Assembly (NCBI GenBank): GCA_022226955.1
Contig: CP092079.1
Location: forward strand, 3,283,546 to 3,347,545
Length of the DNA stretch: 64,000 bases
DNA from: Nitrospira sp.
GTDB taxonomy: Bacteria; Nitrospirota; Nitrospiria; Nitrospirales; Nitrospiraceae
Direction: 5' to 3'
Shown here: positions 1 to 64,000 of the stretch, piece by piece
Layout of the letters: the number at the start of each line of letters is the position of its first letter
Position numbering within the stretch: position 1 is the stretch's first letter
Notes under the pieces: generated by a model
Told to the model about the DNA's origin: nothing
The model's input: the letters and a program-made list of their open reading frames with translations, nothing else
The model's database searches: none
Program-made: the position numbers and the translations under genes

Positions 1-904
1 GATCCGCCACAAACCCGAACCCGACCGAGCCCAGGCCCGCTGTAATCTGCGTCACGAGGAAATAGATAATCAGATCGCCCGGCGTGAAGTCCAGGACTTT
101 GTTCGCAAAAATACCCGACGCCACAATCACTGTATTGATCGCATCGGAATACAGTAAATAGGCGACGAAGTAGCGCCGGAGATCCCGATAGGCCGACAGC
201 TGACGGGCGGTGTCGCGCAGCTGCTTCATGACCGCACGCCACACCACCACACCGGCGGTCAGCGGACGGGGCTGCGCCCGTTCTTGTAAAAAGAAAAAGG
301 TGGGCAGGGCCGCAACAAGAAAAAACGCCGCCGTCATGACGAAACTCAAGCGATAGAGAGCCAGGTTCGACTCGGCGAAGCCGCCGGAGATGAAGGGGTA
401 GGCCAGCACCAGCGAGAGCAACCCGCCGACATAGCCAAACCCCCATCCGTATCCGGACAACCGCCCCATCTGCTGCGGCGCGACGAGTTCCACCAGAAAC
501 GCGCTGCAGAACACAAAGCCAATATCGAATCCGATATTGGCAATTCCGAAAATGAGGAGCCCGAGCGTCACATCACCGCGGGTCACGAGCCATAGCAGCG
601 CTGTGCTGGCTACGCAGAGCAACGTGGAAACGATAAGCACCTGCCGTTTGACAGCCCGAATATCGGCCCACACCCCCAGAACAGGCGACACCAGCGCCAC
701 GACCAGCATGGAAAGCGCATAGCCCCAAAACCAGAGTCGCTCGGCCATGCCCGGTGGAGCGACATCCGCAGCGGCGACCTGAATAAAATAGACGCTGTAG
801 GCGACCGTCACGATCAGGGTGGAAAAGGAAGAGTTGGCGAAATCGTAGAAACACCAGGCCCAGAGCTCTCGGCGGCCAGCTGGAAAGGAAGGCGGGCTGC
901 TCAC
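1..904 (-). CDS. MFS transporter, UMF1/Atg22-like family (3' end outside window)
   Basis: Inner-membrane permease of the major facilitator superfamily; substrate unknown. Reading from the GTG at 904, the protein starts VSSPPSFPAGRRELWAWCFY and continues DFANSSFSTLIVTVAYSVYF. This W-x-Y/F-DFANS start is typical of the UMF1/Atg22-like branch. At least eight hydrophobic segments follow in the visible 301 residues, with a charged loop near the middle. The GTG overlaps the nagZ stop by four bases (GTGA), so the two genes are probably translationally coupled, nagZ first. In other bacteria, MFS permeases beside nagZ act in cell-wall sugar recycling (AmpG is the known example). A role in muropeptide or amino-sugar uptake is therefore possible, but this family is not AmpG and the link is only inference. 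The C-terminal third lies beyond base 1. Confidence 0.8.
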   Translation of the reverse strand, partial: MSSPPSFPAGRRELWAWCFYDFANSSFSTLIVTVAYSVYFIQVAAADVAPPGMAERLWFWGYALSMLVVALVSPVLGVWADIRAVKRQVLIVSTLLCVASTALLWLVTRGDVTLGLLIFGIANIGFDIGFVFCSAFLVELVAPQQMGRLSGYGWGFGYVGGLLSLVLAYPFISGGFAESNLALYRLSFVMTAAFFLVAALPTFFFLQERAQPRPLTAGVVVWRAVMKQLRDTARQLSAYRDLRRYFVAYLLYSDAINTVIVASGIFANKVLDFTPGDLIIYFLVTQITAGLGSVGFGFVAD

Positions 905-2004
905 ACCGCCGCTTTCGATAAACGTTCGCGGGCCTGATGGATGGACCGAAGCAAGACCTGATGGCTCCGGCACCCGACAATCAACTTGGCATCCGAAATG
1001 ACTACCGGCTTGTTTGGAACAAGGAATCGCTGCTTCAGCCTGGCCACTCGTTCCAACGATTGCTCCAGCCGCTCAATGCTGATCGACCCATCGGCCACCG
1101 CGCTGTCTAGGGCGGTCATGGCGGCGACTTCCCGACTGCGATCTTTGCAGATCAACGGCATGTCGCAGCCCGCCTGGATCGAGCGCACCGTCGCCTCTTC
1201 AATCCCGTAATGATCGATGATCGCATGCATCTCCAGATCGTCGGTCAGCACCACGCCATCGTACCGGAGCACGCCACGCAAAAAGTCCGTGATGATCGCG
1301 GGAGACAGTGTGGCCGGCTTCTGCTCGTCGAGCGCGCGGTACAGCACATGCGCCGTCATCAGCGCCGCCACCCCGTGGGCGGTCGCATGCCGGAACGGCG
1401 GAAACTCGATCTGCTCCAGCCGCTCTCTCGATGCCGTCACCACCGGCAACTCTTTGTGCGAGTCCACGCTCGTATCGCCGTGACCGGGAAAATGCTTCCC
1501 GCAGGCGACTACACGATTATCTTGCAATCCTCCCACCGTCGCCAAACCCAGCTCACCGACCGGACCGGGCGTCGCTCCAAAAGCGCGATCGCCGATCACG
1601 GGGTTGTCAGGATTGCTGTTCACATCCAACACCGGCGACATATTCATATTGATCCCGACTGCCCGAAGCTCCTTGGCAATCGTCGCGGCCGCCGCATAGG
1701 CGAGCTCCGACGAATTGCACCGCCCCAACACCTCGCAGGGAGGGAAAATCGTGAAGCCCTTCGGCAGCCGCGACACCCGTCCACCTTCTTGATCGATCGA
1801 GATCAAGAGCGGCGAATGGGGACTGCAGGCCTGCAGCGCATTGGTCAATTCGACAATCTGTTCAACCGATTCCAGGTTGCGCGAAAACAAAATGACGCCG
1901 CCCGGCTTGTACTCCTTGATGAACGCCGCCAAATCCGGCGTCACCGAAGTGCCCTCGAACCCCACCATGAACAACTGGCCGATCTTCTCGCGCGACATCA
2001 ACAT
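901..2004 (-). CDS. nagZ: Beta-N-acetylhexosaminidase, GH3 family
   Basis: Cytoplasmic glycoside hydrolase of family 3 that removes N-acetylglucosamine from recycled muropeptides. The 367-residue protein carries the family signature KHFPGHGDT followed by a conserved His (SHKELP), which marks the NagZ catalytic His-Asp loop. The nucleophile region VVLTDDLEM is also present. IDQEGGRVSRL forms part of the sugar site. The size matches single-domain Gram-negative NagZ (about 340-370 residues). I chose the ATG at 2004 because GAGAGG lies eight bases upstream; an in-frame TTG at 2100 would add 32 residues unlike the family. There is no signal peptide. The stop overlaps the start of the downstream MFS permease. 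A palindromic repeat separates it from pepA upstream. Confidence 0.93.
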   Translation of the reverse strand: MLMSREKIGQLFMVGFEGTSVTPDLAAFIKEYKPGGVILFSRNLESVEQIVELTNALQACSPHSPLLISIDQEGGRVSRLPKGFTIFPPCEVLGRCNSSELAYAAAATIAKELRAVGINMNMSPVLDVNSNPDNPVIGDRAFGATPGPVGELGLATVGGLQDNRVVACGKHFPGHGDTSVDSHKELPVVTASRERLEQIEFPPFRHATAHGVAALMTAHVLYRALDEQKPATLSPAIITDFLRGVLRYDGVVLTDDLEMHAIIDHYGIEEATVRSIQAGCDMPLICKDRSREVAAMTALDSAVADGSISIERLEQSLERVARLKQRFLVPNKPVVISDAKLIVGCRSHQVLLRSIHQARERLSKAAV

Positions 2005-2109
2005 GGCGCTGCCTCTCACACGATGTAGGAGATTGAGGAACCCCTCGCTCTCTGAACGTCTACAGCCACAACCCCTCGCGACGCCCCAACTCCAACCCAA
2101 TCATCAGAA

Positions 2110-2223
2110 TGATCAAAAAGGTCATCCAGCAAGGCCGCAGACGAGAAAATACCGGAGGCGTACCCTCGGGGTACGTTGAGGATATTTTCGAGACGAGAAC
2201 GCCGCTGGTGGCCTTTTTCAGCA
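2110..2223. repeat. Near-palindromic dispersed repeat, copy 1
   Basis: An imperfect inverted repeat of about 114 bp. The left arm begins TGATCAAAAAGGTCATCCAG and the right arm ends GCTGGTGGCCTTTTTCAGCA. The two arms pair along most of their length, with a centre near 2167 (GGCGTACCCTC/GGGGTACG). A second copy at 5358-5480 shares the blocks CAAGGCCGCAG, GTACGTTGAGG and GCGAGAACGC-like sequence. The copy lies between the pepA stop side and the nagZ start side, so its RNA could fold as a strong hairpin between the two genes. It encodes no protein I can support. Confidence 0.8.
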
Positions 2224-2228
2224 TCCTG

Positions 2229-3737
2229 CTAGAGTGTCCGATCGATCAAATACTGAATCAACAATCTTGTGCCGATGCCAGAAGGGCCCTTGGGAACATA
2301 GGCTCGTTCCCGCTCACTCCAATCCGTGCTCGCGATATCCAAATGCACCCAGGGACAGCCGCCGGTAAACTTGCTGAGGAACAACGCCGCCGTGATCATC
2401 CCGCCGCCGCGCCCCCCGATATTGCGCATGTCAGCCACATCGCTACGCAGCTGTTCGAAGTATTCATCCCACAGCGGCATTTCCCACACCCGTTCACCCG
2501 CGCGCATACCCGCTTGACGCACCGATTCCTTCACGCTGGTATCGGTCCCGAACATCCCGATGGCGAATTGTCCGAGCGCCACCACACAGGCGCCCGTGAG
2601 CGTCGCAATGTCGATCAACGCCGCTGGCTTATAGCGGGTGGCATAGGCCAGCGCATCGGCCAGAATCAGGCGCCCTTCCGCATCGGTGTTCTGCACTTCG
2701 ACCGTTTTCCCCGAGAGCGTCGTGACGACATCGCCCGGTTTCATCGCCCGGCCGCCCGGCATGTTCTCAGCCACCGGCAGAATGCTGATCAGATGAAGCG
2801 GCAGCTTCAACCGGGCGGCCGCGCGGATTGCGGCCAGCACTTCGGCGCCGCCGGTCATATCCGCCTTCATATGTTCCATGTTCTCCGCCGGCTTGAGGGA
2901 AATGCCGCCGGTATCGAACGTGATCGTCTTACCCACCAGCACCACCGGGCGCTCATCCTTCTTCTTCGAGCCCTTGTATTCGAGAATGATGAACTTCGGC
3001 GGCTCGTGGCTCCCTCGCGCAACGCCCAGCAAGGCCCCCATACCGAGCTTTTCAATTTCTTTCTGTTCAAGAATTTTCAGCGTGAGCGACTGTTCCTTCG
3101 CAATCGTCTTCGCTTCATTGGCAATCTTCGTCGGCGTCATCACGTTCGACGGATGGTTGCAGAGATCCCGCACCAGCACGGCGGCTTCAGCCGTCGCCAC
3201 CCCGCGCCGCACCCCTTCGGCAAGCGACCGGACCTCGCTTGTCTGCGCCGCCAAAAGCGACATCCCTTTCACATCTTTTCCCGCTGCGCCCTCGCTCCGG
3301 TAGGCCGTGAAGTGGTAGCTGCCCAAGATGGCCCCTTCGGCCATGGCCTGTGCCACTTCAATAGACGATGCGCCCGGCGGAACGACAGACGGCATGGCGA
3401 CGGTGAAGAAACTGGCCTTGACCTGGCGCACCCGCTTCACCGCATGCCCCATGGCCTGCCGCAGCTGGTCCACCGTGACATCCTTCTCTTGCCCCAGCCC
3501 CACTAAAAGAATTCGCTTGGCCGGCACCTTGCCGTGGGTATGCACCAACGCCAGCTCATTGGCCTTGCCTTCGAATTCTTTCGATTGCAGCAACTCTCGT
3601 AAGGCTCCGCCCATCGATTTATCGATCACCGTCGCCTGTTTCGAAAATACACTGCCTTCATAATGGAGCAACACCAATACTTCCGTCGATTCCGTCTCCA
3701 CTCGCCCGGCCCGTGCATCTACTCGCATGATCTTCAT
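2229..3737 (-). CDS. pepA: Leucyl (cytosol) aminopeptidase, M17 family
   Basis: Hexameric two-metal cytosolic aminopeptidase that trims N-terminal residues from peptides. In E. coli and related species PepA also binds DNA. The 502-residue protein has the M17 signature NTDAEGRL at residues 350-357. The metal-binding stretch VGKTITFDTGGISLKPAENM supplies the conserved Lys and Asp. The N-terminal third is the variable macro-like domain. Length fits the family (480-510). The ATG at 3737 has AGGAG six bases upstream. A nearby ATG at 3741 is out of frame. It is the first of a minus-strand series followed, after a palindromic repeat, by nagZ. No unusual residues were seen in the catalytic core. Confidence 0.95.
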   Translation of the reverse strand: MKIMRVDARAGRVETESTEVLVLLHYEGSVFSKQATVIDKSMGGALRELLQSKEFEGKANELALVHTHGKVPAKRILLVGLGQEKDVTVDQLRQAMGHAVKRVRQVKASFFTVAMPSVVPPGASSIEVAQAMAEGAILGSYHFTAYRSEGAAGKDVKGMSLLAAQTSEVRSLAEGVRRGVATAEAAVLVRDLCNHPSNVMTPTKIANEAKTIAKEQSLTLKILEQKEIEKLGMGALLGVARGSHEPPKFIILEYKGSKKKDERPVVLVGKTITFDTGGISLKPAENMEHMKADMTGGAEVLAAIRAAARLKLPLHLISILPVAENMPGGRAMKPGDVVTTLSGKTVEVQNTDAEGRLILADALAYATRYKPAALIDIATLTGACVVALGQFAIGMFGTDTSVKESVRQAGMRAGERVWEMPLWDEYFEQLRSDVADMRNIGGRGGGMITAALFLSKFTGGCPWVHLDIASTDWSERERAYVPKGPSGIGTRLLIQYLIDRTL

Positions 3738-3804
3738 TCATATCTCCTTCGTCTTATCGCTCGTTATTCGCGAGGCGCGCGCGTCTTGCTTTCGCGCCCA
3801 CCAT

Positions 3805-4473
3805 TCACACGCCCCGCATATCCGGAGCCCAAATATACTTGTGCATCTGCAATTGAAACCGCACGGATAATCGATCCGCTAGAATCCACTCCGCCAGCTG
3901 GCGCAACTCCAGCGCTCCGAATACCGGGCTGAAGAGCACCGTACAGCGCTCCACCAGGCGATACTGCGCCACAATGCCGCGCGCCCATTCATAATCCGCC
4001 CGCGAGGCCAGCACAAACTTCGCTTCGTCCTGTGCTGTCAGACGATCGAGATTCGGCCAATGCATCCGGTCCGTCATCCCACTCCCCGGACATTTCACGT
4101 CGAGAATGAGTCGCGCCCGCCGATCGACCGGCTGCACATCGATCGCGCCACTGGTTTCGATTAAGACCGTATACCCCGCATCGCACAGACAGGCAATCAG
4201 AGGACGCGCCTCCGGCTGCGCGAGCGGCTCCCCGCCGGTGACTTCGACTAACTGACAGCCGTATTCTCGCACCTTGGTGAGAATCTCGTCGATGGCGAGA
4301 GATGCCCCACCGTAAAAACTATACTCGGTATCGCACCAGGTACAACGCAATGGGCATCCGGTCAGCCGAATAAATACGCAAGGCTGCCCTGCGTAGGTCG
4401 ATTCGCCTTGAATGCTGTGGAAAATCTCTGTGACTCGAAGCGCCTGATCTTGAACCGGGGAGTGAGCTGTCAT
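3805..4473 (-). CDS. queE: 7-carboxy-7-deazaguanine synthase (radical SAM)
   Basis: Radical SAM enzyme that converts 6-carboxy-tetrahydropterin to 7-carboxy-7-deazaguanine in queuosine biosynthesis. The 222-residue protein shows IFHSIQGESTYAGQPCVFIR followed by the cluster motif CPLRCTWC (CX3CX2C). It then has the SAM-site sequence VEVTGGEPLAQ. These together are characteristic of QueE. The ATG at 4473 overlaps the stop of the upstream HAD phosphatase gene by four bases (ATGA), which argues for translational coupling. An in-frame TTG two codons earlier is possible. No other que gene is nearby, so the rest of the pathway must be elsewhere. Confidence 0.93.
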   Translation of the reverse strand: MTAHSPVQDQALRVTEIFHSIQGESTYAGQPCVFIRLTGCPLRCTWCDTEYSFYGGASLAIDEILTKVREYGCQLVEVTGGEPLAQPEARPLIACLCDAGYTVLIETSGAIDVQPVDRRARLILDVKCPGSGMTDRMHWPNLDRLTAQDEAKFVLASRADYEWARGIVAQYRLVERCTVLFSPVFGALELRQLAEWILADRLSVRFQLQMHKYIWAPDMRGV

Positions 4474-5159
4474 CGCCAAGACACCACCGGCCAGCCGTTG
4501 CGGCGAGCCACGCGGCTCATGCCACGAATCGGATTCACCACCGTCGGATGCCCCACCGCGCTCAAGACCGCCCGATCGCCCGGGCTATCGCCGTAGGCAA
4601 AGCACGCCGTGAGATCCAATTCCAGCTCTTCCGCAATCCGGCGCACATACGTGAGCTTGCCGGCGCCGTACGGCAGCGGAGGAACGACTTGCCCTGTATA
4701 GACACCGTCCATCTGTTCCAACTGACTCGCCACACAGCGATCGACTTGCAGAGAGTCGGCAATAGGTTCCATCAGAAAATCGAGCGACCCTGTCAGGAGA
4801 ATCACCCAATGCCCCTCGCTCCGATGCCACTCAATCGCCGTCATGGCAGCAGGAGACACTCGCGGGCAGAGCGCTTCACGGCAAAACTCTTCGCCGAGCG
4901 ACTCAATGACCTGCGCGGGCTTTCCCGCCAGATATAATTTTCGTTCACGCAGCGGTTGCAACGACAGCGATGGGAGATGCCGCACCCACCAGGCCACACT
5001 CGCGCGCGCTTCCGGCCAGCCGACCACCCCACGTCGCCGCAACCAGCGAAAAAATCCTACCTCACTGGCTTCGCCGGGCAGCAATGTATTGTCGACATCG
5101 AAAAACGCGGCAATCGACGTACCCACACGGCGTTGCGATGCAGAGGGCACAACCGACAT
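4470..5159 (-). CDS. HAD-IB family phosphatase, SerB-like
   Basis: Haloacid dehalogenase-superfamily hydrolase, subfamily IB, 229 residues. Motif I is FFDVDNTLLPG, with the nucleophile Asp and general acid Asp. Motif II is ILLTGS, and motif IV is AYGDSPGDRAVL. The cap region between motifs I and II is helical, as in the phosphoserine phosphatase/CicA group. The substrate cannot be read from sequence; phosphoserine or another small phosphomonoester is plausible. The ATG at 5159 has GAGGAG about ten bases upstream. An in-frame ATG at 5198 lacks a ribosome site. The stop overlaps the queE start (ATGA). The gene is transcribed away from the tRNA-Leu promoter on the other strand. Confidence 0.85.
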   Translation of the reverse strand: MSVVPSASQRRVGTSIAAFFDVDNTLLPGEASEVGFFRWLRRRGVVGWPEARASVAWWVRHLPSLSLQPLRERKLYLAGKPAQVIESLGEEFCREALCPRVSPAAMTAIEWHRSEGHWVILLTGSLDFLMEPIADSLQVDRCVASQLEQMDGVYTGQVVPPLPYGAGKLTYVRRIAEELELDLTACFAYGDSPGDRAVLSAVGHPTVVNPIRGMSRVARRNGWPVVSWR

Positions 5160-5240
5160 ATGCGGGCAATCTCCTCTACGAGGGGGAAAGAGACCCATTC
5201 AAGCGTAAAAGTGGGGGGATTCTACCGGACGCCTCCTTTA

Positions 5241-5270
5241 TTGACAAGAATTTTGCCCTACTTCTATAAT
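5241..5270 (+). promoter_or_regulatory. Consensus sigma-70 promoter for tRNA-Leu(GAG)
   Basis: Perfect hexamers TTGACA (5241-5246) and TATAAT (5265-5270) are separated by 18 bases. The first plus-strand gene downstream is tRNA-Leu at 5486. Transcription would start near 5277, leaving a leader of about 210 bases that contains repeat copy 2. Confidence 0.75.
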
Positions 5271-5357
5271 GCGCCTCCCTCGGACCGTCGCATGCCGTTC
5301 GTGAAGCGTCCCACGCAGATACGAAACTAGAGTGACGGTCAATTTCGCGACCGACGT

Positions 5358-5480
5358 GCAGGAGCTTCAAAAATTCCTGCAACAAGGCCGCAGCGAGCGA
5401 AAACCCGAAGCGTACGGCTGAGTACGTTGAGGGTTTGAGCGATGCGAGAACGCAGTTGTAGGAGTTTTTCAAGCTCCTGC
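5358..5480. repeat. Near-palindromic dispersed repeat, copy 2
   Basis: A 123 bp imperfect inverted repeat bounded by perfect 10-base arms GCAGGAGCTT and AAGCTCCTGC. The internal blocks CAAGGCCGCAGCGAG, GTACGTTGAGG and GATGCGAGAACGC match copy 1 at 2110-2223 in order and spacing. The right edge is six bases from the tRNA-Leu 5' end, and the left edge lies about 80 bases after the predicted transcription start. Divergence between the two copies is concentrated in the outer arms. Confidence 0.8.
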
Positions 5481-5485
5481 CGGTA

Positions 5486-5569
5486 GCCGAAGTGGTGAAA
5501 TGGCAGACACGCACGTTTGAGGGGCGTGTGGCGCAAGCCGTGCGGGTTCAAGTCCCGCCTTCGGCACCA
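5486..5569 (+). tRNA. tRNA-Leu (anticodon GAG), CCA encoded
   Basis: Class II tRNA of 84 bases. The acceptor stem is GCCGAAG/CTTCGGC. The anticodon stem is CACGT/GCGTG around loop TTGAGGG, giving anticodon GAG at 5519-5521. A long variable arm (TGGCGCAAGCCGT) marks it as leucine type. The T arm is GCGGGTTCAAGTCCCGC, and CCA is encoded at 5567-5569. It reads CUC/CUU codons. Confidence 0.95.
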
Positions 5570-6035
5570 AATTTCAGATCCCCAGCCGCAAGCCTTGCCG
5601 CAGCTGATGCGCGGCGCATGACACCTTGGAACTTGTGTAGGCGCCATTTCTCTCGCGGCCCGGCCTGCCTTTCCATGCGACAGCATCGAGCCAGTCCGCC
5701 TCTCTCGAACGCGCCAGAATTCCGCCAGCCATCCCAGGCCAATTGGATCTAGACATTTGGAACGGCCCATAGGACACTGCCGCCCAGGGTATTAGAGTTC
5801 AGGATGCGTCCATTATGGGAGCGTACCATGAAGCTCTCACGACCTGACTTACATCTGCCGCCCGGACCTGGCCTCACGTTCCGCACGGCGCGACCGTTTT
5901 CACGAATGATCGCGCGTCTGCTTCGTCGTTTCTGTGGCCTCGCCGATCGGCAGAGTGCCATGCGCGTAACACCCCTGTATTTCCGCTCATCGGTCAAACC
6001 GAATCTGCCGGCGCCATCCGGCAAGGAGCCCTGTC
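5570..6035. other. Intergenic stretch without a supported gene
   Basis: About 465 bases between the tRNA and the large kinase gene. A short plus-strand reading frame from the ATG at 5828 has a passable GGGAG six bases upstream. However, its arginine- and proline-rich product resembles nothing and it runs into the kinase start. I see no clear promoter or terminator. Confidence 0.5.
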
Positions 6036-9000
6036 ATGAGTGGGACTGGATACCTGTCTGAACTGGAATCGTTGCGCGCGCAACTCACCGAGGTGGCGCA
6101 AGAGCTCGCCGAGCGAGACCGGGCCTTGCAGGAACGCACCGTTCATCGCGACCGCGAGCTGCACGATTTGCGTGAAGAGTCCACGCTGCTTCGCGCCATC
6201 GTCGGAGGAACCGCCGCCGAAACCGGCGACGCGTTCTTTGCCTCACTGGCGAAACACCTCACGGCCACCCTCCAGATGCAATATGCCATCATCGGAGCGG
6301 TGCGCGCGGAAGCTCCGGCCAAAATTCGAACGCTCGCCGTGGCGTCAGGCAGCGCCTTGCTCGACAATTTCGAGTACGAGCTGGGCCATGCTCCCTGCGG
6401 AACGGGGCTCACGGATTCCTTCTGGTGTTATACGGAAGGAGTCCAGCGACTGTTTCCCGATTTCCCTCCGCTCGCCGCCATGAAAGTCGAAAGTCACTCA
6501 GGCGTGTCCATTCGCGACAAACACGGCGTGGTCGTCGGCTTGATCGTCGTCATGGACACCAAACCTATCGCGAACCAGGAACGGCTCCAAGCCTTTCTCA
6601 CGGTCTTGGTCCCACGGGTGGCCGCGGAACTCCATCGGCATCAGGCGGAGGCCGCGCGGCGCGAAGCCGAGCGCCGGCTGCAACTCACCCAATTCGCAGT
6701 CGATCATGCCGCAGACGGCGTGCTCTGGGCCGATACCTCGACACAGTTCGTCTATGCCAATCACGAAGCCTGCCGATCGCTCGGCTATACACAAGAAGAA
6801 TTGCTGACCCTGCGTATCGCCGACATCGCCCCCCGGCACGATCCTGAGCGGTTTCAATACCGCATGGACAGGCTCAAACAGGGCGGCGCGGCGATCTACA
6901 AATCCGTCCACCGTCGAAAAGACGGCACGGAGTTCCCGATTGAAGTGTCCGTCACCTATCTTGAACACGACGGTACCGTCTATTCGTGCGCGATGTTCCG
7001 AGACATTACGGACAGAACCCGGTATGAGCAGGAACGTGCCCAGGCCCTCACCGATCTCCAAAACATCATGGAGACCGTTCCCGACATTCTGTTTACACTC
7101 GATACCGACGGCGATCTGACCAGCTGGAATAGCCGTCTCGCCGCTGTCACCGGGTACGGTCCGGAAGAACTGCTCCACAAGCCCGCAGCGGCATTTGTCC
7201 CGCTTCACGAACAAGCCCGCACCGCCGAAGCGATTCAGCAGGCGCTCAGGGAGGGGCGGGCGGAACTCAACGGACATCTCCTGACAAAAGACGGCCGCAC
7301 CATCCCCTACTATTGGATCGGCGCGGCACTCAGGGACCAAACCGGCGCCATCATCGGGATCACGGGAATTGGGCGGGATGTCTCGGCGCGACAACAAGCG
7401 GAGCAGGAACTCACCCGCCAGCGGCGGCATCTGCTCGAGTCTCAAGCCCTCGCTCATTTAGGCAGCTGGGAATGGAACATCGAATCGGGGGCCGTAGACT
7501 GGTCGGACGAGCAGTATCGCATTTTCGGCCATGCGCCGCGCGCCATGGCCGTCACCTACGACACATTTCTCGCCGCGCTGCTGCCGGACGATCACGACCG
7601 CGTGCTGGCGGCGATCAATGCGGCCTTGCTCGGCCGCGCCCCCTACGACATCGACTGCCGGATCGTCCGCCCCACCGGAGAACTTCGCACAGTCCACTGT
7701 CGCGGAGACGTGACCCGCGACGACAGCGGCCACCCCGTCAAGATGTCCGGCACACTCCTCGATGTGACGGAACGGACCATGATCGACGAGGCGCTCCGCG
7801 CCAGCGAAGAACGATGGCAGCTGGCCATTCACGGAAGCCATGACGGCATCTGGGACTGGCAGATTTCCTCCGGCGAAATCTTCTACTCCTCGCGATGGAA
7901 AACCATGCGCGGGTTCGCGGACCATGAAGTGCCCAACCGCCTTGACAAGTGGCGCAGCCGCATCCATCCAGACGATCTCGACCGTGTGCTCCAGAACGTC
8001 GACCGCTACCTGGCCAGACAGACCTCCGCCTTTTTCGAAGAGTACCGGGTCCAGCGCAAAGACGGCTCCTATATGTGGATCCTGGATCGTGGCGTCGCCC
8101 TCTGGGCGAAAGACGGCACACCAGTCCGCATGGCTGGATCGGAAACCGATATCACCGACCGAAAACGAACGGAGACGACCCTCCGGCATCGCCTGGAATT
8201 CGAACAGCTAATCGCCTCGCTCTCCACTCACTTTATCAATCTCACCTCCGAAGACATCGACAGCGGAATCACCCACGCCCTCCAGGCGCTCGCCGAATTT
8301 TCCAGCGTGGACCGCAGCTATGTCTTCATCTTTCGCGACCAGGGCAAGACGATCGACAATACCCACGAGTGGTGCGCGGACGGCATCGAGCCGCAAATCG
8401 ACCGGCTTCAATCGATTCCCGTCGAGACCTTCCCTTGGATCATGGCCCGCCACCGACGAGGCGACATCGTCCATCTGCCGCGAATACCTGATTTGCCGCC
8501 TGAAGCTCACGCGGAACGGGAGGAGTTCGCCCAGCAGGCGATTCAATCGCTGCTCACACTCCCCCTTCTAGGGGCGCACGGCGTCATTGGATTTCTTGGA
8601 TTCGACATGGTCCGGGAAGAACGCCACTGGGAGCCGGAAGATATCGCGCTCCTCAAGCTGGTCGGCGAAATGTTCGCCAACGCGATTGAGCGGCAACAAG
8701 CGGAAGCGGCGCTGCGGAAAAGCGTGGATCGTTTCGATCTCGGGGTTCGCGGGTCGCGGGACGGCCTGTGGTATGCCGAACGCGTCTCGGACGATCTCTT
8801 CGCGCCGCAGAATCCCATCTACTATTCTCCCCGCATGAAAGAGATCATGGGCGTGGAGGGCACCGCGATGCCCGACGTGCTGGGCACCTGGTTCACCTTG
8901 GTCCACCCCGACGACCTCCCGACAGTGCTGGCGGCGCTCACCCAGCACCTTGAACAGCGCCTCCCCTACGATGTCGAATACCGCATCTATCAGCATGGCA

Positions 9001-12000
9001 CCGGGACCCTTCGCTGGATTGCCGCCAAAGGCCAGGCGGTCTGGGATGCGGTGGGACAACCGGTGCGGATGGCCGGATCTTTTAGCGACATCACCGAGCG
9101 CAAGCAGTCGGAACACAAGCTCAGCCTCACGCAATATACCGTCGATCATGCGATCGACGCCTTTTACTGGATCGACCCGCAGGCGAAAATTCTGGATGTG
9201 AACGAGGCTGCGAGCCTGATGCTGGGATACAGCAAAGACGAACTCCTCGCGATGTCCGTGTACGATCTGAATCCTTCTTTTCAGGCCAGCAGCTGGCCTG
9301 AATTCTGGGCGGAAAGCAAGCAACGGCGATCGATGCAATTTGAGACCGCCCATCGCGCCAAGCAAGGACAGCTCATCCCGGTCGAAATCCAAGTCAATCA
9401 TCTCACATTCGAGGGAAAAGAATTTCATTGCGCCTACGTGCGGGACATTACAGAACGCAAGCGAGCGGAGCTGGCGCTCCGGGAAAGCGAGGCGCGGACC
9501 CGATCCATTCTCGAAACCGCCTTAGACGCAGTCGTGTCCATCGACGACCGCGGGCTGATCATCGGCTGGAACCCCCAGGCGGAAATCCTGTTCGGCTACT
9601 CCGCTGACGACGTATTGGGACATCCCTTAGACGACACCATTATCCCAGCCCGATACCGGCACGCGCACACCCACGGAATGAACCGCCTCATACGCGGGGA
9701 GGAAGGCGCCGACACGAAACGCCGCTTCGAATTCTTCGCCCTCCATCGAAGCGGGCGAGAATTCCCTGTCGAATTCGCCATTGCCACGGCACAGGTCGAA
9801 GGACAGTCCCTGTTCACCGCGTTCATCCGCGACATCACCGAGCGCAAACAGGCGGAAACGGCGTTGCGGGAAAGCGAGGAGCGCTACCGAACCGTGATCG
9901 ACCTCTCGCCTTCCGGTATCATTGTCTTCTGCGAAGGGCGGCCGGTCTATGCCAACTCCATGGCTGTCACGATCCTTGAAGCCGAAGGGCTGGACGGTAT
10001 TCTTGAGTGCTCCTCCCTCGACTTCATCCATCCCAATTACCATGAGCAGGCCGTGCATACCATCCGCAAAGTTCTCGCCGGCGAAACTCCCGTACACCGG
10101 GCGGAGCGGGTGTATGTGAAAATGGACGGCACTCCCATCCACGTGCAAGTAGAAACCGTGCGGCTCATGTGGAACGGGAAGCCGGCCGTTCAAGAGTTCT
10201 TCTCCGACATTACCGAACGCAAACAGATGGAGGAGGCCCTCCAGCGGAACGAACGGCAGCTCCGGACCGTGCTGGACACCCTGCCAATCGGCGTCTGGTT
10301 CACAGACGAGAAAGGGCATGTGCTATACGGGAATCCCGTCGGCCAACGCCTCTGGTCTGACGCGACCAGGGTCGGCCTCCCACAACCCGAGGGCTCCACC
10401 CTGTGGTGGGAGACGCTCGAAAAAATGGACTCGCCCCATCGATGGACCATCGGAGCCGTACTCGCTCGCGGACGGGATCAGATGAACGAAATGCTGGAAA
10501 TCGAGACGACCACCGGGGACCGACGGACCATCCGAAACTCCGCCCTCCCGGTAAAAAATGACGCAGGAGGGATTTTAGGCGCCATCGTGCTCAATGAAGA
10601 CATCACGGCCCGGATCCGCGCCGAGCAAGCCCTGCGCCAGGAACATGGGCTCCTGATGGCGGTCATGGATGCGGCAACCGATATTATCTTCGTCAAAGAT
10701 CTCATGGGCCGGTACATCCATATGAATCGAGCCGGCGCGCGCACGATTGGGATGGCCGTCGACGAGGTGATTGGATGGAACGACTATGCGATCTGGGCGC
10801 CCGATCTGGCAGCCTCCTGCCAACTCGCCGACCGCCGCGTGCTCGACACCGGCGAACCGATCACAGTGGAAGAAATATCGGAAGACAATGACAACGCCAC
10901 GATCTACCTCACGACGAAAGCGCCTTACCGCGATCCTGAAGGCCGAATCGTCGGGGTTATCGGGGTAGCCCGCGACATCACCGAACGGAAACGCGCTGAA
11001 GAGGCCTTGCGAGCCAGTGAGCAACTCTTTGCCAAGGCCTTTCGAGCCAGTCCGAATCCCATCGCAATCACCGAGGTCGCCACCGGGCGGTGCATTGACA
11101 CGAACCAGGCCTGCTTGGACCTTCTGGGGTTCTCCCGCGAAGAAACCGTCGGACAGACCACCCTCATGCTAAGCATCTGGCCAAACCCGCAAGACCGGGA
11201 TCGGTTGATCACGCGATTGCAAACGCCCGGTCCGATACGCAATGAGGAAATGACCTTCAGCACCAAATCCGGGGACCTCCGCCATGTCTTGGTCTCGTCC
11301 GACCTCGTGGAGATGAACGGCAAGCAATGCCTCATCACGGTCGGAAGCGACATCACCGAACGGATGCGCGCCGAAGAAGATCTGCGGCGGTCCCATGCCT
11401 TCATCAGACAAATCATCGACACCAATCCCAACTTCATCTTCGCCAAAGACCGCGACGGGCGCTTCACCCTTGTGAACAAAGCCATCGCCGACGCGTATGG
11501 CACAACCGTCGACAACTTGCTCGGAAAGACTGACGCGGACTTTAATCGGAATGCCGAGGAAGTCGCCTTCTTCCTGCGCAAAGACCGCGAGGTAATGGAC
11601 CACCTTCACGAGCAATTCATCCCGGAAGAGCGGATCACCGATGCCACGGGAACCGTGCGCTGGCTGCAAACCGTCAAGCGGCCCATTCTCGATGAAACGA
11701 GTCAGACCACCATGGTGCTCGGCGCCTCCACCGATATCACCGAACGAAAGCGGATCGAAGAAGCACTGCGGCAACGGGAACGCGACCTGCGCGCCGCGCT
11801 CGATGAGCGCGAGCGCATCAGCCAAGACCTTCACGACGGCATTCTTCAATCCCTCTATGCCGTCGGGCTCGGCCTGGAAGCCTGTGCGCCGCTCATGACG
11901 CAGCAGCAGTACCCCAAAGCCGTCGCGACCATGGGAAAGGCCATCGGGCAATTGAACCACGTCATGAGCGAGGTCCGAAACTTCATTGCCGGGCTGGAAT

Positions 12001-12464
12001 CGCAAGTCCTCCAAGGGAGCACGTTCCCTTCCGCGCTGCGAGAGATGGTGCGCATGCTCACAGCCCCCCATCCGCTCCGCTATACCGTCACGGTCGATGA
12101 AGGAGCGGCTAGCGGCATTTCCACCGAACAGGCCCTTCATCTGTTGAACATCGTACGCGAAGCCATCAGTAACAGCCTCCGCCACGCGCAGGCCACGAAA
12201 GCCACGGTCCGATTGAAATCGCTAGCCCGGTCCATTCGCTTGTCCATCGTCGACAATGGGATTGGGTTCGAGTCCGCCAGTATGCGCGGAGTGGGGCACG
12301 GACTGGCGAACATGGCCACGCGAGCCCGCAAGGTCGGCGGACGCTTCATCATCAAGTCCGTTCCCAAACGCGGCACCCGCATCACCATCGATTTACCAAA
12401 GGAGACCCGCCATGCCGAAAGTGAACGCGAATGCGATTCGACTGCTGCTCGTCGACGATCATGA
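6036..12464 (+). CDS. Giant cytoplasmic sensor histidine kinase: 2 GAF, 12 PAS, HisKA_3, HATPase
   Basis: A 2142-residue NarL-system-type kinase without membrane segments. In order: short coiled coil (about 5-50), GAF (48-205), PAS x4 (215-709), GAF (717-892), PAS x8 (900-1905), HisKA_3 dimerisation helix and HATPase_c (about 2030-2122). The phosphoacceptor is His1933 in RERISQDLHDGILQSL. ATP-site boxes are REAISNSLRHA, VDNGIGFE and GHGLANM. PAS domains 3, 4 and 5 are of the PAS_3 kind (GSWEWNIE, DGIWDWQIS, DGLWYAER). Most PAS units end in the D-I-T-E/D-R-K linker. The ATG has AAGGAG eight bases upstream. The cognate regulator gene starts inside its last 53 bases. Signals are unknown; haem, flavin or small ligands in PAS and GAF domains are possible. 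Confidence 0.93.
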   Translation: MSGTGYLSELESLRAQLTEVAQELAERDRALQERTVHRDRELHDLREESTLLRAIVGGTAAETGDAFFASLAKHLTATLQMQYAIIGAVRAEAPAKIRTLAVASGSALLDNFEYELGHAPCGTGLTDSFWCYTEGVQRLFPDFPPLAAMKVESHSGVSIRDKHGVVVGLIVVMDTKPIANQERLQAFLTVLVPRVAAELHRHQAEAARREAERRLQLTQFAVDHAADGVLWADTSTQFVYANHEACRSLGYTQEELLTLRIADIAPRHDPERFQYRMDRLKQGGAAIYKSVHRRKDGTEFPIEVSVTYLEHDGTVYSCAMFRDITDRTRYEQERAQALTDLQNIMETVPDILFTLDTDGDLTSWNSRLAAVTGYGPEELLHKPAAAFVPLHEQARTAEAIQQALREGRAELNGHLLTKDGRTIPYYWIGAALRDQTGAIIGITGIGRDVSARQQAEQELTRQRRHLLESQALAHLGSWEWNIESGAVDWSDEQYRIFGHAPRAMAVTYDTFLAALLPDDHDRVLAAINAALLGRAPYDIDCRIVRPTGELRTVHCRGDVTRDDSGHPVKMSGTLLDVTERTMIDEALRASEERWQLAIHGSHDGIWDWQISSGEIFYSSRWKTMRGFADHEVPNRLDKWRSRIHPDDLDRVLQNVDRYLARQTSAFFEEYRVQRKDGSYMWILDRGVALWAKDGTPVRMAGSETDITDRKRTETTLRHRLEFEQLIASLSTHFINLTSEDIDSGITHALQALAEFSSVDRSYVFIFRDQGKTIDNTHEWCADGIEPQIDRLQSIPVETFPWIMARHRRGDIVHLPRIPDLPPEAHAEREEFAQQAIQSLLTLPLLGAHGVIGFLGFDMVREERHWEPEDIALLKLVGEMFANAIERQQAEAALRKSVDRFDLGVRGSRDGLWYAERVSDDLFAPQNPIYYSPRMKEIMGVEGTAMPDVLGTWFTLVHPDDLPTVLAALTQHLEQRLPYDVEYRIYQHGTGTLRWIAAKGQAVWDAVGQPVRMAGSFSDITERKQSEHKLSLTQYTVDHAIDAFYWIDPQAKILDVNEAASLMLGYSKDELLAMSVYDLNPSFQASSWPEFWAESKQRRSMQFETAHRAKQGQLIPVEIQVNHLTFEGKEFHCAYVRDITERKRAELALRESEARTRSILETALDAVVSIDDRGLIIGWNPQAEILFGYSADDVLGHPLDDTIIPARYRHAHTHGMNRLIRGEEGADTKRRFEFFALHRSGREFPVEFAIATAQVEGQSLFTAFIRDITERKQAETALRESEERYRTVIDLSPSGIIVFCEGRPVYANSMAVTILEAEGLDGILECSSLDFIHPNYHEQAVHTIRKVLAGETPVHRAERVYVKMDGTPIHVQVETVRLMWNGKPAVQEFFSDITERKQMEEALQRNERQLRTVLDTLPIGVWFTDEKGHVLYGNPVGQRLWSDATRVGLPQPEGSTLWWETLEKMDSPHRWTIGAVLARGRDQMNEMLEIETTTGDRRTIRNSALPVKNDAGGILGAIVLNEDITARIRAEQALRQEHGLLMAVMDAATDIIFVKDLMGRYIHMNRAGARTIGMAVDEVIGWNDYAIWAPDLAASCQLADRRVLDTGEPITVEEISEDNDNATIYLTTKAPYRDPEGRIVGVIGVARDITERKRAEEALRASEQLFAKAFRASPNPIAITEVATGRCIDTNQACLDLLGFSREETVGQTTLMLSIWPNPQDRDRLITRLQTPGPIRNEEMTFSTKSGDLRHVLVSSDLVEMNGKQCLITVGSDITERMRAEEDLRRSHAFIRQIIDTNPNFIFAKDRDGRFTLVNKAIADAYGTTVDNLLGKTDADFNRNAEEVAFFLRKDREVMDHLHEQFIPEERITDATGTVRWLQTVKRPILDETSQTTMVLGASTDITERKRIEEALRQRERDLRAALDERERISQDLHDGILQSLYAVGLGLEACAPLMTQQQYPKAVATMGKAIGQLNHVMSEVRNFIAGLESQVLQGSTFPSALREMVRMLTAPHPLRYTVTVDEGAASGISTEQALHLLNIVREAISNSLRHAQATKATVRLKSLARSIRLSIVDNGIGFESASMRGVGHGLANMATRARKVGGRFIIKSVPKRGTRITIDLPKETRHAESERECDSTAARRRS

Positions 12465-13068
12465 GGTTGTCCGGGTCGGACTCCGCACCGTCCTCACCCA
12501 GCACGATCACGTCGCGGTGATCGGAGAATCTTCCACGGCCACCGCCGCCGTGCAAGACGCCATACGATTGAAACCCGATGTGATTTTGATGGATGTGCGC
12601 CTGCCGGACGGCTCCGGCGTGGATGCCTGCCGGGAAATCCTCGCGGCCTACCCACACACACGCGTCATTTTCCTCACCTCATACGCCGACGACGATTCAG
12701 TCCTCGCCGCGGTGTTAGCGGGTGCCCACGGATATGTGCTGAAAGAAATCGATTCGGCCGCGCTGCTCCGCGCGGTGCAGACCGTGGCGGAAGGCCACTC
12801 CATTCTCGACCCCAGCGTCACCGAACGGGCGCTCAAATGGCTGCGAGAGATCGGCACGGGCTCCGCTCCTCCCGGCACCGAGCCGCTCTCCCCACAAGAG
12901 GAACGCGTGCTGGCGCTCGTGGCAGAGGGTCAGACCAATAAAGAAATTGCCACCGCCCTCAATCTCAGCGATAAAACAGTCAAGAATTATTTGGCCAATG
13001 TCTTTCAAAAACTGCGTGTCACCAGACGCACTCAAGCCGCTGCGTTTTTCGCAAAACGAAAACATTAG
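12412..13068 (+). CDS. NarL/FixJ-family response regulator
   Basis: A 218-residue DNA-binding regulator. The receiver (about 8-125) has acidic pocket DDH and phosphoacceptor Asp61 (VILMDVRLPDG). The C-terminal LuxR-type helix-turn-helix is LSPQEERVLALVAEGQTNKE followed by IATALNLSDKTVKNYLANVF. It is the evident partner of the multi-PAS kinase: the ATG at 12412, preceded by GGAG, lies 53 bases inside the kinase gene in another frame. Its targets are unknown. The sequence to 13357 holds no gene I can support. Confidence 0.93.
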   Translation: MPKVNANAIRLLLVDDHEVVRVGLRTVLTQHDHVAVIGESSTATAAVQDAIRLKPDVILMDVRLPDGSGVDACREILAAYPHTRVIFLTSYADDDSVLAAVLAGAHGYVLKEIDSAALLRAVQTVAEGHSILDPSVTERALKWLREIGTGSAPPGTEPLSPQEERVLALVAEGQTNKEIATALNLSDKTVKNYLANVFQKLRVTRRTQAAAFFAKRKH

Positions 13069-13357
13069 CTGGAGTCGGACGGCTCTACTTCAGTAGGTCC
13101 TATTTTTATGCTTCGACGACACATCTATCTCTAGGCTATTCGCACGATGTTCTTTATACTTATCCATAATCTATGGTCGCTTTTCCCCCTATCTCTTGTG
13201 ACTGTTCCTCGGCAATGCTGTTTGGCTCTTCTCTGTATCGATTCCTTTTCCTCTTGTTGATGGACCCCTCGCGCCTGAGCATCGAGACTCGAGCAGACCG
13301 CAACGGCGCGCACAAAAACTCCCGCATGCCGCACCTGGCCCCGACGTGGAGTCCAGC

Positions 13358-16300
13358 ATGGATGTAACCGAAAGCCTCTTATTCGGCAGCGCCTTTCTTT
13401 CTGGAGCCGCGCTCTGGGCCTTCGTTCGTGAACGACGCCGCACCTTTCTTCAATCGAGAGTGATTGCCGCCACCAACTCCGGCGTGCTGGTCACCGATGC
13501 GTCCGTTCCCCGCCATCCGGTCATCCAAGCCAATCCAGCATTCCGGCTTCTGACCGGCTACGCAGAGAGCGAGGTCTTGGGACAATCGACTCACTTCTTG
13601 AACGGAACCCACACCGACCGAACCGCCATTGAGAAAATCGAGCTGGCTCTTCAGGACAACCGGGCTCGCCGCATCATCGTCCGCCACTATCGGAAGAACG
13701 GCACGCCATTCTGGAACGAAGTCACACTCTCTCCCGTCAAGAATCGGGCAGGAACTGTGATCCAGTTTATTTGGGTGATGAACGATGTCACTCAACGACA
13801 GCAGACCGAAGAGGCCCTCAAGCACCAGCACGATCCCTCGCACCTGCTAGCTGAGCGTATGACTGAGGCCATTCTGGTACTTGGCGAAGATACCCGCATC
13901 GTCTACGTCAATGCCGCCGGAATTCGGCTGCTCGGAGCCACTGCTCCTGAACAACTCATTGGAAGCCCTCTGGCGGCGATACTGCCTCATGACCAGCAAG
14001 AGGCCGCGCGACAACGATTGCAGCACCTACACGGCTCAGAGAATCCCTGCACCTCTTACGAAGAACGATTCGTCTGTTTGGGTTCGCCCACACCCCACAA
14101 AGTCGTCTCGGCTACGGTCTCCACCTCACTCGTGCTCTGGAAAGGAAACGCCTCCATCCTTCTCCGGCTCTCGGCGACGTCCCAAGACATTCCCGTCGAC
14201 GCCACCCCCGAAGATCATAAAGCTCATCTCCAGTCGGCTCAGGCAATCGCCCACCTCGGCAGTTGGGAATGGAACCTGCTCGACCAAACAGAACTCTGGT
14301 CCGATGAACAATGCCGGATCTTCGGTTATGAGCCGGGCTCCCTAGCCCCTACATATGACACCTTCACATCCGCGCTCCATCCAGGCGATCGCGACCGTGT
14401 GCTTGCAGCCGTCGAGAACACGCTGCAGTCCGATGCGCCATACGATGTGGACTGCCGCATTGTCCGGCCGAACAAAGACATCCGCTTCGTTCGATGCCGA
14501 GGCCGGGTCACACGCAACGAGGCGCATCAGCCGATTCGTATGTCGGGCACGGTGCAAGACTTGACCGACTACCGGCTGATCGAGGAGATCGCGAAGGAAC
14601 GTGATCTTCAGTTTCAGCTGGTGGTGGAATCCGCCCCAAACGGCATTCTCCTGACCTCGGAGGACGGAACGATCACGCTGGCGAATACGGCGCTCGAAAA
14701 GATCTTCGGCTACGGCCCCGGCGAACTCATCAGCCGCTCGGTCGACAGCCTGGTGCCAGCAGAATTCAAATCCAGCCACGCCGATCATCGCCGAGGCTTC
14801 CTCTCCTCGCCAATCGCCCGTCCGATGGGCGTCGGCCGTGAGTTTCTCGCGCGAAGAAAAGATGGATCGACCGTCTCTGTTGAAATCGGACTCGCCCCGC
14901 TTCGCACATCGACCGGCGTGCATGTCCTCGCCACCATCGTGGACATCTCCGCTCGCAAAGCTCTAGATGAACTGCTGCGTGAGAAGGACGCCTTGAATCA
15001 GGCGGTGCTCGATTCCCTGACGGCTGAAGTAGCTGTGCTCGACCATACCGGCCAGATCACGGCCGTCAACACCGCCTGGCGGCAATTCGGACAGGCGGTC
15101 GCCGGCGAAGCGACCCCGATCTCGCCGGGACACAACTACCTTGCCAGCCTGAAGCATGCAGCCCAAGGGGGAGATCACACTGCGCAGCATGCACTTGAAG
15201 GAATCGAAGCCGTCCGAACAGGAGCTCGCGACCGGTTTTCCCTCGAGTACCTGTGCCAGCTTCCCACTGAAGCGCGGTGGTTTGCCATGACCGTCATGCC
15301 GCTTCATGGCCCCTGGGACGGATTAGTCGTCACGCACGAAGAGATTTCGGCCCGCAAGCAGGCGGAACAAGAGCGAGAGCATCTCCTCACGCAAACGCAG
15401 CATCTCCAAAAGATGCAAGCGATCGGAACCTTGGCGGGCGGGATCGCCCATGAGTTCAATAACAGCTTGACCGCCGTCCTAGGATTCAGTGAACTGGCTC
15501 TCAAAGCCCTCTCCAAAGATCACAAGGTCCGACGGCACCTCGATCAGATTATTGCCGCAGGGCGAAAGTCCCGCGATCTGGTCCACCAGCTCCTCACTTT
15601 CAGCCAGCAAAGGCGACACCTCAAACGCCCGCTCTCCTTGCACATTCTCGTCAAGGAGTCGCTGAAGCTGCTCCGGCCGCTGGTCCCTTCCTGGGTTCAT
15701 CTCAATGAACGCATCCATGTGCCGACGCCGCCGGTCTCCGCCGACTCGTCCCAGATGCATCAAATGCTGCTCAATCTTGTGGAGAATGCGTTGCGCGCGA
15801 TGCAGAAAACAGGCGGAACCATGACGGTCGCGCTGGAAGAAGTCCAAGTTGAACAATTGCGAGTCGGCCCCCAAGCTCGTTTGGAACCCGGTGCCTATGC
15901 GAGACTGATGGTCCAGGACACGGGAGAAGGAATCCCGCCCGATATTCAGGAACGCATGTTCGATCCCTTCTTTACCACCAAGGATCTTGGCACAGGGCTC
16001 GGCATGGGTCTCGCGGTCGTGCATGGCATCATCACCGCCCATGGGGGAAGCATTTTTGTAGACAGCGCCTCTGGAACCGGCACGACTATCGAAGTGTATC
16101 TCCCGATTATCCCCTCCCAGAACACCGCGCCGGTCGGCCTCAACACCGACGAACCGCTTCCGCAAGGGCATGAGTGCGTCCTCTTTGTCGACGATGAGGA
16201 ATCCCTTGCCCGTTTTGGAGGGGAGATGCTAGAGTCGCTGGGATACTACGCCGTGGTGCGCATGAGTGCTTCGGAAGCGTTACAAGCGTTTCGTATGGCC

Positions 16301-16624
16301 CCCCAGCGGTTTGACCTTCTGATCACCGACGTAACGATGCCGAATATGAGCGGCCTTTCCCTAGCCAAGGATTGTCGTCAATTACGCCCCGACCTTCCTA
16401 TCATTCTCTGTTCGGGATCGGAACACACCCTCACCGAAGAGGCCAAGCACATTCAAGGATTAACACGCTATGCGCTAAAACCGCTGATGCTGCAGGATCT
16501 GGCTCGCACCATCAGACAGGTGCTCGACCAAGCGGCCTCTGAAACTCCGTCCGTCCATCGGCAATACCGTGAACTCGCCCGCGAACTTGTTGAGGAACAC
16601 GATGCCATCAGTCCTAGTCGTTGA
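13358..16624 (+). CDS. Membrane-anchored hybrid histidine kinase: 5 PAS, HisKA, HATPase, REC
   Basis: A 1088-residue hybrid kinase. One N-terminal membrane helix (about 7-24) is followed by five PAS domains (about 35-150, 165-280, 290-410, 416-535, 545-670). HisKA has His698 in LAGGIAHEFNNS. HATPase_c spans about 795-918 and includes the G box GTGLGMGLAVVHG. A C-terminal receiver spans about 938-1060, with acidic pair VDDEE and phosphoacceptor in LLITDVTMPNMSG. The PAS domains probably sense in the cytoplasm, since no periplasmic loop is visible. The ATG at 13358 has GGAG six bases upstream; an in-frame GTG at 13346 is less likely. The following receiver gene starts within its last 23 bases, so a phosphorelay is likely. 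Confidence 0.92.
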   Translation: MDVTESLLFGSAFLSGAALWAFVRERRRTFLQSRVIAATNSGVLVTDASVPRHPVIQANPAFRLLTGYAESEVLGQSTHFLNGTHTDRTAIEKIELALQDNRARRIIVRHYRKNGTPFWNEVTLSPVKNRAGTVIQFIWVMNDVTQRQQTEEALKHQHDPSHLLAERMTEAILVLGEDTRIVYVNAAGIRLLGATAPEQLIGSPLAAILPHDQQEAARQRLQHLHGSENPCTSYEERFVCLGSPTPHKVVSATVSTSLVLWKGNASILLRLSATSQDIPVDATPEDHKAHLQSAQAIAHLGSWEWNLLDQTELWSDEQCRIFGYEPGSLAPTYDTFTSALHPGDRDRVLAAVENTLQSDAPYDVDCRIVRPNKDIRFVRCRGRVTRNEAHQPIRMSGTVQDLTDYRLIEEIAKERDLQFQLVVESAPNGILLTSEDGTITLANTALEKIFGYGPGELISRSVDSLVPAEFKSSHADHRRGFLSSPIARPMGVGREFLARRKDGSTVSVEIGLAPLRTSTGVHVLATIVDISARKALDELLREKDALNQAVLDSLTAEVAVLDHTGQITAVNTAWRQFGQAVAGEATPISPGHNYLASLKHAAQGGDHTAQHALEGIEAVRTGARDRFSLEYLCQLPTEARWFAMTVMPLHGPWDGLVVTHEEISARKQAEQEREHLLTQTQHLQKMQAIGTLAGGIAHEFNNSLTAVLGFSELALKALSKDHKVRRHLDQIIAAGRKSRDLVHQLLTFSQQRRHLKRPLSLHILVKESLKLLRPLVPSWVHLNERIHVPTPPVSADSSQMHQMLLNLVENALRAMQKTGGTMTVALEEVQVEQLRVGPQARLEPGAYARLMVQDTGEGIPPDIQERMFDPFFTTKDLGTGLGMGLAVVHGIITAHGGSIFVDSASGTGTTIEVYLPIIPSQNTAPVGLNTDEPLPQGHECVLFVDDEESLARFGGEMLESLGYYAVVRMSASEALQAFRMAPQRFDLLITDVTMPNMSGLSLAKDCRQLRPDLPIILCSGSEHTLTEEAKHIQGLTRYALKPLMLQDLARTIRQVLDQAASETPSVHRQYRELARELVEEHDAISPSR

Positions 16625-16973
16625 CGACGAAGATCAAATCCGCCAATTGATCCGAGAAACCTTGGAACAGGCGGGATACGACGTCCAGGAAGCCAGCAAC
16701 GGGAAGCAAGGCCTGGAGCGGTATCGGACCAAGCCCGCTGACCTTGTGATCATGGACATTCTGATGCCGGACCAAGACGGGCTCGAAAGCATCATGACCC
16801 TGCGTCGTGAATTCCCGGCGTCGCGAGTGATCGCCATTACCGGCGGCAGCGATATGATTGGCATCTTGAACTTCCTCGATGTCGCGAAAATGCTGGGCGC
16901 CCGACGAACCCTTCAGAAACCGTTCGATATGCAGACGCTGCTGGATGCGGCGCAGTCAGAACTCAGTTACTAG
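16602..16973 (+). CDS. Single-domain response regulator
   Basis: A 123-residue stand-alone CheY-like receiver without an output domain. It has the acidic pocket VDDED, phosphoacceptor Asp52 (LVIMDILMPDQDG), the switch Thr/Ser region AITGGS and conserved Lys in LQKPF. The ATG at 16602 follows GAGG by six bases and overlaps the hybrid kinase gene by 23 bases. It probably shuttles phosphate from that kinase or acts by protein contact. The final output partner is not visible here. Confidence 0.9.
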   Translation: MPSVLVVDDEDQIRQLIRETLEQAGYDVQEASNGKQGLERYRTKPADLVIMDILMPDQDGLESIMTLRREFPASRVIAITGGSDMIGILNFLDVAKMLGARRTLQKPFDMQTLLDAAQSELSY

Positions 16974-17034
16974 CGTATCTTTCATTCATCCCACATTGAC
17001 ATCACGGCGTCCTGCCCGGCACACTGCCGCCCTC

Positions 17035-17472
17035 ATGCTTCCACCCACTCAAAGAATCCTTCTGCTGAACATCGGCCTCGGCACACTCGTCGTCGTCATA
17101 GGATTTTGGTTGCTCTGGGGTACGTTCTCACCGTGGCTCGTTGCTCTGTGGGCGCTGCTCATCGCAGTATTCTTATACTGGAAATGCCGCGCCATCGCGG
17201 AAGTTTGGGCTTGGTCAACCTTGTTGCTCGGGCTGGAAAGTTTTGCATGGCCGCTGCAACTGATGCTCCAGCTCAAATCAGCGGCGGTAGCACCCTCCGA
17301 TGAAGAAATGGGTACCATCCTCTCCGCGGTGGTCCTTGGCCTGTTCTCGTCGGTCTTTTGGATGTCCTTTTCCTACGGCCTGTTTAAACGCAAGCCAGAA
17401 GCACCGGCACCCCCAGCCATCCCCTCCACCGCTGAACCAACCACACGGTCTTCTCGACAGAAAAAGCGATAG
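17035..17472 (+). CDS. Small integral membrane protein, unknown function
   Basis: I do not recognise this family. The 145-residue product from the ATG at 17035 has about four hydrophobic segments. The first two are LLLNIGLGTLVVVIGFWLLW and VALWALLIAVFLYW, and another lies near residues 97-115. The tail is Pro/Ala-rich and ends in RQKKR, predicted cytoplasmic. No good ribosome site precedes the ATG, and an upstream in-frame extension back to 16879 would overlap the receiver gene, so the start is uncertain. It ends four bases before the convergent priA stop. The membrane-like composition supports a real gene. Confidence 0.6.
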   Translation: MLPPTQRILLLNIGLGTLVVVIGFWLLWGTFSPWLVALWALLIAVFLYWKCRAIAEVWAWSTLLLGLESFAWPLQLMLQLKSAAVAPSDEEMGTILSAVVLGLFSSVFWMSFSYGLFKRKPEAPAPPAIPSTAEPTTRSSRQKKR

Positions 17473-17476
17473 ACAT

Positions 17477-19786
17477 TTACCCCATATCGATCGGATCGAC
17501 ATCCACGCTAAATTTGAAGGTCCGTCCTGGATACGCTCGTTCCATTGTTTCGAGCGACCGGCGAACTCCGTCCCGCATCGCCGTGCGATCTCCACCTTTC
17601 ACCATGATGTGCCATCCATGCACCCCCGCCGGGCCGACACCAACCGCCGCCACCGGTCCCAGTACGACGATCCCATGACTCTGTGGAACAGCCGATAGGC
17701 CTGGCTGCACCGAGGCCGATCCAGATACTGTCGCAGGTGGACGAATTGATAGAGTCTTGTGTAACTCACTCACCCATCGCTGAGCCGCAGACTCGGTCAG
17801 CCGCCGATCTTTCCCTGACACGGTCAAATAGATGAGGTGCTGAACAGGCGGATATCCCAACAAACGACGCGCCTGGATTTCCTCATTGTAAAATCTCGCC
17901 GGATCGCGAGCCACGATGGCTTGCATCACATGATGGTTTGACAAAGACGTTTGTACAATCACACGTCCGCCTAAAGGAGCTGGCTTCGCAAGATTCACCG
18001 CATCGACCAACAACTGGTGGGTCCGCTCGGCCGCTCGAAAATCTGGGAGGTGCAAGCCGGAGTCGGCATCAATAATCCCGACGAGACCGACCGGCGGCAC
18101 CGGCTCACGCTGAAACAGCGTCTGTGTCCCGATCAAAATATCCCATGTACGGGCTCGCACCTGTTGCCACAATTGCCGGGTCGCCGCCACCCCCCGAAGA
18201 GTGTCACGGTCGACCCGAATAATTCGCGCCTCGGGAAAGAGACGGCGCGCCTCCTGTTCGATCCGCTCCGTTCCTTCTCCAATCGGGCTCAAGCGGGACG
18301 CGCCACAGGCGACACAGGTCTCAGGCAATGCTTCTTTTCTCCCACAATAGCGGCAGGCAAGCCGGACGGATTCTCGATAGTAGGCGAAGGCAACGGCACA
18401 GGAAGGGCAGCGAGGCACCCATCCGCAATCGCGGCAAACCAGCGCACCGGCATAACCCCGTCGATTCAGAAACAAGACTGCTCGACCTTGCTCTAGTAGA
18501 GCCGCGCGCAGCGCGGCAAGAAGTGGCGGACTGAATGGCAATCCGCCAAACTCTCGACTCATATCGATCAGCTCAATGGACGGGAAGCTGTCAGCCTCTC
18601 TTTTTTGGGCAAACCGTTCGATCTCGCCCGTATCGATCACCTCCAAAGACGGATGCGCCGATCCATAGACGAGCAGCGCGTCCTCCTGCTGTGCCCGCAT
18701 CCAGGCAACCTTTCGTACATGGTAGTGCGGTTCCTTCGGCTCCTTCATCGCAGGATCCTCTTCTCCATCGACCCAAATCAGCCCGGCCGATCGAAGGGGA
18801 TAAAAGATCGCTGACCGAGTCCCGACAACAATCTGCGGAGTCGTCGATCCGCTCGAATCTTCATCGACACCTGAAAGCCGGCGCGCCTGAAGCGTTACAG
18901 GGAGTTTCGTGACAGTTCGAAGGACCTGTGCCAACCACTGTGCCCGAACGACTTCGCCGATAATAATGAGAGCGGACCGTCCTCCATCCAGCGCAAGTTG
19001 AATCGCTCTCGCCATAATGCCGACGCGAAAACCCAACACCCCATCGATCAGAATTCTTGTTGGCTGACCAGCCGACAAGAGCGCCTGGATCCGTTGCACA
19101 ACCTCAGCGTCTGGTGCAGGGAGGGGAAAAAGCTCACCAGCGGCAAGCTCGGGGGCTTCCTTTTCATCGCGGAGACGAGTAGGTCGTTTGGAAACTGCAG
19201 CTTCACTCTTAAGAATCCATTGCTGGGCTTCGAGAAACGCGAGAGCCTGACGGTCGGCCCCTTGGCGAGCGGCCTGAATGGTCGAAGCAGAAAGCCCACT
19301 TTTTCTGCGAGCGATACGCTTCAAAAGCGGCACGTACACTTCCGAGCATCTCCCTTGCTCCAAGGCCAGACGCCCCTCTGGGGTCACCACGTAACACCGC
19401 TTCGGTTGGGGAACCGCGCGGGTGGTTGGAGCCACCAGCCGTAAACACTGCCCCCATGGAGCAATATATTCCTCCGCCACCTGCCACGAGAGCTCAAACA
19501 TCCCGGGAGGGAACCCGGACGGGCCGTTGGCTTCGGCCAGTGAAACAATCGCCTTGAGTTGAGATGGGCTCACTCCGCTCGGAAGATCGTGAGTCAGCCT
19601 CACCACAGCCCCATCCAACATCGTCCGGCCAAACGGCACGACCACCCGCTGACCAACTCCGATTCGGCTTATAAGCGCTGGAGGAACCAGATAGGTGAAC
19701 GTCTTCGTCACATGCCGCGGAACAATCACATCGGCAAAAACAGAGCTGTTCGACCAATCAATATCGCGAGGGGATTCAGTAGACAT
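17477..19786 (-). CDS. priA: PriA-like primosomal protein N' with decayed helicase motifs
   Basis: PriA restarts stalled replication forks by loading DnaB. This 769-residue protein keeps the PriA layout: an N-terminal 3'-end-binding domain (FADVIVPRHVTKTFTYLVP), RecA-like lobes and two zinc-binding Cys clusters (CRDCGWVPRCPSC, CRYC, CVAC). The PDFRAAERTHQLL stretch is also kept. Helicase motif I, normally GxTGSGKT, reads GVLGFRVG. Motif II, normally DEEH, reads DGEE. The AKGHDF and AGRAGR segments of motifs V and VI are replaced by FQREPV and VNLAKP. ATP hydrolysis is therefore unlikely, while DNA binding and primosome recruitment may remain. Helicase-inactive PriA forms are known in actinobacteria. 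The ATG at 19786 has no strong ribosome site. Confidence 0.88.
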   Translation of the reverse strand: MSTESPRDIDWSNSSVFADVIVPRHVTKTFTYLVPPALISRIGVGQRVVVPFGRTMLDGAVVRLTHDLPSGVSPSQLKAIVSLAEANGPSGFPPGMFELSWQVAEEYIAPWGQCLRLVAPTTRAVPQPKRCYVVTPEGRLALEQGRCSEVYVPLLKRIARRKSGLSASTIQAARQGADRQALAFLEAQQWILKSEAAVSKRPTRLRDEKEAPELAAGELFPLPAPDAEVVQRIQALLSAGQPTRILIDGVLGFRVGIMARAIQLALDGGRSALIIIGEVVRAQWLAQVLRTVTKLPVTLQARRLSGVDEDSSGSTTPQIVVGTRSAIFYPLRSAGLIWVDGEEDPAMKEPKEPHYHVRKVAWMRAQQEDALLVYGSAHPSLEVIDTGEIERFAQKREADSFPSIELIDMSREFGGLPFSPPLLAALRAALLEQGRAVLFLNRRGYAGALVCRDCGWVPRCPSCAVAFAYYRESVRLACRYCGRKEALPETCVACGASRLSPIGEGTERIEQEARRLFPEARIIRVDRDTLRGVAATRQLWQQVRARTWDILIGTQTLFQREPVPPVGLVGIIDADSGLHLPDFRAAERTHQLLVDAVNLAKPAPLGGRVIVQTSLSNHHVMQAIVARDPARFYNEEIQARRLLGYPPVQHLIYLTVSGKDRRLTESAAQRWVSELHKTLSIRPPATVSGSASVQPGLSAVPQSHGIVVLGPVAAVGVGPAGVHGWHIMVKGGDRTAMRDGVRRSLETMERAYPGRTFKFSVDVDPIDMG

Positions 19787-19861
19787 GGCGCATTCTAACA
19801 GCGCGCCGAAAGACAGAACAATGAATGGGAGGAGAGGAGGGAAAACGGTCGTCGAAAAGCA

Positions 19862-19903
19862 GTTCCATGGGCAGACGGATGGGAAACCGCCTACCCATGG
19901 AAC
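19862..19903 (-). terminator. Hairpin terminator after the OmpA-domain gene
   Basis: Seventeen-base arms (19862-19878 and 19887-19903) enclose an eight-base loop, with two wobble mismatches. On the minus strand the stem is followed by TGCTTTTCG. It begins seven bases after the stop of the OmpA-domain gene. Confidence 0.7.
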
Positions 19904-19909
19904 ACAATA

Positions 19910-21484
19910 TTATTCGAGCGGCCGGCCAGTCGGTGCGGCTGGATCTTGCGCAGCCGGATCCGAGATGCCCGGCGTTCTTGCAGAATCGGGAAGACTGAGC
20001 GTTCCGGGACTATCGCTTGCCGGAAGTGCGTCCGACGCATTGGCAGGAGAGATAGAGGAATCGGCAATCGCATCCTGCCCAATTGAGGCGGGCGCTGCCA
20101 AATCGCCGTGACCTTTCGCACTCAAGCTGGCTGAATCGTTATCGGGCTTGCCCGCACTGTTGGGCATCGCCGACTGCGGAGCCTGAGCGTCCGTTGGGGT
20201 TGGGGCATAGAGCAAGATCTCCACGCGACGATTACTGGTGCGGCCCTCTTCCGTTGCATTCGTCGCAGCGGGGCGGCCATCGCCATACCCAACGGAGGCC
20301 AGCCGGGCCGAATCCAACCCGCCTTTTTCAACCAGATAGCGAAGCACACCACTCGCACGGGCCTTGGATAACTCCCAATTGCTCGGATACCGCGATTTCA
20401 AGGCAGGGCCAATCTCGATATTATCGGCATGGCCCTCGACTCGGATCATTCGGGCATCCTCGCTGGTGTGTAAATACTCGATCAATTGATCCAAAACCTT
20501 GTATCCCTCAGGCCTGATTGAAGCTTCTCCAGAATCGTACCGGAGAAAATTCGTGATCTCGCCAAGATTCAACCGGCTCTCTCCTGCCGCATCTTGCACT
20601 CTCAACTTTCTGGCAACGAGATCGGGCGGAACCGCTGCCGCCGTCTTTTCAATGTGGGGAGACTTGAATTGAGACAGCGGCTGAACAGGCGTCTCGACAG
20701 GCATAACCGCCGGCAAAGAATGCCCTGCGAGCTTGAACCGATCTCCCTTCATGACTCTAGTCGTCGCGCTTTGGATCATAGCTGTCGCCGTCCGATCCTC
20801 CGTCGCAAGTACTTTTAATTGTCCTATTTTTCGAGGCGGGAGCCCCTGGCTGTGTCGATGCAACTCCAACAGATCCCCGCTCCTGAGCCCATCTCCCTTT
20901 CCATGGTCGAGATAGACCACATCGAACTGCGACACAAGAGTCATAGGCTTATCGGCCTGAAGCTCGACAATCATTCCACGAAGTTCTGCCACATCGCTCG
21001 CTGGGCTGGGCTCTTCCGAAGAAACTGGAGGCACAAAACGCATCACGGGATCGCCAGGAGCAATAACTCCATAGTTCCGTATAACTTCAACCGTCGTCAA
21101 AGCATGATCCGCTTGCGTGACCTCCACCACCGCCAACCGAATAACGACAAACCCCAAATATTCGCCGGTGGCCGGGTGAAAGACCTTCCGCACTCGACGA
21201 TAGACGGTATACAGATCCCCGGGCGCGGCACCCTGAGGATTATTGAGCTTGAGATACAACGCATCATGTTGCCCCAAAATCATCCGATCGCCAGTCGACT
21301 GATTGTCACCGGTAATAAGATTCACGATGCCATCGCGAGGCGTTGTTTTTTGAATCGCTCCCTCGGCAAACGCCAAGGCGCTTTCCCCGAATCGTATGGT
21401 GCTCGTATCAACTGGCTGGGCTCCAGCCGACACCGCACCCACACCCAATGTCAGGGCCAAGAAAAGAGACGTCGTCGTTTTCAT
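19910..21484 (-). CDS. OmpA-family C-terminal domain envelope protein
   Basis: A 524-residue exported protein. The signal peptide MKTTTSLFLALTLGVGAVSA is followed by a likely cleavage near AGA-QP. Residues about 40-270 form an uncharacterised region with repeated beta-rich modules, each ending in a GD-containing turn (GAAPGDLYTVYRR, VIAPGDPVMRF, GLRSGDLLELHRH). This resembles the arrangement seen in LysM-associated OmpA proteins. The peptidoglycan-binding OmpA domain lies near 345-455, with RVEGHADNIEI and LSKARASGVLRYL. The Asp and Arg that bind diaminopimelate are present. The Pro/Ala/Asp-rich tail is low complexity. It probably sits in the outer membrane or periplasm and anchors to the wall. 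The ATG at 21484 has AAGGA ten bases upstream. Its own promoter and terminator suggest a single-gene transcript. Confidence 0.82.
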   Translation of the reverse strand: MKTTTSLFLALTLGVGAVSAGAQPVDTSTIRFGESALAFAEGAIQKTTPRDGIVNLITGDNQSTGDRMILGQHDALYLKLNNPQGAAPGDLYTVYRRVRKVFHPATGEYLGFVVIRLAVVEVTQADHALTTVEVIRNYGVIAPGDPVMRFVPPVSSEEPSPASDVAELRGMIVELQADKPMTLVSQFDVVYLDHGKGDGLRSGDLLELHRHSQGLPPRKIGQLKVLATEDRTATAMIQSATTRVMKGDRFKLAGHSLPAVMPVETPVQPLSQFKSPHIEKTAAAVPPDLVARKLRVQDAAGESRLNLGEITNFLRYDSGEASIRPEGYKVLDQLIEYLHTSEDARMIRVEGHADNIEIGPALKSRYPSNWELSKARASGVLRYLVEKGGLDSARLASVGYGDGRPAATNATEEGRTSNRRVEILLYAPTPTDAQAPQSAMPNSAGKPDNDSASLSAKGHGDLAAPASIGQDAIADSSISPANASDALPASDSPGTLSLPDSARTPGISDPAAQDPAAPTGRPLE

Positions 21485-21524
21485 AATAATGTTGTCCTTG
21501 GTTGAGACTCGTGAGTCCTCGCAA

Positions 21525-21552
21525 ACCATAGCAAATAATAGGGTATAGTCAA
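21525..21552 (-). promoter_or_regulatory. Sigma-70-type promoter for the OmpA-domain gene
   Basis: On the minus strand, TTGACT (21552-21547) and TATGGT (21530-21525) are separated by 16 bases. The predicted start near 21518 leaves a leader of about 34 bases before the ATG at 21484. Confidence 0.55.
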
Positions 21553-22071
21553 GAATTTCTCCTGATTGCACAGTAGTTTGACGGAGGTTTTTGTAAGGTG
21601 CTATCGTACAAAAACTAGATCGGCGCGCTCTCTTTAAAATGACTCAACAGCCAATGACATGACGCCTCCTAACGCACCGCATAATCCCGATCCACCGAAA
21701 CAACCGCGGATCGAAACCCAAATCCACCGGCGACGGAAGTCAAAAGCCTTTTCCCCGCTGGAAGCAGAATGGGATGTCTCCCAAGGAACTCCTCCAACTC
21801 AGCTTCGAATGCCCGCCGCGTCTCGCTTACCTCGACTACCAAAATAGAATACCGAGTTATTCATTCCCACTCCTTTAGACCAACTCATACCCCTCAGAGA
21901 CCAGTCGATCAGTGAGAAATGTTCGTTCTTTCATACGTATATGCCACGGGGTAGAGGGGTAGGGCTTTCGGGTCCATTTCTGTAGGTCCTTTGTCCGCTT
22001 GCTATCCCTCGGACCACAGAACTAAGATCCCTACTCTTCTTTCCAGTTCAACATCTTGCGAGATGGGAACG
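21553..22071. other. Intergenic region upstream of the complex I operon
   Basis: About 520 bases between divergent genes. It must hold the nuo promoter, but I could not pick convincing hexamers. A short plus-strand frame at 21659-21847 gives a Pro/Arg-rich product without homology that I recognise, and I do not call it. No hairpin with a T-run is obvious. Confidence 0.45.
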
Positions 22072-22455
22072 ATGACCGGCTTTGACCTTCTGCTCGAGTA
22101 TCTCACCAGGTATTTCCCCATACTTCTATTTATATTCATTGCTCTGACATTTGGGGTCGTCACACTGGTGCTTAGCTATTTCGTACAGCCGAAATATCCC
22201 GAACCGGAAAAGCTATCGACCTATGAGTGCGGCTCCGAACCATTTTCAGATGCTCGCATGCCATTTCCCGTTCGATATTACGTGTTTGCGATGCTGTTCG
22301 TGATTTTCGACATTGAAGTTATTTTTCTGTATCCCTGGGCCGTCGTATTCGAAAAACTCGGAATCATTGGTCTGGTAGAAATGCTGGTGTTTATTGCATT
22401 GTTCCTAGTCGCGTATGTCTACGCCTGGCGAAAAGGGGCTCTTGAATGGGACTGA
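22072..22455 (+). CDS. nuoA: NADH-quinone oxidoreductase subunit A
   Basis: Small membrane subunit of complex I, 127 residues from the ATG at 22072. It has three membrane helices and the conserved loop [20 protein letters not shown]. That loop lines the quinone chamber and includes the Cys that becomes accessible during conformational change. The motif [13 protein letters not shown] is also typical. Alternative ATGs at 22063 and further upstream exist; GGGA just before 22072 and family length favour this one. It is the first gene of a 12-gene operon. Its end overlaps nuoB by ten bases. Confidence 0.95.
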
Positions 22456-22973
22456 TCCAACTGGGGCGGCCGGACAAGGACGGCTCCCCCGATGTCATTA
22501 CGACCACTGTCGAAAAAGCCGTAAATTGGGCACGCAAAGGCTCGCTCTGGCCCATGACTTTCGGTTTGGCCTGTTGTGCGATTGAAATGATTGCCGCGGT
22601 GTCGTCCCGCTATGACATGGATCGTTATGGAGCAGGGGTCTTCCGCGCTTCTCCCAGGCAGTCCGACTTGATGATTGTTGCGGGAACCGTCTGCCGGCGC
22701 ATGGCCCCCGTCATCAGGAAGATTTACGACCAGATGCCGGAACCTAAGTACGTCATCGCCATGGGATCTTGCGCCACATCCGGCAATATCTACGACAGCT
22801 ATAGCGTCGTTCAGGGTGTCGACCGGTTTGTCCCCGTCGATATTTATGTTCCAGGGTGCCCACCCACGCCGGAAGCGTTGTTCGACGGCATTCTGAAATT
22901 GCAAGAACGCATCATGCAAAAACGAGTGTTTGTGAAACAGCCTGACCAGGTCAAAACCAGTGTGCCCGCTTAG
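22446..22973 (+). CDS. nuoB: NADH-quinone oxidoreductase subunit B
   Basis: Peripheral-arm subunit (175 residues) that binds cluster N2, the last iron-sulfur centre before quinone. All ligand cysteines are present: the tandem CC in [11 protein letters not shown], the Cys in [10 protein letters not shown] and the Cys in VPGCPPTPE. The intervening sequence [18 protein letters not shown] is highly conserved in the family. The ATG at 22446 lies inside nuoA, consistent with translational coupling. Nothing unusual was seen. Confidence 0.97.
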
Positions 22974-22983
22974 GAATGGCACG

Positions 22984-23481
22984 ATGCACCAATTAGCTCA
23001 ACGGGTTCAAGACACGTTTCCCATAGGCTTTGTGTCATCGACGGAATGGCGCGGAGAGGTCTCCGTGACCGTCACGCGAGAGACGCTTCACGAAGTCGCC
23101 CAGTTTCTGCACGACGACCCGGGAATGGACTTCGACTATATCGTCCATGTCAGCTCCGTCGACTGGCCCGATGACGAAGAGCGCTTCGAAGTGGTCTGGG
23201 AATTCTACGCGATCAGGAAACGTCAGCGGATCAGGCTCAAGACCCGCGTACCCGAGTCGGATTGTATCGTCGACTCCTTGACCGACATCTGGAAGGGCGC
23301 CGATTTCATGGAGCGCGAAGTCTACGACATGATGGGCATCCGCTTCCGCAATCACCCGGACCTGCGCCGCATCCTGATGCCCGACGATTACACTGAAGGA
23401 TACCCGCTCCGGAAAGATTTTCCGCTCCGCGGCAGAGGCTGGCGGGATACCTTCGATTTTCTTGACGAAGTGCCACGGTAG
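22984..23481 (+). CDS. nuoC: NADH-quinone oxidoreductase subunit C
   Basis: The 30-kDa peripheral-arm subunit, 165 residues, which scaffolds NuoB and NuoD near the quinone site. The family signature EREVYDMMGIRFRNHPDLRR is present, followed by the PDDYTEGYPLRKDFPLRG tail. Nuo C and D are separate here, not fused as in E. coli. The ATG at 22984 has AGGA eight bases upstream; the GTG at 22960 would overlap nuoB. It is followed after 14 bases by nuoD. Confidence 0.95.
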   Translation: MHQLAQRVQDTFPIGFVSSTEWRGEVSVTVTRETLHEVAQFLHDDPGMDFDYIVHVSSVDWPDDEERFEVVWEFYAIRKRQRIRLKTRVPESDCIVDSLTDIWKGADFMEREVYDMMGIRFRNHPDLRRILMPDDYTEGYPLRKDFPLRGRGWRDTFDFLDEVPR

Positions 23482-23495
23482 GAACGAGACGAGCC

Positions 23496-24740
23496 ATGGC
23501 GTTTGAAGACCAGAGAACGACCGTCTATAAAGTCGACCCGGAGCATCCGGAGAGCGAATCGCTCCCGACACTCCGAACTGAGGAGCTGCTTCTCAATATG
23601 GGGCCGCAGCATCCCAGCACCCACGGCGTTCTTAAAGTGATTTTGGAGCTGGAAGGTGAACGGCTCGTCAAATCGACGCCGGTGTTGGGCTTCCTCCATC
23701 GCGGCGTCGAGAAGCTGGCTGAAGACGGCACCTATCACCAGTTCATTCCCCATACAGACCGGCTCGACTATGTCTGTGCGATGTATAACAACTTCGCCTA
23801 TTGCCGCGCCGTCGAAAAACTAATGAATCTCCAGGTGCCGGATCGTGCCGAGTATCTCCGCACCATTGTGGCGGAAGTGCAGCGCATCATCGGCCATCAG
23901 TTTTGGCTGGGGACCCAGGCGCTCGACATCGGCGCCATGACCGTGTTCTTCTATTGCTTCCGCGACCGGGAAATTCTGCTGGATTGGTTCGATGAATTGT
24001 GCGGCGCCAGGCTGACCACCAGCTGGTACCGGATCGGCGGCGTCGAGCGGGATTTCACACCGTCCTTACTCGACAAACTCAAGCAGTTTCTCGACTACTT
24101 CCCGCCCAAGATCGATGAGTACATTGTCTTCCTGGAGACGAATCGCATCTGGGTCGCACGGACCAAAGGCGTGGCAGTCATCTCGGCGGAAGATGCCGTC
24201 AGCTTCGGGCTCAGCGGCCCGACCCTGCGCGGATCGGGAGTCGATTACGATCTGCGCAAATATGAGCCCTATTCGGCTTATCCAAAATGCGAGTTCAGTG
24301 TGCCCGTCGGAAAAAACGGCGACACCTATGATCGTTATTGGATCCGGGTCATGGAGCTGTATGAGAGCGTCAAGATCATCCGGCAATGCCTTGAGCAAAT
24401 GCAGGAAGGCCCGATCATGGCGGATGTCCCGAGCGTCACCCTGCCGCCGAAGGAACGGGTCTTCACCAATCTTGAATCGATGATTCAGCAGTTCAAACTT
24501 TTCTCGCAGGGCTTCAACGCCCCTCCAGGAGAAATTTACTGCGGAACGGAAGCGCACAAAGGCGAGTTGGGATTCCACATCGTCAGCACGGGCGGAGGGA
24601 AGCCTTATCGTCTGAAAATCCGCTCCCCTTCCTTTATCCATATGGGAGCGTTTGATTATATGTCGCGCGGGTATATGATCGCGGACGCCATCACCCTGTT
24701 TGGCACGTACGATATCGTCATGGGCGAATGCGACCGATAG
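23496..24740 (+). CDS. nuoD: NADH-quinone oxidoreductase subunit D
   Basis: The 49-kDa subunit (414 residues), homologous to the large subunit of NiFe hydrogenases but without metal ligands. With NuoB it forms the quinone-reduction pocket. Diagnostic stretches include NMGPQHPSTHGVL (with the quinone-binding His), PVLGFLHRGVEKLAE, TPHTDRLDY-like IPHTDRLDYVCAMYNN, and the C-terminal MSRGYMIADAITLFGTYDIV. The ATG at 23496 is 14 bases after the nuoC stop. The following gene is nuoG; the usual nuoE and nuoF are not between them. Confidence 0.97.
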   Translation: MAFEDQRTTVYKVDPEHPESESLPTLRTEELLLNMGPQHPSTHGVLKVILELEGERLVKSTPVLGFLHRGVEKLAEDGTYHQFIPHTDRLDYVCAMYNNFAYCRAVEKLMNLQVPDRAEYLRTIVAEVQRIIGHQFWLGTQALDIGAMTVFFYCFRDREILLDWFDELCGARLTTSWYRIGGVERDFTPSLLDKLKQFLDYFPPKIDEYIVFLETNRIWVARTKGVAVISAEDAVSFGLSGPTLRGSGVDYDLRKYEPYSAYPKCEFSVPVGKNGDTYDRYWIRVMELYESVKIIRQCLEQMQEGPIMADVPSVTLPPKERVFTNLESMIQQFKLFSQGFNAPPGEIYCGTEAHKGELGFHIVSTGGGKPYRLKIRSPSFIHMGAFDYMSRGYMIADAITLFGTYDIVMGECDR

Positions 24741-24765
24741 TCAGAGAGAGGCAAGGATCCGAACC

Positions 24766-27459
24766 ATGGGCTTGAAGCCAGCCACCAATCCGGACGTCGA
24801 AGCGACATCGATCGAGCTCAGCATCGACGGGAAGACCGTCACCGCCAAAGACGGCGTTTCGCTGTACGATGTCATTTCCAGCACGGGCAAGATCATCCCG
24901 GCCATGTGTTACCACTATACCTTCGACCCGTTCGGTTCCTGCGGCATGTGCCTGGTCATGCAGGAAGGCAAGAAGGCTCCAGTTCGTTCTTGCACGGCCA
25001 AAGCCACCGCTGGAATGATCATCCGGACGGAGGGGGAAGACCTTTTCCTCGCGCGCAAAAAAGCCGTTGAAAAACATCTCTCGGTCCATCCGCTGGATTG
25101 CCCGGTCTGCGACGCGGACGGTCATTGCGAACTCCAAGACATGGCGTTCCAACACGGCGTGACTAATCTGGCCAGCGCGAAACAGAAATTCATTCCGGAA
25201 GACACCCGCAGCCTGGTCCTCGACTTCAACATGAATCGCTGCATCGCCTGCGCCGAATGCATCAACGTCTGCAAAGATGTCTTGATGATCGATGCCCTGC
25301 AATTCATGAAAAAAGGCGGATTCAACCAAGTCGTCGCCAAAGGCGACCTCCCGCTGTCCTGCGAATTCTGCGGCGACTGTCTCGCCGTGTGCCCGGTCGG
25401 CGCGATCACGAACAAGTATTCGAAGTACCTGTACAAGCCCTGGCAGATGAAAAAGACCGCCAGCACCTGCAACTATTGTGGTGATGGCTGCCAGCTCTAC
25501 TTGGAAACCAAGGATTCTGAAGTCATCCGGGTCACCTCGCCCTTGTCGTGGAAAAACAAATGGGGCGATCGCGAGGAAACCGCGAAAGGCCACGGCGGAC
25601 TCTGTGTGCGCGGGCGGTTTGGATTCGAGTATCTCGACAGCAACACTCGGCTCACTCAGCCGCTGGTGCGCGAAGGCAATCAGCTTCTGCCCAAACCCTG
25701 GCTCGAAGCCATGCATCAGGTCGTCGATCGCTTCACCGAGATGAAGCAGAAGCACGGCGCGAACGCAATCGCTGGGCTGATTACTGCCCGTTGCACGAAC
25801 GAAGAACTCTATCTGTTCCAAAAGCTCATGCGGACCGTATTCGGCAGCAATCAGCTCGACAGCAGTGCCCGCTACGGCCATATGAATTTCGTCCATGCCT
25901 CGCGCCATGCCCTGGGTTTTGGCCGGACTCCCAACGACTGGGAAGATCTCACCAAAGCCAAGGCCATTCTGGTGATCGGCTCCAACATCACCGAAACCAA
26001 TCCCCTGACCGCCGTCCGGATCAAGGAAGCCATACGGGTGTACAAGACGCAGGTGGTGGTCCTCGATTCCACCATCACCAACATCGGGAAGCTAGCCTCT
26101 CATCCGTTCCTGATCAAGCCAGGCACCGAGGGATGGGTGATCGATGGCCTCGTCAAAGCCACCATCGAGCAAGACCTTGTCGATGAAGAGGCCACCGGCA
26201 AACACCCGAAAGCCTATGAAGCCTTGAAGGCTGCTGTGGCCAACCTTTCGCTGGAACAGATTGCCGCACACACCGGGGTTTCCGTCGACACCTATCGCGA
26301 GATTGCCGCCATCATGGCCGAATCTCCTCGGTCCATTTTCCTCTGCGCCGAGGGCATCGTGCGGCGGCCTGACGGCTACCAAAATGTGCTGAAGCTGATC
26401 GACCTGGCCTGGATCACCGGAAAACTCGGCCAGCCCGGCTGCGGAGTCAACACGGTGACGGAAGAACCGAACGAGCAGGGCGCCGTCGACATGGGTGTCG
26501 CGCCTGAATTCTTGCCCGGTCAAGCCCATTACGACGATGCCACGGCGCGCGAGCGGTTCGGCAAGGCCTGGGAAACCACGCTGCCCGCCACGGCAACCGG
26601 CGCCAACCTGATGGAAATTTTGAAGCGCTGCAAGAGCGGTCAGATCAAGGCCCTCTACATCATCGGGGAAAACCCCTTGGCCACACTCCCCGCTTCCGTT
26701 GAAGTCCGCACTGCCCTCGAACGCCTTGAACTGCTGGTAGTGCAAGATCCCTTTTTGACCGACACTGGACGTCAGGCCCATTTTGTCCTCCCTGCCTGCA
26801 CCTATGCGGAGAAGGAAGGGACATTTACCAATCTGGAAGGGCGCGTCCTGCGAGTACGCCAAGCCATGGATCCCGTCGGAGAGAGCTTGCCGGATTGGCA
26901 CATTATGACCGCGCTGGCTAACGCGTTTGACGCAAACTGGACATACGAATCCGCCAACGACATTCAAGCCGAGATCATGAAGCTCTTGCCCGGATACTAT
27001 AATCTCGGCCAGCCTCGGAAAGTGACGCCGGCCCCAGACCACTATCTGACACACGGATACGCAGAGGACATAAAGACTCGCTATCGCGCAGCAGCGCCGG
27101 TCACCGATTCCAAGCGGCCCTTCGCGCTGATGATGGGACAATTGCTCGCCCATTCAGGCAAAATGTCGACCGAAGCGCCTGGGCTGATCAAGATCGCGCC
27201 GAATACCGGGAAGCTGCGGATGAATGCGGACGATATGCAGCGCTTGGGACTTCAAGACGGCACCAAAGTGCGCGTGACGGCGGAGCGCGGTTCACTCCAA
27301 TTGGCTGTACAGCCAGACAACTCATTGGCACCGAACACCTGTTTCTTCCCTGAGCATTTCAACGAGCCGCCCGTCAAAGATTTGATGGCCGTGCAAGTGA
27401 ACGCCACAACTGGAGTGCCGTCCTTTAAGCAAACGTGGGTCAGCATCGAAAAAGCATAG
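24766..27459 (+). CDS. nuoG: NADH-quinone oxidoreductase subunit G (molybdopterin-family, Fe-S)
   Basis: An 897-residue electron-wire subunit. In order: a 2Fe-2S ferredoxin domain (CYHYTFDPFGSCGMC plus a later Cys), the His/Cys-ligated cluster domain (HLSVHPLDCPVCDADGHCE), and two 4Fe-4S motifs (CIACAECINVC, CEFCGDCLAVC). The N7-type motif is CNYCGDGC, and a long molybdopterin-oxidoreductase fold (about 300-890) follows. All four N7 cysteines appear present. The ATG at 24766 has AAGGA nine bases upstream. The absence of nuoE and nuoF means the NADH-oxidising unit is not encoded here, so electrons may enter or leave NuoG through another partner such as ferredoxin. That is inference. Confidence 0.95.
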   Translation: MGLKPATNPDVEATSIELSIDGKTVTAKDGVSLYDVISSTGKIIPAMCYHYTFDPFGSCGMCLVMQEGKKAPVRSCTAKATAGMIIRTEGEDLFLARKKAVEKHLSVHPLDCPVCDADGHCELQDMAFQHGVTNLASAKQKFIPEDTRSLVLDFNMNRCIACAECINVCKDVLMIDALQFMKKGGFNQVVAKGDLPLSCEFCGDCLAVCPVGAITNKYSKYLYKPWQMKKTASTCNYCGDGCQLYLETKDSEVIRVTSPLSWKNKWGDREETAKGHGGLCVRGRFGFEYLDSNTRLTQPLVREGNQLLPKPWLEAMHQVVDRFTEMKQKHGANAIAGLITARCTNEELYLFQKLMRTVFGSNQLDSSARYGHMNFVHASRHALGFGRTPNDWEDLTKAKAILVIGSNITETNPLTAVRIKEAIRVYKTQVVVLDSTITNIGKLASHPFLIKPGTEGWVIDGLVKATIEQDLVDEEATGKHPKAYEALKAAVANLSLEQIAAHTGVSVDTYREIAAIMAESPRSIFLCAEGIVRRPDGYQNVLKLIDLAWITGKLGQPGCGVNTVTEEPNEQGAVDMGVAPEFLPGQAHYDDATARERFGKAWETTLPATATGANLMEILKRCKSGQIKALYIIGENPLATLPASVEVRTALERLELLVVQDPFLTDTGRQAHFVLPACTYAEKEGTFTNLEGRVLRVRQAMDPVGESLPDWHIMTALANAFDANWTYESANDIQAEIMKLLPGYYNLGQPRKVTPAPDHYLTHGYAEDIKTRYRAAAPVTDSKRPFALMMGQLLAHSGKMSTEAPGLIKIAPNTGKLRMNADDMQRLGLQDGTKVRVTAERGSLQLAVQPDNSLAPNTCFFPEHFNEPPVKDLMAVQVNATTGVPSFKQTWVSIEKA

Positions 27460-27499
27460 GGCAACAATTGATGTTCCTATCGATGAGCGGGAATAGACA

Positions 27500-28087
27500 A
27501 TGAGCGTATCCACCGTAACCAAGAAGATCCTTCACGCCGCCCTCTTCTATGAGATCTGGGATGCGATGAAGGTGACCTTTCGCCACATGTTCCATCGCCC
27601 GATCACGTTTCAGTATCCGCGCGAACAGCGGACCCTTCCCGATACCCATCGGGGCGCACTCTCACTACTGCGGTACGACGACGGCCGCGAACGTTGCGTG
27701 GGCTGCGATCTCTGCGAAGCCGCTTGCCCATCCCGCTGCATTAAAGTGATCAGCGCGGAGGACCCGGCCCGGCCACTCCAACGATACGCGACAGAGTTTT
27801 ACATCGACATCACGAAATGCGTGTTCTGCGGCTATTGCGTAGAAGCCTGCCCCGTCAATGCGCTGGCCATGACGAAAATGTACGAGTTCTCCACGCACGA
27901 CAAACGCACCCTTCTCTTCGACAAGAAGCGGCTGTACGACATCGGCGAGCGTCATCTCGCCGACGCGAAAAAATATTTGTATGCCCACAACCAGGAGAAA
28001 AATGTCGAGGAGAGTCGTGAGTACCGATACTATTTCCCTCAATCGGTGGTCAAAGCCACACAATCGACTCCCAAGCATTTGAGCTGA
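27500..28087 (+). CDS. nuoI: NADH-quinone oxidoreductase subunit I
   Basis: Peripheral-arm subunit of 195 residues holding two 4Fe-4S clusters (N6a, N6b). The motifs are CVGCDLCEAACPSRC and CVFCGYCVEACP. An amphipathic N-terminal segment (YEIWDAMKVTFRHMFHRP) attaches it to the membrane arm, as usual. The gap to nuoG is 40 bases, too small for the nuoH that normally sits between them. The ATG at 27500 has GGGA upstream. The C-terminal extension after about 150 is longer and charged compared with short forms. Confidence 0.96.
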   Translation: MSVSTVTKKILHAALFYEIWDAMKVTFRHMFHRPITFQYPREQRTLPDTHRGALSLLRYDDGRERCVGCDLCEAACPSRCIKVISAEDPARPLQRYATEFYIDITKCVFCGYCVEACPVNALAMTKMYEFSTHDKRTLLFDKKRLYDIGERHLADAKKYLYAHNQEKNVEESREYRYYFPQSVVKATQSTPKHLS

Positions 28088-28094
28088 TATCCAG

Positions 28095-28616
28095 ATGATT
28101 GCTGTCTTCTTTTCGTATTTCGCGCTTATGAGCATTGCGGCCGCCGCGATGACCGTGGCACTCAAGAACCCGGTCCACTGCGGCTTGGCCCTGCTCGCCC
28201 TCCTGCTGCATGTATCGGGATTTTTTGTCCTGCTCAATGCGGAATTTCTCTGGGCGGTTCAAGTGATTGTCTATGCCGGAGCCATTTTGGTGCTCTATCT
28301 CTTCGTGCTGATGTTGCTGAATCTCAAGACCGACGAACGGTACTTTCATTCCACCTTTATGTACTACCTGATACCGGCTGTGCTGGGGTCTCTCTATGTC
28401 ATCTATCTCCTGCTCCGGTCGCCTTTTGCCGGCGCAAAAGGGAACGCACCGACCGTGGCGGTCCTACAGGATGGAGATACCGCCGCCATTGGCATCAAGA
28501 TGTTCAGCGACTATCTCCTGCAATTTGAAATCGTGGGAGTTTTCTTGCTGGGCGCCATTATCGGAGCGATCGTGCTGGCCAAGACGCCCAAACCGCTCAA
28601 CCTGAGGAAAGACTGA
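28095..28616 (+). CDS. nuoJ: NADH-quinone oxidoreductase subunit J
   Basis: Membrane-arm subunit of 173 residues with five predicted helices. The conserved stretch EFLWAVQVIVYAGAILVLYL contains the Glu and Tyr of the central ion pathway and the pi-bulge helix. KNPVHCGLALL near the N terminus is typical. A loop of about 25 residues between helices 4 and 5 (residues 109-135) is polar. The gene starts seven bases after nuoI and ends three bases before nuoK. Confidence 0.95.
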   Translation: MIAVFFSYFALMSIAAAAMTVALKNPVHCGLALLALLLHVSGFFVLLNAEFLWAVQVIVYAGAILVLYLFVLMLLNLKTDERYFHSTFMYYLIPAVLGSLYVIYLLLRSPFAGAKGNAPTVAVLQDGDTAAIGIKMFSDYLLQFEIVGVFLLGAIIGAIVLAKTPKPLNLRKD

Positions 28617-28619
28617 CGC

Positions 28620-28922
28620 ATGCTTCCGTTATCCGCCTACGTGGCCGTCAGCGCAATCCTCTTTGTCATCGGACTGCTCGGCGTGCTCATCAGACGCAAC
28701 TTCATTATTGTGCTGATGTCCGTCGAGATTATGCTCAACGCCGCCAACATCAATCTCGTGGCGTTTTCGCACTATCTGGAATCCATGGCCGGTCAATTGG
28801 TGGCGCTCTTCATCATTGCCATCGCCGCAGGCGAAGCAGCCATCGGATTAGCCATCATCATTGTCGTGTTCCGCGGGAAGCTCTCAACCAACGTCGATGA
28901 AATGAACCTATTGAAGTGGTAA
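28620..28922 (+). CDS. nuoK: NADH-quinone oxidoreductase subunit K
   Basis: A 100-residue three-helix subunit homologous to MrpC. It carries the two conserved membrane glutamates of the proton path, in VLMSVEIMLNAANINLVAF and IAIAAGEAAIGLAIII. Length is standard. It sits three bases after nuoJ and one base before nuoL, indicating strict co-transcription and coupling. Confidence 0.96.
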   Translation: MLPLSAYVAVSAILFVIGLLGVLIRRNFIIVLMSVEIMLNAANINLVAFSHYLESMAGQLVALFIIAIAAGEAAIGLAIIIVVFRGKLSTNVDEMNLLKW

Positions 28923-28923
28923 C

Positions 28924-30903
28924 GTGTCGGACTTAACTGATCTGCTCATTAAACTGATTCCGGTCTTCCCGCTCCTGGCCGTCATTGCCAACGGTCTCCT
29001 TGGCAGCCGGTACTCCCATGAGGTCGCTCACCGGCTCGCTTGGGGTTCGGTAGGGCTCTCATTCCTCTGTGTCATCGGCGTCTTCACCGATGTCCTGCGC
29101 ACCGGCGCCACCCATGAAGTCGTGGCCTATCAATGGATCTTCGGCGGGGACCTCACGATTAACCTGGCCTATCTCGTCGATCCGCTCACCTGCGTCTGGC
29201 TCCTGATCGTCACGGGAATCGGATTTTTGATCCATGTGTATTCCGTCGGCTATATGCACAGCGAGGCGGGCTTTACTCGCTTCTTCACCTATATGAACCT
29301 ATTCATGGTCTCCATGTTGCTGCTCGTCATGGGCAACAACTATGCGGTCCTGTTCATCGGGTGGGAAGGCGTCGGCCTGTGCTCCTATTTGCTCATCGGC
29401 TACTACTACGATAAAGTCTCCGCGGCCAAAGCTGCTTCAAAAGCCTTCGTCGTGAACCGCATCGGCGATGCCGGGTTTCTCCTGGCCATCTTCCTCATCT
29501 TTATCAATTTCAAGACGCTCGACTACACGAAAGTCTTTGCTCAGCTGGGACAGCTCTCGCCCGATATGGCCACCGCCATCGCCCTCTGTCTCTTGATCGG
29601 CGCAGTCGGCAAATCTGCCCAACTACCGCTCTACACTTGGTTGCCGGACGCGATGGAAGGCCCCACGCCCGTGAGCGCGTTGATTCATGCCGCCACCATG
29701 GTCACGGCGGGAGTCTATATGATCGTCCGAAACCACGCGATCTTCGATCTCTCTCCCATTGCGATGCAAGCCGTCGCCGTCATCGGAGGCTGCACGGCGT
29801 TATTTGCTGCCACCATCGGTCTCGTGCAAACGGACATCAAACGCGTGCTTGCGTACTCGACCGTGAGCCAACTCGGCTACATGTTCCTCGCATGCGGCAT
29901 CGGCGCCTATACCGCTGCCGTTTTCCATGTCATGACCCACGCATTCTTCAAAGCGCTCTTGTTCTTATCCGCCGGGTCCGTGATCCATGCGCTCTCGGGC
30001 GAGCAGGACATCCGGAAAATGGGCGGTCTCACCAAGAAGATTCCCTGGACCTATCGCCTCTTCCTCATCGGCACCATCGCCATCGCGGGAATCCCGCCGT
30101 TGGCCGGGTTCTGGAGTAAAGACGAGATCATGGGGCACGCGTTCGTCAACCACCAATACCTTTTCTATGGAATGGCGGCAATCGGCGCCTTCCTCACGTC
30201 TTTTTATATGTTCCGGCTCACGTACCTGACCTTCTACGGCCCCTCTCGCATGGACCATCACACGGAAGAGCATGTCCATGAGTCGCCGATGGTGATGGTG
30301 GGACCATTGATGGTGCTCGGCGTCCTCTCGGTCTTCGGCGGCCTGATTCTCGGATTCCCGCCGGAGCACGGCTGGCTGCATGGATTCCTCGCCCCGGTCG
30401 CAGGCGTGGCCGGCGGACACGAAACCAGCATCGCAACCACGTTGCTTCTTATGGGAACGGCGACCGGCATCGCACTGGTCGGGTGGGGCCTGGCTCATTT
30501 TCTCTATAGCCTGAGTCCTTCGACCGCGGACAACTGGGCAACCAATTTCAAAGCCGTCTATACGACGCTCTTGAACAAATACTATGTCGACGAACTGTAC
30601 GACATTCTGTTTGTCGAACCGACCAAACGCCTGGGTGAATTCCTGGATTGGTTCGATCGCACGGTGATCGACGGACTTGTAAACGCAGTCGCACAGATGG
30701 CCGAATGGGGCTCGGCCGGATCGACCTGGCTCGAAAAATATGTCGTCTATGCCGGCCTCAATGTAATTGGCTTCGGCAACCATTTGGCCGCACGCCAGGG
30801 ACGGAAGCTCCAAAGCGGCATGGTCCATCACTACGCGGCCATCATTATCGCCGGCCTCTTTCTGCTGGTCCTGGTCGTGCAGCTAATCCTGCAAAGTAGG
30901 TAA
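28924..30903 (+). CDS. nuoL: NADH-quinone oxidoreductase subunit L (antiporter-like)
   Basis: A 659-residue antiporter-type pump subunit at the far end of the membrane arm, from a GTG start one base after nuoK. The essential Glu is in LFIGWEGVGLCSYLLIGYYY, and the Lys sites are GAVGKSAQLPLYTWLPDAME and, further on, HAFFKALLFLSAGS. The C terminus (after about 500) contains an amphipathic lateral helix region and a last membrane helix (AAIIIAGLFLLVLVVQLIL). In complexes with an additional NuoM, this lateral helix is expected to be longer. The length is at the high end of the family but was not aligned here. Confidence 0.96.
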   Translation: MSDLTDLLIKLIPVFPLLAVIANGLLGSRYSHEVAHRLAWGSVGLSFLCVIGVFTDVLRTGATHEVVAYQWIFGGDLTINLAYLVDPLTCVWLLIVTGIGFLIHVYSVGYMHSEAGFTRFFTYMNLFMVSMLLLVMGNNYAVLFIGWEGVGLCSYLLIGYYYDKVSAAKAASKAFVVNRIGDAGFLLAIFLIFINFKTLDYTKVFAQLGQLSPDMATAIALCLLIGAVGKSAQLPLYTWLPDAMEGPTPVSALIHAATMVTAGVYMIVRNHAIFDLSPIAMQAVAVIGGCTALFAATIGLVQTDIKRVLAYSTVSQLGYMFLACGIGAYTAAVFHVMTHAFFKALLFLSAGSVIHALSGEQDIRKMGGLTKKIPWTYRLFLIGTIAIAGIPPLAGFWSKDEIMGHAFVNHQYLFYGMAAIGAFLTSFYMFRLTYLTFYGPSRMDHHTEEHVHESPMVMVGPLMVLGVLSVFGGLILGFPPEHGWLHGFLAPVAGVAGGHETSIATTLLLMGTATGIALVGWGLAHFLYSLSPSTADNWATNFKAVYTTLLNKYYVDELYDILFVEPTKRLGEFLDWFDRTVIDGLVNAVAQMAEWGSAGSTWLEKYVVYAGLNVIGFGNHLAARQGRKLQSGMVHHYAAIIIAGLFLLVLVVQLILQSR

Positions 30904-30936
30904 CGCCCAAGGAATCGTCGGAGTCGGACAACGAAT

Positions 30937-32496
30937 ATGTTAGAAGAACTCGCAGCCGGTTTTCCCATCCTCTCCTGCCTCCTCTTTCTTCCGTTCGTCG
31001 GAGCGGCCGTGCTCTGGCTCGTGGATGATGAAGACATGGTTCGCACCTCGGCTCTGACGATTAGTCTAGTCGAGCTTGCCCTGGCCGTCTTTGTGCTGCT
31101 CCGGTTCGTCCCCGATTCCGCCGCAATGCAGTTCGCCGAACATATGCGCTGGGTTCCGGCATTAGGAATCAGCTATCACCTGGCTGTCGATGGTATCAGC
31201 GTGCTTTTCGTCGGGCTGACCGCCTTCCTGACGGTGCTCGTGATTGTGTATTCCTGGGACACCGTTCGCCACCAGGTCAAACTCTATATGATGTGCCTGC
31301 TGGCTCTCGAAACGACGACCATGGGCGTTTTCGTTTCGCTGGATCTGATTCTATTCTTTGTCTTCTGGGAATTGATGTTGATCCCGAGCTATTTCCTCAT
31401 CAAGCTCTGGGGCGGAGGCGCAGAACGGCATCATGCCGCGTTGAAATATGTGCTCTACACGCTCTTGGGCAGCGTCTTCATGCTCGTGGGCATTGCGCTG
31501 CTGGATCTGAACTTTCATCATTGGGCCGTCCTCCGCCATACCGATCAGCTCTACTCCTTCGACCTCCTTGACCTGCTGGCGGTCCCCATTCCCGTCGATC
31601 AGCAAATCCTCATTTTCTGGCTGATGTTCATGGGGTTTGCCTTCAAAGCCCCGGTGTTTCCCTTCCACACATGGTTGCCCGATGCCTTGCTCGAAGGGCC
31701 GATCGGCATGGCCGTCGTCCTCGCCGGGCTCAAGCTCGGCACCTTCGGCTTTATCCGATTCAGCATTCCCTTGCTGCCAGAAGCGGCAAAGAGCCACACC
31801 GTGGTGACCGTGATCATGTGCCTGGGAATTGCCGCGATTACCTATGGCGCCATCGTGGCGCTGATCCAGCCCGATTTCCGCAGACTGCTGGCATTCAGCA
31901 GCATCAGCCACCTTGGCTTTGTGATGATGGGGCTCTTTGCGCTCAACTATCAAGGACTCCAGGGCAGTCTTCTGACCATGATCAACCTCGGATTCAGTAC
32001 GGCGGGACTCTTCTTTATTGCAGGGTTTCTCTACTCACGACAACAAACCACTCACTTGTCGGCATTCGGCGGGCTAGCCCAACAAGTCCCGCTGCTCGCA
32101 TCCTTCTTTTTGTTGATCGGCCTCGCATCGATCGGCCTGCCCGGCACGAACGGCTTTGTCGGAGAATTTTTGATTCTCCTCGGAACCTTTAAAGCCAACT
32201 GGATCTTCGGCGCGCTCGCTGTCACCGGCGTCGTCTTCGGCGCGGCCTATTTCCTGTGGTATTACGAACGGGCGATCCTGGGCCCTCTCGGGAAAGCCGT
32301 GAAAAGTACGATGGTCGATTTACAGTTCCGCGAAATGATCATTGCCGTATCGCTCGCCGTCATGATTCTCTGGATCGGACTCTATCCATCCCCGTTCCTG
32401 CACATCATGAACGGCTCAATCCAAGCGCTGGTGGACCGGCTCGATCACGGAACCGTCGCCGTGCTGACTGACTCTGTTGAACGATTGGATCACTAA
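30937..32496 (+). CDS. nuoM: NADH-quinone oxidoreductase subunit M, first copy
   Basis: A 519-residue antiporter-like pump subunit. It has the conserved Glu in FFVFWELMLIPSYFLIKLWG and the Lys in GFAFKAPVFPFHTWLPDALLEGP. LLAFSSISHLGFVMMGLF and ASIGLPGTNGFVGEF are also typical. It is followed after five bases by a second, clearly different nuoM. Between the two Glu-containing helix regions it lacks the extra loop found in the second copy, so this copy is closer to canonical NuoM. The start ATG lies 33 bases after nuoL. Confidence 0.95.
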   Translation: MLEELAAGFPILSCLLFLPFVGAAVLWLVDDEDMVRTSALTISLVELALAVFVLLRFVPDSAAMQFAEHMRWVPALGISYHLAVDGISVLFVGLTAFLTVLVIVYSWDTVRHQVKLYMMCLLALETTTMGVFVSLDLILFFVFWELMLIPSYFLIKLWGGGAERHHAALKYVLYTLLGSVFMLVGIALLDLNFHHWAVLRHTDQLYSFDLLDLLAVPIPVDQQILIFWLMFMGFAFKAPVFPFHTWLPDALLEGPIGMAVVLAGLKLGTFGFIRFSIPLLPEAAKSHTVVTVIMCLGIAAITYGAIVALIQPDFRRLLAFSSISHLGFVMMGLFALNYQGLQGSLLTMINLGFSTAGLFFIAGFLYSRQQTTHLSAFGGLAQQVPLLASFFLLIGLASIGLPGTNGFVGEFLILLGTFKANWIFGALAVTGVVFGAAYFLWYYERAILGPLGKAVKSTMVDLQFREMIIAVSLAVMILWIGLYPSPFLHIMNGSIQALVDRLDHGTVAVLTDSVERLDH

Positions 32497-32501
32497 GACC
32501 C

Positions 32502-34181
32502 ATGGGTGACTACGCACTGCTCTACATCCTTTTCGCTCCGTTCTTCGGTGCCCTGGCGTTGATCTTCGTCTCCAACCGCCAGACGCTTCTTGTGCGCGGC
32601 ATTGCCGCCGGCTCGGCCTTCATCTCGCTCATCGCCTCGCTCTATCTGTTCTATAGCTACGATCCTGTGTTAGGCGGCTATCAGTTCATTCAACGGTTCG
32701 AGTGGTCGCGGCAACTCGGCATTGCACTCTATCTGGGCGTCGACGGCATTGGCACACCGCTGGTCCTGGCCTCGTCGATCCTCTTATTCGCCGGCATCTT
32801 CGTGTCTTGGCACATCAAAGACCGCGCGAAAGAATTCTACATCTGGATTCTGATTCTGGCCGCCGCCACCATTGGCGTGTTCATGTCACTAGATCTGTTC
32901 TTCCTCTACTTCTTCTATGAGATGTCGGTCATTCCGATGTATCTCCTCTTGGGAATGTGGGGCAGCCACACCAAAAAATATTTGGAAATGACCGATCCGG
33001 AAGGCATGAAGCAACGCGATTCCGTGGGATTCATCTTCAACTTCGGGTCGAACAGCAAAGAATACGCGGCCATGAAGCTGGTCCTATTCCTCTCGGCCTT
33101 TGCCGTCGCGGCCTTCATGGGCATTCTGCTCATTTACAAGTATTCCGGCCTGAACACCTTCGATATCTTGGTGCTCCGGGAACATGCCAGCACCCTCATG
33201 AACATTCCGGTGTTGGGGACGACCCTCGACAAGATCATCTGGGTCCTGATTTTCTTCGGGTTCGCCTCCATCGCGCCGCTCTGGCCACTCCATTCCTGGT
33301 CGCCGGTGGGCCATGCCGCCGCGCCGGCCGCGACCAGCATGTTGCACGCCGGCGTGCTCATGAAGCTCGGCCATTTCTCGATCATCCGGGTCGCCTTTGA
33401 AATCCTTCCCGAAACGACGCGGGAACTGATGCCGATAGCGGCCGTGCTCTGCATGTTCAGCATTGTCTACGGCGGGTTCGTCGCGTACTACGCGAAAGAC
33501 ACCAAGTACGTCATCGGATATTCCAGCTCCAGCCACATGGGCTATGTCTTTCTTGGCATGGCCGCGTTGGACTACATCAGCCTCAGCGGCGCGGTGATCT
33601 ATATGTTCGCCCACGCGATGGCCACAGGCATGCTCTTCTCGATGGCCGGCTGGGTCTACGATCAAACCCACACGCGCGACATCCCCTCGCTCGGCGGGCT
33701 GTCGAACAAGATGCCCTTTATCTCCGCCTGCTTTGTCGTGGGGTGCATGGCGTCGATCGGCATGCCGGGCACGATCAATTTCATCGCCGAAGTCATGATC
33801 ATCGTCGGCAGCTGGAACAAGTATCCCCTCCAGGTTGTTGTCGCAGTGCTCGGCATCGTCTTAACGATGGCCTACCTGTTTAAGATGATGCGGAGCCTGT
33901 TCTATGGCCCCATGGATCAGAAGTATAGCCATTCCCATGACGCCGTGGCGTTCGTCGACCGTCTTCCGCTCCTGATCATGATCTCCGTCAGCATCGGATT
34001 TGGACTGTTCCCCATGCACCTCTACAACGTCGTTCGGTCTGGAGTCGATCCACTGATCGCCAAAATTACGCATGTGATGCCGGTGGCCGCTGTCCCGGCC
34101 CTGGGAACTCCGGTGCCAGCGCTGCACGAACAGTTGGCCACCCGCGGCGTGCAACTCCCCGATTCACGCGCGGCTCAATAA
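32502..34181 (+). CDS. nuoM: NADH-quinone oxidoreductase subunit M, second copy
   Basis: A 559-residue second NuoM-type pump. The key Glu is in YFFYEMSVIPMYLLLGMWGS, and the Lys equivalents include MLHAGVLMKLGHF and the YAKDTKYVIGYSSSSHMGY region. A polar insertion of about 35 residues (about 158-193, containing EMTDPEGMKQRD and GSNSKEYAAMKL) is absent from the first copy. The TWLPDA motif is replaced by PLHSWSPVGHAAAPAATSM. Complex I with two NuoM subunits has been described in Nitrospira and some other bacteria and proposed to pump more protons per reaction. This operon matches that layout. Expression is coupled to the first copy. Confidence 0.93.
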   Translation: MGDYALLYILFAPFFGALALIFVSNRQTLLVRGIAAGSAFISLIASLYLFYSYDPVLGGYQFIQRFEWSRQLGIALYLGVDGIGTPLVLASSILLFAGIFVSWHIKDRAKEFYIWILILAAATIGVFMSLDLFFLYFFYEMSVIPMYLLLGMWGSHTKKYLEMTDPEGMKQRDSVGFIFNFGSNSKEYAAMKLVLFLSAFAVAAFMGILLIYKYSGLNTFDILVLREHASTLMNIPVLGTTLDKIIWVLIFFGFASIAPLWPLHSWSPVGHAAAPAATSMLHAGVLMKLGHFSIIRVAFEILPETTRELMPIAAVLCMFSIVYGGFVAYYAKDTKYVIGYSSSSHMGYVFLGMAALDYISLSGAVIYMFAHAMATGMLFSMAGWVYDQTHTRDIPSLGGLSNKMPFISACFVVGCMASIGMPGTINFIAEVMIIVGSWNKYPLQVVVAVLGIVLTMAYLFKMMRSLFYGPMDQKYSHSHDAVAFVDRLPLLIMISVSIGFGLFPMHLYNVVRSGVDPLIAKITHVMPVAAVPALGTPVPALHEQLATRGVQLPDSRAAQ

Positions 34182-34197
34182 GGTATCTGTCGACACT

Positions 34198-35694
34198 ATG
34201 AACTTTGAACTCAACATGACGATTAGCGATCTCCTTCTCCTCTTGCCGGAGATCGTCCTCACACTCTGGCTCTGCCTGGTCTTGATTGTCGACTTCGCCT
34301 TTCCGCGGCTGGCGAAAGAACAACTGGCCTACCTCAGTGTTGTGGGACTCGTCGTCACCCTGGGTTGCCTCGCCTGGTTCGACATATCGCAAATATCCGG
34401 CGCCCTTTTCAAAAATATGTTCGTGCTCGATCGCATGGCCATCTTCTTTAAGATGTTCGTGGTCGGGGCCAGCATTCTCGTGATTCTCGCCTCCATCGAA
34501 TACGTCAACCGGTTTACCTTTTTCCGGGGGGAATACTACTTCCTGATCGTCATGTCCGCCATCGGCATGATGTTTATGGCCTCCGCCAACGATCTCCTGT
34601 CCCTCTTCGTCACCCTGGAGTTTTCCACATTCGGGTTCTATGTCCTCGTGGCCTACCTACGCGATGACCTGGCTTCAAATGAAGCCGGTCTGAAGTTCTT
34701 CATTCTTGGCGTCTTTGCCGCCGGCCTCTTAGCCTACGGCATCAGCCTGGTCTATGGAGAGACCGGTCAGTTGGTGTTTTCAGACATGGCTTCGGCACCG
34801 GCCACACCCGGACTGATCATCGGCTTCCTGTTGATCTTCGCGGCGCTCGGTTTCAAAATCGGCGCAGTCCCGTTTCACTCCTGGATTCCCGACACCTATC
34901 ATGGCGCACCCACGCCCGTAACAGCCTTTCTCTCCATTGCGCCCAAAGGCGCGGCCATCGCCCTCTTGCTCAGACTATTCTTTGTGGCGTTGTTCACCTT
35001 CAAGCCCATGTGGGTGCTCTTGCTCGCGGCCGTCTCAGTGCTCTCGATGACCTATGCCAATATCATCGCCATCGCCCAGACGAACATCAAACGCCTCCTA
35101 GCCTATTCCGGCATCGCCCAAATCGGAAACGTCTTAATTGGGCTGGCCGCTGGCACAAAGATGGGCAACGATGCGATCCTGTTCTATCTCCTCACCTATC
35201 TCTTCGCGAACATCGGAGCCTTCGCCGTCGTGATCGCCATGAGTGAGGCCATCGGCAGTGAAGAGATCAACGATTACAGCGGACTTAATCGTCGATCGCC
35301 GTTCCTCGCGTTTTCCATGCTCCTCTTTCTCCTTTCGCTGGCCGGCGTGCCTCCCTTAGCCGGGTTTATCGGCAAAATCTATATTTTTGTAGCTGCCATC
35401 AAAGAAGGGCTCTATACCCTGATTACCGTCGGGCTCGTTAATATCGTGATCTCCATGTACTACTATCTGATCGTCGTGAAGAAAATGTACATTGCCGAGC
35501 CGATCGACCCCTCGCCCATCAAGGTTTCCGGTCCGATGAAGGCCGTGGTGTATGTCGGCCTTGCCGGAACGCTGTTGATCGGTATCTATCCGCAGCCGTT
35601 CATCGATTGGGTCGTGTCCGCGACGATGATGTTTTCCCATCTCCCCGCGCCTGCGGCTACCGCCCTTCCTCCAATTCCGCCTCTTGGCGGCTAG
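34198..35694 (+). CDS. nuoN: NADH-quinone oxidoreductase subunit N
   Basis: A 498-residue antiporter-like subunit closing the operon. The conserved Glu is in LSLFVTLEFSTFGFYVLVAY, and the Lys is in GFKIGAVPFHSWIPDTYHGAPTPV. The second Lys follows in TNIKRLLAYSGIAQIGN. About 14 membrane helices are visible. It begins 16 bases after the second nuoM. No terminator is obvious before the next kinase gene about 107 bases on, so read-through is possible. Confidence 0.96.
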   Translation: MNFELNMTISDLLLLLPEIVLTLWLCLVLIVDFAFPRLAKEQLAYLSVVGLVVTLGCLAWFDISQISGALFKNMFVLDRMAIFFKMFVVGASILVILASIEYVNRFTFFRGEYYFLIVMSAIGMMFMASANDLLSLFVTLEFSTFGFYVLVAYLRDDLASNEAGLKFFILGVFAAGLLAYGISLVYGETGQLVFSDMASAPATPGLIIGFLLIFAALGFKIGAVPFHSWIPDTYHGAPTPVTAFLSIAPKGAAIALLLRLFFVALFTFKPMWVLLLAAVSVLSMTYANIIAIAQTNIKRLLAYSGIAQIGNVLIGLAAGTKMGNDAILFYLLTYLFANIGAFAVVIAMSEAIGSEEINDYSGLNRRSPFLAFSMLLFLLSLAGVPPLAGFIGKIYIFVAAIKEGLYTLITVGLVNIVISMYYYLIVVKKMYIAEPIDPSPIKVSGPMKAVVYVGLAGTLLIGIYPQPFIDWVVSATMMFSHLPAPAATALPPIPPLGG

Positions 35695-35801
35695 CCATCG
35701 GTCATCCTTCACAGATTCTGCTAAAATAGACCTTGCGGCTCGTGAACGCCGAGCGTAGAGTGCTCGAAATTTTCCCTACACCTTTCAACCCTGTTTGTTC
35801 C

Positions 35802-37298
35802 ATGGACACAGTGACGAGCGATCGACCACTGCTGCCTCAGATCGCTGGAGTTCCTACCCCAGGAGCAGGCTCCACTTCGGCTCCTAGCCCGCCGCAGCCG
35901 GCTAAGCGGACCCTGGTTATACGGTTTCGCGAACTGACTATTGAACACCGGATTCTGGCAGGATTCAGTCTGGTTTTTATCGGCATTCTTATTATCGGAG
36001 CCGTGTCCTACCGTAATACCACCATCTTGATCGAAAACAGCCGGCTGGATACAAAGAGCCACGACCTTCTCCAGCTACTGACGAACGTAGATGAGGCGAT
36101 GGATGAGGCTGAAAACAATCATCGCCGCTATCTCGTCACCGGAGAAGTCGTCTATCTGAAGAGCTTCCGGTCTCTCACGGAACAGAAACCAACTTACCTG
36201 AAGTATCTGAAAGAGCTCGTCGCAGGGCTTCCACTGCAAGAGAATCGAGTCGCCACCCTTCAGAGACTGATCGAACAGCAGATCAATGCGGAAACGGGCG
36301 CGATCGCCAAGCGAGATAAGGGGGGCTTCGAAGCCGTCCGACGGATCGCGCTCGAAGGCGCCGCCAAACGAGAGATCACAGCTATTCACCGGATCATCGG
36401 AGAAATGGAAGTCGACGAACGGCAGAGCGTGCGCCGCCGTTTCAGCGAATCGACACTCAGCACGACCAATACCATTGCGCTCTTGGCCTTAGGCGCGTTG
36501 CTTCAACTGGTGCTCCTCGCCTCCGTTTATTACCTCATCAGACACGATATTACCGCCCGTCGCAAAGTTGCATCGGAACTCCACCTCCGCGGAGAACTCC
36601 TCGAAGCGGCCAACAAGGAGCTCGAGGCCTTCAGCTATTCCGTCTCACACGACCTCCGCGCGCCGCTGCGGCACATCGATGGATATGCCTCGCTTCTCAG
36701 CAAGTCTGTCGGCAACAGCCTGAATGACAAGGCCGCGCGCTACCTCCAAACGATTTCAGACTCAGCCAAGCAGATGGGACAATTGATCGACGACCTCCTC
36801 GTCTTTTCCCGCATGGGGCGTCAAGAAATGCTCCATACAACGGTCAATCTCGATCAGCTCATCAAGACGATCCTTTACGATTTACGTCTTGACTTGCAAG
36901 GACGGGAAATATCCTGGACAATCGACACACTGCCGGAAGTACCGGGCGATCCCGCCATGCTTCGACAGGTGTTTGTGAACCTGATTTCTAACGCGCTCAA
37001 GTTCACCAGCACGCGGCCCATCGCCAAGATCGCCATCGGACTTGAGAAAAAGAGCGCGAGAGAGATCACCGTATTCGTCCGCGACAATGGAGTAGGATTC
37101 GATATGCAATACCTCGGCAAGCTGTTCGGAGTCTTCCAGCGGCTGCACCGGGCAGATGAATTTGAAGGAACGGGAATCGGCCTTGCCAATGTGCGCCGCA
37201 TCGTCCATCGCCACGGAGGGCGAGTGTGGGCTGAGGGAATCCCCGACCAAGGCGCGACGCTTTTTGTCACGCTCCCAACCAGGAGGCCTCGCACATGA
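35802..37298 (+). CDS. CHASE3-domain membrane histidine kinase
   Basis: A 498-residue sensor kinase. A Pro-rich N-terminal tail is followed by membrane helix 1 (IEHRILAGFSLVFIGILIIG region, about 45-70) and a periplasmic four-helix CHASE3 domain (about 71-225; VDEAMDEAENNHRRYLVTGE is characteristic). Helix 2 is near 225-245. HisKA has His283 in FSYSVSHDLRAPLRHIDGY, and HATPase_c spans about 380-495 (NLISNALKFT, RDNGVGFDM, GTGIGLANVRRI). The kinase core resembles those partnered with Rcp1-type receivers. The downstream receiver gene overlaps by four bases (ATGA). The ATG at 35802 has a weak ribosome site. Confidence 0.9.
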   Translation: MDTVTSDRPLLPQIAGVPTPGAGSTSAPSPPQPAKRTLVIRFRELTIEHRILAGFSLVFIGILIIGAVSYRNTTILIENSRLDTKSHDLLQLLTNVDEAMDEAENNHRRYLVTGEVVYLKSFRSLTEQKPTYLKYLKELVAGLPLQENRVATLQRLIEQQINAETGAIAKRDKGGFEAVRRIALEGAAKREITAIHRIIGEMEVDERQSVRRRFSESTLSTTNTIALLALGALLQLVLLASVYYLIRHDITARRKVASELHLRGELLEAANKELEAFSYSVSHDLRAPLRHIDGYASLLSKSVGNSLNDKAARYLQTISDSAKQMGQLIDDLLVFSRMGRQEMLHTTVNLDQLIKTILYDLRLDLQGREISWTIDTLPEVPGDPAMLRQVFVNLISNALKFTSTRPIAKIAIGLEKKSAREITVFVRDNGVGFDMQYLGKLFGVFQRLHRADEFEGTGIGLANVRRIVHRHGGRVWAEGIPDQGATLFVTLPTRRPRT

Positions 37299-37750
37299 CA
37301 GCCGCAAAGCCCATCTTACTGGCCGAAGACAATCCCCGGGATGCAGAACTCGCACTCGCGGCCATGGAAGAAGAGCATATCTCTGACAAGGTCGTGCTGT
37401 GCCACGACGGCGCAGAGGTGCTGGATTATCTCTATTGCCGCGGGCAATTCAAATCCCGCCTCAAAGGCAATCCTGCCGTGGTCTTTCTGGACCTGAAAAT
37501 GCCCAAGATCAACGGACTCGAAGTCCTCCGCACCATCAAATCCGACATCAGCCTGCGTCCGATTCCCGTCGTCATGCTGACCTCTTCGAGGGAGGAAAAG
37601 GACCTGGCGGAAAGCTATGCTCTGGGCGCAAATGCCTACGTGGTGAAACCCGTCGAGTTTCACCAATTTCTCACAGCCGTGAAGGAATTAGGCACGTTCT
37701 GGGGTGTGATCAATGAGCCGCCCCCCGAAGGGACGGCATCCACTAACTAA
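37295..37750 (+). CDS. Rcp1-type single-domain response regulator
   Basis: A 151-residue stand-alone receiver. It has acidic pair ED at 11-12, phosphoacceptor Asp66 (AVVFLDLKMPKINGLEVL), switch residues VVMLTSS and Lys in YVVKPVEFHQF. The insert CRGQFKSRLKGNP before the phosphoacceptor strand is typical of the Rcp1 group, which partners with phytochrome-type and CHASE3-type kinases. The start overlaps the kinase stop (ATGA). The next gene begins 22 bases downstream, so all three signalling genes likely share one transcript. Confidence 0.92.
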   Translation: MTAAKPILLAEDNPRDAELALAAMEEEHISDKVVLCHDGAEVLDYLYCRGQFKSRLKGNPAVVFLDLKMPKINGLEVLRTIKSDISLRPIPVVMLTSSREEKDLAESYALGANAYVVKPVEFHQFLTAVKELGTFWGVINEPPPEGTASTN

Positions 37751-37771
37751 TATGATACGCTCCGAGGTGCT

Positions 37772-39388
37772 GTGACGACTCCGCTGAGACTCCTCCAGCT
37801 TGAAGACAATACTGTCGACGCCGAGCTGATCCTGGCGACTCTTAACGAAGGCGGCATTCCCTGCGAGACCTGCCGGGTCGATCGACAAGATACCTATGTC
37901 GATGCCTTGAAAGCAGGGAAGATCGACCTGATCCTGGCGGATTATTCTCTTCCTGGATTCGATGGGATCACCGCCCTCTCGATCGCGCAACAACTCAGAC
38001 CCGACATTCCATTCATCTTCGTTTCCGGAACCCTCGGCGAGGAATTGGCTATCGACGCCATGCATCGAGGCGCGACCGATTACATTTTGAAGCAGCGACT
38101 CGGGCGGCTCGTGCCGTCACTCCAGCGCGCCATCAGAGAACTGCAGGAACGGCAAGAGCGCGCCCGCGTGGAGGAAGCCCTGCGGCAAAGCGAGGAGCAG
38201 CTCCGGCAGGCTCAAAAAATGGAAGCCGTCGGTCGCCTGGCCGGAGGGCTCACCCACGACTTCAACAATCTCCTCACCGTCATCATGGGCCATGCCCAGG
38301 TCCTGCTCAACGAGATGGCGGCGGACCATCCCTACCGAAATAAAATCGAAGAAATGCAAAAGGCGGGCGATCGGGCCGCGACGTTAATCCGTCAGCTCCT
38401 CACATTCAGCCGAAAGCAACCTTCGACGCCGAAAGTGCTGAGCGTGAATCCGCTGATCACCAATTTTGAAACCATGATGCGCCGGCTGATCGGCGAAGAT
38501 CTAGAGCTCACCCTCGCCCTGTCACCTCAAGACCTCCACATCAGCGCCGATCCCGCCCAGATTGAACAAGTCCTCATGAACCTCGTCGTCAATGCGCGTG
38601 ATGCGATGCCCAAAGGAGGGAAGTTGAAAATCGAGACCGCGCAGGTCGAGCTGACCAGAATACCCATGTACCATGCACAGCTTCCCGCGCTCGGCACCTT
38701 TGTCAAGCTCAGCGTCTCGGATACCGGAGCCGGGATGTCGACCGATACCCTCGCCCATATCTTCGAACCATTTTTCACCACGAAGGAAGAAGGAAAAGGC
38801 ACCGGCCTAGGCCTATCGACCGTATTCGGGATTGTTACCCAGACTGGTGGGGGCCTCGATGTAACCAGCAGCATTGGACAAGGCAGTCGCTTCGACGTCT
38901 ATTTCCCCACAGTCCGATCACGCCTCAATCCAACGACGTCCAACCAAGCTCCTCGTTCACCAAACCGGGGACTCGAGACCATTCTGCTCGTCGAAGACGA
39001 CGCCGCCGTCCGCGACCTTGTCCGAGACGAGCTCAAAAAACTCGGCTATCGTGTATTGGAATCCAAAAACGGACTGGAAGCCTGCGTGCTTGCCACACAG
39101 CAAGCAGGCAATTATCAGCTGCTCCTCACCGATGTGGTCATGCCCGGCATGAGCGGAACCGAACTGGCGCAACATCTGCGCATCCTCAAATCCGATCTCC
39201 GGGTTCTCTTCATCTCAGGCTATGCCGACGATGTCGGCATCGGGGCGGCCGATCCGCTGAGCGACTACCTCCCAAAGCCGTTTACACCGGAAGCTCTGAG
39301 CCAGCGGATTCGCCAGCTCCTCGATCTGACGCCACCCCCACAGAATGGGTCGCCGCGGAAGGAAGCCTCTACGTCTCACGCCTCGTAA
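37772..39388 (+). CDS. REC-HisKA-HATPase-REC hybrid kinase
   Basis: A 538-residue soluble phosphorelay protein. The N-terminal receiver (about 5-125) has Asp57 in LILADYSLPGFDG. HisKA has His162 in RLAGGLTHDFNNLLTVIMGH. HATPase_c spans about 255-375 (LVVNARDAMPKGG, VSDTGAGMS, GTGLGLSTVFGI). A second receiver (about 405-525) has phosphoacceptor in LLLTDVVMPGMSG. There is no membrane segment or sensor domain, so it is probably driven through its N-terminal receiver by the neighbouring CHASE3 kinase or its receiver. The GTG at 37772 has GAGG five bases upstream. Confidence 0.9.
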   Translation: MTTPLRLLQLEDNTVDAELILATLNEGGIPCETCRVDRQDTYVDALKAGKIDLILADYSLPGFDGITALSIAQQLRPDIPFIFVSGTLGEELAIDAMHRGATDYILKQRLGRLVPSLQRAIRELQERQERARVEEALRQSEEQLRQAQKMEAVGRLAGGLTHDFNNLLTVIMGHAQVLLNEMAADHPYRNKIEEMQKAGDRAATLIRQLLTFSRKQPSTPKVLSVNPLITNFETMMRRLIGEDLELTLALSPQDLHISADPAQIEQVLMNLVVNARDAMPKGGKLKIETAQVELTRIPMYHAQLPALGTFVKLSVSDTGAGMSTDTLAHIFEPFFTTKEEGKGTGLGLSTVFGIVTQTGGGLDVTSSIGQGSRFDVYFPTVRSRLNPTTSNQAPRSPNRGLETILLVEDDAAVRDLVRDELKKLGYRVLESKNGLEACVLATQQAGNYQLLLTDVVMPGMSGTELAQHLRILKSDLRVLFISGYADDVGIGAADPLSDYLPKPFTPEALSQRIRQLLDLTPPPQNGSPRKEASTSHAS

Positions 39389-39424
39389 TCGCGCGCAGGA
39401 CGCCGCAGCGCAGCGCCACCATGG

Positions 39425-40333
39425 ATGAGCCTCATGGATCTTCAGACGACGCAGCTCCCGCAGCCTTTCTGCCGCATCCCCTGCGCGTTCTTCATCTCAC
39501 TCCTGCTCTGGGCCACGACACCGGTGCTGGCGCAAGAACCCCGTTGGGAATCTCTTGCCCCAGGTTTGGCCGCCGCAATCTGGCAACCGGGCGAACGATG
39601 TCTCGATATTGACCGTTGGCTGGTCGTCAAGGTCGATCCGGCTCTTCATCGTTTTTCGGTGCATTACTTCGCTCAAGAAGGCCTGCTGCATCCCCCAACC
39701 ATCGACGAATGGCACAAGCGGACCGGACACGAGATCCTGTTCAACGCCGGACTCTTCAGAGAAAACTACGCGTACCTCGGCCTGCTCTTGAAAGACGGGA
39801 AATCGCTCGGCAGCCGGCGCCACAGCACCTGGCAAGGATTGTTCGTCGCAGAACCGCACCGGTCCCTCTCGACGCCCAACGCAGGCGTGCTAGACTTGGC
39901 CAGCGATATCTTTCATGAAGAGGCACCCGCCTATCTGGAGGCAGCCCAGTCGTTGATGCTGCTTGATCGCAAGGGAACCATCCGCGTGCGGCAGACCGGA
40001 AAGCGGGCGTATCAAACCCTGGTGGCCGAAAATAAAGACGGGCAGATCATCATTCTGAAGAGCTTGGGACTCGTCACTTTGCATGGGATTGGCCAATGTT
40101 TGCGGGATGCATTTCCATCGATCGCACTGGCCATGGCGATGGATGGCGGATCCTCGTCGGATCTCTTCGTCTCCGAATCGCTGTGGAAACGTGGAGACGC
40201 CTCAGACCCTCGGGCAAATTGGAAAGACCTATTCGCCGGCCGGTCGACCGCGCATATCCCGCTGCCGGCGGTCATCGGCCTCAGTCTGCGAGAATCTGTG
40301 ACAAGCACCGCCAACACCTCGCCGAAACCCTAG
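39425..40333 (+). CDS. Exported phosphodiester glycosidase family (NAGPA/DUF2233-like) protein
   Basis: A 302-residue protein of the family of the mammalian uncovering enzyme and bacterial DUF2233 proteins. The core motifs are ILFNAGLF near residue 100 and ALAMAMDGGSSSDLFV near 238-253, which carry the catalytic and metal-site residues. The N terminus has a Sec signal (CAFFISLLLWATTPVLAQ), placing it in the periplasm. The substrate is probably a phosphodiester-linked sugar, but nothing here shows which. The ATG could be 39425 or 39434, and no clear ribosome site separates them. It ends with a TAG that shares the palindrome CTAG with the stop of the convergent rhodanese gene. Confidence 0.8.
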   Translation: MSLMDLQTTQLPQPFCRIPCAFFISLLLWATTPVLAQEPRWESLAPGLAAAIWQPGERCLDIDRWLVVKVDPALHRFSVHYFAQEGLLHPPTIDEWHKRTGHEILFNAGLFRENYAYLGLLLKDGKSLGSRRHSTWQGLFVAEPHRSLSTPNAGVLDLASDIFHEEAPAYLEAAQSLMLLDRKGTIRVRQTGKRAYQTLVAENKDGQIIILKSLGLVTLHGIGQCLRDAFPSIALAMAMDGGSSSDLFVSESLWKRGDASDPRANWKDLFAGRSTAHIPLPAVIGLSLRESVTSTANTSPKP

Positions 40334-40755
40334 CGGCCAGGACGCGCGACTGGATAGCCCGCTTCCGTCCAGGCGTTCATACTTCCCGACACGTTATAGA
40401 CATGGCGATAACCCAGATCGGCCAGCGTCTCTGCCGCGATATTGCTGCGATGGCCCGACTGGCAATACACCACGATGTGCTCGTCTAACTGTGCCTTAAG
40501 CTCTCGGTGGCGGGCTTTTATTTCTCGAAAGTCGATATTCAGATCCGTACCGGGAATCATGCCGGTCTGATGTTCTTCAGGGCTTCGCACATCGACCAAC
40601 ACAAATCCCTTTTTATCGGGAGTCGAGGCTTTAGCCAGCCCCGCTTGCAGCTGCTGGACGGTCAGCAGGTAGGAATGGTATGACCACACCTGTCCCGTCA
40701 CTGCGAGACTACTCAGAAGACACACACCGATGAGCATCCATCTCCACCGTGGCAT
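40330..40755 (-). CDS. Exported rhodanese-like sulfurtransferase
   Basis: A 141-residue single-domain rhodanese. The first 24 residues form a signal peptide or anchor (WMLIGVCLLSSLAVTGQVWS). The domain spans about 30-135, with VDVRSPEEHQTGMIPGTDLN and active-site loop VVYCQSGHRS, where the Cys accepts persulfide sulfur. The final signature is VYNVSGSMNAWTEAGYPV. It acts outside the cytoplasm, so a role in envelope sulfur or metal chemistry is more likely than a cytosolic one. It converges with the glycosidase gene and is divergent from the small lipoprotein gene. Confidence 0.87.
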   Translation of the reverse strand: MPRWRWMLIGVCLLSSLAVTGQVWSYHSYLLTVQQLQAGLAKASTPDKKGFVLVDVRSPEEHQTGMIPGTDLNIDFREIKARHRELKAQLDEHIVVYCQSGHRSNIAAETLADLGYRHVYNVSGSMNAWTEAGYPVARPGR

Positions 40756-40796
40756 ACGACCTCCTCATGGTTCGTGAAACGATACGTGAGTCGAAC

Positions 40797-41135
40797 ATGA
40801 TGCTAGCCGATCATAAAAAGAAGTTGAAAGACGGGTCAAGAACCTTCCTCCTTCCCCTCTTGCTCCTGCTCACCGGCTGCGGTGAGGGCGCGACACTGTT
40901 GCAAGAATCCGATCGCGGAGGAGTCGTCGTCTACTCATTCAAAGGCGAGCAGGGGGCGCTATTGGCCTCGTTCAGAAACGACGCCCTCGCGCTCATGAAA
41001 GAAAAATGCGGCGGAGCCTATTCGATTATACGAGAGGGAGAAACCAAGGGGCGCGTCCGTGTAGCCGGCCCGGTCGAAGGCGCACAAGAAGTCGTTCAGG
41101 AGCGTCGCTGGGGAATTCACTTTCAGTGCAAGTAA
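40797..41135 (+). CDS. Small lipoprotein of unknown function
   Basis: I do not recognise the family. From the ATG at 40797 the 112-residue product has a positively charged start and hydrophobic run LLPLLLLL. A lipobox LLTGC follows, with the Cys at about residue 28, so it should be lipid-anchored. The mature part (about 85 residues) is mixed alpha/beta, with two further Cys (KEKCGGAY and the C-terminal FQCK) that could pair in the periplasm. The upstream ATG at 40749 would overlap the divergent rhodanese start. The ribosome site is weak (GTGAG). Its end lies seven bases from the convergent pyrE stop. Confidence 0.68.
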   Translation: MMLADHKKKLKDGSRTFLLPLLLLLTGCGEGATLLQESDRGGVVVYSFKGEQGALLASFRNDALALMKEKCGGAYSIIREGETKGRVRVAGPVEGAQEVVQERRWGIHFQCK

Positions 41136-41142
41136 GAAAACA

Positions 41143-41721
41143 TCACCCTCTGCGCTGAGCCCCACCGGCCTTGGTCAGATCGTCGATCGTCAGAAGACTC
41201 ACCAGCGTGAGTCCTTCCGCTTCGACTTTTTTACGCCCGTCTTGCTCCTGCCGATCGACAATCACCAGCGCATGCGTCACGGTCAATCCAGCGCCTCGTG
41301 CCGCCGCGACTGCCTTTAACAACGATCCGCCGCTGGTCAGCACATCGTCGACGATGAGCGCGCGCTCACCAGGCTTGTAGGCTCCTTCGATCAGCTTTCC
41401 CAACCCATGATCCTTCGCCTGCTTGCGGACGACGAAGGTCCGCCAATCGCGCGCCGGCTGAGCCGCAAAGGCATAATCGGAAATCGTCGTGGCAATCGAG
41501 ATTGCCCCGATCTCCAACCCACCCAAACAATCCAAGCGAATGTCCTTGAGTGCGTCATAAGCCAGTTGGCCAACCAGACGCCGGGTGCCAGGATGCGCCA
41601 TAAGCGCGCGGCAATCGACATAGAAGGGGCTCGTGAGGCCCGACGCCAGCTTGAACCCGCCTTGCGGATCCCACTTGAACGACTGTGTGTCATGAAAGGC
41701 TTTTGCGAGTTGGTCGCGCAC
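41143..41721 (-). CDS. pyrE: Orotate phosphoribosyltransferase
   Basis: Cytosolic enzyme of pyrimidine synthesis that joins orotate to PRPP to make OMP. The PRPP-binding signature ALIVDDVLTSGGSL is near residues 118-131, and the catalytic loop VVRKQAKDHGLGKLIEG precedes it. ASGLTSPFYVDCRAL near the N terminus is typical. I favour the GTG at 41721 (192 residues) because GGGAGG lies five bases upstream. The in-frame ATG at 41739 would add six residues and has no ribosome site. No other pyr gene is adjacent. Confidence 0.92.
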   Translation of the reverse strand: MRDQLAKAFHDTQSFKWDPQGGFKLASGLTSPFYVDCRALMAHPGTRRLVGQLAYDALKDIRLDCLGGLEIGAISIATTISDYAFAAQPARDWRTFVVRKQAKDHGLGKLIEGAYKPGERALIVDDVLTSGGSLLKAVAAARGAGLTVTHALVIVDRQEQDGRKKVEAEGLTLVSLLTIDDLTKAGGAQRRG

Positions 41722-41805
41722 GGCATCCTCCCTATCCATCCACTACAACGATTTCGATTGTACACGGTTGAAGGGGCGGATAGCACCAGGCCCATGAGAG
41801 GCCGG

Positions 41806-42315
41806 TCAGGAAAAGCGCTGGACTTGTTCCGTCAACGTACTGGCCACCAGCTGAAGATCGAACGGCCAGGCGTACCGTAGTTCGACCTCGGGATACTGCA
41901 GTCGCAGACGGTCGAGGATTTCTGGAATTTCTACCTCCGAATGCGAACCGCCCGGCGTAAACATCGTGGTGGCGACGGTAATACGAGTCGCGCCCTTCTT
42001 AATCAACTCTTCCACCGACGTCTCCAATGTCGGCGCGCAGAATTCATTATAGGCCACCGCAAACAAGACATCCCCTAAGTTGACCCGCAACTGCGCCGCC
42101 ACCGCTTCGAGTCCCGCTTGATACGGATCCGTTTCCGGCGTTCTCGGCCACTGGCGGATCTTTGCATCCAGCTCAACTTCTTCCGCCGACGGCGGCATCT
42201 TCGCGGCGCGCCGTTGACCTTCCAGCCGCTTCAGCTTCGTCACAAAATCCTGCGGGCAACCCTTGGGAATGCCACCGTGCCCCACAAGAATCACCCCTCG
42301 GACAACGACAGCCAT
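41806..42315 (-). CDS. CbiX-like sirohydrochlorin chelatase family protein
   Basis: A 169-residue small CbiX/SirB-type protein. The metal-binding His is in VILVGHGGIPKG, and the second site TTMFTPGGSHSEVEIPEIL contains another conserved His and Glu. Short single-domain CbiX proteins dimerise and insert cobalt, nickel or iron into sirohydrochlorin, feeding cobalamin, sirohaem or related cofactors. Compared with the shortest forms, an insert of about 35 charged residues (LEGQRRAAKMPPSAEEVEL) follows the first motif. The exact metal is not predictable. The ATG at 42315 has AGGAG eight bases upstream. It is 31 bases from the next minus-strand gene upstream. Confidence 0.8.
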   Translation of the reverse strand: MAVVVRGVILVGHGGIPKGCPQDFVTKLKRLEGQRRAAKMPPSAEEVELDAKIRQWPRTPETDPYQAGLEAVAAQLRVNLGDVLFAVAYNEFCAPTLETSVEELIKKGATRITVATTMFTPGGSHSEVEIPEILDRLRLQYPEVELRYAWPFDLQLVASTLTEQVQRFS

Positions 42316-42345
42316 CAACGAACTCCTTTCATCATACGCCCTCCG

Positions 42346-43299
42346 CTACACATGGTTCCTCAGCAGAAGTTCCTCCGGATGCGGATTGAGATAGACCTGA
42401 TCGCGAATGTACGCGACGTCGAACAGCTGCGCATAATGCTTGATCAACGTGAGCGGTACGATCAAGGGCGTCAGGCCGTGATGGTAGTCACGGACCGCCT
42501 CCAGTAGCGCGGTTTTTTGCGCCGCTTCCAACTGCGTCTTGAAGTAACCCAACATGTGCTGCAACACATTGACCTGCTTGCGAACCGTCGCCTTCACGGC
42601 CAGCGTCTTCATAAACAGCTCCCCATACTTGCGGGCCAGCTCCCGAGGTCGATAGTGCGCCGCTTCACCCACCAGCCGCCCGAGCACTCGATAATACTGT
42701 GGGCTGTGGGCCATCAACAGATACTTGTGAATTGTGTGAAACCGCACCATCGACTGCCTCGTAACTCCCTCTCGAATCAAATCCTGGTAGCGACGATAAC
42801 AAAAGATCCGTTCGATAAAATTCTCTCTCACGAGCGCCTCATAGAGCCGCCCTTCCTCCTCGACCGGAACCAGCGGAAATCGCTCCATAAACGCTCGCGC
42901 AAAGATGCCGGCTCCACTGTGACTGGGCATCCCTTGTTCTGTATAGACACGGACCCGCTCGATCCCGCAACTCGGCGAGCCCCGCTTAAATACAAAGCCT
43001 GACAGCGTCAGCTCGCCAAGCTCCGCAAGGCGAATCGACGCCATCCCTTCCAACGCCCTGGTGTGATCCTTCCCGCTCGTGATCGTCAGCAGTCTGGGAT
43101 GCGCAGAGTCGCCGACCAACCGCATGGCTTCCCGAGGAATGTCCAGCCCAGCTTCGACTTCAGGACAGACCGGAACCCACTCCACATAGGAGCCGAGCAC
43201 ATCGGTTAGAAAACTGTCGCGCTTATGCCCTCCGTCGAACCGGACGTCGTCCCCGAGAAGGCAACGGCTGATTCCGAGACGGAGCGGGGCCGCGGTCAT
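42346..43299 (-). CDS. DUF523-DUF1722 (YbgA-type) protein
   Basis: A 317-residue fusion of DUF523 (about 5-150; GISRCLLGDDVRFDGGHKRD, PVCPEVEAGLDIPRE, FKRGSPSCGIERV) and DUF1722/YbgA (about 195-310; YLLMAHSPQYYRVLGRLV). The DUF523 part has conserved Cys residues consistent with a metal or cluster site. In many bacteria this gene is next to a photolyase, as it is here, and a role in light-dependent repair or cofactor handling is suspected; DUF1722 is sometimes called a photolyase-associated domain. The ATG at 43299 overlaps the photolyase stop (ATGA). Confidence 0.85.
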   Translation of the reverse strand: MTAAPLRLGISRCLLGDDVRFDGGHKRDSFLTDVLGSYVEWVPVCPEVEAGLDIPREAMRLVGDSAHPRLLTITSGKDHTRALEGMASIRLAELGELTLSGFVFKRGSPSCGIERVRVYTEQGMPSHSGAGIFARAFMERFPLVPVEEEGRLYEALVRENFIERIFCYRRYQDLIREGVTRQSMVRFHTIHKYLLMAHSPQYYRVLGRLVGEAAHYRPRELARKYGELFMKTLAVKATVRKQVNVLQHMLGYFKTQLEAAQKTALLEAVRDYHHGLTPLIVPLTLIKHYAQLFDVAYIRDQVYLNPHPEELLLRNHV

Positions 43300-44741
43300 C
43301 GTGCCGCCTGTTGTTTGCCGAGGCTCAAATATTCTTCCCGCGCCTGGCGATGGTCCACGATGGGCGCAGGATAATCGCGCCCGATGCAACATCCGGCATG
43401 CGTTTGTTCGTCCATCGGCATCAAATGCGGCTCATGGATCCACTTCTTCGGCACCTGGCCCAGTTCCGGCACATACAGACGGATATAGTCTCCGTCCAGA
43501 TCGAACTTCTTGCTCTGCAGCGCCGGATTGAAAATACGATACCCCCGCATCGCGTCCGTCCCAGTTGCCGCGCACCACTACCAGTTCCCATTGTTCGCCG
43601 CGACATCGGCATCCAGCAGTTGGCTCATAAAATACCGCTCGCCGCTCTGCCAGTCGAGACGCAGATCTTTGATGAGGAACGAGGCCGCGATCATCCGCAC
43701 CCGGTTATGCATCCATCCTGTCCGATTCAGTTGCCGCATGCCCGCATCCACAATGGGATAGCCAGTCTGTCCTTCGCGCCAGGCTCGAAATAGACGGTCG
43801 CGTTCACCCCCCGGCTCTCGAACCGGAGGAACCGCCGCATGACGGAACGGGCCTGCCGCGACATGAGGAAAAGCGGATAGCACTTGCTGAAAAAACTCCC
43901 GCCACACCAGTTCATCGATCCAGGTCAGCACATCGGCTCTCGACACCCGGCTGCCTTTCGCAAGAGTGGCCAAGGCCTCATGAACAGCGGTACGGACTGA
44001 CAGTGTGCCGAAGCGGAAATGCGGCGAGAGGCGCGAACTCCCGTCTATATCGGGACGGTTTCTCGCATCACCATAGGCATGGACAGATTTTCTAAGAAAC
44101 TCATGCAGCCGCACCTGCGCCTGCCGCTCGCCCGGATCGATCCATGGAGTAACAGGGGCGTACCCCAGTTCTACAGAAGAAGGAAGCGCCTGTGGGGTGG
44201 ATCGCGATGAAACCGATGCCGAGACCTTGGGTCTGGGACTCGCCAGGGGTGACGGTTTCGTCGCCTGCCACTTAGCCCACCAGCGCGCACGATAGGCACT
44301 GTACCGTTGCAACGGATTTCCCGTGGCGCTCCGGATCTCCTCTGCCTCAAAGACCACATGATCTTTGAAGGTCTTCGTATGGAGGCCCTGCTCGGCAAGC
44401 GCACACTGCGCCCGGCGGTCACGCTCAATGGCCCCCGGCTCATAGTCGCGATTCCAGTAGACGATTTCAGCTTTCCATTCACGCGCGGCCTGCACGACAG
44501 CTTCCACGGATTCACCCCATCGCCACTGCAACGCGAGGCTCCGTTCAGCCAACGAGACCGACAATTCCTGGAGACAGCCCAACATGAAGCTCACGCAAGC
44601 GGGACCGAACGCATGAGACTGGAGCAACGGTTCATCGAACACAAACAGCGGCAGGATCTCATCGCATTCCTGGCACGCCGCCGCCAGCGCCGGTTGATCG
44701 TGCAGTCGGAGATCCCGTCTGAACCAGACGATGCCGCGCAC
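43296..44741 (-). pseudogene. phrB: Deoxyribodipyrimidine photolyase interrupted by an in-frame amber codon
   Basis: Class I DNA photolyase/cryptochrome family, 481 codons from a GTG start with AGGAGG six bases upstream. The N-terminal alpha/beta domain starts IVWFRRDLRLHDQPAL. The FAD domain includes DELVWREFFQQVL, GQTGYPIVDAGMRQLNRTGW and MSQLLDADVAANNGNW. A TAG at 43580-43578 follows NNGNW, where relatives read Gln (NNGNWQW). Reading continues in the same frame through WCAATGTDAMRGYRIFNP to a TGA at 43296, which overlaps the next gene (ATGA). A single C-to-T change (CAG to TAG) explains it, with no frameshift. The truncated product would lose about 95 residues of the FAD domain and is unlikely to work. 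Sequencing error or recent inactivation cannot be separated here. Confidence 0.88.
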
Positions 44742-44750
44742 CTCGCCCTC

Positions 44751-45290
44751 CTATCGCATCCAGGCCGCAGGCATCCCCTGCCACCAGGCCTTCGGGTTCG
44801 CGGTGCGCCACTGAGCCTGTTCTACCCAGAGACGATCCGACTCGGCCTTATCTAATCGATTGGCCATCGCCGCGCTGACGTCGGACTGTTGCCGCACGCC
44901 GGCCTGAATCATTTCCTTGACCATGCGGGCCAGGCCGCCCGGAGGATCGACCAGATCCGCCGGATCGCGAGAGACCAGATTTAAGTACAGCTGCTCGACC
45001 GCCATCCATCGCTCTTCTTGCGATAGATATTCTAAATAGGCATCGATCGCGCGATACACGTATGTCAGATGAATGTAATGGGCCGCCGACGGCGCGTCAT
45101 CGATGGCGCGCTGGCAGGCTTCGAGCGCACGGCGATAATCGCCGGCCGCTAAGAAGAGATTCGTCTTTGCCAAAGCAGGGTGGGCCACGACCGCACTCGT
45201 CTTCTCCGATTCAGCGGACGCGGATGCCGCCCCCTGCCCCAAGAAGATCAGCAACACAACCAGTGCGATGAACGTCCTGCGACAGGCCAT
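44751..45290 (-). CDS. Exported helical protein of unknown function
   Basis: A 179-residue protein with a clear Sec signal (FIALVVLLIFLGQGAASASA, cleavage near residue 27). The mature part is helical and begins with a TPR-like repeat: LAKTNLFLAAGDYRRALEAC then QRAIDDAPSAAHYIHLTYVY. A conserved-looking tail contains several Trp (ERLW-like DRLWVEQAQWRT, KAWWQG). A single TPR-type unit suggests protein-protein contact in the periplasm; I do not recognise the family. The ATG at 45290 has AGGAG seven bases upstream. It ends nine bases before the photolyase start on the same strand and may be co-transcribed with it. Confidence 0.72.
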   Translation of the reverse strand: MACRRTFIALVVLLIFLGQGAASASAESEKTSAVVAHPALAKTNLFLAAGDYRRALEACQRAIDDAPSAAHYIHLTYVYRAIDAYLEYLSQEERWMAVEQLYLNLVSRDPADLVDPPGGLARMVKEMIQAGVRQQSDVSAAMANRLDKAESDRLWVEQAQWRTANPKAWWQGMPAAWMR

Positions 45291-45445
45291 GATCGACTCC
45301 TATGGCAATGGACCGCCGGGCGATCCGCTCCGACTTGAAACGAGGCCCCGATAAATTCGTTCGGCAACACAGCTTCACCTCAAGGGTAAAGCCTCTCTCT
45401 GCCTGAATACAATCAGCCGCGAAGATATGGAGAGAAGAAGCTAGA

Positions 45446-45531
45446 TGGTGCCGAAGGCGGGAGTTGAACCCGCATGACCTTGCGATCGCTGGTACCTGAA
45501 ACCAGTGTGTCTGCCATTCCACCACTTCGGC
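45446..45531 (-). tRNA. tRNA-Leu (anticodon CAG), CCA encoded
   Basis: Class II tRNA of 86 bases on the minus strand. The acceptor stem is GCCGAAG/CTTCGGC. The anticodon stem is CTGGT/ACCAG around TTCAGGT, giving anticodon CAG. A long variable arm (CGATCGCAAGGTCAT) is present. The T arm is GCGGGTTCAACTCCCGC, and CCA is encoded. It shares acceptor and most D-arm sequence with tRNA-Leu(GAG) at 5486. Confidence 0.95.
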
Positions 45532-45550
45532 AAGAAGGGTCGAGGGAGGG

Positions 45551-45580
45551 ATTATCCTGAATTCATGCTACCGGCGTCAA
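45551..45580 (-). promoter_or_regulatory. Sigma-70-type promoter for tRNA-Leu(CAG)
   Basis: On the minus strand TTGACG (45580-45575) and GATAAT (45556-45551) are spaced by 18 bases. The tRNA 5' end is about 20 bases downstream of the -10 hexamer. It lies just past the stop of the preceding helicase-like gene. Confidence 0.65.
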
Positions 45581-45598
45581 GCAACTACGTGCAACGCC

Positions 45599-47059
45599 TC
45601 AGGAAGCCCCTTGAGATTCTATTCCGAGCTTCGCCCAGCCGCCACGAGCGGTCAGATCACGGAGGTCTCCGCTGAGCACAATGCGCTCGCGTACCAGCCC
45701 CGCCGCCGCCAGCAACATGGTCGAATCGATCTGCGGCGCGTCATCGACAATCAGCACGTCGAACCGTACGCGGGCAAACAGCGGGTCGCTGGCAATCCGC
45801 GCCGGCGTCGAGATCACCAGGCGGCGGTTTTGGATGAACGCCTGGCGATTGGTATTTTCTTCCGCCGCCAGCAGTTCGCGAATCTTCTTCGTGCCGCCCA
45901 GTTTCGTGATGTCTTCTTTGAGATCGTCGAACTCCGGCCGCAAATCTTTCGGAACGGCCGCCTCGGGCACCAACTCATCGATGCGGACTTTAGCGATCTC
46001 CAATTCCTTAGTCAGTTCGCGAATCTGCTGTTCGTAGAGCACCCGATATTGCTGAAGCGATTCAATATTCTTCCCGACGGTCTGCATGCCGAGCCGCCGC
46101 CAGAGAGGGAGGTTTTCGTACTCCGTCAAAATCGTGGTGACATCCTTGATCTTGGCCTGCAATTCGCTCAACTGGGTCAACAGTCTCCACTCCAGCAACC
46201 GAACTTCATCCAAATCCTTTTGCTTCTGCCCTTTATAGGCCAGCAGCGGGGTCAGTTCGCGAAACCGGTCGTACTTTCTCCGAAGCGACGCTTTATCGGC
46301 CCTGGACTTGGCGTAAAACTGATGCATCTGCGCCTCAAACCCAAGCTCATGGATAGAGATCCCGCTGGCTTGGGAGAGAATGCTCATTTCGTAGCGGCTA
46401 ATCCATGTCTTGTATGTCAAGCCGCTGGCTTTCATGGCTTTCGCGATCGCCCCGACCATTTCATCGGACGAGCGATGATCCGGGCCGATGAGTAAAATCC
46501 GTTTGTTTGCCCGAATCAATTCAAGGACAAGACTCGCAACCTTCTGGCGGCGAAGCGATTGATCTTCAAGCCACATCGTGGTCAAGATCGCTGAAGACCC
46601 AGGGGCGGCTTGGCCGGGATCGCCGGATGATAGCAAGAGCGGGACAAGCCGCTCTGACGGACCGAGATTGTAGGCGTCCGCCTGGCTGATCATATCGCGC
46701 AGTCTGGTTGCAATGGTGCCGAGATGGCCGGCTCGGTCGGGAATAATCGTGGCCGAGAGGACTGCGGCTCCAATGGCATCCACCGTTTGCACCAGCGCCA
46801 CACCATCGTGGCAACTCAGGACGACGCCCTCCGTTGCGTCCTGTTCATCCCCAGGGACGATGGATACCGGAAGATCGATTGATAGATGGCATCCGGCCGG
46901 AAGCAGAAACTCATATACGTGAAGCCCCCCCACTGAATGCCGCAGGGTACCTCTCGTAACCATCACGGGCGCATCGAGTCCGGCCTCGTTCGTCCGCTGG
47001 ACTTCTCGGTCCAATCTTGTGGCGCAGGTCTCTAAACAGGCTCTGGCGGTCGGTTCCAT
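45599..47059 (-). CDS. Degenerate superfamily 1 helicase-like protein
   Basis: A 486-residue protein related to the first RecA lobe of UPF1/DNA2-type SF1 helicases. The segment VASLVLELIRANKRILLIGP matches the helix and strand after the P-loop, but the GxxGTGKT Walker A itself is replaced by EDQSLRRQK. FDVLIVDDAPQID matches motif II (normally DEAxQ), and IVLSGDLRDL matches motif III (GDxxQL). The second RecA lobe is missing; the protein ends soon after motif III. A coiled-coil insert spans about 265-400, as in some SF1B helicases. It cannot be a working helicase as read, but may bind partners or nucleic acid. The ATG at 47059 has GGAG four bases upstream. Confidence 0.65.
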   Translation of the reverse strand: MEPTARACLETCATRLDREVQRTNEAGLDAPVMVTRGTLRHSVGGLHVYEFLLPAGCHLSIDLPVSIVPGDEQDATEGVVLSCHDGVALVQTVDAIGAAVLSATIIPDRAGHLGTIATRLRDMISQADAYNLGPSERLVPLLLSSGDPGQAAPGSSAILTTMWLEDQSLRRQKVASLVLELIRANKRILLIGPDHRSSDEMVGAIAKAMKASGLTYKTWISRYEMSILSQASGISIHELGFEAQMHQFYAKSRADKASLRRKYDRFRELTPLLAYKGQKQKDLDEVRLLEWRLLTQLSELQAKIKDVTTILTEYENLPLWRRLGMQTVGKNIESLQQYRVLYEQQIRELTKELEIAKVRIDELVPEAAVPKDLRPEFDDLKEDITKLGGTKKIRELLAAEENTNRQAFIQNRRLVISTPARIASDPLFARVRFDVLIVDDAPQIDSTMLLAAAGLVRERIVLSGDLRDLTARGGWAKLGIESQGAS

Positions 47060-47154
47060 TCCGCTCCTCTGCACTCGTTACAACGCGGCCATGATATAGG
47101 TGCTCATCGGCACCTGTCCAGGTGATGAACAGGACCTGAAAACAGATTAGATCA

Positions 47155-47184
47155 TTGACTTTTCAACCCGATCCCCCGTATCCT
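47155..47184 (+). promoter_or_regulatory. Sigma-70-type promoter for rplI-glyA-nrdR
   Basis: TTGACT (47155-47160) and TATCCT (47179-47184) are separated by 18 bases. The predicted start near 47191 leaves about 25 bases to the rplI ATG, including its GAAGGAG ribosome site. Confidence 0.55.
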
Positions 47185-47215
47185 CACTTCCTTTCCAACA
47201 GAAGGAGCGAGGGGG

Positions 47216-47683
47216 ATGAAAGTCATTTTACAAGAAACAATGGACGGGGTCGGCCACCTTGGCGACCTGCTTGATGTTCGAGACGGGTTTGCCAGAAACT
47301 TCCTCTTGCCTCGCAAGAAAGCCGTGTTGGCCGACAGCCGCAGCATCAAGGCCTTCGAGCACGTAAAGCGCGTCGCCGCGGAGAAGGCGAAAAAAGAGAA
47401 GCTCGAAATCGAAGCCCACGCGAAGAAAGTCTCGGCCGTCACTGTTACCATTGAGGCGCAGGTCGGAAAAGACGACAAGATGTTCGGATCGGTGACCTCC
47501 AAAGACCTGGCCGAAGCTCTGGCCGCGCAAGGATTTACGATCGACCGGCGCAAGATCCAGCTGGCCCAACCCATTAAGGAACTGGGGACCGTGACGGTGC
47601 CGATCAAGATGCCGCGAGAGGTCACTGCGACCGTGACCGTCCGCGTGGTGAAGAAACAAGAACCGGAAACCGCTGAAGCATAA
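47216..47683 (+). CDS. rplI: 50S ribosomal protein L9
   Basis: Large-subunit protein L9 of 155 residues. The N-terminal rRNA-binding domain (MKVILQETMDGVGHLGDLLD, then VRDGFARNFLLPRKKAVLA) is joined by a long charged helix (about 42-75) to the C-terminal domain (about 80-150). MFGSVTSKDLAEAL and RRKIQLAQPIKELG are family signatures. GAAGGAGCG precedes the ATG. It leads a probable operon with glyA and nrdR. The usual rpsF-ssb-rpsR partners are not adjacent. Confidence 0.97.
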   Translation: MKVILQETMDGVGHLGDLLDVRDGFARNFLLPRKKAVLADSRSIKAFEHVKRVAAEKAKKEKLEIEAHAKKVSAVTVTIEAQVGKDDKMFGSVTSKDLAEALAAQGFTIDRRKIQLAQPIKELGTVTVPIKMPREVTATVTVRVVKKQEPETAEA

Positions 47684-47707
47684 ACGGCAATACGCCGTGG
47701 AGGGGTG

Positions 47708-48970
47708 ATGCGCGACGCGATCGGATCATTGGACGCCCTTAAATCAACTGATCCCGATGTCTATGCCGCAATCGAAGCGGAAGAGGTCCGTCAACGCGAC
47801 AAGCTCCTGCTGATCGCGTCGGAAAACTTCGCCAGCCCCGCCGTCTTAGCTGCCCAGGGCAGCCTCATGACGAACAAGTACGCTGAGGGCTACCCCGGCA
47901 AACGCTATTACGGTGGATGCCAGCACGTCGATACCGTCGAAGAACTGGCTATTCAACGCGCCAAAGAGCTCTTCGGTGCCGAGCATGTGAACGTGCAGCC
48001 ACACTCCGGCTCCTCCGCGAATATGGCAGCCTATCTCTCCGTCCTCAAACCGGGTGATACCATTCTCGGAATGGACCTGGCGCAGGGCGGGCATCTGACA
48101 CATGGCAGCAAAGTCAGTTTTTCCGGCATGCTGTTCAAGGCCTTCTCCTACGGAGTTGACCGGCAGACCGAGACGATCGATTACGACGCGGTCCAAAAGT
48201 TAGCTGAAGAATGCCGCCCGCGCATGCTCGTCGTCGGAGCCAGCGCCTACGCCCGCGTGCTCGATTTCCCCAGATTCCAGCAAATCGCGAAAGCCGTCGG
48301 CGCGTACCTCATGGTGGACATCGCTCATATTGCCGGATTCGTCGCGACGGGACTGCATCCCAGTCCCGTTCCCTATGCGGACTTCGTCACGACCACGACG
48401 CATAAGACGATGCGCGGCCCACGGGCCGGCATCGTGATGTGCAAGGCAGAGCATGCCAAAGCCGTCGATAAAATCATCTTCCCCGGACTCCAGGGCGGCC
48501 CCTTGATGCACGTGATTGCCGCAAAAGCCGTGGCTCTCAAGGAAGCGCTCTCGCCCTCGTTCAAGAAATATCAGCAGCAAGTTCAGGCTAATGCCAAAGT
48601 GCTGGCCCAGGGACTCCTCGACCGCGGATACAAGATCGTCTCGGGAGGCACCGACACGCATCTTTTCTTGGTGAACCTCACCAACAAGGGCATCACCGGG
48701 AAAGAAGCCGACGCAGCGCTGGATGCGGCTGGAATCATCGTCAATAAAAATGCGGTGCCCTACGATGAAAAGCCTCCGGCAGTGGCCAGCGGCATTCGCA
48801 TCGGCGCTCCGATTGTCTCGACCCGGGGAATGCGGGAGGCCGAGATGAAAGAGATCGTAGAGCTGGTCGACCGCGTGTTGCAAAACCGGCAGAATGCAGC
48901 CGTGTTGGAAGAGGTCCGCGTGCAAGCCAAGACGCTGTGCAACCGCTTCCCTATTTTCCACTCCTACTAG
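47708..48970 (+). CDS. glyA: Serine hydroxymethyltransferase
   Basis: PLP-dependent enzyme that interconverts serine and glycine while loading one-carbon units on tetrahydrofolate. The 420-residue product contains the PLP-lysine motif [14 protein letters not shown] and the substrate region [32 protein letters not shown] and [14 protein letters not shown] are also typical. Length matches bacterial SHMT. The ATG at 47708 is preceded by GGAGG; a GTG one codon earlier is possible. It starts 24 bases after rplI and is followed by nrdR after 30 bases, an arrangement common in bacteria. Confidence 0.97.
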
Positions 48971-49000
48971 CCCACACGTACAAGGGCGGAGTCGCCACTA

Positions 49001-49465
49001 GTGAAATGTCCGTTCTGCGACGAGCTCGAAGACAAGGTGGTGGATTCGCGCATGGCGAAAGAGGGCGAAGTCATTCGCCGCCGCCGCGAGTGTCTCGGCT
49101 GCAAGCGCCGCTACACCACCTACGAGCGAGTTGAAGAAATCCTTCCGGTGGTCGTCAAGAAAGACGGACGGCGCGAATCGTTCGACCGTGCGAAAATCCT
49201 GTCCGGACTCAAGAAAGCCTGCGAAAAACGGCCGATCAGCACAGCAACGATTGAGGCCGTCACGGACCGGATCGAAAAACGGATCCAGGAAATGGGCGAG
49301 AGTGAAATTGAAAGTCGGATCGCCGGCGAAGAAGTCATGAAGGAGTTGCACCAACTCGATCAGGTCGCCTACGTCCGGTTCGCGTCGGTCTATCGCGAAT
49401 TCAAGGACATCGATCAGTTCATGGACGAACTCAAGTCTCTGGCTCAACAGCGTCGGGAGCGGTGA
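49001..49465 (+). CDS. nrdR: Transcriptional repressor NrdR
   Basis: A 154-residue zinc-ribbon plus ATP-cone repressor of ribonucleotide reductase genes. The zinc ribbon uses CPFC (residues 3-6) and CLGC (31-34), followed by [11 protein letters not shown]. The ATP-cone (about 47-135) has [20 protein letters not shown] and binds ATP/dATP to set the oligomer state. The GTG at 49001 fits the family start VKCPFC. It is the last gene of the rplI-glyA-nrdR group. No NrdR-box target genes lie in this window. Confidence 0.96.
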
Positions 49466-49577
49466 CAGCGGCGCGTCTCAGCCCTCTCACCGGCCTCCTA
49501 CTCCTTCTGCTCTCTCTCCCGATGTTTCAGCCTGGCAAGCACTCGTAACGTATCAACCAGGTCGGGTTTAAAGACGC

Positions 49578-50687
49578 ATGGCCACCACGAAAGCCGACTC
49601 CACAAAAATTCACCGCACGTCGTCAAAAGTCGGCGCAACCAATGTCGCGATCATCGGCGCCGGGCGCGGAGGAACCGCGCTCATAGAAATCTTTGCGAAT
49701 GACCCGCTGGTCCAAATCGTAGGAATCGCCGACGTCAGCGCGCAAGCCCCCGGCGTCACACTCGCGAAACAGCTTCAGATTCCCGTCACACGGGACTACC
49801 GCAAACTTCTGGCGATGGAACAGGTTGACCTCGTGATCGACGTATCCGGCGATGCCGAGGTCTGGCAGTTCTTGCAAGACTTTCACCGAATGGGCGTCAC
49901 CATCATCGGCGGGGCCAGCGCGAAGTTCATGTGGGAACTCATCGGCGCGCGCATCCGCGCAACTGCGGAAATCGAAAACACGCTCAATAAATATCAGTCG
50001 CTGTACCGGCTATATGTCAAGGAAACCGGCACGGCGGTCACTGAAGAACGAACGCGCATCGCTTGCGAAATCCATGACGGTCTGGTCCAGAGCCTCGCCG
50101 GCGTCAATTTTAAGCTCGACTTATGCCAGCAGCTCGTACGCAAGGACCCCAAGGCCAGCCTCGTCACACTCAAAGAAAGCAAGGCGCAGCTGAAACTGGC
50201 GATTCAAGAAGCCCGTCAAGTTATCTTCAATTTGCGTCCGCTCCATTACGACAAAATGGAGCTGATTCCCGCGCTGACCAACTACCTCAAGTCCTACGAG
50301 ACTCAGGCGCGCATCAAAGCCCGCTTCACTGTAACCGGGGACGAACAGATCCTCTTTCCCCGCACGAAGATTTTCCTGTTCAGGATCATTCAGGAAGCCT
50401 TGAGCAACGTCCAAAAACATGCCAAGGCCAGTCGTGTGTCGATCCAGCTGGAGATCAATCTCGAAATGCTGCGCGTGACCATTTCAGATAACGGCATCGG
50501 TTTTGATATGGATGCCGTCCTGCGCGACCCCGACAAATGGGATCATTTCGGCATTCGCGGCATTATCGAGCGGGCGAAACTTGTCGGCGGCGAGGGGCAT
50601 ATCGATTCCAAGCAGGGGCGTGGCACGACGATCACCGTCGAAGTCCCCCTCACAAACAAGGAGACGAGCGAACATGGACAAGATTAA
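49578..50687 (+). CDS. Rossmann-domain sensor fused to a NarX-type histidine kinase
   Basis: A 369-residue soluble kinase. Residues about 22-130 form a dinucleotide-binding Rossmann unit: VAIIGAGRGGTALIEIF carries GxGxxG, an acidic residue follows at the second strand (VGIADVSA), and VDLVIDVSGD resembles Gfo/Idh or aspartate-semialdehyde-type dehydrogenases. A short helix leads to HisKA_3 with His166 in RTRIACEIHDGLVQSLAGV. HATPase_c (about 265-360) has IIQEALSNVQKHA, SDNGIGFD and HFGIRGIIERA. No dehydrogenase catalytic domain and no membrane segment are present. The likely signal is binding of NAD(P)(H) or another nucleotide, i.e. cytoplasmic redox state. The regulator gene overlaps its end by 14 bases. 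Confidence 0.88.
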   Translation: MATTKADSTKIHRTSSKVGATNVAIIGAGRGGTALIEIFANDPLVQIVGIADVSAQAPGVTLAKQLQIPVTRDYRKLLAMEQVDLVIDVSGDAEVWQFLQDFHRMGVTIIGGASAKFMWELIGARIRATAEIENTLNKYQSLYRLYVKETGTAVTEERTRIACEIHDGLVQSLAGVNFKLDLCQQLVRKDPKASLVTLKESKAQLKLAIQEARQVIFNLRPLHYDKMELIPALTNYLKSYETQARIKARFTVTGDEQILFPRTKIFLFRIIQEALSNVQKHAKASRVSIQLEINLEMLRVTISDNGIGFDMDAVLRDPDKWDHFGIRGIIERAKLVGGEGHIDSKQGRGTTITVEVPLTNKETSEHGQD

Positions 50688-51345
50688 GGTCCTCATTGCC
50701 GACGACCACCGTGTCGTTCGAGAAGGGCTCGCGGCCATTCTCAAGACCAAGGAGGATCTACACATCGTCGGCGAAGCACAAGACGGAATGGAAGCTGTCG
50801 AAAAAGCCAACGCGCTGGTCCCCGATGTCATTCTCATGGATGTGAGCATGCCCCGCATGGGCGGTATCGAAGCCACCAGGCAGATCAAACGCGAATTCCC
50901 GCATATCGGAATTGTCGCGCTGACAATGTACGAGGAACAGCAGTACATTTTCGATCTCGTTCGAGCCGGCGCCACCGGATATCTGCTGAAAGACTCCGAA
51001 TCTTCACAAATCGTCGCCGCAATTCGAGCCATCTACCGAGGCGAGTCATTAATCCACCCGTCCGTCGCCAGCAAGATTCTCGCGGAATTTTCACTCATGG
51101 CTCAAAAGAAGGGTAAAAAACCAGGCTGGGTGGAGCATGACCTCACTGAACGTGAAATCACCGTGCTCCGCTTGGTTGCCGATGGAAAAACCAATAAAGA
51201 AATCGCCAACGCATTGGATTTGAGTGAAAAGACCGTAAAAAATCATGTGCGCAACATTTTCCATAAACTACAGGTCTATGATCGAACCCAGGCAGCCATC
51301 CTTGCAATCAGAAAAGGATTGATTGAACTAGATCCACGACCTTGA
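50674..51345 (+). CDS. NarL/FixJ-family response regulator
   Basis: A 223-residue DNA-binding regulator paired with the Rossmann kinase. The receiver has DDH at 10-12 and phosphoacceptor Asp56 (VILMDVSMPRMGG). The LuxR-type helix-turn-helix is LTEREITVLRLVADGKTNKE followed by IANALDLSEKTVKNHVRNIF. The ATG at 50674 has AAGGAG about ten bases upstream and overlaps the kinase gene. Its 3' end may serve as the attachment site of the Tn7-like element: the first transposon repeat begins about 20 bases after the stop. Confidence 0.93.
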   Translation: MDKIKVLIADDHRVVREGLAAILKTKEDLHIVGEAQDGMEAVEKANALVPDVILMDVSMPRMGGIEATRQIKREFPHIGIVALTMYEEQQYIFDLVRAGATGYLLKDSESSQIVAAIRAIYRGESLIHPSVASKILAEFSLMAQKKGKKPGWVEHDLTEREITVLRLVADGKTNKEIANALDLSEKTVKNHVRNIFHKLQVYDRTQAAILAIRKGLIELDPRP

Positions 51346-51358
51346 ACGATCTGGTTTA

Positions 51359-51416
51359 TGACAAAATTTAAGGAAACTATTCTAAATTAAGGAAACTTCT
51401 TAAAATTAGGGAAACT
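51359..51416 (+). repeat. Tn7-like end: three repeats on a 19-base period
   Basis: The cores TTAAGGAAACT (51368-51378), TTAAGGAAACT (51387-51397) and TTAGGGAAACT (51406-51416) are spaced by exactly 19 bases, each preceded by an A/T-rich AAAT-type run. TGACA at 51359-51363 could be the terminal bases. Closely packed repeats at the tnsA-proximal end match TnsB binding sites in Tn7-type elements. The RR stop codon ends at 51345. Confidence 0.75.
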
Positions 51417-51534
51417 TTTACTATCCTGCGGACTCTACCTGTCTTTTCCGCCACTAGATCTTCTCGATAATCTCTGTAAAAGGTCTTGTACAGCCACGGC
51501 TTCCGCCGCACAGAAGTATATTTGCTGCCTTGCT

Positions 51535-52005
51535 ATGCCAGAAATTCGTCGCACGTTTGGTAAATATCTCCGAGAACTTCGACAAAGCCGAAGCCTCGGT
51601 CTCCGAGAAGTGTCCCGCCAGGTGATCCGACAACCAGGCGCCCGTGGCCTTTCACCTGCCTACCTGAGTCTCATAGAGCGCGGACATGTTGAAATTCCCC
51701 AACAGCATATTCTTCGTCACCTCAGCGTGGTTCTTGGAGTTGACGACAATCTGTTCGCCGCGATCGCCCAGGGGCTACGAATCGTAACTCTGTCAGATCT
51801 TCTAGAACAGTCATCGCTACATCATGCAATCCTAGTCGAGTTGCGATCTGGGACTGCCCGATACCCCGCAATCATTTCAGCTATTATCGAAATACTTCAG
51901 GCGTCTCCAGGGGGATTCCAGGGATTGCGCGCCATTCATTTTCAGGAAGGCAAGGTCGATGGGTTCTTATCCTTCGATCCGAAGTTGAGGCGCCGCCGCC
52001 GTTAA
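51535..52005 (+). CDS. Xre/Cro-family regulator at the transposon end
   Basis: A 156-residue protein. The N-terminal helix-turn-helix (about 5-75; FGKYLRELRQSRSLGLREVS, then LSPAYLSLIERGHVEIPQQH) is of the XRE type. The remaining 80 residues are mostly helical, with a basic tail (KLRRRRR). It lies between the end repeats and tnsA, as regulators do in several Tn7-like elements. A perfect 9-base inverted repeat overlapping the tnsA promoter follows 50 bases after its stop, and it is the obvious candidate binder. The ATG at 51535 has no strong ribosome site. Confidence 0.8.
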   Translation: MPEIRRTFGKYLRELRQSRSLGLREVSRQVIRQPGARGLSPAYLSLIERGHVEIPQQHILRHLSVVLGVDDNLFAAIAQGLRIVTLSDLLEQSSLHHAILVELRSGTARYPAIISAIIEILQASPGGFQGLRAIHFQEGKVDGFLSFDPKLRRRRR

Positions 52006-52036
52006 CAGCAAAACTCACGAACTGAGCTGGGACCTC

Positions 52037-52083
52037 TTGACTTCTGAGTGTTTAATTCTATAAACAGTTAGTACTTTATAGAA
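52037..52083 (+). promoter_or_regulatory. Promoter of tnsA operon overlapped by a 9-base palindromic operator
   Basis: TTGACT (52037-52042) and TATAAA (52059-52064) are separated by 16 bases and precede the tnsA ATG (52095). The -10 hexamer lies inside the left half of a perfect inverted repeat TTCTATAAA (52056-52064) / TTTATAGAA (52075-52083) with a 10-base spacer. Binding there would block RNA polymerase. The upstream Xre protein is the likely ligand. Confidence 0.65.
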
Positions 52084-52094
52084 AGATTCCGCGG

Positions 52095-52958
52095 ATGAGA
52101 TTAAAAGTCCACATAACGCAGGAACTCATCGACAAATTCCTTCGCCAGGGCCGAGGGCAAGGAGAGCTTGGGCGCTATTTTCCATGGTGGACCGTTTTTG
52201 ATATCGCTTCCAAAGGATTGCGGACACGGGTCCGAGGCATCAAGACAGGGCGGACGCATCATTTCCTGAGCCTCCTTGAACTAACGTTTTTCTTCCTGGC
52301 CGAGTTTAGCGATTCAGTGCTCGATATCCGCGAGCAGTATCCGCTCCTGCCCCAAACCGAGACCCTCGCCATAGCAAGTCAGTTAGGCATTAAACACTCT
52401 GTCGACCGCCTCACACACTTTCCCATAGTCATGACCACCGATTTCCTCCTCACCGTGCGACACGGCGCTGCAGATGTTCTCCAAGCCTGGTCTGTAAAAT
52501 ACCTCAAAGACCTTCGCAATCGACGCACACTTGATAAAGAAGAAGTGCAACGACGGTGGTGGGAGTCCAAACATATTCCCTGGAAGCTCTTTACTGAGAA
52601 GGATGTGACGCCAGCCCAGGCGCATAACGTTCGGTTTCTCTTCCCATATAAGAAGTCGCGTGCCCTCAAAGGAATACCGAGAGACATCATTCGCCATGTC
52701 TCGGATTATCTCCAAGATAATGTTCGTCCGAATGTGCTTCTGAGGGACCTGTGTGCCGACTATGAACAACGCTACACGGTTGAGAAAGGAACCGGGCTTC
52801 TTGTCGCCCGGCATTTGTTGGCTAATGGACAATGGCCTATCGACATTTCGCAAAAACTCTCTCCTCATGAACCGTTGCGATTCCGCCCTCAACCTCTAAT
52901 GTCCGGGAGACTGCTTCCCCATGGAGCTTCTCAACAATTCATTACTAGCTTGGCGTGA
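52095..52958 (+). CDS. tnsA: TnsA-like transposase endonuclease subunit
   Basis: A 287-residue TnsA homologue that cuts the 5' transposon strands, which together with TnsB gives cut-and-paste movement. The restriction-enzyme-like fold has its catalytic triad visible: Glu62 (LLELTFFFL), Asp116 (VMTTDFLLT) and Lys135 (AWSVKYLKDL). Their spacing matches Tn7 TnsA (Glu63, Asp114, Lys132). The C-terminal helical domain (about 165-280) that binds TnsC is present. The ATG at 52095 is 12 bases after the operator. The stop falls 38 bases inside tnsB. All catalytic residues are intact, so it should be active. Confidence 0.92.
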   Translation: MRLKVHITQELIDKFLRQGRGQGELGRYFPWWTVFDIASKGLRTRVRGIKTGRTHHFLSLLELTFFFLAEFSDSVLDIREQYPLLPQTETLAIASQLGIKHSVDRLTHFPIVMTTDFLLTVRHGAADVLQAWSVKYLKDLRNRRTLDKEEVQRRWWESKHIPWKLFTEKDVTPAQAHNVRFLFPYKKSRALKGIPRDIIRHVSDYLQDNVRPNVLLRDLCADYEQRYTVEKGTGLLVARHLLANGQWPIDISQKLSPHEPLRFRPQPLMSGRLLPHGASQQFITSLA

Positions 52959-55071
52959 TCCGTCCAACATCGAGGAGGTGCAGTCGATCGAGCGGATCCT
53001 CTACTTCGCCTCTAACGGTGAAGAGGCTTGGATGATCAATCTGAGCAAGAAGAAAGGATTGCCCCATTCTCGTCCCATGGCTCAAGTCCGCACGGCCATC
53101 CAGACCGGTGAGGCGACGATCGTCACCGAGGACCCTTACGCATACCTTCGGACAAGTGATGCAGAGCTTTCACACGAGAAGTGCCAGGTGCGGGACCATT
53201 TGCATGCCATCCTTGGTCCGTATTTGGAGACCTATAGGGAGGCCCTGCTGCAGAAGTCCCGCCGCGGGGCGATTATTTTGAAGATCACGCAGGAAACGAA
53301 CTGGAAGAAAAAGAAGATTTACAAGTATCTGCGACGCTATTGGCAATCCGGTCAACTCCGCAATGCCTTTTTACCTGACTGGCACCTGCGGGGTGGGAAA
53401 AACGTCACGAAAACGTGCACGCAGGGTAAGAAGCGAGGACGGCCCAAGCAGGTCGTCCAAACGAATCGAACAACCGTGGTCGGAATCAACGTCGATAAGG
53501 ACATGTATCAACGTCTCAAACGAGGGGTCGATGACTGGTATCTCAAGACCGATCTCTCCTTCGCGGCTGCCTTTCACAAGATTACGACCACCCAATTCAT
53601 TGACGGACTCGAGTTTGTGAATGGTGTTTGGGTCCCACGGCCGTGGTCATCCGACAGACTGCCGACACAACGCCAAGCCTGGTACGTCTATGAAAAGGAG
53701 TTTCTTCATAAACCGGAGGCGCGTAAGCGCAAAATTGGTTCCCATCGCTGGAATCTCGAAGAACGTGAACTTACCGGGGATACCGCGACCTTGGCACCCT
53801 GGCCCGGTAGTTTGTACCAAATTGATGCCACGGTTGGGGATATTTACTTGCGGAGCCAATTAGATCTGAATCGGATCATTGGACGACCTGTCATTTACTT
53901 AGTGGTCGATGTCTTTAGCCGCATGATTGTCGGATTCGCCGTATTGATGGAAGGACCCAGCTGGATGGGCGCACTGCAGGCTCTGGAAAGCGCCTTCATG
54001 GACAAAGTGGCCTTCTGTAAATCCTTGGGGGTCGATATCCAGCCGGGCGCTTGGCCTTCTGCTGGTCTTCCCGAGGCGATCACCGCGGATAATGGGGAAT
54101 TCTTGGGCTACAACGCTACCAGCCTGAACAGCCTTGATATCCTGCTGCATAACACGCCACCCTACCGCCCAGATTGGAAATTTCTCGTGGAGTGCTATTT
54201 CCGGACTGTGCAGGAGAAACTCCGCTGGGTCCCGGGTTATCTCCATCCAACGCGAGAACGGGGAGACAAAGACACCCGCCTCGATGGTGTACTGACACTC
54301 AAAGATCTGCGCCAACTGCTGATTTGGTGCATTATCCAGTACAACAACCACCGCTTGTTGGAGAACTATCCCGTCACCAAATGCATGATCCGCGACGATC
54401 TCGATCTCTATCCATCGGAGATCTGGCGTTGGGGCCTAAGCGCCAATAGTTCTCGGCTTCGCTGGGAAGACCCCAAGCAAATTCACGCTATTCTGCTCCC
54501 TCGCAGCAAAGCGAGAGTCACGCGCCACGGCCTGAAGTTCAAGAATCTGTACTACTCCTGTGAAACCGCTCGGAACGCCCACTGGTTTTCCCAGGCGTCG
54601 GCAAAAGAATGGGATGTGGAAGTCTCCTATGATCCACGGAGCCCCGAGGTGCTCTATCTTGTGAAAGAGGACGACAGGATGGAGGCGTGCACACTGTTGG
54701 ACCGGATGCATGAAGACACATTTCGCAGCCATGACTGGTATGAGGTCGAAGACTACCTCGCGATGCGGGCAATGAAACAATCCGAGGCTAAACTCACGGA
54801 AGTGCATCGAGCCGTCGTCCCGCGGACCATGCAGGAAGCGATAGTCCGCGCAGCCCAGGAGAATCTGAAAGAAGTGCAGGTACCACAGAGCAAACGGGCA
54901 GCCCTACAGGGCGTCAAAGACAACAAGCGGACGGAGCGCGAGTATGAGCGCGCTCTGGCCACTGGCCAAGACCCCGTCGCACCTACTGTGGAGGAGGACG
55001 CAGAAGAATACATTGGCATCGATGAACCGGCCGAGTTGCTGCGCACGGCCGCCGTAGTGAGGACAGCATGA
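52921..55071 (+). CDS. tnsB: TnsB-like DDE transposase
   Basis: A 716-residue Mu/Tn7-type transposase. The N-terminal third holds helix-turn-helix DNA-binding domains for the end repeats (QETNWKKKKIYKYLRRYWQS region). The rve core has Asp302 (YQIDATVGD), Asp390 (ITADNGEF) and Glu424 (WKFLVECYFR), i.e. a DD(34)E arrangement. A beta-barrel (about 505-560) and a charged C-terminal tail (about 590-716), used for TnsC contact, follow. The ATG overlaps tnsA by 38 bases with GGGAGA upstream. The catalytic triad is intact. A gap of 116 bases follows before tnsC, without a clear terminator. Confidence 0.94.
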   Translation: MELLNNSLLAWRDPSNIEEVQSIERILYFASNGEEAWMINLSKKKGLPHSRPMAQVRTAIQTGEATIVTEDPYAYLRTSDAELSHEKCQVRDHLHAILGPYLETYREALLQKSRRGAIILKITQETNWKKKKIYKYLRRYWQSGQLRNAFLPDWHLRGGKNVTKTCTQGKKRGRPKQVVQTNRTTVVGINVDKDMYQRLKRGVDDWYLKTDLSFAAAFHKITTTQFIDGLEFVNGVWVPRPWSSDRLPTQRQAWYVYEKEFLHKPEARKRKIGSHRWNLEERELTGDTATLAPWPGSLYQIDATVGDIYLRSQLDLNRIIGRPVIYLVVDVFSRMIVGFAVLMEGPSWMGALQALESAFMDKVAFCKSLGVDIQPGAWPSAGLPEAITADNGEFLGYNATSLNSLDILLHNTPPYRPDWKFLVECYFRTVQEKLRWVPGYLHPTRERGDKDTRLDGVLTLKDLRQLLIWCIIQYNNHRLLENYPVTKCMIRDDLDLYPSEIWRWGLSANSSRLRWEDPKQIHAILLPRSKARVTRHGLKFKNLYYSCETARNAHWFSQASAKEWDVEVSYDPRSPEVLYLVKEDDRMEACTLLDRMHEDTFRSHDWYEVEDYLAMRAMKQSEAKLTEVHRAVVPRTMQEAIVRAAQENLKEVQVPQSKRAALQGVKDNKRTEREYERALATGQDPVAPTVEEDAEEYIGIDEPAELLRTAAVVRTA

Positions 55072-55187
55072 ACGTGCACTTACATCAATTTCCTCTAGGA
55101 CTCCCGTGAGTGTTGAGTCTCAATGGCTCAGACTCGCAAGCGCTTTGCAGAGGGACACGCCTCACACTCTCATACTAGGAGGAAGCC

Positions 55188-56813
55188 ATGGCCAATCCCG
55201 TCAAACGGAGCAAGAGAGCGAAACCAAACCTGAGCGCGCTCATCCGTCAAGGCGCCCAGATTGCCGCCACCTATGACACCAACCAAGAGGTGCCGCTCTA
55301 CCGGGGCATCCCGACACTGGAAGCCCTAGGGCCTATCCTGTCAAAGGAAGAGGTCATCTCCCGGCTTGCCTCGACACCCGTCTATGATGAACAAGAGCGG
55401 TTGCTCAAACCGGAAACCCTTCTCCACGTAGTTCAAGCTGCATTGCTAAACTGGTTCAGGCCCTTGGCGATGCACATCGATCTCCAACAGCGCCTGGATC
55501 GAGTCATTCGCGGCAGCTTGCCGTATCGCAATCCATTGACAGTAGGCTATCACCGCAAGTGTTTCGAGCACATCGATCAGTTTCACGACTATATAAAGCG
55601 GCCTGCGTCGGCTCCATACCAGCGCACGACGGCCCTGGGCTTCCACTTTACTGCCCCCAGTGGCGCAGGCAAAACTACCTCGATCGAACGAATCCTCATG
55701 GAGCTCTATCCTCAGCGTATCCTCCATACTGAGTACAAGGGCAAACCGTTCCATTTTGATCAACTGGTCTGGCTCCATCTCGATTGTCCTGGCAATGGTT
55801 CGTTGCGATCATTGCTCATTCAATTCTTGCAAGCCGTGGATGCTATCATCGGGAAAACAAAGCTCACGAGCGGCGAAGAAGTAGGTTATTACGAGCTGTA
55901 CGGAGGAGATCGGGCGACGGTGGACTCACTGATTTCGGCTGTAGCGACCGTAGCCGCGAATCACTGTCTCTCTGTGCTCATCATCGATGAAATCCAACAC
56001 CTTCTTCATGCCGATGGCGACGGGGCTGACAAAGTCCTGAACTATCTGGTGACACTAGTGAACACTATCGGCCTCCCGGTCATTTTAGTCGGGACACCGC
56101 GTGCGAAACATGTCCTCTCCCAACAGGCGAAACAAATTCGCCGAGGGACAGGCCAAGGGGAACTCGAATGGCACCGTTTGGACCGTGCAAGTCTCAGCTA
56201 TTCGCTGATGACGGAAGAGATGTGGACCTATCAATATACATTGAAGCCAGTGACGCTGACCGACCGTATCAAGGATGTCCTCTTTGAGGAAACACAGGGT
56301 ATCCCAGACTATATGATCAAAGCCTATATGATGGCCCAATGGCGATCCATTACGACGGGCAAGCCGCTTTCTGTCGCTATGCTGCGATCGGTCGCCAAGG
56401 ACGGCTTTGCTTCGGCCAGACCCATTCTGCGCGCCCTCCGGCACAATAATTTTGCCGGCCTCAAGAATCTTGATGATGTACGTCCCCCCAACGTAGATCC
56501 CATTCTGCAAGCCGCTGAACAACAAATGAACGAAGAGCTCTCCACTGCGGCTGGTCTTAAAGCCATGCAGGCCAGTAAAGATACAGACAAGGAGACCTGC
56601 GCCACGACTGGCACTGAAACAACACCGCAACAGCACACAGCCCCTCCCACAGCGGCAACCGAAGCAACAGCTTATAGGGATCTGGCTTCGGATCCGCCGA
56701 CATTGAGGGAACTGCACCAGCAAGCGGAAGCGTCAGGGACAGATTTCTATGATCTCCTCAGAAAGAACAATGTCGTGAACCGCCCGATGGAGTCAGGGCC
56801 ATCTCCCCTGTAA
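55188..56813 (+). CDS. tnsC: TnsC-like AAA+ regulator ATPase
   Basis: A 541-residue AAA+ ATPase that links target selectors to the TnsAB transposase. The Walker A is APSGAGKTTS (Lys162), and the Walker B is VLIIDEIQHLL (Asp267-Glu268). Sensor I is near VILVGTPRAK. It is at the long end of the family: an N-terminal extension of about 125 residues and a low-complexity Thr/Ala/Gln-rich segment (about 455-510) precede a short helical tail. The ATG has AGGAGG six bases upstream, the best ribosome site in the element. It is followed after 13 bases by tniQ. All ATPase motifs are intact. Confidence 0.94.
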   Translation: MANPVKRSKRAKPNLSALIRQGAQIAATYDTNQEVPLYRGIPTLEALGPILSKEEVISRLASTPVYDEQERLLKPETLLHVVQAALLNWFRPLAMHIDLQQRLDRVIRGSLPYRNPLTVGYHRKCFEHIDQFHDYIKRPASAPYQRTTALGFHFTAPSGAGKTTSIERILMELYPQRILHTEYKGKPFHFDQLVWLHLDCPGNGSLRSLLIQFLQAVDAIIGKTKLTSGEEVGYYELYGGDRATVDSLISAVATVAANHCLSVLIIDEIQHLLHADGDGADKVLNYLVTLVNTIGLPVILVGTPRAKHVLSQQAKQIRRGTGQGELEWHRLDRASLSYSLMTEEMWTYQYTLKPVTLTDRIKDVLFEETQGIPDYMIKAYMMAQWRSITTGKPLSVAMLRSVAKDGFASARPILRALRHNNFAGLKNLDDVRPPNVDPILQAAEQQMNEELSTAAGLKAMQASKDTDKETCATTGTETTPQQHTAPPTAATEATAYRDLASDPPTLRELHQQAEASGTDFYDLLRKNNVVNRPMESGPSPL

Positions 56814-56826
56814 GCCTGGAGTGACC

Positions 56827-57618
56827 ATGCTTTCGATGTTTCCGGACATCTATCCCGATGAATTACTCGTCAGCGTATATGCCCGATTCCATGTACGCCT
56901 ACGAGCCTTCCCCCAAAAGACCGCTCAGTTGCTATTTGGCAGTACCACGCTTTGCATCAAAGGAGATCTCCCTCATCGCTTATCTCATCTTGCCACTATG
57001 CTGCCTCCAGGGTATCGACCAAGCATTCGCGAAATGATCGTGCACCACACACTTCTTCCAATCTATGAACGCTTCAGCCTGTGTCCTCGGTGTGAAGATC
57101 ATATGATGGGAATGACAGGGTATTCCTTTGAACGATCCAGTATACGCCTCATCCGCACCGTGCCGACTCTCCGATACTGCCCAATGTGCTGCAAGGAGGA
57201 CCACGACCAGGCAGGAGAATACTATTGGCATCGAAACCATCAGATTCCCGGTATACCAGTTTGTTTGATCCATCAGGTTTTCCTAGAATGCAGCGATATA
57301 CCTCTACTGAAGATCCCCGCAACGGATTTAATGTCGATCGCAGCAGAACTTTCGCTCCAGCCCGTTGCACCGAGACAGGTCAATATCAACAATGGGCATC
57401 ATAGGACAATCGTAAATATTGCATGCGAGCTGGTGGAGTTTCTTTCAGCGGCAGGTTCTTCACATGCTCGAACTAGCAAATCTATCATTAGGCTGTTAAA
57501 TCAATCCGAGTACCTCACCGAACGTTATAGTCCCAAGCCACCTAACCCCGTTGCAAAACGGCCCAAGACATTTGCTAGACAGGAGGGGACACGTCACTCT
57601 GCTTCATTGCGACAATGA
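56827..57618 (+). CDS. tniQ: Short TniQ-family target-selection protein
   Basis: A 263-residue TniQ-domain protein. The N-terminal signature is IYPDELLVSVYARFHVRLRA. Two zinc-binding groups are visible: FSLCPRCEDH and RYCPMCCKEDH followed by YYWHRNHQIPGIPVCLIHQ. The conserved W-H-R-x-H-Q-x-P-G-x-x-V-C-x-x-H run is a hallmark of TniQ/TnsD. It lacks the long C-terminal DNA-recognition region seen in the next gene, which resembles TniQ proteins that partner with another targeting module. The ATG at 56827 has GGAG five bases upstream. Its stop overlaps the tnsD start (ATGA). Confidence 0.9.
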   Translation: MLSMFPDIYPDELLVSVYARFHVRLRAFPQKTAQLLFGSTTLCIKGDLPHRLSHLATMLPPGYRPSIREMIVHHTLLPIYERFSLCPRCEDHMMGMTGYSFERSSIRLIRTVPTLRYCPMCCKEDHDQAGEYYWHRNHQIPGIPVCLIHQVFLECSDIPLLKIPATDLMSIAAELSLQPVAPRQVNINNGHHRTIVNIACELVEFLSAAGSSHARTSKSIIRLLNQSEYLTERYSPKPPNPVAKRPKTFARQEGTRHSASLRQ

Positions 57619-59429
57619 ATGAAACAATGCGCACCACGACTTACCGCAGCTGCATTGTGCTCCTAACCATGGCCATTTATCTCCCAGCTCCATATCCAGA
57701 TGAAGTGCTCTATAGCATCCTTGCACGCCATCGGCTTCGCTTAGGCCAAACAACGACTACTGTTTTAATGCGCCAACTATTTGGGTCACCATCAGTGCAT
57801 GCTGCCGTCGCTTTTCCCACTCACCTCAGCCATCTGTCGTCGACCCTTCATCCCCACGCGAATATGACGTTGGACACGCTGATCATGCGGTTCACTCTGT
57901 TTCCATATTACGCGCCCTTTTTCGCAAGGGACCATCGCCTAGCTCTCTATCAGCGAATGGCTGCTGATCACCATGGCATGGAAAGAGCCGTGCCGATGAC
58001 CTGGCTCCGCAGGAACAGCGTAACGGTTTCTGAGATGCTTCGGTATTGCCCAGTTTGTGCAGCTCACGAACGGCGAGAACTCGGCGAAGCGTATTGGCAT
58101 CGTTTACACCAGATACCTGGCGTGGAAGTCTGTGCCGTGCATGAAGTGTGGCTTGAATCGACTTGCGCCCCCGCTAGAGCACTTGGGGGCTGGCACCACT
58201 TTCTATCTGCAGAATCGGCGATCTTAAGTACCGCCGTTAGACATCTGAGTGCTTATGAACCAGGTCGGAATTCAATGATACAACTTACTCATGATGCAGC
58301 CTGGCTGCTCGAACAGAATCCCAGTTCTTCCGATCCGGAGGCACTATGGAGCCGATACCGATGCCTACTCAGGGAACGAGGTCTTAGCAGCTATCGTGGG
58401 AAGGTCTCGCCTAGCAAATTACTCGCTCTCATCCACCGCCTTTTCCCTGTCACATTCCTCGCACGCATTGAAGGCAATTCCGGACGACTAACATCCGGAC
58501 GAGGGATTTTCAGTCTCATCCGCAAGCCACGAGGAGGACTTCCTCCGCTATATCACCTTCTCATGATGCAGGTTTTGGATAAAAGTGCTGAAGAGTTTTT
58601 TCAACTGCCTGCGAAACCTCATGACTTTGGCATCGGGCCCTGGCCCTGTTTGAACAGATTAGCACCTCACTACAAAGCAATGACGGTGATGACGTATTCA
58701 GTTCATGTGCAGAAGGATGGAGGACGCCCAGTCGCAACCTTCTCCTGCCCCTGTGGATTTGTCTATTCTCGCATTGGACCAGATTGGGGACCGCTTGCCC
58801 GATTCAGTTATACGCGTATTGAACGGTATGGTCCGTTGTGGGATCGGAAATTCTCACGTCTTTGGTCGACGCCCGAGAATACGCTCTCGTTCATCTCCCA
58901 GACGGTAGGGATGGCAGAAAAGAATCTCTCAAAACATGCAGCACGCCTGAAGTTACCGGTTTGGAAGAGACCGACTGGACATTCGGCTATACCTAGTCGC
59001 AAACGATCTTGGCGCGGACGGATGGTGCGGCCATTATCCGCCACCATTCGTAGAGTGAGACAGGAGTGGCGTAATTTGTCAGCACAAAGCGGCCGATCAA
59101 TTCATGAGGAGCGAGAAGAGCGCCGACTCTACCACTGGCTGTTTCGACATGATCATGACTGGCTCATCGCTCAACCTCATCGATCGAGAATCACTCGTCA
59201 GGCTGGATCACACACGCAGGTCGACTGGAATGAAAGAGATCAGTTTCTTGCCCATGTTCTTGAAAGACAACCCTTACTTCCAGCTCTGTCAGGACATCAC
59301 CGCATCTCAATAAACAGGCTCATCAGACAATCTGGATACCGACACCTCATTCAACCTAATTTACACCGCCTTCCCGCGACTCGTGCCACACTCAATAGAA
59401 TCGTCACCTCTCATATGCCAGAAGACTAG
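57615..59429 (+). CDS. tnsD: TnsD-like long TniQ-family site selector
   Basis: A 604-residue TniQ/TnsD protein. The N terminus (YLPAPYPDEVLYSILARHRL) and zinc group (RYCPVCAAHERRELGEAYWH, then RLHQIPGVEVCAVHEVW) match the short TniQ just upstream. A second Cys pair (FSCPCGFVYSR) lies near residue 380. The last 200 residues are Arg/Lys/Trp-rich and probably read a fixed attachment sequence, as Tn7 TnsD reads the 3' end of glmS. The start could be 57615 (overlapping tniQ) or 57669 (closer to the conserved start). The insertion site suggests the response-regulator 3' end as target. That is inference from position only. Confidence 0.88.
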   Translation: MNETMRTTTYRSCIVLLTMAIYLPAPYPDEVLYSILARHRLRLGQTTTTVLMRQLFGSPSVHAAVAFPTHLSHLSSTLHPHANMTLDTLIMRFTLFPYYAPFFARDHRLALYQRMAADHHGMERAVPMTWLRRNSVTVSEMLRYCPVCAAHERRELGEAYWHRLHQIPGVEVCAVHEVWLESTCAPARALGGWHHFLSAESAILSTAVRHLSAYEPGRNSMIQLTHDAAWLLEQNPSSSDPEALWSRYRCLLRERGLSSYRGKVSPSKLLALIHRLFPVTFLARIEGNSGRLTSGRGIFSLIRKPRGGLPPLYHLLMMQVLDKSAEEFFQLPAKPHDFGIGPWPCLNRLAPHYKAMTVMTYSVHVQKDGGRPVATFSCPCGFVYSRIGPDWGPLARFSYTRIERYGPLWDRKFSRLWSTPENTLSFISQTVGMAEKNLSKHAARLKLPVWKRPTGHSAIPSRKRSWRGRMVRPLSATIRRVRQEWRNLSAQSGRSIHEEREERRLYHWLFRHDHDWLIAQPHRSRITRQAGSHTQVDWNERDQFLAHVLERQPLLPALSGHHRISINRLIRQSGYRHLIQPNLHRLPATRATLNRIVTSHMPED

Positions 59430-59447
59430 AAACGAACGGAGGATCGC

Positions 59448-59987
59448 ATGACGATGGGTATGATGCAGGGGTATCGCCAAGCAGTGCAAAAGTTTAGTGG
59501 CATTAAGAAACTCACTGACGAGGCCATGCAAGATTGGCTCGATATTGCTTTGCCAAAACTGCCGCCACGCACACAACAGATGTTCGTCGATGAGGTCTTC
59601 TTCCTGACAACAGGATTGCCGCCCTCGTATGCGGAGAGTGAGTGCCCTCAACCGCCAAAAAGTGGTAGAGCATCGCGTGCCAAAACCAAAACTATGATGA
59701 TCGACGCGCAAGCGACACAGGAGGCCTTTGATCTACAGCAGCGGGTAAGTGACGTATTGGGTGGCGAAGTCGCAGCAACGGCATGGCTGACCCGTAAACA
59801 TCGGGCGCTCAAGAACAAAACTCCGCTTTCCATTCTTGGAACCTCGGCCGGAAACGCTCGCGTGGAGCAGCTCTTGAAGAGGACTAAACGATCTCCACTT
59901 CCCGTAGACGCGCCACTTCAGAAAAAGAAAACCGTTGCCAGTCGAAAGGCTCGCTCCGTGAGCACGATCCGGAAAGCGGAAGATTGA
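59448..59987 (+). CDS. DUF2384 (MbcA/ParS/Xre toxin-binding domain) protein
   Basis: A 179-residue protein. Residues about 90-145 (LQQRVSDVLGGEVAATAWLT, then RKHRALKNKTPLSILGTSAG, then NARVEQLL) match the DUF2384 domain of antitoxins paired with RES-type toxins. The N-terminal 65 residues (QGYRQAVQKFSGIKKLTDEA) are uncharacterised, and the C-terminal 30 are Lys/Arg-rich. A strong ribosome site (GGAGG) lies five bases upstream of the ATG. No RES or other toxin gene is next to it. It follows tnsD by 18 bases and may belong to the transposition operon, or be orphan cargo. Confidence 0.75.
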   Translation: MTMGMMQGYRQAVQKFSGIKKLTDEAMQDWLDIALPKLPPRTQQMFVDEVFFLTTGLPPSYAESECPQPPKSGRASRAKTKTMMIDAQATQEAFDLQQRVSDVLGGEVAATAWLTRKHRALKNKTPLSILGTSAGNARVEQLLKRTKRSPLPVDAPLQKKKTVASRKARSVSTIRKAED

Positions 59988-60106
59988 GGCTGGGTAGTTG
60001 ATCAGCTTATGGAGCACCGTCCTTCGGACGATCCTGTGGATGTCTCTAGATTCCATTCGGTCTGGCGAGAGAGGTCTCATCCCACAAGGATGAAGACTTC
60101 ATTGAG

Positions 60107-60286
60107 ATGAGCAGACAACAAGACAGCCCTCGTAACCTTACTCCGGCCATTATTCATGTCCGCCTCTCCGCTGAGCCCCTTTCACCCCAAAAGCAGGAAC
60201 AGGTACGCCAAGAGGTCCAGGAGATCTTGAAGCGGCGTCAACACTATCTAGACCTGGCTCGCAGGCAACACCACTCTAATGATTAA
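60107..60286 (+). CDS. Small protein, unknown function (copy A)
   Basis: A 59-residue frame MSRQQDSPRNLTPAIIHVRL continuing SAEPLSPQKQEQVRQEVQEI and ending in a basic, His-rich helix. The middle resembles a short helix-rich dimerisation unit. A second copy, related across more than 40 residues, lies at 60560-60766. The preservation of TPAII, LS, EPLS/DPLS and KQE between copies argues for past selection. The ribosome site is weak (TTGAG). It was too short to stand out on size alone. Function unknown. Confidence 0.5.
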   Translation: MSRQQDSPRNLTPAIIHVRLSAEPLSPQKQEQVRQEVQEILKRRQHYLDLARRQHHSND

Positions 60287-60299
60287 ATAGGGCTTGTCG

Positions 60300-60530
60300 T
60301 TAAGCTGGCCCGTGGGGTTTCTTTGTTTCCACGAACGCAATAGTTTCTAGGCAGGGCACTGAGCTTGCGTGGATCTCAGCTGAAACAAACTCGGCGCTGA
60401 TCGGATCAATCTCAGTGGCGTCTAGGTGTTCCAATGCTGTGAGGATTTCCTGGAGGGAATGACCGGCACGCGGTTCAAGTATCACATGGAGCCGTGAGGG
60501 CACCTCGGGTTGTTGAGAGGATTTGTACAT
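60300..60530 (-). CDS. Small hypothetical protein
   Basis: A 76-residue minus-strand frame between the two small related plus-strand frames. The product (RLHVILEPRAGHSLQEILTA, then LEHLDATEIDPISAEFVSAE) has a regular beta-alpha-beta pattern and ends EIHASSVPCLETIAFVETKK, which looks like a folded domain rather than random sequence. I do not recognise the family. No ribosome site precedes the ATG at 60530, so the start is uncertain. Confidence 0.4.
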   Translation of the reverse strand: MYKSSQQPEVPSRLHVILEPRAGHSLQEILTALEHLDATEIDPISAEFVSAEIHASSVPCLETIAFVETKKPHGPA

Positions 60531-60559
60531 ACTGGGATCATACCAAAACGAGGGTGTCG

Positions 60560-60766
60560 ATGAGCAGATAACTCGAGAACCCGCACAGCATCACCCCGGC
60601 GATTATCCCTGTTATGCTCTCTTCTGACCCGCTCTCATCAGAAAAGCAGGAGCGCGTGTGTCAGGACATCCAGGAACTCAAGCAGGGGTGGCAACACCAC
60701 CAGGACGAGATCCGACAGCAGGCTACGTTAACTAATGAGTCGGATGACGTCAACCGGATCACGTAA
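60560..60766 (+). pseudogene. Small protein copy B with in-frame stop at codon 4
   Basis: The frame from ATG at 60560 reads MSR, then TAA, then continues openly as LENPHSITPAIIPVMLSSDP and LSSEKQERVCQDIQELKQGW to a TAA at 60764. It matches copy A (60107) in position of MSR, TPAII, LS-DPLS and KQE-RV. Copy A has CAA where copy B has TAA. Either it is inactive or translation starts at the internal ATG at 60614. Its end overlaps the nuclease remnant on the other strand. Confidence 0.5.
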
Positions 60767-61012
60767 GGCGTGGGGGGGTCGTTTAGCCTTCCGCCATTCC
60801 CATGACGGAATGGGCTGAGCCTCAGCCCAGAGCCCCATTCGCTTCTCCCCTGCGTCTGTTTCGAGCTCCTCTAACACCGCATTTCTCGGTGCATATTTGC
60901 AATACCACCAACACATTCCTACTTTCACGAGTTGCTGTTTGAGATTGTCTCCATCCGGTAGGACGACATCTGCGAGGGTCAGATCATAGCGATCCTTTCC
61001 GAATGTCCGCAT
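60728..61012 (-). pseudogene. Thermonuclease (SNase-family) 3' remnant
   Basis: The 94 readable residues match the C-terminal half of staphylococcal-nuclease-type proteins: RTFGKDRYDLTLADVVLPDG and LVKVGMCWWYCKYAPRNAVL, then the MGLWAEAQPIPSWEWRK tail. Full-length relatives are about 150 residues, with a signal peptide and DGDT active-site start. Upstream in the same frame I can follow only STLTLGKDVT and then sequence that no longer resembles the family. The Arg/Glu catalytic region is therefore lost. It was most likely truncated by recombination near 61050. Confidence 0.65.
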
Positions 61013-61178
61013 TGTGACATCTTTCCCAAGAGTGAGGGTAGATATGCCCTTTGTGGCACCCTTTCCTACAGTGCGTTGGTGCCCACATTCTGGCCGCCGC
61101 TCGTGCTTTGGAGGCGAGAGCAGCGGCCCATTTCGTTATGGCCATTGAGGAGGTGGGTTTAGCGCTAGCTTTCAGGCG

Positions 61179-62246
61179 TTACTTTGGGAAAGACGCCGGC
61201 GGCAGAACATGTTGCCACCCTTCTCCATTTAGAGCAGTTAAAAATGCTTCAAGATCCTCTCGTTCTTCGTCCGAAAGAAATAGTGAACCGATCGTATTGT
61301 CTTGAAACGGATTCTTTACTCCCCCATGGTTATAGAAGTTGATGACCTCCCTCAAGGTGTTAAAGCGACCGTCGTGCATATATGGGGCCGTACGGGAGAT
61401 CTCTCGCAAGGTAGGTGTTTTAAATGCTCCAATATCCTCAGGCTGATGGGTTATGGCATATCGTCCTAAATCCACGTGACTCGATTCCCAACCAATTCCC
61501 AAATTATGAAATTGTTCATCTGTATAATTTGGTCCCGCGTGACATCGTATACAACGGCCCTTTCCTTGAAAAACACGAAATCCCCGTTGGGCTGACTGCG
61601 TCAAAGCGTTGAGGTCGACACCGTAATCGAAACGGTCTACAGGGCTATTGCCGGACAATATCGTTCGTTGAAAATTTGCGAGAGCGATCCCAATATTTTC
61701 TATAGTGATGTTTTCGCTAAATACTTCCATGAATAACTTGCGGTAGCCCCGAATGGACCTGAGCGTCTTCACTACGTCATCGTAAACGAGAAACCCATGC
61801 TCTACGGAGTTTACTAACGGACCGAGGGATTGTTCTTCCAGCGTGGCTGCGCGCCCATCCCAAAACAGCTGCTTGCCAAAGACACGATTGATGATCGTCG
61901 GAGCATTACGGTCGCCAGTCAAACCTCTGACCCCTCTTGAGACCGGGCGAGAGTCCGTAAACGCCACTGTAGCGATGTGGCAACTTGCGCAAGCAATTGA
62001 TTGATCGATGGAGAGCCGCTTGTCGAAAAACAACAGTCGTCCGAGCTGGATCTGCCCTTCGGTCAATACGTTTCCAGCAAGAAGACGGTCATTGGGATTC
62101 TCGAGGCCTAAGAGGGAGTTCAGAACTACGGGAGTCCGTTTGGAAGGAGGTTTCTCCTGGGTGCCGGCTGTCGCATATGATGCCCCCCCGAATTGAATGA
62201 CCGCCCACGTGCTGATCGTCAGTATCGAGCCCAAGACGACTCTCAT
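61179..62246 (-). CDS. Di-haem cytochrome c peroxidase (MauG/CcpA family)
   Basis: A 355-residue periplasmic di-haem enzyme. A signal segment (residues 1-27) is followed by haem-binding CASCH (86-90) and CIRCH (232-236). The region FWDGRAATLEEQSLGPLVN and the GLTGDRNAPTIIN segment are typical of bacterial peroxidases that reduce hydrogen peroxide with electrons from small c-type cytochromes. FKTPTLREISRTAPYMHDGR with its Met/His ligand region is near 290. The ATG at 62246 has AAGGAG eight bases upstream. A preceding in-frame segment to 62303 is not supported. It shares strand with the P460-type gene but is separated by about 600 bases and a terminator. Confidence 0.92.
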   Translation of the reverse strand: MRVVLGSILTISTWAVIQFGGASYATAGTQEKPPSKRTPVVLNSLLGLENPNDRLLAGNVLTEGQIQLGRLLFFDKRLSIDQSIACASCHIATVAFTDSRPVSRGVRGLTGDRNAPTIINRVFGKQLFWDGRAATLEEQSLGPLVNSVEHGFLVYDDVVKTLRSIRGYRKLFMEVFSENITIENIGIALANFQRTILSGNSPVDRFDYGVDLNALTQSAQRGFRVFQGKGRCIRCHAGPNYTDEQFHNLGIGWESSHVDLGRYAITHQPEDIGAFKTPTLREISRTAPYMHDGRFNTLREVINFYNHGGVKNPFQDNTIGSLFLSDEEREDLEAFLTALNGEGWQHVLPPASFPK

Positions 62247-62823
62247 GTCTATGCTCCTTCCGGTACTTCTCCGCGTTGATGGAAGACAGACGTTTTTACC
62301 CAAACCCCATTTACAACTCGCTGGGCAATCGTTTCGTACGCAGATTTGTACTGTATCAAGCAGTGATGTGTCGTCACCAAGATACGATTCAACCGAAGGC
62401 TGAACGCCACGTATCGTGTTGGGTCTTATGGTGCTGTAATGTCTCTCGGGTGATTAACTATATGATGCGCGGGAATCCGATCGACGTACAATCCCGGGAT
62501 ATACGCTCTCTTAGGTGCTGGCAACAATGATTTTCCGTTGTACGTATGTGGGCTTGTGGGTTGGGTGCAGACCAGAATTCCTTCTATTGTGAAGCGAGCC
62601 TGCCGTTCAAGAGTCCAAATCGCCACGGAAAGGGCATTGACCAATTAGGGCATTCATAGAGTGTTTCTGAACCTGGTTTATTGGAAAGGTCTAACGATGA
62701 TCCACGTTAGGACCCTCAAACGATTCTTGTCTTTCTAGAAATTTCTGCCATCAAACCGTACGCGTGCAGGCATCTTGGCGTGTCATTCATCGAAGAACTT
62801 CATGAGAGCGCCGTTAAATAAAT
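62247..62823. other. Intergenic stretch without a supported gene
   Basis: About 577 bases between the peroxidase start and the terminator of the P460-type gene. It should contain the peroxidase promoter on the minus strand, but I could not choose hexamers. A minus-strand frame at 62426-62644 (72 codons) resembles nothing and lacks a ribosome site. No repeat of the transposon end type is seen. Confidence 0.45.
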
Positions 62824-62856
62824 CCGCGCCTGAACTCCGTAGAAGTTCAGGCGCGG
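62824..62856 (-). terminator. Rho-independent terminator of the P460-type gene
   Basis: Perfect 13-base arms CCGCGCCTGAACT and AGTTCAGGCGCGG enclose a seven-base loop. On the minus strand the stem is followed by ATTTATTTAA. It lies 16 bases after the gene's stop. Confidence 0.85.
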
Positions 62857-62872
62857 GGCTCCGAACAACGCT

Positions 62873-63487
62873 CTACTTTCCTGCCGCTGCGATGGCTGCT
62901 CGAATCACAGGGTAGTGCTTCGAAAATACAAAGTCGGTGGCATTGGCCTCATGACATCGGTTGCACTCGTCGACCTTATTCGGTAAGGATACTTCCTTGA
63001 GCGGATAGGAATGTCCAAAGCTGAAATACCCCCAGTGTCCTGGGTCCTTTGGAAAGCGCTTGGTATCCAGGACCGATACCTCAAGGCCAATAAATTCTCC
63101 TTGAAAATATCCAGCCCCGCTGCTGGCTTCTTTCTGCCCCACGCTGACCAATTCTTTCACCAACACAGTCCCGTCACGGTACTTCCCGGTCTTTTCCAAA
63201 TAGGCAAAGCTTTCGGGGTCCATATACACATTGTGAAACTCCGGGAAGTTGGCTTTCCCATCATTCATATCATTCGGCGTAACCGGCGTGCCGACATAAA
63301 CCCACTTCCGGTAGGCCGCTGGCGAGAGCCTCTTCATCTTACCTTCTGGCGTATACTCGACCGTTTTCGAGCCTCCATTCCCCTCTCCAGCTTGAGCGAC
63401 TACACCGACACTCCCCGAATACCAAAGCAATCCTCCGAGTAACGCAGCAATCACTAACGTGCTCTTCCGTTTTGACATGCTGTACAT
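62873..63487 (-). CDS. Cytochrome P460-family c-type haem protein
   Basis: A 204-residue exported haem protein. The signal peptide (LVIAALLGGLLWYSGSVGVV, cleavage near AQA-G) is followed by a P460-type domain: YRKWVYVGTPVTPND, FHNVYMDPESFAYLEKTGKY and DGTVLVKELV. The haem motif CNRCH (175-179) sits near the C terminus before DFVFSKHYPVIRA. Lys111 in DGTVLVKEL is in the region where P460 proteins carry the cross-linking lysine, but I did not align it. P460 cytochromes oxidise hydroxylamine or detoxify nitric oxide. A role in reactive-nitrogen handling fits a nitrite oxidiser. The ATG at 63487 has AAGGGGGG upstream; 63478 is an alternative. Confidence 0.82.
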   Translation of the reverse strand: MYSMSKRKSTLVIAALLGGLLWYSGSVGVVAQAGEGNGGSKTVEYTPEGKMKRLSPAAYRKWVYVGTPVTPNDMNDGKANFPEFHNVYMDPESFAYLEKTGKYRDGTVLVKELVSVGQKEASSGAGYFQGEFIGLEVSVLDTKRFPKDPGHWGYFSFGHSYPLKEVSLPNKVDECNRCHEANATDFVFSKHYPVIRAAIAAAGK

Positions 63488-63569
63488 GCGGCCCCCCTTA
63501 AATGTTTGTAGGTAGAAGACAAGTAAACCAGCTGCAAACTGTTTGTAACAAATTACGGGGTAGCCATCA

Positions 63570-63583
63570 GTCATGTGTATGAC
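63570..63583. promoter_or_regulatory. Palindrome upstream of the P460-type gene
   Basis: Perfect inverted repeat GTCAT-GTGT-ATGAC, with the four-base spacer usual for Crp/Fnr-family operators. It lies about 80 bases upstream of the P460-type ATG and between it and a divergent Crp/Fnr-type regulator gene. Confidence 0.45.
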
Positions 63584-63728
63584 AAATGATTAATTACTTT
63601 TTATGTAGAGTAACCTGCACGGTCAGGGACGCGGCATTTCAAGATATGAATGGACGCGCCTGCTCAGAGAGATTGTGAGTTGAAGCGGAAGCTAACGAGT
63701 AGCTATTTCTGGCGGCATAGAATATCTC

Positions 63729-63745
63729 AATAGTTACAAACTATT
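63729..63745. promoter_or_regulatory. Palindrome upstream of the Crp/Fnr regulator gene
   Basis: Perfect 7-base arms AATAGTT and AACTATT around ACA. It is about 60 bases before the regulator's ATG at 63807, a position suited to self-regulation. The rest of the 63488-63806 gap is AT-rich and holds no supported gene. Confidence 0.4.
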
Positions 63746-63806
63746 ACCGTAAAGCGTATCATTCGCTCGACTAGCTGACCAATCGACTAACTCAGGGTGT
63801 GCTCAT

Positions 63807-64000
63807 ATGGATCTTCCTCAAGCCCTTGCTAAGCGTACACTTTCAATCTGGAAGCAATTGTGCCCTTTTCGGCGGCACACCCTCAAGCACGGAGCGGAGA
63901 TACACCTGTCGTCGACCAACATGAAATTCTATATCGTCGATAAGGGCTTTGTGCGACTCACGTCCATTCAATTAGATGGGAAACGGGTAACAAGAATGAT
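63807..64000 (+). CDS. Crp/Fnr-family transcription regulator (3' end outside window)
   Basis: The first 64 residues of a cyclic-nucleotide-binding-fold regulator. LCPFRRHTLKHGAEIHLSST and FYIVDKGFVRLTSIQLDGKR match the first strands of the beta-barrel (G-x-x-I/L...Y-x-V-x-x-G-x-V-x-L). The DNA-binding half lies beyond the window. It is divergent from the P460-type gene, and two palindromes lie between them. Crp/Fnr proteins beside nitrogen-oxide haem genes often respond to nitric oxide or oxygen. That is inference from context. The ATG at 63807 has AGGG about ten bases upstream. Confidence 0.75.
   Translation, partial: MDLPQALAKRTLSIWKQLCPFRRHTLKHGAEIHLSSTNMKFYIVDKGFVRLTSIQLDGKRVTRM

Follow-up and report, generated by a model that had tools for sequence, protein, structure and literature searches.

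In Tn7, TnsB bound at the transposon end lies beside tnsA. Repressors encoded by the element itself are known in CASTs: in those of type I-F3 they are the Xre proteins RtaC, RtbC and VpxR, and the VpxR box overlaps the -10 of the promoters that VpxR represses, repression of the atypical array in the native host being described on overexpression only (PMC12150760). I-F3 CASTs are presented as having only CRISPR-guided machinery (PMC11406308). In type V-K CASTs, CvkR is described as a MerR-type dimeric repressor of tnsB and cas12k acting at a short dyad (PMC9938897). Closer to the organism considered here, a Tn7-like transposon of Nitrospira moscoviensis is described as carrying cytochrome P460 genes and IS21 copies as cargo, and apparently represents the same element type as ours; Xre has no occurrence in the main text of that paper (PMC8649781).

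The element studied here lies in a window of 64,000 nucleotides (the whole stretch of DNA that was analysed), part of the single-contig 3.6-Mb genome of a nitrite-oxidising Nitrospira. Among its nearest relatives with such an element are Nitrospira sp. UBA6493 and N. moscoviensis NSP M-1; the element of the genome labelled G237 is 98% identical to that of the window. The Tn7-like core spans 51352 to at least 59987 and holds TnsA, TnsB, TnsC and TniQ/TnsD genes in this order, all with Pfam matches above cut-off, which identifies the element as Tn7-like. All core genes stand on the plus strand and, from tnsA onward, are separated by short gaps or overlap slightly; the features referred to below are the following.

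51352..51420: tnsA-side transposon end, terminus TGG..., with three TnsB-type repeats of about 19 bp (51364-51381, 51383-51400 and 51402-51419)
51473..51494: weak candidate second Xre site, TCTGTAAA-N6-TGTACAGC, upstream of xre, 13/16 to the two-site consensus
51535..52005, plus strand: xre, XRE/Cro-CI-type HTH regulator of 156 aa (PF13560 above cut-off, PDB profile matches, HTH fold)
52037..52042, plus strand: -35-like TTGACT, common to the window, G237 and N. moscoviensis
52047..52068: candidate operator dyad AGTGTTTA-N6-TAAACAGT, arms 7/8, over the spacer and the -10
52056..52083: perfect palindrome TTCTATAAA-N10-TTTATAGAA, with a changed arm in G237 and absent in N. moscoviensis
52059..52064, plus strand: -10-like TATAAA, after a 16-bp spacer
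52095..52958, plus strand: tnsA (PF08722, PF08721)
52921..55071, plus strand: tnsB, overlapping tnsA by 38 bp
55188..56813, plus strand: tnsC (AAA_22, TniB)
56821..57618, plus strand: short tniQ (PF06527)
57615..59429, plus strand: tnsD, with TniQ and TnsD domains (PF15978, 7e-65)
59448..59987, plus strand: accessory gene with an Xre/MbcA/ParS C-terminal domain (PF09722), last in the same-strand run

The likeness to Tn7 lies in the TnsABC+D machinery, the TnsB repeats (in the window, those of the tnsA-side end) and insertion 3' of a gene, whereas the window differs in having xre interposed and the tnsA promoter away from the TnsB sites. With the regulators of I-F3 CASTs the window has in common an element-encoded XRE protein, a box over the -10 (a candidate here) and a repressor role (proposed here), although the likeness of RtaC and RtbC to the window's Xre rests on the shared HTH; a burst on entry into a new cell is likewise proposed for I-F3 CASTs (PMC12150760). 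The targets demonstrated there are the promoter of the atypical guide RNA and the surroundings of the regulator gene, whereas in the window xre precedes tnsA in a TnsD-type element in which no CRISPR repeats were found, and TnsD is present, unlike in I-F3 CASTs, which are described as being without a TnsD-type selector (PMC11406308). CvkR resembles the proposed Xre in being an element-encoded repressor of transposase genes at a short dyad, but it is a MerR and not an XRE protein and its element is of CRISPR type V-K.

A CRISPR-associated element was considered and rejected, as no 16-mer recurred at a distance of 45-90 bp between 51346 and about 104,000 (the window and 40 kb downstream) and no 20-mer recurred in the 42.26-kb N. 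moscoviensis element. The Pfam matches of the core genes and of three downstream ORFs are to families other than Cas6/7/8. A search for the other end of the window's element did not locate it. Judged by its genes, the window element is a CRISPR-free, TnsD-type variant of the Xre-repressor theme of I-F3 CASTs, with a predicted function. Among titles and the beginnings of abstracts, in a literature that mostly excludes subscription papers, we recognised no account of tnsA being regulated by Xre in a Tn7-like element without CRISPR.

The association between xre and tnsA was followed in relatives. A TnsB search of 175 genomes of the family gave matches in 9, at 12 places, which count as 11 elements because the two places in G115 belong to one element. 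The region upstream of tnsA could be read in 7 of these 11 (the window, G237, three in N. moscoviensis (G232), G143 and G115), a subset that leaves out G212 and G226, both cut by contig ends, as well as G210 and G253; the weak TnsB matches L025 and L026 stood outside the xre comparison. An XRE gene is found beside tnsA in six of the seven readable Nitrospiraceae elements. In four (window, G237 and two identical N. moscoviensis copies) it is a same-strand homologous xre directly upstream of tnsA, with a dyad in the promoter in all of them, and in two (L023 and L024) an XRE gene of another type on the opposite strand. In G143, none of the ORFs in the 2.6 kb upstream of tnsA was recognised as an XRE gene. 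Conservation of the proteins between the window and N. moscoviensis is low, with 49% identity for tnsA and 31-35% for xre (31% over the alignment, 35% by tblastn). More distantly, three cyanobacterial relatives (TnsB 39%) are without an XRE gene before tnsA, and glmS adjoins tnsA in at least two of them. No further relative came from viral contigs, whether searched with Xre or the TnsB alignment, no new close relative from 395 Nitrospirota genomes searched with the TnsB alignment, and no match from plasmids searched by tblastn with both Xre proteins; a scan of genome contigs with two short peptide patterns returned 6 loci, so that the comparison is shallow.

Two other observations were made in these elements. 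A perfect 16-bp palindrome, TAGCAGAATTCTGCTA, is present just upstream of the divergent XRE gene in the xre-tnsA intergenic region of L023 (N. moscoviensis). A gene with an Xre/MbcA/ParS domain closely follows tnsD (59448-59987 in the window, and in L018, L019, L020, L023 and L024), its homologues being 58-97% identical over the matched parts although these Nitrospiraceae Tn7-like elements have otherwise diverged; it appears to be an accessory gene that is conserved, and in both N. moscoviensis copies it is split by an IS21-type insertion.

The initial annotation had placed an Xre-type gene just upstream of tnsA, and ORF 51535-52005 indeed matches the XRE-type HTH family HTH_31 (PF13560) with 32.2 bits for a cut-off of 27. 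A profile search against the PDB retrieved an immunity repressor (8bny, 3e-5), and also ClgR, C.BclI and SinR. In the AlphaFold model only the HTH is well predicted (pLDDT blocks of 77-93, residues 1-70), and with this model no Foldseek match reached 0.001, the best being ClgR (4e-3, probability 1.00). The C-terminal half models poorly (pLDDT about 40-66), so dimerisation draws no support from the model, and this half matched no known family. XRE repressors of the phage and C-protein type (8bny, C.BclI, C.AhdI, P22 c2, SinR) resemble Xre in HTH sequence and/or fold, but not in the C-terminal half. The helix SxxYLSxIExG, common to the window and N. moscoviensis proteins, is taken to be the recognition helix.

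The same annotation saw in this gene and in a palindrome of the tnsA promoter a simple repressor switch for transposition. Its reading of the promoter proved sound: TTGACT (52037-52042), a 16-nt spacer and TATAAA (52059-52064) were found again at these coordinates, and form the best match (10/12) within 51346-52095 when no rule is set on the last base of the -10. A stricter scan reported no promoter, because it required a T at position 6 of the -10. The -10 does lie inside the left arm of an inverted repeat that is perfect, with arms of 9 bases (TTCTATAAA at 52056-52064, N10 at 52065-52074, TTTATAGAA at 52075-52083), and that ends 11 bases, rather than the 12 first given, before the tnsA ATG at 52095. 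This 28-bp palindrome occurs once in the 64 kb and in none of 100 shuffles, for a pattern taken from the sequence itself. When any perfect inverted repeat with arms of at least 9 and a gap of 0-20 is considered, one appears in 16 of 2000 shuffled versions of the 89-bp intergenic region, and the 64-kb window holds 12. The palindrome is a modest statistical signal, notable for its location and not for rarity alone.

Conservation of the palindrome across related elements had been proposed as its test, and here the proposal fared badly. Three of the 89 intergenic bases differ between G237 and the window, two of them within the palindrome, namely C52058A, which leaves 8/9 pairing between the arms, and A52070G in the spacer; the palindrome sequence is absent from the N. 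moscoviensis xre-tnsA element. Altered in a 98%-identical element and missing in the more distant one, it is thus largely not conserved where tnsA and xre are, as would be expected if it were not the operator. Its half-sites are offset by 19 bp, which would be long for one XRE dimer. Repression of tnsA by Xre through this palindrome is accordingly improbable in our view, in spite of its perfect arms, its suitable place and the pairing left in G237. That the palindrome acts as an RNA hairpin, in a leader or attenuator, is far less credible still and was rejected: a stem could form in a read-through transcript, but folding was no better than in shuffles (z -0.32, 70/200), and the transcript of the promoter itself would begin inside the palindrome.

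The preferred candidate operator is an overlapping dyad at 52047-52068, directly after TTGACT. In the window, AGTGTTTA-N6-TAAACAGT begins 4 bp after TTGACT and ends 26 bp before the tnsA start; its counterpart in N. moscoviensis, AGTGTATA-N7-TGTACACT, lies 2 bp after TTGACT and 33 bp before the presumed tnsA start, a GTG assigned from the protein match. All 16 arm bases are kept in G237 in spite of the three intergenic differences; this natural variant offers a probe to discriminate between the two candidate operators. A joint score that combined symmetry with likeness between the two sites was attained by 3 of 3000 shuffled intergenic pairs, and by 18 of 3000 when the N. moscoviensis intergenic region alone was shuffled; arm length (8) and gap limits were chosen after seeing the sequences, so that the 3/3000 is descriptive. 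On rescanning 64 kb and 39 kb with the two-site consensus at gaps of 6-7, a score of 16 was found only at both dyads, the next best being 13. The degenerate two-site motif scores at least 14 at one place in the 64-kb window and at least 13 at six, among them the site at 51473..51494, which is identical in G237 and without counterpart in N. moscoviensis. Upstream of xre no second operator stands out clearly; the site at 51473 is weak and is not claimed as one.

The dyad is backed by only two independent sequences, those of the window and of N. moscoviensis, and the correspondence between them is imperfect: spacing is off by 1 bp (N6 vs N7) and the right half-sites agree at 5 of 8 positions. The best N. 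moscoviensis promoter match is TTGACT-N19-TACACT (9/12), so the -10 does not appear clearly conserved there. The N. moscoviensis region can alternatively be read as tandem 10-bp palindromes, AGTGTATACT-TTT-AGTGTACACT. The N. moscoviensis dyad also bears a resemblance (GTGTACAC) to the TGTACACT part of the cyanobacterial end repeats, which was set aside since it lacks the AAATAAAG half and the end repeats of Nitrospira are different.

From a mechanistic point of view, we propose that Xre, in the manner of CI or C proteins, binds this dyad as a dimer and represses the whole tnsA-tnsD run, a reading that we favour with somewhat less than even confidence. The element-encoded protein would sit between and over the -35 and -10 at its best candidate site and so block RNA polymerase, and the tnsA-tnsB-tnsC-tniQ-tnsD run, if transcribed as the operon that its closely packed same-strand genes suggest, would be held down once the element is established. 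Entry into a cell without Xre would then let the tnsA promoter fire (zygotic induction). Of the switch first proposed, the upstream xre and a dyad in the promoter, where no TnsB site was detected, are retained, and the palindrome named as operator is not; a symmetric site in the tnsA promoter is probably the off-switch, and this site is probably not the exact 28-bp palindrome.

That Xre acts as a repressor rather than an activator we infer from the position of the dyad, which lies past the -35 and covers the -10, as is usual for a repressor. Imperfect hexamers, the 16-bp spacer and the poor -10 of N. moscoviensis would suit an activator or dual regulator that brings polymerase to a weak promoter, and VpxR is described as activating its own gene (PMC12150760), yet we regard this role as quite unlikely. 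It is also unlikely, though worth weighing, that Xre acts solely on its own gene or on genes of the host, tnsA being transcribed by read-through from xre and the dyads being coincidences. No terminator was found between xre and tnsA, and the AT-rich intergenic sequence gives chance dyads a fair likelihood, an 8/8 dyad arising in 32 of 2000 window shuffles and a 7/8 dyad in 176 of 2000 N. moscoviensis shuffles; but the two dyads are alike in both sequence and position, and Xre has stayed adjacent although TnsA is only 49% identical.

Control of tnsA by TnsB was also considered. No TnsB-type site was detected in the xre-tnsA intergenic region, where the best score was 4.2, matched by 457 of 1000 shuffles, as against 18-24 at the end sites, and such a site in the tnsA promoter was rejected. 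The window's TnsB-type repeats are more than 600 bp from this promoter. All three xre-less cyanobacterial relatives have, by contrast, a AAATAAAGTTGTACACTA-like repeat array within about 250 bp of tnsA. This layout would suit the classical Tn7 arrangement, in which end-bound TnsB represses tnsA, but as the window's intergenic region has no TnsB-like site, direct TnsB control of its tnsA appears unlikely, and we give the classical arrangement very little credence here. TnsB could instead act on the xre promoter, which is probably near the TnsB repeats. In contrast to the cyanobacterial layout, a dedicated regulator appears here to have taken over control from TnsB. More broadly, and as a tentative view that we hold less likely than the operator proposal, this CRISPR-free, TnsD-targeted Nitrospiraceae lineage may have swapped TnsB control for recurrently recruited XRE repressors forming a lysogeny-like operon switch, possibly with TnsB tuning xre; repeated recruitment is suggested by the homologous same-strand xre of four elements and the divergent, other XRE genes of two.

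Such elements do move, as indicated by the two N. moscoviensis copies (L018 and L019), identical over 42,261 bp, that is, a 42,259-bp element and one shared flanking base on each side, with TGT...ACA ends and 5-bp duplications (ACTCC and AGAAC). The pair is best read as a recent transposition, one copy lying at a response-regulator site and the other elsewhere. These two insertions fix the N. moscoviensis end homologous to the tnsA-side end of the window, whose terminus is TGG. In the window, G237 and one N. moscoviensis copy, insertion is 6 bp past the stop of a NarL/LuxR-type response-regulator gene (51346-51352 in the window), which suggests that the 3' end of this gene is the TnsD attachment site. 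As regards recombination, DNA is 89-98% identical to N. moscoviensis over long stretches comprising the end of tnsD, the gene with the ParS domain and a large share of the cargo (59113-64000 onward). Identity is only 42-50% for the tnsA-tnsC proteins and, at the DNA level, about 78-80% for flanking genes; recombination at a common site appears to have exchanged two element cores. Between the window and G237, 22 of 826 tnsA positions differ (52095-52920), as compared with 4 of 2151 in tnsB, hinting at recombination within tnsA. Among the cargo, on the minus strand at 62873-63574 and 61179-62303, are cytochrome P460 and a homologue of di-haem cytochrome c peroxidase.

Transposase silencing in Tn7-like elements without CRISPR has been little studied. 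If Xre does shut the tnsA promoter, prophage-style control of transposition would not be peculiar to CASTs and would have emerged more than once. The element also carries cytochrome P460 genes from one nitrifier to another and, with two identical 42-kb copies in N. moscoviensis, such a switch would bear on real gene transfer.

Follow-up and report, generated by a model that had tools for sequence, protein, structure and literature searches.

The Tn7-like element described here carries no CRISPR system and probably reaches its targets by two routes, with TnsD serving for homing and a short TniQ serving a second route. The stretch of DNA analyzed, termed the window (64,000 nucleotides), covers positions 3283546 to 3347545 of a 3.635-Mb single-contig Nitrospira genome. 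Its transposon genes run in the order xre-tnsA-tnsB-tnsC-tniQ-tnsD-MbcA/ParS-like gene, all on the + strand. By Pfam and motif alignment, the core proteins of a Tn7-like element are present, namely TnsA, the DDE transposase TnsB, the AAA+ ATPase TnsC, and a TniQ-domain selector. The features are as follows, in window coordinates.

50674 to 51345, + strand: LuxR-type response-regulator gene (Pfam Response_reg and GerE); homing (attachment) takes place at its 3' end.
51352 to 51420, + strand: left element end, TGGTTTATGAC..., which carries three repeats resembling TnsB sites and shows a jump in identity to genome G014.
51535 to 52005, + strand: Xre-type HTH regulator gene (Pfam HTH_31); a similar ORF lies at the same place in Nitrospira moscoviensis.
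52095 to 52958, + strand: tnsA (Pfam TnsA N and C domains; E, D, and K motifs conserved).
52921 to 55071, + strand: tnsB, DDE transposase (Pfam Mu-transpos_C; second D and E of DDE align with relatives).
55188 to 56813, + strand: tnsC, AAA+ ATPase (Pfam AAA_22 and TniB; Walker A GAGKT, Walker B LIIDEIQ).
56821 to 57618, + strand: tniQ, short selector (Pfam TniQ; zinc ligands C120, C123, C148, and H151).
57615 to 59429, + strand: tnsD, long selector of 604 amino acids, predicted homing protein (Pfam TniQ and TnsD).
59111 to 59429, + strand: 3' tail of tnsD shared with two other elements, the identity to them rising abruptly near residue 500.
59448 to 59987, + strand: gene for a 179-amino-acid protein with an Xre/MbcA/ParS C-terminal domain (Pfam PF09722).
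60700 to 64000, no strand assigned: start of the cargo, which runs past the window end (90 to 97% DNA identity with the N. moscoviensis element cargo; Pfam).

The original prediction described a 263-residue TniQ in tandem with a 604-residue TnsD, overlapping by four bases. Both reading frames were confirmed. TniQ is 265 amino acids long from the GTG at 56821 or 263 from the first ATG at 56827, while tnsD starts at the ATG at 57615, leaving the overlap at 57615 to 57618. The Pfam TniQ domain scored 64.6 bits in TniQ and 75.5 bits in TnsD (cut-off, 27), and the Pfam TnsD domain was confined to the long protein (219.8 bits). These two are the sole TniQ-domain genes in the 3.635-Mb genome. With tandem proteins of 265 and 604 amino acids that are 30% identical, the element falls in the dual tniQ-tnsD class, defined by a short TniQ and a TnsD of >400 amino acids.

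The original prediction implied that a Cas-free pair of this kind is surprising. That implication did not survive a reading of the literature; dual tniQ-tnsD loci without CRISPR are frequent and polyphyletic, with 998 dual loci counted (Faure 2023, PMC10293859). Like the members of that class, the window element has its short TniQ and long TnsD without a Cas effector. It differs in its attachment gene, which is new as far as the searched papers show, and in a second route known here just from a relative's naturally occurring off-site copy. What is new is the surrounding biology, i.e., the home site, the off-site copy in the relative, and a junction inside tnsD.

The left end at 51352 lies six bases past the stop codon of the response-regulator gene, and its repeats have the core GGAAACT at 51372, 51391, and 51410. 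The response-regulator gene is present in 56 of the 57 relatives searched. A comparison of insertion sites, which the original prediction had proposed, placed Tn7-type ends 5 to 6 bp past the same stop codon in four genomes, namely in the window, in G014 and G032, and in copy A of N. moscoviensis, which has an additional copy off this site. A constant spacing from the 3' end of a conserved gene is what one expects of Tn7-like insertion. At this site, the G014 end is of the window type and the G032 end of the N. moscoviensis type, and G021 has an apparent degenerate remnant. We considered the element of G420 as a further occupant and rejected it, as the response-regulator gene there is followed by other sequence and the element lies elsewhere. 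In the literature searched, which included few subscription journals, we found no paper in which a Tn7-like element attaches at a response-regulator gene.

DNA identity between the window and G014 is 0.755 to 0.80 in the flanks and 0.94 to 1.00 inside the element; the switch falls at 51351, and a value of 0.98 is reached at the element start. Because the G014 element is near identical and sits at the same site while the flanks are only about 78% identical, homing appears to have been recent. These alignments are most simply read as recent, independent insertions of near-identical elements into the same site in two species.

The element spans 51352 to at least 89753, counted from the window start, and we did not find its right end. 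Resemblance to the cargo of N. moscoviensis stops at an insertion sequence and an N gap in locus L024 (IS3-like insertion at about 89.8 to 91.0 kb; gap at 91145 to 91244, both from the window start), and the right end may be lost or hidden there. The window thus shows a left end with three repeats, while two ends with 5-bp duplications were seen in the N. moscoviensis relative only.

TnsA, TnsB, and TnsC had been described as catalytically intact, and alignment with relatives agrees, covering for TnsB the second D and the E of DDE. The broader statement that the system looks functional is supported for the machinery. The motifs are intact, and dN/dS values of 0.10 to 0.13 for tnsA, tnsB, and tnsC against the near-identical G014 copy indicate purifying selection; the window element itself, with its right end not found, is putatively mobile.

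The nearest named relative among the compared genomes is N. moscoviensis NSP M-1 (NZ_CP011801.1). Its element has the same xre-tnsABC-tniQ-tnsD-MbcA-like order, attachment gene, and cargo. It differs in its proteins (TnsA and TnsB about 50%, TnsC 42%, TniQ 33% [378 amino acids], and TnsD 63% identical) and in being present as two copies, each with apparently two IS21 copies inside. This element was earlier remarked upon for its IS21 pair and cytochrome P460 cargo (Benler 2021, PMC8649781). The cargo of the window element is 90 to 97% identical in DNA to that of N. moscoviensis over long stretches. Within the window it comprises an SNase fragment, a di-haem cytochrome c peroxidase, a cytochrome P460, and an ORF starting at 63807. 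The cargo proteins scanned include three cytochromes P460, a di-haem peroxidase, catalase, Dyp peroxidase, SelO, AlkA, 6-O-methylguanine DNA methyltransferase, PqiA, multicopper oxidases, and others. As a side observation, the cargo (window 61179 to 64000, L023, and L024) is rich in oxidative-stress and nitrogen-oxide functions.

The two N. moscoviensis copies are identical (100%) over a 42,261-bp match, the element itself being 42,259 bp with ends TGT...ACA. Copy A, at the response-regulator gene, is flanked by the duplication ACTCC. The second copy is flanked by AGAAC and has a ppx-like gene on one side and an OmpR-type regulator on the other. When the second site was compared with the home site, the best local score was 8 (shuffled mean, 8.0), whereas the window's own flank scored 53. 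Since two identical copies with their own 5-bp duplications occupy dissimilar sites, this element group also inserts off its home site; a second target route exists in the group. We rejected the idea that TnsD had recognized a look-alike site, given that the two sites show no similarity. An empty off-site locus was not found in relatives, where the neighboring genes are not adjacent. The off-site insertion seen is one only, in a relative whose 378-amino-acid TniQ is about 33% identical to that of the window. N. moscoviensis also has, at 4.024 to 4.033 Mb (L018), a third Tn7-like element with two long TnsD proteins (696 and 585 amino acids) that adjoins a different gene.

We believe that the short TniQ most likely serves this second route. 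It could instead modulate TnsD homing as a competitor or co-factor at TnsC, with the off-site copy arising from an occasional TnsD or TnsABC error. There is precedent in the I-D CAST, where TniQ strongly lowers TnsD homing (PMC10293859), and the 4-base overlap makes translational coupling of tniQ and tnsD probable. A single known off-site copy would also fit such an error. However, the off-site insertion site bears no resemblance at all to the homing site, and the short TniQs of described systems are target selectors that act with a partner. We consider modulation unlikely.

In described CRISPR-associated Tn7 elements, as the original prediction noted, the short TniQ acts with Cascade. The original prediction that the window has no Cas gene or CRISPR array holds, and more widely than stated. 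No Cas genes were found in the element among the proteins scanned with Pfam, and the whole genome gave no family match to Cas1, Cas5, or Cas7 (the three families searched genome-wide). No CRISPR-like regularly spaced repeats were present in 164 kb from the window start or in related elements. This includes the downstream DNA in which Cas genes and arrays had been thought worth seeking, where about 100 kb beyond the window held no arrays. The gene lists of related elements showed no Cas genes either; N. moscoviensis and G420 do carry Cas genes, far from their elements. Since Cas1, Cas5, and Cas7 are missing from the genome, a CRISPR effector of the tested families would be unavailable to TniQ. 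The element thus has neither the Cas effector nor the CRISPR array of a CAST. Type I-B, I-D, and some I-F3 CASTs likewise divide two routes between a short TniQ and a TnsD, but they have Cas genes and arrays, and the window TniQ is not recognizably like theirs.

The two selectors had been taken to be distinct, and the tree supports this. The short TniQs of the window, N. moscoviensis, and G420 (266 amino acids, in the same slot) form a supported clade (98/90) apart from the clade of their TnsDs (100/99). The window TniQ is about 32 to 34% identical to the other two. A recent truncated copy of tnsD is ruled out by the 30% identity to the adjacent TnsD and by this separate clade. TniQ is the fastest diverging of the core proteins compared (30 to 34% identity versus 42 to 63%), and its end branches in the tree are about three times as long as those of TnsD. 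This divergence could instead reflect relaxed constraint. The zinc ligands C120, C123, C148, and H151 are invariant in the alignment. In a first tree, the short TniQs grouped weakly with long TnsD-like proteins of the same slot from G024 and the third N. moscoviensis element. Dual pairs arise repeatedly via duplication (PMC10293859). It is plausible, though not proven, that the short TniQ began as an old duplicate of the TnsD-like kind and later lost the C-terminal part.

In PDB sequence and profile searches with TniQ, Tn7 TnsD was the only convincing match. An AlphaFold model of TniQ (mean pLDDT, 60) matched Tn7 TnsD in its TnsC complex (E value, 8.5e-5; probability, 1.00), and matches to the TniQs of I-B, V-K, and I-F3 CASTs had probabilities of 0.25 or less. 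The PADLOC I-B TniQ model scored 65.1 bits with the window TniQ and 68.4 bits with the window TnsD, and the I-F TniQ model matched neither. By sequence and by this low-confidence fold model, the short TniQ is thus not recognizably CAST-like, and its nearest solved relative appears to be Tn7 TnsD.

The original prediction allowed that the short TniQ may be a relic, and these results bear on one reading of this, namely descent from a CRISPR-associated ancestor whose Cas genes were lost. The short-plus-long architecture does resemble I-B, I-D, and Tn7017-type CASTs, and the Tn7017 branch is mostly without Cascade. A clade with the single I-F3 TniQ in the tree (plasmid pS44-1; no I-B or I-D sequences were included) was not rejected (AU P, 0.39), but the I-F3 branch is extremely long, so the test is powerless and the tree cannot place that protein. 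The Cas genes that such an ancestor would have used are missing from the element, from the genome (Cas1, Cas5, and Cas7), and from the gene lists of related elements. Moreover, the PDB sequence matches included no CAST TniQ, the CAST folds matched far more weakly than Tn7 TnsD, the I-F model found nothing, and the I-B model fit TnsD about as well as TniQ. We regard a CRISPR relic as very improbable.

The partner might instead be a non-CRISPR protein encoded by the element. TnsE_C had no match in the genome, although control genomes gave no positive either. No TnsF-like or integrase-like domain, and no further selector, was recognized among the cargo proteins scanned, and no viral contigs with TnsD were found. 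In Tn6022-like elements, TniQ has TnsF as its partner and insertion is in comM; the window element has a different attachment gene and does not belong with them. Candidates by analogy with TniQ-TnsF of Tn6022 would be the Xre regulator or the MbcA/ParS-like protein, in which we found no HTH. The MbcA/ParS-like gene is the one gene beyond tnsBC, tniQ, and tnsD found in all three short-TniQ elements, and a small TniQ has been proposed as the hallmark of an additional selector (PMC10293859). In a Tn7-like element on Pseudomonas putida plasmid pKF715A (L107), an Xre/MbcA/ParS-domain gene adjoins two tniQ genes, but the similarity of its product to the window protein is not detectable. The MbcA/ParS-like gene is also not tied to TniQ, as it occurs beside other mobile cores away from TniQ/TnsD pairs (G056, G201, and G184). 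Together with the lack of TnsF-like or integrase domains in the scanned cargo, this makes an element-encoded partner rather improbable, even more so than modulation.

A junction lies inside tnsD. Between the window, N. moscoviensis, and G420, identity at third codon positions of tnsD is mostly 0.2 to 0.5 up to residue 500 and 0.75 to 1.0 after it, in all three pairs. The junction sequences show three diverged cores (window, L017 of N. moscoviensis, and L057 of G420) meeting one shared tail at the same bases. This tail (window 59111 to 60500) holds the end of tnsD, the MbcA/ParS-like gene, which follows tnsD in N. moscoviensis and G420 as well, and about 500 bp. Against N. moscoviensis, the DNA is nearly identical from the junction into the cargo; against G420, the shared stretch is about 1.4 kb at 86%. 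Because third codon positions match past the junction, recombination, not protein-level selection, accounts for the pattern. We take it as direct evidence from sequence that transposition cores and cargo modules recombine inside tnsD. Sharing this tail is not enough to determine the site, since the G420 element is not at the response-regulator gene.

The MbcA/ParS-like gene or the tail also lies beside other mobile cores in L120 (G056), L121 (G201), and L123 (G208), which include a ParA-type module, apparent tyrosine recombinases, and an apparent TniA/TniB/TniQ-type set. Together with the DNA that follows it, the gene may constitute a shared island module. Just downstream of the MbcA/ParS-like gene, window 60106 to 60290 and 60559 to 60750 form an imperfect direct repeat with small ORF-like sequence, and the third N. 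moscoviensis element holds sequence resembling this repeat. G024 (L021, 252531 to 253172, contig C12) encodes a 213-amino-acid protein with an apparent ribbon-helix-helix N terminus and a piece like the TnsD C-terminal module, 41% identical over residues 534 to 597 of the window TnsD.

Taken together, we propose that TnsD would recognize the response-regulator gene end and then call TnsC, and TnsAB would insert the element with its tnsA side adjoining that gene. The short TniQ, probably descended from an old TnsD-like duplicate minus its C-terminal domains, would retain a TnsC-binding TniQ domain and a zinc finger without the long DNA-binding part and would act as the selector for the second route. 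Since it cannot recognize DNA as TnsD does, it should need another factor, which could be a host protein, a DNA structure, or TnsC alone. The element has TnsABC and TnsD in common with E. coli Tn7; like Tn7, it lies directly behind the 3' end of a conserved gene with the tnsA side adjoining, and it would have a two-route lifestyle. The 5-bp duplication typical of Tn7 was seen in N. moscoviensis. The window element differs from Tn7 in using a response-regulator gene where Tn7 uses glmS and in having a second TniQ-domain protein and no TnsE match. A bolder joint proposal is that the short TniQ directs a CRISPR-free, TnsE-free second route via a host factor or DNA structure and that these elements stay functional by repeated core swaps at one fixed point in tnsD onto the shared tail; we offer it tentatively, as a possibility that is less likely than not.

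The role of small TniQs in CRISPR-free Tn7-like elements is a question from the 2023 survey (PMC10293859), and N. moscoviensis offers a tractable case, with a complete named genome, identical home and off-site copies, and a defined home site. Recombination between core and cargo inside tnsD speaks to a contribution left open by the Benler survey (PMC8649781). For nitrite oxidizers, these elements are a route for exchanging many genes at once, in a block that covers oxidative stress and cytochrome P460.
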